This document shows, piece by piece, positions 1 through 32,525 of a DNA stretch of 32,525 bases. Numbering within the stretch: the first letter of the stretch is position 1; each line of letters begins with the position of its first letter. The notes beneath the pieces are model-generated. The model made no database searches, had not been told where the DNA came from, and saw nothing but the letters and a program-made list of their open reading frames with translations. The stretch is from assembly GCA_020072925.1 (NCBI GenBank), contig JAIQGA010000015.1, positions 1 through 32,525 of the forward strand, read 5' to 3'. Source of the DNA: Terriglobia bacterium (GTDB taxonomy: Bacteria > Acidobacteriota > Terriglobia > UBA7540). The position numbers were made by a program, and so were the translations under genes.

Positions 1-1
1 C

Positions 2-502
2 TCGGCTCCGGAGCGCCGCAAGGCGCTCGCCGAGCGGCAGCGCGACCGCTTCTGGAAGACAGCCGCGACCGCCGCCGGCGCTCTGATTATCGTGCTGATC
101 TGCGCGCAATTCATTTATTCCCGAACTGCGCAGGCGGTCTCGCCTCCGGAGCGTCTGGAGCTGCGGAACGGTGAAGCGCAGATCCCCGTGGCGGAACTGG
201 CCGACCACAAGCTTCACCACTATGTGGTTTCGATCAATGGCGTGGACGTTCGCCTGATTGCGATTCTGGACTCGTCTGACACGGTGCGGACGGCCCTCGA
301 CGCCTGCGCGATTTGTGGAACACAGGGTTATTACCAGGACGGGAAAAACGTGATTTGCCGGAACTGCGCCGCGGCGATCAATACTTCGACCATCGGTGTG
401 GCGGGCGGCTGCAATCCGATTCATATCGATTATCTCGTCGAGGGCGATTCTCTGCACATCGCCCCGACGGCGCTCGCGGCCGCTGCCCGAACCTTCCGCT
501 GA
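2..502 (+). CDS. DUF2318 Fe-S-type membrane protein of an iron-uptake operon (5' end missing)
   Basis: The reading frame is open from the window edge, so the true start lies upstream. The visible part is a basic stretch (SAPERRKALAERQRDR), one membrane segment (about TAATAAGALIIVLICAQFIY), then a soluble domain with CxxC (ACAICG), a second CxxC (CRNC) and a further cysteine in GGCNP. This cysteine layout and the GYYQDGKNVICRNC stretch match DUF2318, the family of Campylobacter Cj1660, found beside FTR1 permeases and P19 proteins. The cysteines probably bind a metal or Fe-S centre on the outer face of the membrane. The next gene starts 4 bases after the stop, so the two are one operon. Family assignment is from motifs; the exact role is not established even for known members. 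Confidence 0.8.
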   Translation, partial: SAPERRKALAERQRDRFWKTAATAAGALIIVLICAQFIYSRTAQAVSPPERLELRNGEAQIPVAELADHKLHHYVVSINGVDVRLIAILDSSDTVRTALDACAICGTQGYYQDGKNVICRNCAAAINTSTIGVAGGCNPIHIDYLVEGDSLHIAPTALAAAARTFR

Positions 503-506
503 AGCC

Positions 507-1814
507 ATGCTCGCCCGCATCCTTCTCGAATCGCTCACCCGCCGGCGGCGTCGCAGGCTTCTCGGCCTTTTGGCCATCGCCCTGGGAATCGCAGTAGCCG
601 CGGCGGTTGGGACGCTGGCCGTGGATGTGGGCGACAAGGTCAGTCGCGAACTTCGTTCTTTTGGCGCCAACATTTCCGTCCGCCCGGCTGCGGACAGCCT
701 GGCGGTGACGGTTGGCGGAGTAGACTATCGGCCCGTCGGCGCCGGCGCTTTCCTTCCCGAAGACCAGCTTGTTCAACTCAAGAGAATCTTCTGGCGAAAC
801 AATATCGTCGCCTTTGCGCCCTTCCTGGACGTGCCCGTGACGCTGGCCGGCAACCGCACAGTCCTGGTGGGGACATGGTTCGACAAATCGCTGCAGGTTG
901 ACAAGTCCGAGGTGTTCGAGACAGGCCTGGAGAAACTCCACCCTGCCTGGAAAATCCAAGGCCACTGGCCGGCGGACGTTGACCCCAATGCGGTCCTAGT
1001 TGGCCGGCGTCTTGCCGAGCGACTAGGACTCGCTGTCGGGCAGACTCTTCCTGCCTCGGTTTCACAACCCAACGCGGATCCCGGTAACGATTCCTCGCTG
1101 CGACTTAGGTCATCGGCAGTCTTTACGGTCTGCGGCATTCTGGAGACAGGAGGTACTGAGGACGACGAGATGCTGGCGTCCTTGACGGCCGTGCAAAAAC
1201 TCGCGGGACTCGAAGGCAAGATCCGGAGGGTCGAAATTAGCGCCCTAACCAAACCGGAGGACGCGTTCGCGCACTCGGACCCTGCGAAGCTGGCTCCGGC
1301 GGATCTTGACCGGTGGATGTGCACGCCCTACGTGAGCTCGATCGCATTTCAAATCCAGCAGGCCATTCCCGGGTCGGAGGCCAAGCCGGTTTATCAAGTC
1401 GCCGAGACGGAAGGGAAGATTGTGGACCGCGTGGGAGTCCTGATGGCGGTCCTCGTGGCGGCGGCGCTGGTGGTGGCGGCGCTGGCAGTAGCCTCCATCA
1501 TGCTGGCCTCAGTCCTCGAGCGGCGCGCGGAAATCGGCTTGTTCGCGGCCCTGGGCGCAACACACTCGCGGGTAGCCGTGCTCTTCCTGCTCGAGGCAAG
1601 CGCGCTGGGTTTGCTGGGTGGCGTGGCGGGGTACTTCCTCGGCAGTCTTTTGGCCTGGCGACTGGCGCTGGCGGTCTTTGGCGTTCCGGTCGGCTTGCAC
1701 TGGGTGATCCTTCCTGCGTGCCTGGCGTTGGCGCTGGGAATCACGTTGTTGGGGAGCGCGCTGCCGGTGATGCGGGCGTTGAAGATTTCCCCGGCCGCGG
1801 TCCTGAGAGATTGA
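507..1814 (+). CDS. FtsX/MacB-like ABC transporter permease 1
   Basis: This is a 435-residue permease of the FtsX/MacB fold. It has an Arg-rich start (TRRRRRRLLG), one membrane segment at about 18-38, a large extracytoplasmic domain (about 40-340), then three C-terminal membrane segments. The typical cytoplasmic loop LERRAEIGLFAALGAT follows the second segment. The ATG at 507 is chosen because it sits 4 bases after the upstream stop and opens the membrane segment; an earlier in-frame ATG at 396 would overlap the upstream gene by about 107 bases. With the second permease and the ATPase it makes a complete ABC unit, equivalent by order to Cj1661/Cj1662/Cj1663 of the P19 iron system. Substrate (iron, or a reductant needed for iron release) is inferred from context only. 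Confidence 0.85.
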   Translation: MLARILLESLTRRRRRRLLGLLAIALGIAVAAAVGTLAVDVGDKVSRELRSFGANISVRPAADSLAVTVGGVDYRPVGAGAFLPEDQLVQLKRIFWRNNIVAFAPFLDVPVTLAGNRTVLVGTWFDKSLQVDKSEVFETGLEKLHPAWKIQGHWPADVDPNAVLVGRRLAERLGLAVGQTLPASVSQPNADPGNDSSLRLRSSAVFTVCGILETGGTEDDEMLASLTAVQKLAGLEGKIRRVEISALTKPEDAFAHSDPAKLAPADLDRWMCTPYVSSIAFQIQQAIPGSEAKPVYQVAETEGKIVDRVGVLMAVLVAAALVVAALAVASIMLASVLERRAEIGLFAALGATHSRVAVLFLLEASALGLLGGVAGYFLGSLLAWRLALAVFGVPVGLHWVILPACLALALGITLLGSALPVMRALKISPAAVLRD

Positions 1815-1898
1815 TTCAGTGAATCAGTGCGTCAGTGAATCATTGTCGGATGAGCTTCCGGGCCATTTCAATGACTCACTGACTCACTGACTCAGTAA
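1815..1898. repeat. inverted pair of 8-base stutter repeats
   Basis: The left arm (1815-1845) repeats TCAGTGAA-like units. The right arm (1869-1898) repeats TGACTCAC. The arms are imperfect reverse complements around a 23-base centre (1846-1868). The right arm ends 4 bases before the ATG of the next gene, so an mRNA hairpin would sit directly in front of its start. Confidence 0.8.
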
Positions 1899-1902
1899 TG
1901 CA

Positions 1903-3123
1903 ATGCCTAATCCGGTCCAAAGTCCGAAACCCGGCTCATTGTTTTGGCGCCTCTGGTGGCGCGCGCTCTCCGTCAAGCGGCCGCAGGCCGTGCTGGCGTT
2001 GGGGTCGTTGCTGGTAGGCGCGGCGGTGGCTTCGCTGCTGCTCAATCTTTACAGCGACGCGCGCCGCAAAATGACTCAGGAATTCCGCGCTTACGGGGCC
2101 AACGTCGTTCTTGCACCACGCGCCCAAGCTGCTGCCGGCATCGAGCCCCCCGCGGCCACCATCGACGAACGTTCGCTAGCGCCGCTCCGGACTTTCGCCG
2201 CGCAAACGCCGGGCCTGTTTTACGCGCCGATTCTCTACAGCGTAGTGCGCGTGGCGCGCGCCGATGCGGATTCACCCGCCTTCCAGAACGCCGTGGCTGC
2301 AGGAACGGATTTTCCGGCGCTACGGCGGATCCATAGCGGCTGGCGCGGCACCCCGGCGCCGGGACAGAGCGGCGCCGACTACCCTGCGGGTCACGAATGC
2401 GCCCTGGGCGCGCACCTGGCGGAGCGCCTGAGCGTGCGCGCCGGAGGCTCCGTGGCGCTCGCGCCGATGGATATCACGTCGCCCGCGCCCGTAACCTTTC
2501 GGGTGATTGACCTCCTTAGCGCTGGGACCGCGGAGGACGATCAGGTGTTTCTGCCCACAGCGGGCCTTCAATCGCTTGTCGGCATGCGGGGGAAGATTAG
2601 CTTGGTGCAAGTCAGCATTCCCGGTGAAACCGCCGAGATTGAGCGCGCTGTGGGAGAGCTGGCACGCCTGCTTCCGGGCCTTGACGTGCGTCCCGTTCGG
2701 CAGATTGTTTACTCCGAAGGGAAGGTGCTGGGCACCATTCGCTGGCTGTTGCTGTCGCTGACCGCCCTGATTCTGGTAATCATTGCGCTTTGCGTTGTGG
2801 CGACAATGACGGCAATTGTCACGGAGCGCCGCAGGGACATTGCGGTAATGAAAGCGCTGGGGGCGACGGATGCGGCCATCGCGCGGCTCTTCCTCGCGGA
2901 GGGCGCGGGCCTGGGTCTGGTCGGTGGGGCACTTGGATTCGCGCTGGGGAGTTGGCTTGCCGCGAATATTCTGCGGCGGCTGTTCGGCGTATCGCTCCGC
3001 CTCCACTTCTGGACTTTTCCGGAAGTGTGCGGCTTGACGACGTTGTTGGCTGTGGTGGCCACATTTCTCGTGGTCAGAATCGTGCGCACCATCCAGCCTG
3101 CTGTAGCGCTCAAGGTTGAATAG
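1903..3123 (+). CDS. FtsX/MacB-like ABC transporter permease 2
   Basis: This is a 406-residue permease with the same plan as its upstream neighbour: a membrane segment near residues 30-50, a long extracytoplasmic domain starting RRKMTQEFRAYGANVVLAPR, and three C-terminal membrane segments with the conserved loop ERRRDIAVMKALGATDAAIARLF split between them. Both permeases share an EFRAYGAN/ELRSFGAN motif after the first membrane segment, as expected for a heterodimer. No clear Shine-Dalgarno lies before ATG 1903; the leader is the stutter-repeat hairpin, and another ATG occurs at 1898 in a different frame. It is followed after 80 bases by the ATPase gene. The role is the second half of the putative iron-linked ABC unit. 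Confidence 0.85.
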   Translation: MPNPVQSPKPGSLFWRLWWRALSVKRPQAVLALGSLLVGAAVASLLLNLYSDARRKMTQEFRAYGANVVLAPRAQAAAGIEPPAATIDERSLAPLRTFAAQTPGLFYAPILYSVVRVARADADSPAFQNAVAAGTDFPALRRIHSGWRGTPAPGQSGADYPAGHECALGAHLAERLSVRAGGSVALAPMDITSPAPVTFRVIDLLSAGTAEDDQVFLPTAGLQSLVGMRGKISLVQVSIPGETAEIERAVGELARLLPGLDVRPVRQIVYSEGKVLGTIRWLLLSLTALILVIIALCVVATMTAIVTERRRDIAVMKALGATDAAIARLFLAEGAGLGLVGGALGFALGSWLAANILRRLFGVSLRLHFWTFPEVCGLTTLLAVVATFLVVRIVRTIQPAVALKVE

Positions 3124-3165
3124 TCGCGGCTGCCTTGGGGCGAATCGGGCAGTGAAGATGGAGAT

Positions 3166-3183
3166 GCCGGCCTGAAGGCCGGC
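3166..3183. repeat. short palindrome GCCGGCC-TGAA-GGCCGGC
   Basis: A perfect 7-bp stem with a TGAA loop lies 20 bases before the TTG start of the ATPase gene. It belongs to the class of short palindromes scattered in this genome (compare 7305-7320 and 12847-12861). There is no T-tract, so it is not a convincing terminator. Confidence 0.6.
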
Positions 3184-3203
3184 GCAACGGGGAGAATCAG
3201 CAG

Positions 3204-4277
3204 TTGTCCTTCATCGAAGTTGACACGCTCACGAAGAAATACGGCGACTCCATCCACGCGCTGGACCGAGTTTCCTTCACGGTCGAGAAGGGCGAATGGA
3301 TCGCAGTGATGGGTCCGTCGGGCTCCGGCAAGAGCACGCTGCTGAACATTCTAGGCTGTCTCGACTCTGTCACGGAAGGGCGCGTCGTTGTGGACGGGCA
3401 GGAACTCTCGGGCCTCAGCGCGCGGGACCTGGCGCGGTTCCGCGCGGAGAAGATCGGATTCGTTTTCCAGCAATTTCACCTCGTGCCTTACCTCACCGCG
3501 GTCGAAAATGTGATGCTCGCACAGTACTTCCACAGCCTGGCGGATGAGGCGGAAGCCGCGGAAGCGCTGCGCCGCGTGGGGCTGGGCGACCGGCTGGGCC
3601 ATTTGCCCTCGCAGCTCTCCGGAGGCGAGCAGCAGCGTGTGTGCGTGGCCCGCGCGCTCATCAATCAGCCCAACTTGATTCTCGCCGACGAGCCCACGGG
3701 CAACCTCGATGAGGTCAATGAGGCCATCGTCATGGGCCTGATGAGCGAATTGCATCGCGAAGGCCACACCATCGTCATAGTGACGCACGACCCCGAAATT
3801 GGACGCATGGCCGAGCGGCGCATCGAGCTGCACCACGGCCGGCTCAGTGAAGTCTCGGTCTTTCCCACCTACGAAGAGGAACTGATTGACAACCTCCTCA
3901 AGGCTGTCTGGCACGCGCAGGAACACGTGGGCAAGGAGGTGGTGCCCATCGAATCGCTGCCGGAGTTTCTGCCCAACCGCGCCACGTTCCTGCTGATGGC
4001 CCAGGAGGAGCTGGTGGACCTGGAAGGTGAGACCCTGGCTTTCACATCGCGCGGCGAAGCGCGGGGGCGCGAAGTGCTGCGGCGCCATCGCCTCTCCGAG
4101 CGGCTGTTCTACGATACCTTCGGCCTCGATAAAGATTTGCTTGATGAGCACGCCTGCAAAATCGAGCACACGCTGAGCCCCGAGGTTACGGAGAAGATCT
4201 GCATCTTCCTGAAGCACCCGCTGACCTGCCCACACGGTTCTCCTATCCCCCGCGGCGCCTGCTGCCCGGCGCGCTGA
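3204..4277 (+). CDS. ABC transporter ATPase fused to a DtxR/IdeR-like metal-sensor domain
   Basis: This is a 357-residue two-part protein. Residues 1-215 are a LolD/MacB-type ATPase: Walker A GPSGSGKST (37-45), Q-loop near 89-90, signature LSGGEQQ (138-144), Walker B LILADEPT (158-165), D-loop NLDE and switch His 195. Residues about 222-350 align by eye with the DtxR family: a winged-helix-like part, then VLRRHRLSER (His295, Glu299), the ligand triad CKIEH (Cys318, Glu321, His322) and the family ending HPLTCPHGSPIP. The HTH part looks about four residues shorter than usual and may not bind DNA. The start is TTG with GGGGAG about 9 bases upstream; no better start exists before the ATPase fold. 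It ends the iron operon. The likely role is to power the two permeases, with Fe(II)/Mn(II) sensing built in; a regulator role is also possible. Confidence 0.85.
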   Translation: MSFIEVDTLTKKYGDSIHALDRVSFTVEKGEWIAVMGPSGSGKSTLLNILGCLDSVTEGRVVVDGQELSGLSARDLARFRAEKIGFVFQQFHLVPYLTAVENVMLAQYFHSLADEAEAAEALRRVGLGDRLGHLPSQLSGGEQQRVCVARALINQPNLILADEPTGNLDEVNEAIVMGLMSELHREGHTIVIVTHDPEIGRMAERRIELHHGRLSEVSVFPTYEEELIDNLLKAVWHAQEHVGKEVVPIESLPEFLPNRATFLLMAQEELVDLEGETLAFTSRGEARGREVLRRHRLSERLFYDTFGLDKDLLDEHACKIEHTLSPEVTEKICIFLKHPLTCPHGSPIPRGACCPAR

Positions 4278-4349
4278 TCGCGGGTATTCGGGAGCTATGA
4301 CTTCGACCCCTCTGCTTTCATGGCTCCAACCCTCCCCTGTGCTGCGACG

Positions 4350-4382
4350 TTCCAATTTCCAGTTTCAAGTTTCGGATTTCTG
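4350..4382. repeat. TTTC stutter repeat
   Basis: A short run of 7-8-base units of the type TTTCAAG/TTTCCAG lies between the convergent ATPase and zinc-ribbon genes. It is one of a series of similar arrays with different units across the window. Confidence 0.5.
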
Positions 4383-4395
4383 TGGCCGGCGGGGA

Positions 4396-4722
4396 CTATC
4401 CGGGAGCGATCTCGCCTAGTTCGAGGGTGAGCAGCGCGCGGCACGCGGCGCAAACATATTGACGCGGGGCATCCGGGTTTCCGGCGATAGCGAAGACCCT
4501 GGCCTCGCCGCAGCGCGCACAGGGCGCCGCCGGCGCGGTGGGCTCGAGTTCGGGCGGGACGGCAAAATCCTCCGTCACCTCGCCCACGCGCGTGGTGAAG
4601 GGCTCGAAGGTGGTGCGGCAGTTCGAGCAGACATGATTAAAGCAGCACTTCGGCTCGCAGGAATAGAACACGTCCGTCGAGCCGCACTGCGGGCAGGCGA
4701 TCACGAGAGGCTGGAGCGTCAT
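4396..4722 (-). CDS. small zinc-ribbon protein, function unknown
   Basis: About 108 residues with two cysteine knots and no membrane segment. The first is CPQCG followed by a CEPKCC and CSNC series, the second CARCG followed by CAACR. Each pair looks like a zinc ribbon. The middle (residues about 45-70) is Glu/Pro/Ala-rich. ATG 4722 is chosen because it opens directly on the first ribbon; a TTG at 4743 would add seven residues (RCCAVA) and cannot be excluded, as neither start has a strong ribosome site. The gene stands alone, opposite the iron operon and downstream of the ABC exporter pair, separated from it by the 4801-4943 repeat. I do not recognise a named family; nucleic-acid or metal binding is only a guess from the cysteines. 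Confidence 0.65.
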   Translation of the reverse strand: MTLQPLVIACPQCGSTDVFYSCEPKCCFNHVCSNCRTTFEPFTTRVGEVTEDFAVPPELEPTAPAAPCARCGEARVFAIAGNPDAPRQYVCAACRALLTLELGEIAPG

Positions 4723-4800
4723 AGCCACGGCACAGCATCGCAAACCCGTCTCGACGATGTCAACCCTTATTGGCTAATCGGGTGCGAATGGAGAGGGTTA

Positions 4801-4943
4801 AATAGTGAATAGTGAATGGTGAATAGTGAATTTCCCAGCCCGTGCCTTCTGTGTCCATCGTAACCGCGCACGAGGTTTTCCCAATTCAATACTCCATAAT
4901 TCAGAATTCATAATTCACCATTCACTATTCACCATTCACTATT
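4801..4943. repeat. 7-base repeat array in two inverted halves (24-base perfect inverted repeat)
   Basis: The left half (4801-4831) is built of GTGAATA/GTGAATG units, the right half (4913-4943) of TTCACTA/TTCACCA units. Bases 4808-4831 and 4920-4943 are exact reverse complements (24 of 24) with an 88-base centre. The full 31-base arms match at 28 positions. It occupies most of the 281-base gap between the exporter permease and the zinc-ribbon gene, in which I see no gene. A shorter CCTGTAA repeat lies at 4983-4999. Confidence 0.85.
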
Positions 4944-5003
4944 TGAAGTATTTGAGAACCACCCTTCGGAATGATCGCGCGCCCTGTAACCTGTAACCTG
5001 GTC

Positions 5004-6287
5004 TTACGTGTACCGCAGCCACCGCCACAATTCCACGAGCGACGGCCGCTTGCCGTACATGAGGATGCCGACGCGGTAGATCCTCGCGGAGATTTTCACG
5101 ATGCCGAGCGTGGTGGCGATCGTCAGCGCGATGCTGAGGGCGATTTGCCAGAAAGGCGGCGTCTGGAGGGCGATGCGCAAGATCATGAGGATGGGCGCAA
5201 AGAAAGGAATCAGTGAGAGCACGACGGCGGTGGTGGAATTGGGATTACGCATGATAACGGTGAAGAGCATGAAGCTCACGACGATGAGCAGGGTCATGGG
5301 CATCTGGACCTGTTGGGCTTCTTCATCGCTTGAGACCATGGAGCCCGCGGCGGCGTAAAGCGAGGCGTAGAGAAAGTATCCCGTCAGATAGAAAATCACC
5401 AGGTAAACCAGCATTGAAGGAGGAACGTTGATCCTGGGCACCGACGCCCCGGGGCTGAGCGCCGCGGCCATGGCGCTGCCGTAACCGGCGAGCAGCCCGC
5501 CGCAGATTGTCCAAATCAGGTATTGCGTGAACCCGACCGCGGCGACACCCAGAATCTTCCCCATCAGCAATTGATAGGGCTGCAGCGACGACACTAGGAC
5601 TTCCACGACGCGTGTGGTCTTCTCTTCGAGGACGGAGCGCATGGTCATCACGCCGTACACGATCAGTGATATGTAGAGCACCATGGCCAGCGAAATGGCG
5701 ACCATAAACGTCTGGCCTTTTTCTTCGACTTCGCCCTCTCGCGTCACCTTGATGAAGGACACTTCCACACCCTTGATGAGGTCGCTCAGCTTGTCGACCT
5801 GGATTCCGTGCTCTTTCAGCCGCCAGACCACGACAGCATCGCTCACGGCGCGGCGCAGAGTGCCGAGATCCATCAGGTTGCCGGCAGGATTCTTCGAGTA
5901 GAACTCCGCCGACTTGCCGTCGCGGATATCTTTCGGCAGGAGGAGGTACCCGTCCAGCCGCCCGTCGTTGATCTCAGCGTGAAGTTCTTTACGCAAGTCG
6001 GCAGCATCACTGGGCGCGGGCGGGGTCAGCGTGCGCTCGACGCGGAACGCGGGCTGGCCGCGGATCGCCTTTTGGTTGAGCTTCTGGGTGATAGCGGGGG
6101 CCAGGGTGCCGGTCTCATCGAGGATGGCGATCTTCTGCGTTTGGGTGGTCTGCCGTTTCGCCACGATGACAGGAATGACGAACAGGCCAACCGCAAGCAG
6201 CGGCAGCGCAATCGTTCCGATGATGAACCCCTTGGTCCGCACCCTGACCAGGTATTCGCGCTTGATGACCAGCCAGATTTTACGCAT
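5004..6287 (-). CDS. ABC-2 type exporter permease, NatB/YhaP-like
   Basis: 427 residues. The N-terminus has the family opening IWLVIKREYLVRVRTKGF followed by a membrane segment (about 22-43). A soluble extracytoplasmic domain (about 45-205) follows, then a block of hydrophobic segments between about 205 and 410, including YGVMTMRSVLEEKTTRVVEVLVSS, the usual ABC-2 coupling region. Length and layout fit the Na+ or drug exporter permease family typified by Bacillus NatB and YhaP. Its start overlaps the end of the ATPase gene by 8 bases, so translation is probably coupled. It is a two-gene exporter; the substrate is not visible from sequence. Confidence 0.85.
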   Translation of the reverse strand: MRKIWLVIKREYLVRVRTKGFIIGTIALPLLAVGLFVIPVIVAKRQTTQTQKIAILDETGTLAPAITQKLNQKAIRGQPAFRVERTLTPPAPSDAADLRKELHAEINDGRLDGYLLLPKDIRDGKSAEFYSKNPAGNLMDLGTLRRAVSDAVVVWRLKEHGIQVDKLSDLIKGVEVSFIKVTREGEVEEKGQTFMVAISLAMVLYISLIVYGVMTMRSVLEEKTTRVVEVLVSSLQPYQLLMGKILGVAAVGFTQYLIWTICGGLLAGYGSAMAAALSPGASVPRINVPPSMLVYLVIFYLTGYFLYASLYAAAGSMVSSDEEAQQVQMPMTLLIVVSFMLFTVIMRNPNSTTAVVLSLIPFFAPILMILRIALQTPPFWQIALSIALTIATTLGIVKISARIYRVGILMYGKRPSLVELWRWLRYT

Positions 6288-7185
6288 GCCCCCCCGCTAC
6301 TTTCTCGATGAAGATGTCGTTGAGCGGCGGCTCGATGAGCTCGAACCGCGAAATCCGCGCGCCGCCCGCCAGTGCGGCTTTCAGGATTTCCTGCGGGTCG
6401 GCGCCCGGCCGCAGCTTGGCTTCCACCACCGCGCCGTAGCGGTTCACGTTCTCGATCAGCGCCGTCAAGTTCAGGAAATCTCCGTCGCCGGTATATTCGA
6501 TGCGCAGGGTGTTTTTTCCGTAGGACTGCTTAATGGCGCGTAATTCGCCGTCGAGGACGCTGCGCCCCTTGTTGATGAGGCAAATCGAGTCGCACATCAT
6601 CTCCACCTGCTCCATCCGGTGGGTGGAAAGGATGATCGTGGAGCCCTTGTCGCGCAGCTCCAGCATGATGTCCTTGACTAGCACAGCGTTGATCGGATCG
6701 AGTCCGGTGAAAGGTTCGTCGAGAATAAGAATGGGAGGTTCGTGAATAATCGCTCCGATGAATTGCGCCTTCTGCTGCATGCCTTTCGAGAGGTCGATGA
6801 TTTTCTTTTCGCTCCACGCCGCCAGTTCCATCCGTTCGAGCCACCGCCGGACGCGTTGCGCGGATTCGCTTTCCGAAAGTCCTTTTAAGGCACCCAGGAA
6901 GACCAGCGCTTCGCGAACTTTCATGCGTTGGTAAATTCCCCGCTCCTCGGGAAGATAACCGATGAGGTCTTGGGTGCGGTCGCTGACGGGCTGGCCGAGC
7001 ACCTGGATGGTGCCGTCGTCCGGAATCAGAATGCGCATCACCATACGCAGGGTAGTGGTCTTGCCGGCGCCATTCGGCCCCAACAGTCCGAACACCGCGC
7101 CCTGCTTCACGCGCAGGCTTAGGGTGTCGACCGCCGTGACCGTGTCGAAGCGCTTGCTGACTTGTTCGAGGAGCAGGGCATCCAT
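6280..7185 (-). CDS. ABC exporter ATPase, NatA/YhaQ-like
   Basis: 301 residues from ATG 7185. Walker A is GPNGAGKTT (36-44), signature LSKGMQQ (132-138), Walker B ILILDEP (152-158) and switch His 189. A C-terminal accessory domain of about 85 residues ends in EPPLNDIFIEKVAG, a typical ending of NatA/CcmA-type exporters. ATG 7185 is preferred because the fold begins immediately (LLLEQVSKRFD); a GTG at 7218 would add eleven residues without a family match. The gene pairs with the overlapping permease downstream and is divergent from the thioredoxin reductase gene. The energy-coupling role is certain by family; substrate unknown. Confidence 0.88.
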   Translation of the reverse strand: MDALLLEQVSKRFDTVTAVDTLSLRVKQGAVFGLLGPNGAGKTTTLRMVMRILIPDDGTIQVLGQPVSDRTQDLIGYLPEERGIYQRMKVREALVFLGALKGLSESESAQRVRRWLERMELAAWSEKKIIDLSKGMQQKAQFIGAIIHEPPILILDEPFTGLDPINAVLVKDIMLELRDKGSTIILSTHRMEQVEMMCDSICLINKGRSVLDGELRAIKQSYGKNTLRIEYTGDGDFLNLTALIENVNRYGAVVEAKLRPGADPQEILKAALAGGARISRFELIEPPLNDIFIEKVAGGHA

Positions 7186-7304
7186 GATGGCCTTGCGCTC
7201 AACGCCCCGCGATTCCACATGCAGGACACGAAGCGAATTTCTCCTTGTAGCATCAAATCTATTTCGAAAGCAACTGCGGGCGGCGGCGTTGCGGAATCGT
7301 AGCG

Positions 7305-7320
7305 GCGGGCTTCAGCCCGC
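7305..7320. repeat. short palindrome GCGGGCT-TC-AGCCCGC
   Basis: A 7-bp perfect stem with a two-base centre lies within the 255-base divergent gap (7186-7440) between the exporter ATPase and trxB. The surrounding text (GTAGCGGCGGGCTTCAGCCCGC) resembles a dispersed GC-rich palindrome family. No other feature is clear in this gap. Confidence 0.55.
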
Positions 7321-7440
7321 ACGGGTAGGGGCGGGTCTGCAAACCCTCCCCTACGAGACCGAAAGTCGCTGTACGAAGCCGCGCGTTCAAGTTAAGATAG
7401 GCGCTCGCCAGCGGCCTGTCAGAATGGGAGAATCGCAGGT

Positions 7441-8361
7441 ATGAGGAACGTAATTATCATCGGTTCGGGTTGCGCGGGATTGACCGCGGCGATTTACTCG
7501 GCGCGCGCGAATCTCCAGCCTTTGGTCATTCGCGGGCACGAAGCGGGCGGGCAATTGACCTTGACGACGCTCGTCGAGAATTATCCCGGTTTTCCCAAGG
7601 GCGTGCAGGGCCCCGAGCTCATCGACATGATGCAGAAGCAGGCGTCGGAATTCGGCGCGGAGTTCATGGAGGGCTCGGTCAGCCGCGCGGACCTGTCACG
7701 CCGCCCCTTCGTCATTGAAGCCGGCAAGGAGCGCTTCGAGGCGCGCGCCCTCATCATCGCTTCCGGCGCCTCGGCCAAAATGCTCGGCCTGGAATCCGAG
7801 CGCAAATTGCTGGGGCACGGCGTTTCCACCTGCGCGACCTGCGACGGGTATTTCTTCCGGGGCAAGGAAGTGGCCGTGGTGGGCGGCGGCGACACGGCGA
7901 TTGAGGACGCGCTATTCCTGACGCGCTACGCCACCCAGGTAAACCTGATCCATCGCCGCGATCAGTTGCGCGCTTCCAAAATCATGCAGGAGCGCATGCG
8001 CCGCAATGAGAAAATCAAGCCCGTCTGGAACTCGGTGGTCGAGGATATCCTCGATCCGGCGAAGGGCGAAGTCACCGGCGTGAAGCTCAAGGACGTCAAA
8101 ACAGGTGAGGAGAAATTCAAGCCGTGCCACGGGGTCTTTATCGGTATCGGCCACTCGCCCAATAGCGCCCTGTTCCAGGGGCAGTTGGAGATGGACGACC
8201 TCGGTTACATCGTGGTGCGCGACGGGTCCCGCACCAGCGTTCCCGGCGTGTTCGCCGCCGGAGACGTGCGCGACCGCGTCTACCGGCAGGCCGTCACCGC
8301 CGCAGGCACCGGCTGCATGGCCGCCATGGATGCGGAGAAATTCCTGGAGGCGGAACATTGA
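7441..8361 (+). CDS. trxB: thioredoxin-disulfide reductase
   Basis: 306 residues, the usual length. It transfers electrons from NADPH through FAD to a redox disulfide and on to thioredoxin in the cytoplasm. The FAD site begins [13 protein letters not shown] (5-17), the redox pair is CATC (Cys131, Cys134), the NADPH site is GGGDTA (148-153) with HRRDQLRAS (171-179), and the second FAD motif is FAAGDV (271-276). ATG 7441 follows GGGAGAATCGCAGGT, giving a good ribosome site. It is a stand-alone gene between the exporter and the proline dehydrogenase. All catalytic residues are present; assignment is firm. Confidence 0.95.
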
Positions 8362-8366
8362 AGAGC

Positions 8367-8502
8367 AGGGATTAGGGATCAGAAACTAGGGATTGGTAAA
8401 GACGACGCAGGCAGCCTCGCGCGGGCAGCAAAAGTTGGAGAGAGCATTCTACCTAAACCTGAAACCTGATACCTGATACCTGAAACCTCACACCTGATCA
8501 CT
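8367..8502. repeat. ACCTGATA-type stutter repeat
   Basis: Two short arrays lie in the gap between trxB and the proline dehydrogenase: GGGATTAG/GGGATCAG units at about 8367-8396, and ACCTGAAA/ACCTGATA units at about 8451-8502. Units are 8-9 bases and imperfect. Confidence 0.7.
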
Positions 8503-8521
8503 GGCCTCTCGCACCTGCACT

Positions 8522-9433
8522 ATGCTGCGTACTTTTCTTCTCTACCTCTCCGAGCGCGAAACTCCCAAGAAACTGCTCACCCGACATTCCTGGGGACGTC
8601 GGCTGGCCCAGCGCTTCATTGCGGGCGAAGAGCTTGCGGACGCTCTGGGCGTGGTTCGCCAGCTTAATCAGGACGGGTTCGAAGTCACGCTGGACTATCT
8701 CGGCGAAGCCGTGCACGAACCCGCCGCGGCCGAAGAGGCTTGCCGGGCGTATATCGAGATCCTCGACCATCTGGCCCAGGACGGCCTGCGGTCACACATT
8801 TCGGTCAAACCCACGCAACTTGGCCTGGCCATTGACGAGAGCCTGACCGTCCGGCTGCTGCGCAGCGTTTGCGAGCGCGCCTGGCTGCACCACACCTTCG
8901 TCCGCATCGATATGGAAAGCTCCGCTTATGTGGACGCGACGCTGCGCGTGTTCCGCGCTCTCGAAGCGCCGCGCGACTCGCTGGGCGTGGTGATCCAGTC
9001 CTACCTCTATCGCAGCGAAAAGGACGTGGACGAACTCCTCAAAGAAGGCGCATACATCCGCTTGGTCAAAGGCGCCTACAAAGAACCGCCGGATGTGGCG
9101 TTTCCGCGTAAGAAGGACGTGGACCGGAGTTTTCAGAAGCTGATGGAAACTATGCTGGCGAGCGGTCTCTACCACGCCATGGCCACCCACGACGAACGCC
9201 TGATCGGCTTGGCAATTGAATACGCGCGCGCCCACAAGCTCGGTCCCGAGCGGTTCGAATTCCAAATGCTCTACGGCATTCGCCGTCGGTTGCAGCGCGA
9301 CCTGTTGAAGCAAGGCTGGCGCGTGCGCGTGTACGTTCCCTTCGGCCGGCAGTGGTACGCCTACTTCATGCGGCGCCTCGCCGAGCGTCCGGCGAACCTG
9401 TTCTTCCTGATGCGGAACTTTTTCAGGCAGTGA
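8522..9433 (+). CDS. proline dehydrogenase (monofunctional)
   Basis: 303 residues. It oxidises L-proline to pyrroline-5-carboxylate with FAD, passing electrons to the respiratory chain. The family barrel is recognisable: HISVKPTQLGL (about 95-105), FVRIDMESSAY (about 126-136), LGVVIQSYLYRS (about 154-165), IRLVKGAYKEP (about 178-188), ATHDERLI (about 222-229) and FEFQMLYGIRRRLQRDL (about 246-262). There is no P5C dehydrogenase domain, so it is the short form (like Bacillus PutB/FadM rather than the PutA fusion). No P5C dehydrogenase gene is in the window. ATG 8522 is the only sensible start; it follows a stutter repeat with no strong ribosome site. Confidence 0.9.
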   Translation: MLRTFLLYLSERETPKKLLTRHSWGRRLAQRFIAGEELADALGVVRQLNQDGFEVTLDYLGEAVHEPAAAEEACRAYIEILDHLAQDGLRSHISVKPTQLGLAIDESLTVRLLRSVCERAWLHHTFVRIDMESSAYVDATLRVFRALEAPRDSLGVVIQSYLYRSEKDVDELLKEGAYIRLVKGAYKEPPDVAFPRKKDVDRSFQKLMETMLASGLYHAMATHDERLIGLAIEYARAHKLGPERFEFQMLYGIRRRLQRDLLKQGWRVRVYVPFGRQWYAYFMRRLAERPANLFFLMRNFFRQ

Positions 9434-9525
9434 CGAGTGACAAGTGACGAGTGAGGAGCGGGAAGACCGGTCGACAGTCGAGAGTCAAATGTCAAAAGTT
9501 GAAGGTCGAAAGTCGAAAGTCAAAG
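9429..9525. repeat. GTGACGAG / AGTCGAAA stutter repeats
   Basis: Two arrays of 7-8-base units: GTGACGA/GTGACAA at 9429-9458 and AGTCGAAA/GTCAAAAG at about 9471-9525. The first begins at the stop codon of the proline dehydrogenase gene (TGA of GTGACGAG). Confidence 0.75.
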
Positions 9526-9537
9526 CTCCCCAGTCGG

Positions 9538-9640
9538 TCATTCCCGCCCTCCCGTCGTCATTCCCGCGAAAGCGGGAATCCACGAACCGGAGCGCGGGCG
9601 TCCCGCCCGCCGGCGGCCAGGATGGCCGCGCTCCCATAAG
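9538..9640. repeat. compound palindromic (REP-like) intergenic element
   Basis: The stem TTCCCGC-GAAA-GCGGGAA (9561-9578) sits in the widespread context GTCATTCCCGCGAAAGCGGG. It is followed by a second element bounded by GGAGCGCGG (9589-9597) and CCGCGCTCC (9626-9634). Together with the preceding stutter repeats this fills the 316-base gap (9434-9749); no gene is seen there. Confidence 0.75.
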
Positions 9641-9749
9641 CTCATGACTCGTAGGTGTTGCCGATTATTGAAACACGCGTTAAGCTTTGTACATATCGGC
9701 AAGGGTAATTGGTCCCAAAGTCCATCAATCAGAAGCGAGGCTCCCATCC

Positions 9750-10271
9750 ATGCCAAAGCCCCAATTGATGAGAGTGCTTATCCTGACGCTGTTTGGCGCG
9801 CAATGCGCCCTAGCGCAAAAGGTGACGGTGGAATTCGACGAGGGCGCCGATTTCAGCCAGTACAGAACTTTCGCCATCCGTGGGGGCCAAGTGGACAGCA
9901 GGAGTCCGGCCTTGAACAGCGAGCTCACCCAGAAGCGCATCGAGGCGGACATCGAGCGCGGCCTGACCGCCAAGGGGTTGACGATGGTGACCGGGGGCGC
10001 GGATCTCAACGTGCGGTACCATTTAGGGACCTCTCGCCGGGCGGAAGTCGAGAGGTATCCTGCAGGATGGCGCGGCTTGGGGACGCGCGTCGTCAGGGTG
10101 CCCTACGCCGAGGGCACGCTCGTTATCGACCTGCGCGATCCCCGCACTCGCTCCCTGGTCTGGCGCGCCATCGCCAGCGAGGAGAAACGCGATCCCGCTA
10201 AAATCGCAGGCAAACTTGACGCCATGGTCCGAAAGGCGTTGAACAAATACCCGCCGAAGAGAAAGAAATAA
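9750..10271 (+). CDS. DUF4136-type exported protein
   Basis: 173 residues with an N-terminal signal peptide (MRVLILTLFGAQCALAQ, probable cleavage after ALA near residue 22) and a mature part opening KVTVEFDEGADFSQYRTFAI. That opening, with ADLNVRYHLGTSRR in the middle, LVIDLRDPRTRSLVWRAIA later and a basic end (YPPKRKK), is typical of DUF4136 periplasmic or lipid-anchored proteins. There is a cysteine near the signal end (AQCALA), but it is not in a good lipobox. ATG 9750 has GAGG 9 bases upstream; a second ATG at 9768 is possible. Function of the family is unknown. No operon partner is visible. Confidence 0.8.
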   Translation: MPKPQLMRVLILTLFGAQCALAQKVTVEFDEGADFSQYRTFAIRGGQVDSRSPALNSELTQKRIEADIERGLTAKGLTMVTGGADLNVRYHLGTSRRAEVERYPAGWRGLGTRVVRVPYAEGTLVIDLRDPRTRSLVWRAIASEEKRDPAKIAGKLDAMVRKALNKYPPKRKK

Positions 10272-10313
10272 CGTGGGGAACCTCCGCGGTGTTTTGTCGA
10301 TACCTGGGACGTG

Positions 10314-10388
10314 TTCAGAGTTAAGGGTTGAGAGTTCAGGGTAAGCAGACTGGTCGTTTCAACTGTCAACTGTCGACTGTCAACTCTC
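10314..10388. repeat. TCAACTG stutter repeat overlapping a gene end
   Basis: Units GAGTTAAGG/GTTGAGA (about 10314-10342) are followed by TCAACTG/TCGACTG units (about 10358-10388). The right array supplies the TGA stop (10382-10380) of the methyltransferase gene on the minus strand. Confidence 0.65.
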
Positions 10389-11018
10389 CTTCACCGCCAC
10401 CGCAAAGCCGTCGCGCAAAGGAAGAATCGTGGTAAAGAGCCCGGGGGATTTGTAGAGGAGCCGATTGAACTGTTGAATGGCGCGTGTCGAAGCCTCACCG
10501 CGCTGTGCAGGGCAAGCTGTGCGGCCTGACCAGAGCACGTTGTCGGTGATGAAGAGGCCGCCGGGGCGAAGGCGCGGCAAGGCCATGCGAAGCACTTTCG
10601 GGTACTGGGGCTTGTTCACATCGTTAAAGATCAAATCAAATTTTCCTGGGGTTGCGGCGAGCATTTCGAGCGCGTCGCCGATCAGGAACTTGACGCGCTT
10701 GGCGACGCCAGCACGGCGCAGGGAGGCTTCCGCGCGTCGAGTATTGGCGGGATCGCTGTCCGTGTAATACACGATGCCTTGCGGACCCACGGCGCGCGCC
10801 AGCCAGAGCGTCGAGTAGCCAATCGCCGAGCCCATTTCAAAAACCCGCCGGACGCGCGCCAGGCGCGCCAACTGGTAGAGCAGCCGCCCGCAGGCCGGGC
10901 CAACGATCGGCACGCGGTGTTTCGCGGCGTAGCGTTCCATCTCGCGCAAGACGGCGTCGCGTCGGGGCAGGAGCGCGTTGACGTACTCTTCAACCTGCGG
11001 TTCCAGAATTCCAGGCAT
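10380..11018 (-). CDS. SAM-dependent O-methyltransferase (family 3, caffeoyl-CoA type)
   Basis: 212 residues, the normal length for this family. The SAM site is FEMGSAIGYSTLWLARA (about 65-81), followed by YYTDSDPANTRRAEASLRRAG and a GDALEML motif. The metal/substrate region FDLIFNDVNKPQYPKVL and LFITDNVLWSG matches the divalent-cation-dependent O-methyltransferases, which modify catechols or small phenolics. ATG 11018 is chosen; the frame stays open further upstream to 11294, but that extension reads through the dispersed repeat at 11126-11223 and is not protein-like. It lies near, but opposite to, a type III polyketide synthase; a shared pathway is conceivable but not shown. Confidence 0.88.
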   Translation of the reverse strand: MPGILEPQVEEYVNALLPRRDAVLREMERYAAKHRVPIVGPACGRLLYQLARLARVRRVFEMGSAIGYSTLWLARAVGPQGIVYYTDSDPANTRRAEASLRRAGVAKRVKFLIGDALEMLAATPGKFDLIFNDVNKPQYPKVLRMALPRLRPGGLFITDNVLWSGRTACPAQRGEASTRAIQQFNRLLYKSPGLFTTILPLRDGFAVAVKES

Positions 11019-11125
11019 GAGCGTGGACCTCGTTGTATGGGAATCAGCCCTGCAAACGAACCGAAATCGTATTGTACCGAGAAAGCGCGATTGGGGATAG
11101 CAGCTTGGGGGGAAGCGGGCGGTGC

Positions 11126-11223
11126 TGTCATCCTGAGGAGTCCCGCCCTGCAGGGCGACGAAGGAGCTCGATATTTGCATGAGCCGACAAATGCAGGGAT
11201 TCTTCGCTTCGCTCAGGATGACA
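11126..11223. repeat. dispersed inverted-repeat element TGTCATCCTGAG...CTCAGGATGACA
   Basis: The ends are 12-base perfect inverted repeats (11126-11137 and 11212-11223). The inner sequence includes GGGATTCTTCGCTTCGCTCAGGATGAC, a motif seen in many copies in Acidobacteria and other environmental genomes. It contains no reading frame of its own and is probably a non-autonomous miniature element. Confidence 0.8.
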
Positions 11224-11280
11224 GGGTCCAAACGGATTTGTGCAACCCAAATCTGCCTTCGCCGCCCGCAGACATCGCGG

Positions 11281-11580
11281 CTACATGAACCCAAGCTGTT
11301 TCTTGGCGGCTTCGCTCATGCGGCTGGGGTCCCAGGGCGGGTCCCAAACCACCTGGATGCTGGCGGACTTGACGCCGGGAAGGCTTGAAACCCGAGCGCG
11401 CACTTCATCGCTGATGAAGCCGTGCGCCGGGCAGCCTCGCGCCGTCAGGGTCATGACCACACTGACGCGGTCGTCGTCGACCTGGACGTCGTACACCAGT
11501 CCCAGGTCTACGATATTGATGGGAATTTCCGGATCGTAGCAGTTGTGGAGTTCTTCGTAAATTTGCTCGCGCGTTACCAT
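11281..11580 (-). CDS. MIP18/DUF59-family Fe-S cluster assembly factor (SufT/YitW-like)
   Basis: 99 residues, the standard size. The family motifs are YDPEIPINIVDLGLVYDV (15-32), the conserved cysteine in LTARGCPAHG (Cys50), and VVWDPPWDPSRMSEAAKKQLGF at the end. Such proteins help carry or insert Fe-S clusters in the cytoplasm and often sit in suf operons. Here the gene is alone. ATG 11580 has a strong GAGGTGGT ribosome site. A GC-rich stem-loop (11606-11639) lies just upstream on its leader side. Confidence 0.9.
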   Translation of the reverse strand: MVTREQIYEELHNCYDPEIPINIVDLGLVYDVQVDDDRVSVVMTLTARGCPAHGFISDEVRARVSSLPGVKSASIQVVWDPPWDPSRMSEAAKKQLGFM

Positions 11581-11605
11581 ACACCACCTCGATAAAATTC
11601 AGTAA

Positions 11606-11639
11606 CCTCGGCGGGGTGCCGTTCCCGCAGGCGCCGAGG
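11606..11639. other. stem-loop between the SufT-like and polyketide synthase genes
   Basis: CCTCGGCG (11606-11613) and CGCCGAGG (11632-11639) can form an 8-bp stem around 18 bases. It lies in the divergent gap, 26 bases before the SufT-like start. No T-tract follows on either side. A regulatory role in the leader is only a possibility. Confidence 0.4.
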
Positions 11640-11755
11640 AAGAAACTAATTTATTACAATTTCATGACTCCATCCCTATTATTTCGAGCACCTTTCCGCA
11701 TATACTAAGCGTCCAATCAAGGGCAGGGCCAGGACAGAAGTCACAGGAGACAAAG

Positions 11756-12793
11756 GTGGCACATCCGCGCATTCTGGCGCTGGGGACCGCGAACCCGCCT
11801 CACCGCTTCACGCAGGAGCAGATCTTTCGCATGGCGGGCTATCACAGCCAGCGCATCCTGGAAGTCTTCCAGAACAGTGACATCGACTACCGTCACCTGT
11901 ATGTGGACCCTCAGCACCCCCGCAACGATGAGACTCCGGACGAGCTCAACGCGCGCTACCTGCGCGGCGCGATGGAGACGGGTTGGCGCGCCATCCATCG
12001 GTGCCTGGAATCCGCCGGCATGACGCCGCAGGATGCAGACCTTTTCCTGGTATGCTCCTGCACCGGTTACGTCTGCCCCGACGTGGGGACCCGGTTGATT
12101 GGCCACCTGCGCTTCCGTCCCGATATCGAACGCGGCCCGCTGGTGGGCCTGGGTTGCGCGGGCGCTGTGCCCACGCTCCAGCGCGCGTGGGACTACGCCA
12201 GCGCGCGTCCTGGCCGCAAAGCCTTGCTGCTGACGGTCGAGATCTGCTCGGCGAGCTACTACCTTGATAATACCCTCGAGACGGTAGTCGGGAACGCGAT
12301 TTGCGCGGACGGCGCCGCCGCGGTGCTGATGAGTACCGACGGCGCTTTATCCGGAAGTTTTCCGGAGATCGTCGACTTTCAATCCTTTGTCAACCCGGAA
12401 TATCTCGACAAGGTTGGCTTCGAGCAGAAGGAAGGCAAGCTGCGCATCATCCTCGCAGCGGAGATTCGCGACATTGCCGCGCCAATGCTCGAGAAAGCCG
12501 CGACGCCGCTGCTGGCGCGCCACGGGTTGAGGCGCGAGGACATTCGCTTTTGGGTGGCCCATCCCGGAGGGCGCAAGGTGGTGGATAACGTCCAGAAGCA
12601 TTTCGGACTCACGGATGAACAAATGCGCTTCTCGAAGATGGTGATGCGCAACTACGGGAACATGTCCTCCGCCACCGTGCTGTTCGTCCTTGACGAGGTC
12701 GTGCGCAACGGCGCACCGCAACCCGGCGACTGGGGCATGATGCTGGCGCTGGGACCCGGTATGGCCGCCGAAGCCGCCTTGCTGAAGTGGTGA
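11756..12793 (+). CDS. type III polyketide synthase (chalcone synthase family)
   Basis: 345 residues. It condenses an acyl-CoA starter with malonyl-CoA units without an acyl carrier. The catalytic triad is complete: Cys134 in VGLGCAGAVPTLQRA, His269 in FWVAHPGGRKVVDNV and Asn302 in NYGNMSSATVLFVLDEV. The family end GMMLALGPGMAAEAALL is present. Starter and product cannot be told from sequence; bacterial relatives make alkylresorcinols, alkylpyrones or phloroglucinols. The start is GTG 11756 with GGAG a few bases upstream. No methyltransferase or oxidase of the usual bacterial alkylpyrone operons follows; the next gene is a CuA protein. Confidence 0.92.
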   Translation: MAHPRILALGTANPPHRFTQEQIFRMAGYHSQRILEVFQNSDIDYRHLYVDPQHPRNDETPDELNARYLRGAMETGWRAIHRCLESAGMTPQDADLFLVCSCTGYVCPDVGTRLIGHLRFRPDIERGPLVGLGCAGAVPTLQRAWDYASARPGRKALLLTVEICSASYYLDNTLETVVGNAICADGAAAVLMSTDGALSGSFPEIVDFQSFVNPEYLDKVGFEQKEGKLRIILAAEIRDIAAPMLEKAATPLLARHGLRREDIRFWVAHPGGRKVVDNVQKHFGLTDEQMRFSKMVMRNYGNMSSATVLFVLDEVVRNGAPQPGDWGMMLALGPGMAAEAALLKW

Positions 12794-12840
12794 CTTGGCT
12801 TCGCTTCGCGGCCGCGGTGGGGGTGGGAAAGGTTTTTTCT

Positions 12841-12865
12841 TCCGAAGCGGCGTAGCGCCGCCGGA
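12841..12865. repeat. palindrome GCGGCG-TAG-CGCCGC in a gene leader
   Basis: A 6-bp stem (12847-12861) is extended by outer TCCG/CGGA pairs. It lies 21 bases before the CuA-protein start and overlaps the space upstream of its ribosome site. The T-run at 12834-12839 precedes the stem, so it is not a terminator on the plus strand. Confidence 0.55.
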
Positions 12866-12886
12866 ACATCGAGAAAGGAGAAGTTT

Positions 12887-13264
12887 ATGAACCGACGTTT
12901 AGTGACGCGAATTGTGCTGGCTGCCCTGGCATTTGGTGCGCTGGCGATCTTGGCGAGTCCTGTTCCTCGCGCTCAGGAAGATGCGAATACGGTCGAAATC
13001 AAGATGACGGCCAAGAAGTATCGATTTGACCCGAACGAGATTACCGTGAAGAAAGGTCAGCACGTGAAGCTGTTGATTACGGCACTCGATCGCGACCACG
13101 GCTTCAAGCTGGAAGCCTTCAACATCAATCAGAAGTTGAAGAAGGGCGAGACGGAAACCATCGAATTCACCGCCGATAAGACCGGCACGTTCCCATTCCA
13201 GTGCTCGGAATTCTGCGGGCTGGGACACGGAAAAATGAAGGGGAAGCTGGTTGTGGGAGAGTAG
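12887..13264 (+). CDS. stand-alone exported cupredoxin with a complete CuA site
   Basis: 125 residues. The signal segment covers about 8-30 (VLAALAFGALAILASPVPRAQ), followed by a single cupredoxin domain like the CuA domain of cytochrome c oxidase subunit II. All CuA ligands are visible with canonical spacing: His71 (DHGF), Cys106, Glu108, Cys110, His114 and Met117 in CSEFCGLGHGKM. There are no subunit II membrane hairpins beyond the signal, and no oxidase genes nearby. ATG 12887 follows AAAGGAGAAGTTT, a strong ribosome site. It is probably a periplasmic electron-transfer or copper-handling protein; a nitrous-oxide-reductase-like role is not supported by length. Confidence 0.88.
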   Translation: MNRRLVTRIVLAALAFGALAILASPVPRAQEDANTVEIKMTAKKYRFDPNEITVKKGQHVKLLITALDRDHGFKLEAFNINQKLKKGETETIEFTADKTGTFPFQCSEFCGLGHGKMKGKLVVGE

Positions 13265-13385
13265 AGTCAAAAGTCAAAAGTCAAATGGCAAAGCCACACT
13301 GCTCCTGGGCTTTTGACCGAGAATTGTTGACTGTGGACTTCTTCCGGCTGGTCATTCTTCACTCGCCACTTATCACTTCAACCAG
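13262..13385. repeat. AGTCAAA stutter repeat
   Basis: AGTCAAA units at 13266-13286 start right at the stop codon of the CuA gene. Weaker GACTGTGGACTT and CACTCGCCACTTATCACTT runs follow at about 13327-13380. There is no gene in the 147-base gap, where converging genes meet. Confidence 0.6.
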
Positions 13386-13411
13386 GTGTGGCGCACCTAC
13401 TCGGATAAAGG

Positions 13412-14809
13412 CTAATCCGCGCCGGTCAGGGCGAGGTCATAGATGAGGTCGGGCCGGCCGTCGCCGCGCCAATCGCGGACGCGGATGAAGTAGGTCCCCG
13501 TGTAAGGAAGCGAAAAGTTCTGGATCAGCGAGTCCAGCGTGTAGCCGAATTCGATGTCATCGTTGACGGTGAGTTGATTGCAGTTACTGTCCAGCAGTTC
13601 CAGCACCGAGTCGAGAAAAGAGCCCTGCCAATCCTGACTGGGTAAGAAAAGCCGCCCGGCAAATGTTTCGATGGTCACCTGACTCCCCGCCGTCCCGTGA
13701 AACGAGTAGACATCGATATCCCCGTAAGGGCTGATTGACGCACGCAGGCGCCCGTTCGAAATCTGCGTGGTGCCGGCGGTGGTACCGGCTGTGCACGCAT
13801 CGTTGCGCCCGAGCGAGACACCGTGGACGGTTAGGCTCAAGTCACGGGTCACGACGTGCGGTGAGGTTGCCGAGTCAGTCACTTGCAAAGTGAGATTGTA
13901 CGTCGTGTCCGTCCCCACGGCGCCCAGAGTCCCCGAGATAAGGCCCGCGCTGTCCTGTGTTGTCGTGTCGATGGAGAGTGCAAGGGGCAGAGAGCTGCCG
14001 GAAGCAAGACTCCAGCTCAGTGGTGGAACGCCGCCCGTGGCCAGGGGAATGAAGTAATAATCTTTCCCGCCCGCAGAATCGGGAAGGCGCGAAGTGAGAA
14101 TCGCAAGAGGCATCGGCGATTCGATTGGGAAGGCGAAGGCTCTCGAAGTCCCACCTCCCGGCCCCGGGTTGGACACCGTAAGCTGTGCAATTCCGGCGCT
14201 CGTGATATCGCTCTCTGAAATTTCGACGTTCAACTGCATACTGCTGACGAAGTTCACGGAGCGACCGGAGCCATTCCAGAGAACGCTGGAGGTTGGAACG
14301 AAGTTTGCGCCAAGCAGCGTGAGCGTGAATCCCGGTCCGCCGGCTACGGTACCGCTGGGCGAGGTTGCTGTGATTGTAGGGACAGGGTTGTTTACTGTGA
14401 AGACGAGGGCGGTGGACGTTCCGCCGCCGGGGGCGGGATTGAAGACAGTGATTTGCTCAAGGCCACTGGCGGCAATTCTTGAGGCAGGAACGAAGGCGCT
14501 CAGATGCGTGCTGCTGATAAAGGTCGTGGTGAGTCCGACGCCGTTCCACTGCACGCCCGAACTGGAAACAAAGTTTTGGCCGTTTATCGTCAGCGTGAAT
14601 GCATCTCCTCCCGCCGCCGTGCTTTCCGGAGAGATCGAGGACAGCCCTGGAAGGGGATTGGACGCGGGCGGAGGGGGCGCGCTGCCCCCACCGCCGCAGG
14701 CCGAAAATCCTGCGATCAACAGGAGAGTCATGGCGCTAACCATAAGCGCGCTAAAGCGGGCTTGCGCGGTGGAAGTAAGTGGACGCGTCTTGCCGATGAC
14801 TGAGTGCAT
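13412..14809 (-). CDS. exported IPT/TIG-domain lipoprotein
   Basis: 465 residues from ATG 14809. The signal segment LMVSAMTLLLIAGFSAC is followed by GGGGSAPPPP, as in many acidobacterial lipoproteins; the lipobox FSAC is acceptable but not ideal. Two IPT/TIG-like Ig domains follow (about residues 50-230), each containing a G-N-F motif (ITINGQNFVSSSGVQWNG-like), LLGANFVPTSSVLWNGSG and FNPAPGGGTS/SNPGPGGGTS. A putative-Ig region (about 235-330) ends in SLTVHGVSLG, and the C-terminus (about 335-465) resembles a pre-peptidase C-type beta sandwich (YSFHGTAGSQVTIETFAGRL, GTYFIRVRDWRGDG). It probably binds to or sits on the cell surface. It is third in a minus-strand set with the matrixin. A start at 14896 would overlap the upstream gene and is rejected. 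Confidence 0.75.
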   Translation of the reverse strand: MHSVIGKTRPLTSTAQARFSALMVSAMTLLLIAGFSACGGGGSAPPPPASNPLPGLSSISPESTAAGGDAFTLTINGQNFVSSSGVQWNGVGLTTTFISSTHLSAFVPASRIAASGLEQITVFNPAPGGGTSTALVFTVNNPVPTITATSPSGTVAGGPGFTLTLLGANFVPTSSVLWNGSGRSVNFVSSMQLNVEISESDITSAGIAQLTVSNPGPGGGTSRAFAFPIESPMPLAILTSRLPDSAGGKDYYFIPLATGGVPPLSWSLASGSSLPLALSIDTTTQDSAGLISGTLGAVGTDTTYNLTLQVTDSATSPHVVTRDLSLTVHGVSLGRNDACTAGTTAGTTQISNGRLRASISPYGDIDVYSFHGTAGSQVTIETFAGRLFLPSQDWQGSFLDSVLELLDSNCNQLTVNDDIEFGYTLDSLIQNFSLPYTGTYFIRVRDWRGDGRPDLIYDLALTGAD

Positions 14810-14873
14810 TCTCAATTCATTGCTGATCTTCAACACAGTTTCGAATTGTCGATCCAGGATTGGCGATTCAATT

Positions 14874-16217
14874 CTAGGGCCCGTCTTCCCACGCATCGTA
14901 GCGGGGCAAAGTTCCCGTGGGCCCGTTCAGGATCACATCCGTTCCCGCGTTCACGACTGCTCCGGCCGTAACTGTGAGGTGGGTCGGGCTGCCGCACCCA
15001 GCCGATGAGTTGCTCCCTAAGTAGAGTGGGGTGCAGTCAGCGTACAAGGGGAACTGAAATCCCATCTGTCCGATAGGGCCGACGCTCGAACCGAGGATGA
15101 ACGGCATCGGCCAGGAGTCGTTGATGGCCTCAACCTCGACTGTGTAGGTTCCGGAGGGTAATCCCGGAAGGTCGTAAACGCCGATCAGCGTCGTATCGGT
15201 GGACCCGAAGATGGCTCCGCAATCACCCCACGGCGGCGGCAGGACCGTGCTGGGAACCCCCACGCAGGCCGTGAAGAGAAATCCCGAAACATTAGAAACA
15301 GCTATCCTCAGCGGGTCGGTCGTGTTGCGCGCGATGACGTTGAAGCCTTGCGCGGGCGTTATGCCGTCGGAGAAATATACGTGGCCCTGAATCCGTCCCA
15401 GCGTGCTAAACGGGACTCGGTTGGGCGGGTTGTTCACCGTTTCCGGATAAAGGACGGAAATGCCCGCCTCATCGTCCGTGCTGAGCGTGATACGGTCGGA
15501 GATGGCCACTGGGAACATGATGGGTACGCCTCGAAGTTCGGCCCCTACACAGAGATCCGCCAGGCATTCCAGGTTGATCTGGGAATGATCGAGCCCGATC
15601 ATGTGACCAAACTCGTGGATCATCGTGGCTTCCATGGTGTTATCGAACGTCGTGGCAAACTGACCGTTGAACACGGCTGCGGTGCGCTGGAAAAAATTGG
15701 TCGTGCCGTCGCTTGACCAGCAGAGGGGTATGGTGACGCCCAGGACGCCCGAGGGGTCACCGCCCAGGGCCTCAATCGCGGAGCCGTCGGTGTCGAAGAT
15801 CACGGTGCGATCGCGTGCAATCACCGTCGCGCTGTTGGGATCGAGGGGCGTCGAGCACGCTGCCATATCATTCAGCACTGCGAGGATGTTGTACGACGTG
15901 ACGTCCTGGGGAAGTTGTCCCGCCTGGCTGAAGTTGATGCTCGCGGTGGGTACGGACAGCCAGACCTGCAACGAGCTTTGAACCAGCGAGGTTGCGGAGG
16001 AATTCGAAAGCGGCCCGAGCGTCCCCTTATCTGTCCAGTAGGTGATGGGATTGATGGTCCATACGAACGGTTGACCGGGAACGAACTGCGTGCCGCCGGG
16101 AATGGGCGGGCCGCCGACCATCTGGGGCCCTTCGCTGCGCATCACTACGGTCCCGGCTAGAAATAAGAGTCCCGCCAGGGCGACCCGCAACCGGATGGGG
16201 AAGGATTTCCGCCTCAT
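14874..16217 (-). CDS. secreted matrixin-like zinc metalloprotease (metzincin)
   Basis: 447 residues. The signal segment is at about 8-28. The protease domain has the metzincin zinc site HEFGHMIGLDH (201-211; ligands His201, His205, His211, catalytic Glu202) and a Met-turn in PIMFP (Met234). A short tail follows the protease domain, with a carboxypeptidase-regulatory-like or SdrD_B-like beta domain (about 270-390; GRIQGHVYFSDGITPAQGFNVIARN, GLPSGTYTVEVEA). The start ATG overlaps the stop of the preceding gene (ATGA, 16217-16214), so the two are translationally coupled. No propeptide cysteine switch is clear. Likely an extracellular protease acting on protein substrates; the target is unknown. 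Confidence 0.88.
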   Translation of the reverse strand: MRRKSFPIRLRVALAGLLFLAGTVVMRSEGPQMVGGPPIPGGTQFVPGQPFVWTINPITYWTDKGTLGPLSNSSATSLVQSSLQVWLSVPTASINFSQAGQLPQDVTSYNILAVLNDMAACSTPLDPNSATVIARDRTVIFDTDGSAIEALGGDPSGVLGVTIPLCWSSDGTTNFFQRTAAVFNGQFATTFDNTMEATMIHEFGHMIGLDHSQINLECLADLCVGAELRGVPIMFPVAISDRITLSTDDEAGISVLYPETVNNPPNRVPFSTLGRIQGHVYFSDGITPAQGFNVIARNTTDPLRIAVSNVSGFLFTACVGVPSTVLPPPWGDCGAIFGSTDTTLIGVYDLPGLPSGTYTVEVEAINDSWPMPFILGSSVGPIGQMGFQFPLYADCTPLYLGSNSSAGCGSPTHLTVTAGAVVNAGTDVILNGPTGTLPRYDAWEDGP

Positions 16218-16861
16218 TTGCTCCTCGGAAGCGTCGCGAGATTCTTGACGAGGGAAACAAAATCCTCCAGTGGCACCGCGCCGCTGCGTCCGGCCACCAC
16301 GCGTTGCTGCCGCGCAGTCAGACTGAGCCCTTCGCCGGATGCTTCTTCGCCCGCATTGTTGAAAAGTCCCGCGTTACCCAGATCGTTGACGATCTGCTCG
16401 TGCCCCTGGCGGTCGGCAAAAATGTGAAACCGCCCCTGGTCTCCTCCCAGCGGGCTGCTCAAGCCGTAACGCGATGGCGCGGGCAGAAAAAGGAGCAGGC
16501 GGTCGCCCGCCACGTACCGACGTTTCCCGCTCCTGCGCGGCTCAAACAGAAGCAGTTGACGGAACGTGTAGCGCGGGCCGATGGCGCCGCGCAGAACCTG
16601 CTCGACGGCCAGCGTCACGCGGATGGTGGGAAGGTTCGGGTAGCCGGGCAGCGGCTCGTAACGTGCCTCCAGGACCCGTCCTTCCACGATGAACTCCGCG
16701 CGTCGGGTTAGTTCCACCACGTTCTGCTGGCGATAGAGAAACTGCGTGTAAGCCGGGTGGGAGTTAACAATGAAGATAACCAGCAAGGAGACTAGGATAA
16801 CTAATTGAGGATGACGCGAAGGAACAACCGGAAAGGGAACGCTTGACTGATGTAAGGTCAT
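16214..16861 (-). CDS. exported protein of unknown function, coupled to the matrixin gene
   Basis: 215 residues. An N-terminal hydrophobic segment (about 19-35, VILVSLLVIFIVNS) is followed by YTQ, a possible signal end. A beta-rich domain follows (VVELTRRAEFIVEGRVLEARYEPLPGYPNL). Such domains are seen next to matrixins in Acidobacteria by my recollection; I cannot name the family. The middle has LLLFLPAPSRYGLSSPLGGDQGRF. It shares four bases with the next gene, so it is made in step with the metalloprotease and may be its partner or inhibitor; that is inference. The ATG 16861 has no strong ribosome site. A TATAGA hexamer lies 34 bases upstream (16895-16900), but no matching -35 was found. Confidence 0.7.
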   Translation of the reverse strand: MTLHQSSVPFPVVPSRHPQLVILVSLLVIFIVNSHPAYTQFLYRQQNVVELTRRAEFIVEGRVLEARYEPLPGYPNLPTIRVTLAVEQVLRGAIGPRYTFRQLLLFEPRRSGKRRYVAGDRLLLFLPAPSRYGLSSPLGGDQGRFHIFADRQGHEQIVNDLGNAGLFNNAGEEASGEGLSLTARQQRVVAGRSGAVPLEDFVSLVKNLATLPRSK

Positions 16862-17098
16862 GGGCCGCCGTTCAGGACTTTTATGGCGGCGGATTCTATA
16901 CCTTTACTCAGCCGTCAACAAGCATTTTCGTCAATTGAGATGAGTCTATCTTGTCGTTAAGAGTGACATTTATTCAGTTTCTGAGAAAACAAGGACATCT
17001 TGGTTGTTTCGCGGGGCGCATGCGCCGGCGCTCGCAAACCGTCGGACAAAACGGTCATCTCGGATGCGCATTCCCGACTGCCATTGGCCGCGTTCTCT

Positions 17099-20000
17099 CT
17101 ACAGCACTGTGACGGTAACCGTCACCGTGTGCGTGAGGGTCCCGCTCGTGCCGGTCACCGTAACGGAATACGTGCCCGCGGGTGTGCCGGGATTGTGAGT
17201 TACTCCGCCACCGCCTCCTCCTCCGCAAGCGACGAATCCAGCCGCCATCAGAAGCAAGGCAAGTAACCCGATTGTCATCGCTAGGCGGCGTTTCCTTGCC
17301 ACAGCCAGCAGGAAGAGGAGAAATCCCGCGAGAACCGCAGGCCCCACGAACCATCGAGGCATCGAGAAGGGGGGCGGGGCCGAAGTGGGCGCCGCGGTAG
17401 TGACAGTGAGCGTAGTAGAGCCACTAGTCGTTACGGAGGTTGGGCTCATGGAGCAAGCGGCCGCCGTCATGGCGAACGGAACGGCGCACGTGAAGGTGAC
17501 CGAGCCCGTGAATCCGTTGCTGGCGGCCAGCGTGATCTTCGAGGTGGCGGATTGGCCAGGCGACAAGCTCGTGATGCTGGTGGGATCGGCGGATAGAGTA
17601 AAGTCGGGAGGCACGTTGACGGTGACCGGCGCGGAGGTAGAGCCCACGTAGTTGGTATCACCGTTGTACTGGGCCGTGACCTGCGCGGTGCTTGAGAAGG
17701 TTGTGGTGAGGCTTGCCTGGCAAGTCGCAAAGGCGGTGAATGAGCCCGCCGTGCCCGAGCAACTCACCGGGCTTCCCGCGATAGCGGTTCCGGAGTTCGT
17801 GAACTGTACCGTGCCGGTGGGAGCCACTCCGCTGCTCTGCGTATTGACCACGGCCGTAAGAGTGACCTGTGTGCCCGCCGAGGCCGTGGAGGGGCTGGCC
17901 GAAAGGCTGGTCGTGGTCGTGGCAGCCGTGATGGTAATGGCATTCGTGGGCGAAGTGCTTGGGTTATAGCTACTGTCGCCGCCGTATGCGGCGACCACGT
18001 TGTTCGTGCCCACCGGGAACTGCACGTAGATGTCCTCGAGATAACCCGAGCTGTTCAACTTGTAGCTTCCCGCGGTGTATCCGGGCGGCGAGCCCTGCTC
18101 GGGAATCGGCTGGCCATTGTTGGTTACCGTCACCGTTCCGGTTGGACAAGGATAGAGGAGCAACCCTGTCGTGTGCGAATAGCACGTGTTACCCGAACTG
18201 TTGGTGACGTCCGAGCGCAGGACGTACGGAGATCCGTAGGCAGCCGTCGTGGAGACAATCGCGTTTCCGAAGGCATCGAAAGTGACCATGGCGATGTTTG
18301 TCGAGCTGGGCTCCGGGCTGACCGTGACGGCGGTGGGGCCCGAATCACTCGCGCCGAAAGTTCCGTCGCCAGCGTAGTGCGCCGTCACGTTGTAGGAGCC
18401 GCCGGGCAGCATGTTGGTTGTGGAACTGACGCCGCCGCTGGTCAGGGTAAAGCCGGTAATGCCGAGTTTCGAGGTCGGGCCGCCCATAAGGGAAACAGCC
18501 CCCGTTGGTGTGCCGGAGGTCGAAGTTACTCCGATGGTTACATTCACCAATTGGCCGTGGGTGAGGGTGGTCGGAGAGAGGGTCAATGAAGTCGTGGTAG
18601 CCGCGAAGCTGACGGAACTCCACTTGTTCACCAGGTTCGCGGCGTTGACGGAGCCCAGCCCGGTCGCGAGGTCGTACCCGGCGGTGGTTGGGAAGGCGGG
18701 CGTGGGACTGGCGCTCCCGGGATTCACCACCAGGATGCCAAAGCCGCCGGAGGTGGTTTTGCTGCAATTGGGTGAGCCCCCCTGGCAGGCTACGGAAATG
18801 TTGCCCTTCACCGTGTCGTAGAAAACGCAGGCTGAACCGCTGGCGTTGGGAGCCATGGTGGCGTTCGACGCGCAACTCGCGCCACTCTGCGCGGCGAGCT
18901 TATAGAGAACGTAGTTGGCATTCCCCTGGCGCGCGCCGGTTTTCTGATTGACCAGCGCCATGATGCCTGCAAAAGCGGGCGTCGCGAAGGAGGTCCCACC
19001 CGCGCCCTGGAAGTTCGTATAAGGAGAATTGAGATTGCAGGATGTGCTCGTGCCTGTGTTGGCATCCGCCTCACAAAAAATGTAAAAGCTCGTCGCCAAG
19101 CCGGAGAAAAGCGAAACATCGGGGAGGTCGCGCACGGAATCATTCGGGACGCCGGAACCAGTCTGCCAGGCCGGTTTGGGATATCCCGCGCCGCAGGTGC
19201 TCGACAGGGCGCAGTTGCTGGCCCCGCCACCGCCCGCGGCGAGGTCTATGCCGGTCGGCGAGACTGTCGCGCAGCCACTCGTCGACCCGCTTGCCGCGCA
19301 AGTGTCGTTCCAGGTGCTCTCGGGGATGTAAGACTTCGCGGAGGATTGGGTGGTGGAATTATTCGTGGAATTCCAATAAGTGCTCTGCGTGGAGGCATCG
19401 TCGAAATCCGTCCCACCGACGGCGACATTGAACGGCGTCGACGCAAGACCACTTACGGCCAGTCCATTCGCAGCCGCCGTTTGGCCCGGGAGCCCGTCGC
19501 ATCCCGCAGAGCCGCTGTCGCCCGCAGCGATGAGGACGGTGATCCCCTGAGCCGCGGCCTGCTCCCAGAGAGTGCCATAGAAGGCGTTTCCCGCAGCGCC
19601 CAGGAATGCTTCGCAGGTTCCGTAACTCTCGCTCAAGATGGGGGCGAGGTTGTTGTCAACGACGTAAAGCGCGGAGAGGTCGATGCCTGCCGTGGTTTCG
19701 GTGGACTCAGAAACCACCAGATCGATGGTCGCATTCCTGGCCACCGCCCCTGCCCACTGGACGTCGAGGTCCGCTTCACCTTCGTCCGAGGTGAGGATCC
19801 CTGGATCCGGTCCATCCAGGATGATCTGCGGGTCGTTTGCCGGCAGGCCGAACATCGTGCGGAAGTCGCGCACGTCCTGGATGTTGATATTCGTCTGGGC
19901 GGAGACGGCGATGGTCTGCCCGGTGCCGTCGATTCCGGAATTCCAAAGCGGCAGCACGTTGTAAATGGTGGCAAAGTCGCCTGGCCCCACAGCGAAGTTG

Positions 20001-20698
20001 GGGCTACCGCCAGTGGTGAAAGTAAACAGCGGTGTGACTTCTCCGGTCGCCTTCGAACGCATGAAGGTCCCCAACTCGTGGTGCTGCGGCTTGCGCGGAA
20101 AATTATTCAGGGAAGCAACGCCCGCCACCACCGGCGCCACGGCAGCAGGGATTTGTGGATCACTCGCGTTGGCCCAACGCTGCTCGCCATTGACGACATA
20201 CTTGTGGATTTCCGTGTGCAGGGCCTGCCGCACCAGTCCGGCTGTTCCGGAAAACTCGATGACGGTGCGGCCTGCGGCCACCCGGTTGACCTGAAATCCC
20301 TGGCCGGCTAGCCAGTCGGTGACCGCTTGAATATCGGTGTCCGCCGGCCCAAACTGCTGGCCGAATTCCTCCGGCGTGACCCATTTGTGATAGTTCGGCG
20401 AGGACTTGATCTGCTGTTCGTCGAGCAATTTCCGCAATGCGGCTTCCTGTTCGGGCGAGCGCTGCAGCACAAGCAACATGCGAGGCGCGGGCAGGTCATC
20501 GGGCGCGGCGCCACGATCGTAGGCAGCACGTGCCAGGGGATGTGTGTTCCCGCGAAGCGTGACGAGTTTCTGCAGATCGACTGCCTGCGTGACGCGGGCG
20601 CGAACTTCGCGCACTTGCGTGAGAGCATCCCGAGAGGAGAAAAGCGCCAAGAGGATTACAAGCGCAGTTTGCACGGCTCGTGAGCCTGAGAGTCGCAT
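17099..20698 (-). CDS. sedolisin (S53) protease with Ig-like repeats and C-terminal membrane anchor
   Basis: 1199 residues from ATG 20698, which has GGAGG just upstream. In order: signal segment (about 8-28), pro-kumamolisin activation domain (about 35-190), S53 catalytic domain (about 230-690), three or more Ig-like repeats (about 695-1100; GTPTGAVSLMG, GTVQFTNSGTAIAG, YAGDGTF/YGGDSSY/YNGDTNY motifs), and a membrane segment (WFVGPAVLAGFLLFLLAVA) followed by RKRR. The end is a second hydrophobic stretch, a Gly run and a Thr/Val-rich tail. Catalytic residues are intact: Glu308 and Asp312 (SDEGEADLDVQW), oxyanion Asp394 (AAGDSGSAGC) and Ser570 (GGTSFATP). The calcium-site sequence YDLATGLGSVN follows. 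The likely role is degradation of outside protein in acid conditions, as known for the family. It is an independent gene. Confidence 0.9.
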   Translation of the reverse strand: MRLSGSRAVQTALVILLALFSSRDALTQVREVRARVTQAVDLQKLVTLRGNTHPLARAAYDRGAAPDDLPAPRMLLVLQRSPEQEAALRKLLDEQQIKSSPNYHKWVTPEEFGQQFGPADTDIQAVTDWLAGQGFQVNRVAAGRTVIEFSGTAGLVRQALHTEIHKYVVNGEQRWANASDPQIPAAVAPVVAGVASLNNFPRKPQHHELGTFMRSKATGEVTPLFTFTTGGSPNFAVGPGDFATIYNVLPLWNSGIDGTGQTIAVSAQTNINIQDVRDFRTMFGLPANDPQIILDGPDPGILTSDEGEADLDVQWAGAVARNATIDLVVSESTETTAGIDLSALYVVDNNLAPILSESYGTCEAFLGAAGNAFYGTLWEQAAAQGITVLIAAGDSGSAGCDGLPGQTAAANGLAVSGLASTPFNVAVGGTDFDDASTQSTYWNSTNNSTTQSSAKSYIPESTWNDTCAASGSTSGCATVSPTGIDLAAGGGGASNCALSSTCGAGYPKPAWQTGSGVPNDSVRDLPDVSLFSGLATSFYIFCEADANTGTSTSCNLNSPYTNFQGAGGTSFATPAFAGIMALVNQKTGARQGNANYVLYKLAAQSGASCASNATMAPNASGSACVFYDTVKGNISVACQGGSPNCSKTTSGGFGILVVNPGSASPTPAFPTTAGYDLATGLGSVNAANLVNKWSSVSFAATTTSLTLSPTTLTHGQLVNVTIGVTSTSGTPTGAVSLMGGPTSKLGITGFTLTSGGVSSTTNMLPGGSYNVTAHYAGDGTFGASDSGPTAVTVSPEPSSTNIAMVTFDAFGNAIVSTTAAYGSPYVLRSDVTNSSGNTCYSHTTGLLLYPCPTGTVTVTNNGQPIPEQGSPPGYTAGSYKLNSSGYLEDIYVQFPVGTNNVVAAYGGDSSYNPSTSPTNAITITAATTTTSLSASPSTASAGTQVTLTAVVNTQSSGVAPTGTVQFTNSGTAIAGSPVSCSGTAGSFTAFATCQASLTTTFSSTAQVTAQYNGDTNYVGSTSAPVTVNVPPDFTLSADPTSITSLSPGQSATSKITLAASNGFTGSVTFTCAVPFAMTAAACSMSPTSVTTSGSTTLTVTTAAPTSAPPPFSMPRWFVGPAVLAGFLLFLLAVARKRRLAMTIGLLALLLMAAGFVACGGGGGGGVTHNPGTPAGTYSVTVTGTSGTLTHTVTVTVTVL

Positions 20699-21093
20699 GC
20701 CGCCTCCGACCACAAGTTCGATTTCCAGGAATTACGTCCTTAATCGCGAGAACCAGACCAACCCGCCAGGGTTATCGGCGGTAATTCCGCACAGGAATCT
20801 CGGATATTTGTCAGTTTACACCCCCCTGCCCGCTTTGGAAATGCCTCAACCCGTCAACCGTCTGCGGGGATTCCTGCAGGTCGGCGTTGGCGCGGGTTAG
20901 GAAGGGGTTCCTTTCGACAGAATCCAGATGCCGGACAACTTATTGTGATGCGGGAGGGAAGAGCGGCGATGTCTTGAAGGCGACGGCCGGACGGGTTTTG
21001 CATTCAATTTACAGTAGCAGTCCTGAGAATAGCATAGTGGCAATTCTACTGGACAGCAGTCGGCTCAAAATCTCCAGGTCCGGTGGCAGGCGA
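20699..21093. other. 395-base intergenic region upstream of the sedolisin gene
   Basis: The region lies between the Toast-rack-like lipoprotein gene and the sedolisin gene, both on the minus strand. I found no reading frame worth calling, no repeat array of the kind seen elsewhere, and no convincing promoter or riboswitch. The weak inverted repeat CCGCC...GGCGG at about 20762-20780 is the only structure noted. It probably contains the sedolisin promoter. Confidence 0.5.
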
Positions 21094-21828
21094 TCAGACT
21101 CCGGAAGGGGGCCCGCCGAGTTCAAGGTTGATTTCTCCGACGCCCCCTTCGACTTCCACGCGAACGGTCACGGGAGATTTCCCATATCGGTCGTTCACGT
21201 AGGCGTCGCCCTGCTTCATCAGGTCGTGGGCGTTGATGGCGCCGATTCCGCCGCGCGCGATGACGTGCACTCCCACGTCGCGAGGCAGCTTGATGGTGGC
21301 CTTGCCCACGCCTCCGTGGATGCGGGCTACAACGTCGTTTTTGTAATCGCCGGTCAGGTCTACGAGGCTCTCGCCGGCGCCAACCTGGACATCCAGGCTG
21401 TTTAGCGAAAGTGAGGCCAGATTGAGTTCCGTGCGTCCTGCGCCTTGCTCCACGCTGATGCTCATTGGAACCTTGTCGCTGAAGTGCAGATCCCAGGAGT
21501 AATGCACGTTGTGCCCGCCTGACCCACTGCCGGAAGGCTGCTCAATCGTGAGCGTGCCTTGGCTGCCGGAGACCGTGTAGTCCACATGGGGCTTTGCCCG
21601 GTCGACGTTGTAGCTAAATTCGGCGTCCAGCAGATTCGGCGCGCTGCCATCTATCTTCAACTCGCCTGCACCCATATTTAGTTTGACGTCGACGGACTTG
21701 GCGTCGCCCAGCTTGACCGTTTGAGACTCGGTACGTAGCGGGCCCGTGGGCCCGTTGAAGTTGGTGCAGGCTGCCGCAGCCAGCGCCAGCACTGCCCCCA
21801 CGCTCAGCTTGGTGATCCACTTGTCCAT
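21094..21828 (-). CDS. Toast-rack / LiaF-like adhesin-type lipoprotein
   Basis: 244 residues from ATG 21828, which has a strong GGGGGAAG ribosome site; the frame is open further upstream but the extra part is not protein-like. A lipoprotein signal ends at Cys21 (VLALAAAACTN). The rest is a repeating beta pattern: DAKSVDVKLNMGAGELKIDGSA, VEQGAGRTELNLASLSLNSLDVQVGAGESLVDLTGDYKND, GGVGKATIKLPRDVGVHVIARGGIGAI, VEVEGGVGEINLELGG. These right-handed beta-helix-like GAGE/GGVG turns are typical of Toast_rack/DUF4097/LiaF-C proteins. The role is unknown, perhaps envelope stress or surface structure. It lies downstream of the RNase E/G gene but separated by repeats. Confidence 0.8.
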   Translation of the reverse strand: MDKWITKLSVGAVLALAAAACTNFNGPTGPLRTESQTVKLGDAKSVDVKLNMGAGELKIDGSAPNLLDAEFSYNVDRAKPHVDYTVSGSQGTLTIEQPSGSGSGGHNVHYSWDLHFSDKVPMSISVEQGAGRTELNLASLSLNSLDVQVGAGESLVDLTGDYKNDVVARIHGGVGKATIKLPRDVGVHVIARGGIGAINAHDLMKQGDAYVNDRYGKSPVTVRVEVEGGVGEINLELGGPPSGV

Positions 21829-22007
21829 GTGCTTCCCCCCAGACAGGTTTACGCATAACGGGCATGCGAAGTTCCGCCTGGCAGGCTTGCTGGGGCTGAT
21901 GGCAGGGTAGCTGGGCACGATGTCTTGCTCGAAGCGGGAGACCGGTTCCCTCGAGAGAAGGAGGGTTGTCAGTCGGGAGGCAAGTGCCCACCCTCCCCTC
22001 AATTCCA

Positions 22008-22078
22008 AATCCAGGATTCAAGATTCAAGGTCAAAATTGAAAACCCAATCCAAAATCCAAAATCGAAAATCTAAAATA
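22008..22078. repeat. CCAAAAT-type stutter repeat ending the RNase E/G gene
   Basis: Units such as GATTCAA, CCAAAAT and CGAAAAT of 7-8 bases run from about 22008 to 22078. They supply the TAG stop (22073-22071) of the RNase gene. The type resembles the short tandem repeats known from filamentous cyanobacteria. Confidence 0.7.
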
Positions 22079-24761
22079 TCTCAAACCGTTCCTGGTGGAT
22101 GTTCGGGTCGCTCTTGATGATGACGTCTTTCTTGGTGAGCGACTCGAGTTCGGTAACCAGGACGCCCTCGCGCGACTTGAGCGCCTTGGCGACCTCCGGA
22201 TTCACGCGCAGGGTGAGGGAGTCGCCCTCGATCTGGCGCGCCATCTTCTTGGCTTCCGCCAGGATTTCGTTGCAGACGGTGTGGACGGACTTGATCCAAC
22301 CCGACCCCGTGCAGTAGTTGCACGGCTCGCAGAGGGTCCGCTCGAGCGACTGCTTGACGCGCTTGCGGGTGATCGCCACGAGGCCGAAATCGTGGAAGGA
22401 GATGACCTTGGTGGGCGCGCGATCGTGGCGCAGGGCCTCTTCGAGCGCTTGCACGACCTTGGCGCGGTTCTTACGCTCGTCCATGTCGATGAAATCGATC
22501 ACGATGATCCCGCCCAGGTCGCGCAAACGGATTTGGCGGACGATCTCGTTGACCGCGTCGATGTTGGTCTTGACGATGGTATCTTCGAGGCGGTTCGTCT
22601 TACCCACGAACTTGCCCGTGTTCACGTCCACGGCCACGAGCGCTTCGGTCTGGTTGATGACAATGTATCCGCCGGACCTCAGCCACACCTTGGGCTTCAG
22701 GGCTTTTTCAATCTCCGATTGCACGCCGAATTCCTCGAACAGCGGCGTGTTGCGCGTATAGAGTTTCACCTTGTCGACCAGCGAAGGCTGGCTGCGGCTG
22801 ACGAAATCGAGCACACGTTCGTAGTCGATTTCGTTATCCACGCGGATGGACTTGAAATCCGGCGTGAGCGTATCGCGCAGCAGGCGCTGGACAAGGTCCA
22901 GATCGCGGTGAATCATTGCCGGAGCTCGGGTGCGGTCGGCCTTGGCGCGAATGTCGCTCCACAGCGTGGAGAGGAATTTCAGGTCGGCCTTGAACTCTTC
23001 GGCCGACCGGCCTTCCCCCGCAGTCCTGACAATGAACCCACCCGTCAGCGAGCCTTTGTTTTCCAGGATGATATTGCGCAGGCGCAGGCGTTCCTCCTCG
23101 GAGGCGATCTTGCGTGAGACGCCGATGTGAACGATGGTGGGCATGTAAACCAGGTAGCGGCCCGGCAAGGCGATGTGCGAGGTGATGCGCGCGCCCTTGG
23201 TGCCCAGAGGCTCCTTGGCGATCTGGACCAGAATCTCCTGGCCCTCCTTGAGCAATTCGGAGATTTGCAGGGGCTGGTTGTTTCCAGGACGCGACGTGGG
23301 CTCGCGCCGGCCCTCCGGACGCTGGTGGCCCATGCCGCGACGCCCGCGGCGGCGACGAGGCGCAAAACGCGGCCGCTGGTGCGGCTCGCGCAAAGTATAG
23401 GTCCGTTCGCCGGGCCCGCTCGAAGCATCCGGCGACGATGCTGGAACGGTCGTGGATTGCGCCGGCGCTTCCTCCGTGGCTGCCGGAGGCTGGGGAGTGG
23501 CAACACCCTCCGGGGTTGCGGTAGCTTCGCTGACGGGTTCCCCGGAAGGTTCCTCCGTGCTGGCTGGCTCGGCATTGGGAATGGCCTCGGAGACCAAAGG
23601 CTCCGCTGAAGCCGGAGAATATTCAGTGATTGTTGGGAGCGGTTCGATGACCGAAGGCGCCGTCGTGGCATCCAGCGAGGGCGATTCTGTAGGAGCGCTC
23701 GGCTCAGCCACCAGGTCTTGCGGTGCAACCGGCGTCACTTCGAGCGCTGGAGCAGCATCCTCAAGTTCGGCCTGGACCTGAATAACCGGCGGCTCTGCCG
23801 TAGCGGGGGATTCGTTTGCCTCCGGCGTTGCCGCCATCGCCACAGCAAAGCTGGTCGGAGGGATTACCTCGGAACTGGCTGTGGGAGCAGACTCCGTAGA
23901 AGGAGGTTCGTTCGGAACCTCAGGCACGGATTCTGACGCGAGACTTGGCGCCGCGGTGGCTTCGCTCCCTTCACCCGCTTGAGCCTCAGCAGAAGGGGCC
24001 TCGGAGGCGACTATCGGTTCGATCGGTGAGGCGTTTTCAGGTTCCGCGGTTATCTCCGAGGGCGGCGTCGCGGATGTCTCAGCCTCCGGGGTCGCGTGGC
24101 TATACTTCGCCAAGGACTCTCCCGGCAGAATCTCAAAGGATGCATTTGCCGGAGCCTCTGGGCGAGGCGTGAAACGGTGCTCGCGTTCACGGTCGCGGTC
24201 TCGATCCCGATCACCAAAGCCGCCGCGTCCCCGCCGATGTCGCCGACGGGCTCGTGGATCGAAGCGCCGGTATTCGCGGGACTCCTGAGGGGGCGCAGTC
24301 CCTTGTTCGGGGGGTGCGGTGGGGCCAGGGGCGGGAGTAGGAACTTCGTTGGGTCGGGCTTCCGCAACAGGGGGTGGGAGCGGAGGAGCAGGCTCGGCAC
24401 TCGCTGGCGGCGCGACCGCAGACTCCGTCGGCTTTGGAGGTTCGGCGACTGCAACAGCGACGGGATTCTCCGCCGTATATTTCGTCGCACGCGCCTCAGC
24501 TTCCTCGAAGACCTTGTCGTACTCTTCCTGGTCCTCAAAGAAGAAATCCGAGACATAGAGAAACGCATCGCGCTCCAGACCTATATCGACGAAGGCTGAC
24601 TGCATGCCGGGCAGCACGCGATTCACCCGGCCTTTGTAAATCCCGCCGACCAGGCCAACATCGGTATCCCGTTCGTAGTAAACTTCCACCAGTTGATCGT
24701 CTTCCAACACTGCGACCTTCGTCTCATGAGGAGACGAGGAAATAAACATCTCCTTGGCCAT
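22071..24761 (-). CDS. ribonuclease E/G family endoribonuclease with a ~410-residue disordered insertion
   Basis: 896 residues; an RNase G without insertion has about 490. It cuts single-stranded RNA for rRNA maturation and mRNA decay. The core is split. The first S1 part is 1-75 (YKGRVNRVLPGMQSAFVDIG) and the rest of S1, the RNase H-like part and the DNase I-like part run from about 497 to 896. Catalytic metal ligands are Asp712 (VDVNTG) and Asp756 (VIDFIDM). The Zn-link cysteines are Cys811 and Cys814 (CEPC). Residues about 80-495 are a low-complexity Pro/Ala/Glu/Ser insertion with Arg-rich patches (about 161-200, with RDRDRDRDRERE, and about 463-492), which may bind RNA. ATG 24761 has AAGGAG seven bases upstream. 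It is near rodA and mrdA, an order common in this phylum. Confidence 0.93.
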   Translation of the reverse strand: MAKEMFISSSPHETKVAVLEDDQLVEVYYERDTDVGLVGGIYKGRVNRVLPGMQSAFVDIGLERDAFLYVSDFFFEDQEEYDKVFEEAEARATKYTAENPVAVAVAEPPKPTESAVAPPASAEPAPPLPPPVAEARPNEVPTPAPGPTAPPEQGTAPPQESREYRRFDPRARRRHRRGRGGFGDRDRDRDREREHRFTPRPEAPANASFEILPGESLAKYSHATPEAETSATPPSEITAEPENASPIEPIVASEAPSAEAQAGEGSEATAAPSLASESVPEVPNEPPSTESAPTASSEVIPPTSFAVAMAATPEANESPATAEPPVIQVQAELEDAAPALEVTPVAPQDLVAEPSAPTESPSLDATTAPSVIEPLPTITEYSPASAEPLVSEAIPNAEPASTEEPSGEPVSEATATPEGVATPQPPAATEEAPAQSTTVPASSPDASSGPGERTYTLREPHQRPRFAPRRRRGRRGMGHQRPEGRREPTSRPGNNQPLQISELLKEGQEILVQIAKEPLGTKGARITSHIALPGRYLVYMPTIVHIGVSRKIASEEERLRLRNIILENKGSLTGGFIVRTAGEGRSAEEFKADLKFLSTLWSDIRAKADRTRAPAMIHRDLDLVQRLLRDTLTPDFKSIRVDNEIDYERVLDFVSRSQPSLVDKVKLYTRNTPLFEEFGVQSEIEKALKPKVWLRSGGYIVINQTEALVAVDVNTGKFVGKTNRLEDTIVKTNIDAVNEIVRQIRLRDLGGIIVIDFIDMDERKNRAKVVQALEEALRHDRAPTKVISFHDFGLVAITRKRVKQSLERTLCEPCNYCTGSGWIKSVHTVCNEILAEAKKMARQIEGDSLTLRVNPEVAKALKSREGVLVTELESLTKKDVIIKSDPNIHQERFEIF

Positions 24762-25096
24762 GGAAACTCCTTTGTCAGGAGGAACCCGGGGAACCCTCTC
24801 GCTTCATGGGGATCAACCCTCGGTGCTCCCGGCCCGGACCTGCTGTGAATGCTCGGCAGTGGTCAGTAATCAGTCGTCAAAGAGGCTTAGCCTTCGATGG
24901 ACTGAGAACCCAAGACTGCCTCACTTCGTCAGCGTTCCGGGGCTCGATCTCAGGTGGTATTCGCGACCAATCGTGGTGCAAGGCCGTCCGGACCCACCTT
25001 GTCCGTGTGAACCGCGCAATAGACGCCGGCTCACAGGCTGGGGAGTGTGCCGATGTCAGGCGCATGCTCCTCTCGCGCCCAACACAAAGACCGCGC
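24762..25096. other. 335-base leader upstream of the RNase E/G gene
   Basis: The region lies between the rodA stop and the RNase start. It holds a short CAGTGGTCAGTAATCAGT stutter at about 24855-24880 and no reading frame I would call. A long 5' leader would fit autoregulation of RNase E known in other bacteria, but no specific structure was identified here. Confidence 0.45.
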
Positions 25097-26185
25097 TCAA
25101 TTGATAAAACGTCTGGACCTCACGCTCATTGCCAAGCCCAGGCCGAGAAAAGCAAAGAGCAGTGCCGACCCGCCTTGGCTCATGAACGGTAAGGGAATGC
25201 CAGTCACTGGGAAGAGCCCAATCATCATCCCAGTGTTGATGGCAACCTGGAAAAACAGTACGGCTGCAAACCCGACCAGCAAAAAGGCACCGGCACGATC
25301 GGCTGCCATTTGGGCTCCGTCCAACAGGCGCAAGAGCAACGCGAAATAGAGAAGCAGGACGAATAGCGTGCCGACGAATCCTTGTTCTTCGGCGAAGGCG
25401 GCAAATATGGAGTCGGCGTGGGAAACTGGGATGAAACCCAGCCGACTCTGCGTTCCGTTCCCAATGCCCTTTCCCCAAAGGCCGCCCGAGCCGATAGCAA
25501 TCTTGGTTTGGGTAACCTGGTAGCTGGAACCTTGCGTATCCTGGGTAGGATTCACGTAGGTCAAAAGCCTGTCGCGCTGATAAGGCCGCAGGAAATGCCA
25601 CCCGACGGGTAAAGCCAACAGACCCGCCAGAACCAGCACCGCCACTCGCGGCCAACGGATTCCCGCCAGAAAAACTCCCGCGGCGGCGATCGGCACAAAT
25701 GTCAGCGCTGTCCCCAAATCGGGTTCCAGTGCCACTAAGGCTGCCGGCAGGCCAGCCAGGACCCCCAGCTTGGCCAAATCACCCCAAGTGACGGTTCGAC
25801 TTCCCCGCTCGGCGAAGTACGCCGCCACTGCCAGTATTATAACCAACTTGACGATTTCTGACACTTGGAAAGTCATGCTGCCTAAGTGTAGCCAGCGCCG
25901 GGTATTGGCATGGGACCGCCCTCCAACCAGCAAGCCCACCAAAGCCAGGACGCAAACCCCGTAAAGCCAAGGGGTCTGCTCCAGCAGGATATGGTAGTCG
26001 ATCCGGCTGACCACAAGCGCCAAAACCAGGCTCAGGATCAGCCAGTAGATTTGTTTTTTGTATTGGCCGGCCAAGGCGGTGTGAGCGGTCGTGCTGTAGA
26101 TCTCTACCACGCCGATAATTGCGATTCCCAGGGCCAGCATCAAGAGCAGCCAGTCAATATCCCGTAAGCTGAACGATTTTTGCAT
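25097..26185 (-). CDS. rodA: RodA/FtsW-family peptidoglycan glycosyltransferase (elongation)
   Basis: 362 residues with about ten membrane segments, as usual for SEDS proteins. It polymerises lipid II into glycan chains together with PBP2 during side-wall growth. Family signatures include ARRWLHLG-type text (NTRRWLHLGSMTFQVSEIVKL), EPDLGTAL, GLWGKGIGNGTQ, FIPVSHADSIFAAFAEEQGFVG and the final GIPLPFMSQGGSALLF. ATG 26185 is chosen; a TTG at 26194 (nearer the upstream stop) is possible. It begins 15 bases after the PBP2 stop, so the two are one operon. The mreBCD genes are not in the window. Confidence 0.93.
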   Translation of the reverse strand: MQKSFSLRDIDWLLLMLALGIAIIGVVEIYSTTAHTALAGQYKKQIYWLILSLVLALVVSRIDYHILLEQTPWLYGVCVLALVGLLVGGRSHANTRRWLHLGSMTFQVSEIVKLVIILAVAAYFAERGSRTVTWGDLAKLGVLAGLPAALVALEPDLGTALTFVPIAAAGVFLAGIRWPRVAVLVLAGLLALPVGWHFLRPYQRDRLLTYVNPTQDTQGSSYQVTQTKIAIGSGGLWGKGIGNGTQSRLGFIPVSHADSIFAAFAEEQGFVGTLFVLLLYFALLLRLLDGAQMAADRAGAFLLVGFAAVLFFQVAINTGMMIGLFPVTGIPLPFMSQGGSALLFAFLGLGLAMSVRSRRFIN

Positions 26186-26200
26186 CTCAGCCAAACTTTC

Positions 26201-28105
26201 TTAGGGGGTCTTGCCGTTCTGCTCCAAGGGCACAATCCCCGCTGGGGCAGCTTTGGGCTCCAGCTTCACTTGCATTTGAGGCGCTGCGTTGTTTCTCCCC
26301 GCCTTCTTGTCCATGTAGACCTTGATCACATCCCGCGCGACGGGCGCCGCCACCGCCGAGTGCTCCCCCTGCATCACCAGTGCTGTGACGACGATCTCGG
26401 GGTGGTCAAAGGGAGCATAGCCGACGAACCAGGCATTGCTCGCAAACTCGCGCTTTCCCTTGGCGGACTGTTGCAGTTCAGAGCTGACCACCTGGGCCGT
26501 TCCTGTCTTCCCGGCGATTTCAATTCCCGGGCAACGCGCACCCGCGCCTGTCCCGCCGTCATTGACCACGGCATACATTCCCCCTGTCAACGCTTCGAGC
26601 GTATTAGCGCTCAGGGGAAACGCACGGTCATTTTTCTCAGGCGGGTCAGCGCCTAAGGCTGCCAGTTGGTTAGGGAATGTCAAGTGGGGGCGCTGGAAGG
26701 CACCATCCATGACAATCCCGCCAATGCCATAGGCCAACTGGATCGGTGTCACCGAAACGGCGCCTTGACCGATGGCAACCGAGATGGTCTCTCCCGGCCA
26801 CCAGCGGTGCTTGAACACGCGCTCCACCCACTCCGGCGTGGGTATGAGCCCTGAGGCTTCGCCGGGCAAATCGATTCCCGTGCGCGCCCCAAGCCCCAAG
26901 TGTTTCGCGAAATAGGCGATCTTGTCTATCCCGAGCATCTTGCCCAACGTGTAGAAGTAAATGTCGCAGGATTGGGCGATTGCGCGGCGAAGGTCCACAG
27001 CGCCGTGCCCGCGGTGTTTTTCCCACACCCAGTCATGAAACGTATGTCCGTAGATAGTGACGAAGCCGGGACAATGGATCGAAAAGTCAGGCTGGATGGT
27101 ACCAGTTTCCAGGGCGGCCGCCGCGGTAAAAATCTTAAAGACCGACCCTGGCGCGAGTTGGGCCTGGATGCTCTTATTCATCAACGGATGGAGCGGGTCG
27201 GTCATCAATTGTTGCCACTCGGCGGGGTCGATGTGGTGAGCGAATTCGTTGGGATCGAAGGTCGGGTGGCTGACCATCGCCAGCACTTCCCCCGTCCGCG
27301 GATCGAGAGCTACCACCGCTCCCGGGCGATCGCCCAGAGAGGCTTCGGCAGCCATCTGCAAATCCAAGTCGATGGTCAAGCGGAGGTCATTGCCGGGGTG
27401 CGCGTTGACCGTGGTCAGCTCGCCCATTTCCTGCCCTCGGCTGTTCACCACCACTCTCCGCATGCCGTCGCGGCCCATCAGGATCGAGTTGTATTCCTTC
27501 TCGATGCCTGATTTCCCCACCACATCGCCGGGCCGGTAGGGTGAACCGGCTTTGGCAATGTCTTCTTCGGAGACTTCCCCCACGTAACCCAGCATCGCCG
27601 CAGCAATCGCTCGCTTGGGGTAGAGGCGCTGCTGCACCTGGATCAGATCGAGTTCGGGATATTCCGTGCGATGGGACTCGACGAAGGCAATATCATCCAT
27701 CGTCGCGCCTTGCTTGAGGACGATCGGTTGGAAGCTGGGTAGCTTCGCGGTCCGGTCAACCAGGGCCTGGAGCTCGGCGGGATCCAATCCCAGGCCACGC
27801 GCGATGGCAGCAGTCCGCGCGGGCGAAAGCGTGGCGGCCGTTTCGCGCATCAGGAGGACGCTGAAGGCCGGGAAATTGTCAGCCAGGAGCCGCCCTTCGC
27901 GGTCCAAAATGCGGCCACGCGGCGCGATGACGGGCAAATTGCGGATGCGGTTGCGTTCCGCCTGCTCGGCAAAGTAGCGATGGCGCCCCACCTGCAGCCG
28001 CCAGTATCCAATCAGCAATCCGAGGAAGGCTAACGCGATGACGTACTGGAGGAAAACTATCTTCCAAGCCGGCGGGCGTTCATCCCCTGGAAACCGGACT
28101 TCCAT
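26201..28105 (-). CDS. mrdA: penicillin-binding protein 2 (elongation transpeptidase)
   Basis: 634 residues from ATG 28105. The single membrane segment is at about 16-37. The N-terminal part has the PBP dimer domain (ApRGRILDREGRLLADN, about 62-78). The transpeptidase domain follows: SxxK is SVFK (Ser321-Lys324, in LAPGSVFKIF), SxD is SCD (Ser379-Asp381) and the KTG triad is KTGTAQ (from 533). It cross-links peptidoglycan during rod elongation with RodA, the next gene. The GTG/ATG choice: the frame extends to 28183, but those 26 residues are Pro/Arg-rich and lack a family match. The gene starts a unit with rodA and probably the RNase gene. Divergent from the oxidoreductase gene. Confidence 0.92.
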   Translation of the reverse strand: MEVRFPGDERPPAWKIVFLQYVIALAFLGLLIGYWRLQVGRHRYFAEQAERNRIRNLPVIAPRGRILDREGRLLADNFPAFSVLLMRETAATLSPARTAAIARGLGLDPAELQALVDRTAKLPSFQPIVLKQGATMDDIAFVESHRTEYPELDLIQVQQRLYPKRAIAAAMLGYVGEVSEEDIAKAGSPYRPGDVVGKSGIEKEYNSILMGRDGMRRVVVNSRGQEMGELTTVNAHPGNDLRLTIDLDLQMAAEASLGDRPGAVVALDPRTGEVLAMVSHPTFDPNEFAHHIDPAEWQQLMTDPLHPLMNKSIQAQLAPGSVFKIFTAAAALETGTIQPDFSIHCPGFVTIYGHTFHDWVWEKHRGHGAVDLRRAIAQSCDIYFYTLGKMLGIDKIAYFAKHLGLGARTGIDLPGEASGLIPTPEWVERVFKHRWWPGETISVAIGQGAVSVTPIQLAYGIGGIVMDGAFQRPHLTFPNQLAALGADPPEKNDRAFPLSANTLEALTGGMYAVVNDGGTGAGARCPGIEIAGKTGTAQVVSSELQQSAKGKREFASNAWFVGYAPFDHPEIVVTALVMQGEHSAVAAPVARDVIKVYMDKKAGRNNAAPQMQVKLEPKAAPAGIVPLEQNGKTP

Positions 28106-28360
28106 TCGCCTGCAATCTCCCAGGAGCGGACGTGGACGGGGTCGAGGAAATTGGGCCGGCCAGCTCGGCGCTGGACGCGGCACAAAGGCCCGCGTCAGCT
28201 TACAGCCCCCGCCCCTAGGCTAATTCGCACGGTAACATACCAACCCCATGATGACAAGCAAAAATGCGCATGCTGTCATTTTCTTGCACAGAATGCAGGG
28301 TGCTTGTGCCCTGATTTCTAATCCCTGAGTCCCCCCTCGAATCCGCTGTAAGATATCCCA

Positions 28361-29302
28361 ATGGTGAACTGGCTCGTAATCGGAATTGGCGACATCACCA
28401 CGAAACGGGTAATTCCAGCTATCCTGGAAGAAAAGCGCAGCCTACTGACCGGGATCGTTACGCGAGACCCGGCGAAGGCCGAGCCGTACCGGGTCAAAGC
28501 CTTCACGAACCTCACCCAAGCCTTGAAAACCGTCGACGCGAACGCCGTCTACGTGGCCTCGCCTGTTTTCCTGCACGCACCCCAGACGCTGGAATCGCTC
28601 GATGCGGGGAAGCATGTTCTGTGCGAGAAGCCCATGGCCATGGACTATCCCCAGGCGCAGGCCATGGTCGAGGCGGCGCAGGCGACCGGGATGACGTTGG
28701 GGGTTGCCTATTATCGCCGCTTGTATCCCAAAGTCCAGCGCGCCTCGGAATTGCTACGCGCGGGCGCCATCGGCCAGCCCGTGCTGGCCTACGCAAGCTG
28801 TCACAGTTGGTTGCCAACCGATCACGGTCTGCGGTCCTGGTTGCAGGATCCTGCGATGGCAGGCGGCGGGCCGCTCTATGATATCGGCTCGCATCGCATT
28901 GATGTTCTCAACTTCTTGTTCGGCGAGCCACAGCGGGTCACTGCGCAGCTCGCGAACGCTGTCCACGCCCTGGCGGTCGAAGATTCCGCCACGCTGCTGA
29001 TCGAATATCGCTCGAAGGTGCGCGGGATTGTGGACGTTCGCTGGAACTCGCACGTCAAGCGCGACGAATGCCGCATCATCGGCACTGATGGAGAGATGGA
29101 CCTGACACCCCTGAATGGCCCCGAACTCGTTTTTCCGGGCGGCCGCGAACTTCTGCCACCGCACACCAACGTGCACTTCCCTTGCATCAAGAATTTCGTG
29201 GACGCGGTCCTGGACGGCGCGCCCTTGCTTTCAAGCGGCGCAACCGCTCTCTGGACAGATTGGGTCACGCAGCAGGCGGTCACATCAAACGGGCGGCAAT
29301 GA
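28361..29302 (+). CDS. Gfo/Idh/MocA-family NAD(P)-dependent oxidoreductase
   Basis: 313 residues. It is a dehydrogenase of sugars or their derivatives. The nucleotide site opens VIGIGDI (6-12), the family CEKPMA motif has Glu89-Lys90-Pro91, and the substrate-domain motif GGGPLYDIGSH (168-178) with HRIDVLNFLFG is intact. The length is slightly short of the usual 330-380, ending soon after a KNFVDAVLDGAP stretch. ATG 28361 has no clear Shine-Dalgarno (AAGATATCCCA precedes it). It is a single gene, divergent from PBP2 and convergent with the kinase; the 164-base gap to the kinase shows nothing notable. Substrate not assigned. Confidence 0.9.
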   Translation: MVNWLVIGIGDITTKRVIPAILEEKRSLLTGIVTRDPAKAEPYRVKAFTNLTQALKTVDANAVYVASPVFLHAPQTLESLDAGKHVLCEKPMAMDYPQAQAMVEAAQATGMTLGVAYYRRLYPKVQRASELLRAGAIGQPVLAYASCHSWLPTDHGLRSWLQDPAMAGGGPLYDIGSHRIDVLNFLFGEPQRVTAQLANAVHALAVEDSATLLIEYRSKVRGIVDVRWNSHVKRDECRIIGTDGEMDLTPLNGPELVFPGGRELLPPHTNVHFPCIKNFVDAVLDGAPLLSSGATALWTDWVTQQAVTSNGRQ

Positions 29303-29466
29303 GGACTTCGCCGTAACCGTCATGTGGTGCCAGTCGGCGCTACAAGGATTGCGATCGGCCTATCGGCGCAACCACGACTCCAGCAGAGTGGTGCGGGACA
29401 CGCGAGCAGTGTAGACCGGCCTGCTGATGGGCGCATGCATAGAAGGCAATGTATGCGTCACGCGCG

Positions 29467-30504
29467 TCAATCCAAATTTGTCGCGCGATTCAGCCGCTCC
29501 TCTATTTTTTCTCGATTGATGGCGAAGCAATAGCCGCAATTTTCACACTGAAGCGCAACTATCCCTTTAGGTGGCGGGTTCCCAAAGACCACGTAACTTT
29601 GATCGAATGGCCGAAGATCGCCCTGGCAACATAAGGGGCACTCCTGTAACATGCGCTCTAAGGGCGGCCGCCCCGATCTTATCGACTCTTTCGTACGTCT
29701 GGCGAGGAGTAATAGGTACGCGGGGTTGGCCCGATTGCTGGGGAGTCGTCGAATCGTCGCTTCGAAAATATACTGCAGATGCCACGCTTCGCGAAAATCA
29801 GGGAACAGCACTTTCATCGATTTTGAATTGAAAGCGGGCGTCTCTCTTGAAAAAGCTCTTTGGTTCGTAAAGGCAGACCACAGAATCTTACCCGCAGAAT
29901 AAACATCCGAACGGGAGGAGATCTGCTCCTCGGCGCCCGATTCGCATTCTGGAGCCATGTAGTTTACGGTTCCTACTCCTTCATCAGCCAGCGTTATCGT
30001 TGTACCGCCTTCGACCTGGCACAAGCCGAAATCTATGACTTTTATTGTCTCATCTGGAAGCACGAGTATGTTCGCAGGGCTAAGGTCGCGATGAACAACG
30101 GGCTGGGGCTGGCCCCCACAATACTCAATGACCCCGACAATCTGAGTGAATAGATCCAAAGATTTTTGAGGTTCTCCGTCATATGGACTTGTTCCCGAAT
30201 CCATCAATTTCCTAAGAGAATTGCCTCCCTGAGGGGCTTCCATCACATAGTAGTGAAACGCGGCCCCCTTCTGCGAATGGTCCACTACTCTAATTATGTT
30301 TTTGTGGTTCAGTTCCTTCACTACGGCGATTTCCCTGTAGAATCTCTCATAGGCCCTCTGCGGTTTGTCTTTCGCCAACGCCTTCAGAGCCCATCTTGGC
30401 CCGTCTGGTTTGTCTTTGTCCACCACTTCACAAACTGCCCCCTGCCCCCCTTCGCCGAGAGTCCTCCCTGTCGACTTCCACCTAAGGTTTTCAGGGATTC
30501 TCAT
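29467..30504 (-). CDS. Ser/Thr protein kinase with C-terminal zinc ribbon
   Basis: 345 residues from ATG 30504, chosen for its GGAGG site 8 bases upstream. The kinase fold is complete: Gly loop GEGGQG (17-22), Lys41, Glu58, HRD (138-140) with Asn145, DFG (158-160), APE (184-186) and SDVYSAG. After it, residues about 289-326 form a four-cysteine zinc ribbon (ECPLC ... CENC, Cys289, Cys292, Cys320, Cys323). There is no membrane segment or PASTA domain, so it is cytoplasmic. Two 60-base samples (30001-30060, 30241-30300) are 47% GC, well below neighbouring genes, which suggests transfer. The adjacent HEPN gene is on the same strand, 201 bases upstream. Target unknown. Confidence 0.88.
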   Translation of the reverse strand: MRIPENLRWKSTGRTLGEGGQGAVCEVVDKDKPDGPRWALKALAKDKPQRAYERFYREIAVVKELNHKNIIRVVDHSQKGAAFHYYVMEAPQGGNSLRKLMDSGTSPYDGEPQKSLDLFTQIVGVIEYCGGQPQPVVHRDLSPANILVLPDETIKVIDFGLCQVEGGTTITLADEGVGTVNYMAPECESGAEEQISSRSDVYSAGKILWSAFTNQRAFSRETPAFNSKSMKVLFPDFREAWHLQYIFEATIRRLPSNRANPAYLLLLARRTKESIRSGRPPLERMLQECPLCCQGDLRPFDQSYVVFGNPPPKGIVALQCENCGYCFAINREKIEERLNRATNLD

Positions 30505-30705
30505 AGGCTTTTCCTCCAGCTTATTGCTTTGGCTCAGCGGGCGACCGCGGACGGCGGATATGTCATGACTCATGTATGCGCCCCGCGAAGACGCCCAACA
30601 TCTCTTCTATCACCGCGCCCCATTCCCAGCCTGTCCTGACTCCTTATCCGTCAGTCGCGTAAAAGGTGATGTCGGCGCCACCCGCACTCCGTCGCCTTGT
30701 TAGGC

Positions 30706-31647
30706 CTAGTCGCGTAGCGACGCAAGTAAAAGTTCGGAAACGAAGGTTTCCATGGTGTTGGCAAGCGACAACATGTCGATCGATGGATCCCCTACAGTGC
30801 CTTGGTGCACGATTTGACTGCGCAGGTGGTAACACTGCGTGAAAAAGGCCCAGGACGAACGGCCGTTGTATCGCTGGTGAGGAAGCAATCGACGGGCCAT
30901 TGCCCGACCGGACCGGCCAATCGACTCCTCTCTAAGCCATTGTAGACTGCTGACGATTGCTTCCTTCGTAGAATCATCGACGCCTGAAGTGCGTGTCAGG
31001 ACCTCCATTTCTGTGACCAACGTCTGTACGGACTCCGGACGGGGCGCGGGATCGAGAAGGGCCTCGACTGCCGTCACAAGCGTGATGAACCGACTTCGAG
31101 GTGAAACGTCGAAGAACGATGCTGAATAGATCTCGCTCGCTAAGACCTGCTTTTCAGTGAGATGTCGAGCGCCCAAGAATTCGCGAGCGAACGTCTGAAC
31201 CAGGTTCGTTGGGTTCTTTCCGACTTCCAAATTCGCACTGACGGCGACGAACTTAAGGTTCTCGACCCGTTCGTAGACATCGATCCCGTGGACGTCATTC
31301 CGGATCGGACACCCCAGCTGCTCACGTAACAACGCCATACCCGCTTCTGTTGCGATGCTTCGCTGACGACCGTCGCCGAAGTCGATACCGAGTCGCTGCT
31401 CGACCGCCCAGTACAGGAGCGCGACCTTCGCTCTCTCTGCGGCAGCTCGGGCTTCGTCGCAAGAAGCGTAAGGTCCTGCAAGGATGGCGGCGCGCGCATG
31501 GTCCTTAATTGGCATCCCGCTCACTGCCGTCCGCAGTCGGAAGCGCTCCCCGGTGGGCACGCACAAGAGCTCAAGTTCCTCCGCGTCGGAGCCGATCCTA
31601 TATGCGTTGGCGAGATTAAACCTCAGTCGGAATTCGTATTCAGCCAT
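30706..31647 (-). CDS. Apea-like HEPN-domain protein with RNase motif
   Basis: 313 residues from ATG 31647 (GGAG six bases upstream). The C-terminal part looks like an Apea-like HEPN domain: FITLVTAVEALLDP (about 187-200), then YHLRSQIVHQG (273-283), which holds the R-x4-H RNase motif (Arg276, His281). Many HEPN proteins with this motif are RNA-cutting toxins or anti-phage effectors. The N-terminal ~170 residues have no family I recognise. GC is high (unlike the kinase next to it). The gene begins 21 bases after the stop of a truncated HicA and is read in the same frame as it. It may be an effector of a defence or toxin-antitoxin module; that is inference. Confidence 0.78.
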   Translation of the reverse strand: MAEYEFRLRFNLANAYRIGSDAEELELLCVPTGERFRLRTAVSGMPIKDHARAAILAGPYASCDEARAAAERAKVALLYWAVEQRLGIDFGDGRQRSIATEAGMALLREQLGCPIRNDVHGIDVYERVENLKFVAVSANLEVGKNPTNLVQTFAREFLGARHLTEKQVLASEIYSASFFDVSPRSRFITLVTAVEALLDPAPRPESVQTLVTEMEVLTRTSGVDDSTKEAIVSSLQWLREESIGRSGRAMARRLLPHQRYNGRSSWAFFTQCYHLRSQIVHQGTVGDPSIDMLSLANTMETFVSELLLASLRD

Positions 31648-31668
31648 ACGCTGCTCCACGGTCAGGCC

Positions 31669-31824
31669 CTAACTCCTGTTGTTGACGGGATTGCGTCGAG
31701 GAATGGTTATAAAACGAATACCATCGGACATAACGATATGCTTCCCTTGCCGGATGATTCGGAACCCCGCCTTCTCAAAGGCCTTGACTGCATTCAAAGG
31801 ATTGATACCTGGGAGCTTGGGCAT
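31669..31824 (-). CDS. hicA: HicA-family toxin, C-terminally truncated (possibly a pseudogene)
   Basis: 51 residues. It opens MPKLPGINPLNAVKAFEKAG and continues with FRIIRQGKHIVMSDG and FITIPRRNP, a clear HicA mRNA interferase with the central His (QGKH). Normal members continue with a last helix ending AGLTVEEF; here a TAG stop follows NPVNNRS. Beyond the stop the same frame reads GLTVEQ, the remnant of the missing helix, so a short deletion and a stop appear to have removed it. ATG 31824 is 3 bases after the hicB stop. The fold is probably incomplete and activity doubtful. The call rests on motifs. Confidence 0.7.
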   Translation of the reverse strand: MPKLPGINPLNAVKAFEKAGFRIIRQGKHIVMSDGIRFITIPRRNPVNNRS

Positions 31825-31827
31825 GGG

Positions 31828-32025
31828 TTAGACGGATACTTCGACCTCCCGCACTTCCGCGTCTTGAACAGTTTCTTTCATTGCCTCCAAGTACTCCTGA
31901 ATTGCGTACCGAATATTCTCCAGCGCTTCCTCCTCCGTTTTCCCTTGTGACCAACATCCGGGCAAGCCGGGACACGAGACACTGTAGCCCTCTCCAGAAG
32001 CCTGCAAAACGACTTTGTATTTCAT
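31828..32025 (-). CDS. hicB: HicB-family antitoxin
   Basis: 65 residues of the HicB fold: KYKVVLQASGEGYSVSCPGLPGCWSQGKTEEEALENIRYAIQEYLEAM. It would bind and neutralise HicA and repress its own promoter where a DNA-binding domain exists; none is obvious in this short form. ATG 32025 has GAGG 7 bases upstream. The order hicB then hicA is the reverse of E. coli but frequent elsewhere. GC of a 60-base sample (31861-31920) is 42%. Confidence 0.85.
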   Translation of the reverse strand: MKYKVVLQASGEGYSVSCPGLPGCWSQGKTEEEALENIRYAIQEYLEAMKETVQDAEVREVEVSV

Positions 32026-32043
32026 GGTTAATCCTCAAGCTGG

Positions 32044-32072
32044 ATTATACGCGCAAGAGGGTCTCCAGTGCA
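32044..32072 (-). promoter_or_regulatory. probable promoter of hicBA
   Basis: On the minus strand a perfect TATAAT (32049-32044) lies 18 bases before the hicB start. A weak -35 (TGCACT, 32072-32067) is 17 bases further upstream. The RNA would have a leader of about ten bases containing the GAGG ribosome site. Confidence 0.45.
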
Positions 32073-32101
32073 TTCGGCGAAGGCGGCGCGGGAGGCACTA
32101 A

Positions 32102-32242
32102 TCAAGAAGAATCCGCAGGCGCGAGCAGCAACTGCTTGACCAATTCCCGAGCAGCGAGCGCGTGCTCCCGGCCTACCGGAGGGAGGTCCACCGGGAGAGG
32201 TACAGGCACGTTCGCAATACAAGGCCACTCATGATTTTGCAC
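32102..32242 (-). CDS. possible small protein upstream of hicB
   Basis: A 46-codon frame from GTG 32242 reads VQNHEWPCIANVPVPLPVDLPP then REHALAARELVKQLLLAP, ending at a TGA 76 bases before hicB. The helical second half (REHALAARELVKQLLL) looks protein-like, but there is no strong ribosome site and no family I recognise. It could be the end of a lost longer gene. Weak call. Confidence 0.25.
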   Translation of the reverse strand: MQNHEWPCIANVPVPLPVDLPPVGREHALAARELVKQLLLAPADSS

Positions 32243-32313
32243 ACAGATTGCTTTCTTCTATCTATTGTAAACGGCGAAAGCAAAGTTACAGAGTGCATGC
32301 TTTACGGACCACT

Positions 32314-32497
32314 GACCCCTCACCCGGCCCTTGCGGGCCGGCCTCTCCCCAAGGGAGAGGGTTAGAGGCCAGAACCTCGACCCTTGCCCCAAGGGAGAGG
32401 GTTAGAGACCAGAACCTCGGTCCTTGCCCCAAGGGAGAGGGTTCGACAGTAGAACCTCAACCCTCTCCCCTGGGGAGAGGGGCAGGGGTGAGGGGTC
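32314..32497. repeat. 40-bp-period palindromic repeat array flanked by inverted repeats
   Basis: Four units of exactly 40 bases start near 32343, 32383, 32423 and 32463. The core is CCCTTGCCCC-AAGGGAGAGGG. Units 1-3 are near identical and unit 4 has diverged (CTCTCCCCTGGGGAGAG). The array is bounded by 12-base inverted repeats GACCCCTCACCC (32314-32325) and GGGTGAGGGGTC (32486-32497). No gene is seen in 32243-32525. Unit spacers are similar to one another, so it is not a CRISPR. Confidence 0.85.
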
Positions 32498-32525
32498 GTT
32501 TGTCACTTTTTTGAATTCGTTTACA

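Follow-up and report, generated by a model that had tools for sequence, protein, structure and literature searches.

RNase E scaffolds have been studied mainly as the C-terminal tails of the enzyme in Pseudomonadota. In Pseudomonas aeruginosa, the available part of one report describes Arg-rich motifs of RNase E that bind RNA and an NDPR motif that binds PNPase; the formation of foci in this organism depends on the RNA-binding motifs in that tail (PMC11964227). In E. coli, PNPase is held by two repeated motifs of the RNase E tail, according to the section of the source at hand (PMC12489471). Inserts within the S1 domain are also on record, and the accessible text on alphaproteobacterial and plant RNase E puts them at ~50–150 amino acids, charged, predicted to be disordered and highly diverse; one helix from the Caulobacter insert occupies the predicted RNA-binding site, where its acidic residues may mimic RNA, and the activity of Arabidopsis RNase E is lower after removal of the insert (PMC4245959). 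For the Fibrobacteres/Acidobacteria group, a length of 511 amino acids is given for RNase E/G in the excerpt available (PMC3071783). In the literature listings searched, work on either enzyme in Acidobacteria included no account of a long S1 insert of the kind described here, or of an arm carrying a motif.

The window (the whole 32,525-nucleotide stretch of DNA that was analysed) harbours a single Rne/Rng ribonuclease gene, the sole RNase_E_G match in the 6.5 Mb source genome, with the following features:

22071..24761, minus strand: Rne/Rng ribonuclease gene, 896 aa, ATG start (open reading frame and profile matches)
24528..24761, minus strand: N-terminal part and first half of S1, aa 1–78 (counterpart of residues 9–79 in the E. 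coli RNase E chain; S1-half alignment)
23277..24527, minus strand: predicted disordered insert in an S1 loop, aa 79–495, 417 aa (alignments, AlphaFold2, composition, absence of Pfam matches)
24471..24536, minus strand: acidic segment where the insert begins, aa 76–97 (AlphaFold2 helix of middling confidence, block means 53–68)
24171..24269, minus strand: first Arg-rich patch, aa 165–197, N-terminal of motif A (composition)
24102..24128, minus strand: motif A, LPGESLAKY, aa 212–220 (conservation across class inserts)
23397..24086, minus strand: acidic linker rich in Ala, Glu, Pro and Ser, aa 226–455, net charge -39 (composition)
23271..23375, minus strand: second Arg-rich patch, aa 463–497, directly before S1 resumes (composition)
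23172..23276, minus strand: second half of S1, aa 496–530 (alignment to E. coli RNase E; S1-half alignment)
22356..23168, minus strand: RNase_E_G catalytic region, aa 532–802 (Pfam, E 1.3e-100)
22077..22325, minus strand: RNase_E_G_Thio region, aa 813–895, where the protein ends (Pfam)

The protein belongs to the Rne/Rng family by its scores against TIGR00757 (483.1 bits; cut-off 325.95) and PF10150 (336.7 bits; cut-off 25.5), and falls outside the E. coli-type RNase G equivalog NF008689 (505.5 bits, below the cut-off of 594). Residues 9–79 and 94–436 of the E. coli RNase E chain 2bx2_L align to amino acids 3–72 and 496–839, and a structure search with the AlphaFold2 model placed E. coli RNase E at the top, with Caulobacter RNase E (4OXP) also among the matches. 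D712, N714, D756, D759, R579, T580, C814 and C817 are invariant in a 64-row alignment of relatives; by their roles in E. coli we take these to be the catalytic and 5'-sensor residues and the Zn-link cysteines, and since the three motifs are unchanged in 64 relatives, the 896 amino acid RNase E/G is probably an active enzyme. There is almost no C-terminal tail that could serve as a scaffold: among 100 proteins of the window's class the excess has a median of 1 amino acid and a maximum of 2. Apparent N-terminal extensions in three loci (L166, L167 and L185; 368–594 residues without a Met) were taken as open non-coding frame.

The gene is preceded by rodA and mrdA. A regulatory leader is known for E. 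coli rne, and the 335 bases that separate rodA from the RNase gene (24762–25096) would be a place to look for one; no Rfam match was found in 21500–25400 at E 0.1. Elsewhere in the window, positions 17099–20713 encode a 1204 amino acid pro-kumamolisin-like protein with Big_3_5 Ig-like repeats.

The first-pass annotation had described an RNase E/G with an insertion of ~410 residues inside its S1 domain, and this was confirmed: the 417 residues at amino acids 79–495 split S1 at a loop that spans 10 residues in the E. coli RNase E and 17 in its RNase G, by comparison with ~420 here. RNase E of Methylobacterium and Pseudorhodobacter has 238 and 149 residues at the same alignment column; the window insert therefore exceeds the reported ~50–150 amino acids, a range that is itself descriptive given the Methylobacterium value. 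The RNase E of S. meliloti pSymB was left out of this argument on position, its N-terminal half being without alignment. The pSymB of S. meliloti Ak57 (L234, match at 2201–3391) has an RNase E-like frame for which no gene is listed.

The insert is dominated by Pro (17.7%), Ala (16.5%) and Glu (13.9%), matches no Pfam family at E 1 and is, for the most part, unalignable across relatives. The expectation of disorder was borne out by AlphaFold2, in which the enzyme core is modelled well and nearly all of the insert has a pLDDT below 50 (amino acids 99–209, 221–232, 234–484 and 488–494). Between amino acids 99 and 484 a pLDDT above 50 is reached only at residues 210–220, where motif A lies, and at residue 233. 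The gain at the motif is slight and may reflect no more than its conservation in the alignment. In a second, poor model (L053; pTM 0.32) the first motif copy (residues 219–228) was above 50, as were further stretches of the insert, and the second copy was below. A 31 amino acid stretch containing the motif resembled no solved structure at E 10.

The nearest named relatives of this RNase are Acidobacteriota, many of them Terriglobia, and the inserts of the window's clade were compared as a class set of 100 distinct sequences (from 102), 321–862 amino acids long with a median of 484. A search for conserved short motifs across relatives had been suggested in the first pass, and one was found: LPGE[ST][LI]x[KR][YFH] (motif A) occurs in strict form in 97 of the 100 and in a loose form in all of them, by comparison with 0 of 20,000 shuffled inserts for the strict form, although the pattern was written after viewing the sequences, as were those of motifs B and C below, and the rows are related despite wide sequence diversity, so that the counts are not independent events. 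The three inserts lacking the strict form carry degenerate versions: LPGESLANY (L024), LPGEFIAKY (L020) and LPGETLALH (L155). Sister species were thus found to retain both insert and motif; absence of the insertion, or an unrelated one with no conserved motif, was not the outcome. V, I or L usually precedes motif A directly and Pro is frequent at -3, with little else conserved around it. In a count of reduced-alphabet words, LPGES was present in 99/100 inserts and the next non-overlapping word, FRGRR, in 55/100, against a shuffle maximum of 20. The 97 strict motifs are written in 96 different DNA spellings, which indicates selection on the protein and not on a DNA or RNA element.

Class placement was independent of the motif for 80 of the 100 inserts (46 Terriglobia by NCBI name and 34 by a kinship code that ties them to the genome, family, order or class of the window), all 80 of which have loose motif A; the remaining 20 have no class name. 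Seven loci (L086, L104, L105 and L108–L111) were set aside as belonging to other classes after their lack of motif A had been seen, and they fall among the other-class rows in both trees of the catalytic part. A further 22 loci of L001–L111 and L142–L199 were left out because the N-terminal half was missing, the insert was a repeat or there was no RNase (L156). Among the later-fetched loci L142–L159, motif A was present in 16/16 distinct class inserts.

Around the motif the class inserts follow a common plan, shared by the window: an acidic start, an Arg-rich patch, motif A, an acidic linker and a second Arg-rich patch, after which S1 resumes. Over its first 14 residues the insert has a net charge of -3 or lower in 92/100 class sequences versus 28% of shuffles, and the same holds for 31/43 inserts from other classes. 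The Arg-rich patches noticed in the first pass lie at amino acids 165–197 and 463–497 and proved to be conserved in class inserts. A 25-residue window with at least 9 K/R precedes the motif in 98/100 inserts (a count made without a shuffle control); the last 90 residues contain such a window in 92/100, versus 59/5000 shuffles, and just 11/100 have one mid-insert. A second motif-like copy, by a looser pattern, is present in 43/100 inserts at a spacing of 44–81 amino acids (median 50), and the strict pattern occurs at least twice in 28/100. By eye, a looser acidic block resembling PG..LEEE.I.EEE was seen mid-insert in L045, L048, L052, L060, L091 and other Terriglobales; words related to it rank high in the word count, and the block is absent from the window insert.

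Motif A was also looked for outside the RNase gene. A degenerate DNA pattern matched 25 of 27 class genomes, and all 26 matches lay 0.9–1.7 kb 5' of the RNase catalytic domain; the two class genomes that it missed hold the variants LPGESLSRY (L152, G228) and LPGEFIAKY (L020, G040). Only 1 of 220 Acidobacteriota genomes from other classes was matched (G108, two matches on contigs other than that of the RNase), and a reversed-pattern control gave one match among the 247 genomes. A narrower DNA pattern, in which a pair of Leu codons was lacking at position 6, matched 30 of 41 genomes with 30/31 matches on the RNase contig; the genome of the window was among the 11 that it missed. The sole class match outside the RNase gene in the pattern scans was in a Ser/Thr kinase (L156), which was considered as a second motif A protein and judged to be chance. 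None of six spellings of the motif A peptide occurred in the literature searched.

In other classes of the phylum the same loop is highly variable, from 7 to 546 amino acids across 60 loci. In 40 of these other-class loci it has 7–15 residues in 10, 21–50 in 10 and 84–508 in 20, shares that are not a census as many were chosen for long frames. Motif A was absent from all 43 distinct inserts of at least 60 amino acids from outside the class. Two other motifs were found in these: motif B (F/Y/L-E/Q/K-R-[IVL]-x-[DE]-[DEHS]; in short, FER[IV]xDD) in 20/43, with 41 copies versus 0.19 in shuffles; and motif C ([IVL][LM]Pxx[LFIM]; in short, ILPxxL) in 13/43, with 22 copies versus 0.86 in shuffles. 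Class inserts have motif B in 0/100 and motif C in 2/100, near the shuffle level. Motif B was present in 12/12 later-fetched loci (L201–L212), which had been picked from families in which it was already seen or from long frames.

A tree of the catalytic part, built without the insert, placed the motif A rows (29) on one side of a branch with support 97 and the motif B rows (20) with support 99; in a larger tree all 100 motif A rows were separated with support 98 and the 20 motif B rows with 99, all of these values being SH-aLRT only, from quick searches with midpoint rooting in which long branches were flagged. On these enzyme-core trees motifs A and B each require one change and motif C two. 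In the smaller tree all inserts of at least 113 amino acids lie beyond one branch (support 95), with one 84 amino acid insert outside it; in the larger, simpler-model tree of all rows, short inserts need three changes and long motif-free inserts five, and we therefore make no claim that the loop grew only once. A distant subgroup of other-class RNase E/G (L160, L161, L168, L171, L177, L178, L190, L191, L197 and L198) has an S1 loop of 7–15 amino acids and 82–108 residues past the aligned end, and several of its genomes have two RNase E/G matches. Another short-loop RNase E/G (L172 in G128, minus strand) has an Arg-rich and then acidic N-terminal stretch, which begins at a Met ~100 residues before the family start and might represent a scaffold at the opposite terminus.

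On sequence grounds we consider, at somewhat better than even chances, that the insert is an internal degradosome scaffold in which the Arg-rich patches hold RNA and motif A docks one conserved partner; a conserved short motif within a disordered part of the enzyme, as expected of such a scaffold, is present, its loose form being common to every class insert. The scaffold would be a long disordered arm that leaves the enzyme from the S1 loop and not from a tail. With an Arg-rich patch towards either end, the arm most likely keeps RNA close to the active site, and LPGES[LI]xKY most likely folds upon binding a single conserved partner protein, tethering it to the RNase; in that part of the class with duplicated copies ~50 residues apart, the second copy would add avidity. 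The leading candidate for the partner is PNPase, since it is present in all of the genomes checked (over the cut-off in 13/13) and is bound in E. coli through two similar motifs on a disordered chain of RNase E. RNase J would come next (over the cut-off in 12/13 genomes; RNase Y in 1/13). The one genome of the 13 with RNase Y and without RNase J is G008, of the window's family, which may be a mixed or incomplete bin. 

The main rival, by analogy with what part of the Caulobacter insert does, is self-docking: the arm, or motif A within it, would bend back to the core of the RNase itself instead of binding another protein, and would gate its RNA-binding cleft or 5' sensor. The possible RNA mimicry by acidic residues of the Caulobacter helix in the predicted RNA-binding site (PMC4245959, as far as its accessible text goes) is paralleled by the acidic start of class and other-class inserts alike, and confinement of motif A to the RNase gene in the scans is what a self-docking motif would give. 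We nevertheless regard this as unlikely: AlphaFold2 gave no confident structure for the motif although the core was well modelled; the distance between motif and core varies and part of the class has duplicate copies, which fits less well with a single fitted contact; and the same core is common to classes that lack motif A.

Rather less probable again is that the arm mainly gives multivalency and reach, with RNase bodies arising from its Arg patches and acidic linkers and the motif serving as a minor site of localisation or modification. The Arg patches, blocks of opposite charge and low complexity are in keeping with a condensate driver or spacer, as is the dependence of P. aeruginosa foci on RNA-binding motifs of the RNase E tail (PMC11964227, in the part available). 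Position 5 of the motif, a possible site of modification, is S or T in the 97 strict forms, although this follows from the definition of the pattern and L020, with LPGEFIAKY, has Phe in place of Ser; nor would nine residues kept over the class be expected of a mere spacer. That a length-tolerant S1 loop simply grew a functionless low-complexity insert, as a by-product of G+C-rich drift, would suit the wide range of lengths (321–862 amino acids within the class and 7–546 outside it) and an arm that mostly cannot be aligned, but is very improbable given that motif A is kept as protein and not as DNA spelling, that the Arg patches are placed non-randomly, that other clades keep different motifs in the same loop, and that a recent horizontal copy of motif A, which would revive this explanation, is disfavoured by a tree label that changes once.

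More broadly, and with a little less than even confidence, the Acidobacteriota may have a degradosome of their own with its scaffold in the S1 loop, in which clade-specific docking motifs (A, B and C) rewired the partners and left the catalytic core unchanged; as the arm departs from the RNA-binding domain, the binding of partners could in that case directly control substrate entry. Three motif sets in one loop would then offer a test case for partner change by a hub enzyme, and a single nine-residue peptide would be a direct handle on RNA decay in a phylum that is abundant in soil.

The window enzyme can be set against several known systems. After the insert and at its C-terminal end, its core is RNase G-like in length; E. 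coli RNase G differs in having a 17-residue loop at the insert site, and the window protein scores below the RNase G model cut-off. The C-terminal region of gammaproteobacterial RNase E is likewise disordered and Arg-rich, with partner-binding motifs gained in clades and an AEPV-rich part; that scaffold follows the catalytic domain whereas the window's lies inside S1, where the microdomains named in the available part of that account were not identified (PMC4435900). The paired PNPase motifs of E. coli RNase E, as far as the text at hand describes them, resemble the doubled motif A of the window's class (PMC12489471). The P. aeruginosa scaffold (AR1, AR4, REER repeats and NDPR) also places Arg-rich motifs in a disordered region; it is C-terminal, its motif sequences differ from those of the window, and, in the part of the report available, its binding of RNA, RhlB and PNPase was tested experimentally, whereas binding of RNA and a partner is a proposal for the window arm (PMC11964227). 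The first-pass contrast between an internal scaffold here and the C-terminal one of E. coli holds in that the insert is internal and the tail almost missing, although an internal arm is not without precedent, as alphaproteobacteria and plants have shorter ones. The interpretation given in the first pass is thus supported in part, while recruitment of partners, RNA binding and condensates stay at the level of proposals. The inserts of alphaproteobacterial and plant RNase E (Caulobacter crescentus, PDB 4OXP, included) are the closest in kind, with the same family, the same S1 loop, predicted disorder and charge; by comparison, the arm of the window's class is 321–862 amino acids long, has a class-wide motif and comes without a C-terminal scaffold, and the accessible text on those inserts mentions no shared motif (PMC4245959). 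S1-loop inserts as such were therefore already known; what looks new, against the literature searched, is the content of this one, a long internal arm with a motif kept across the class and with different motifs in neighbouring clades.
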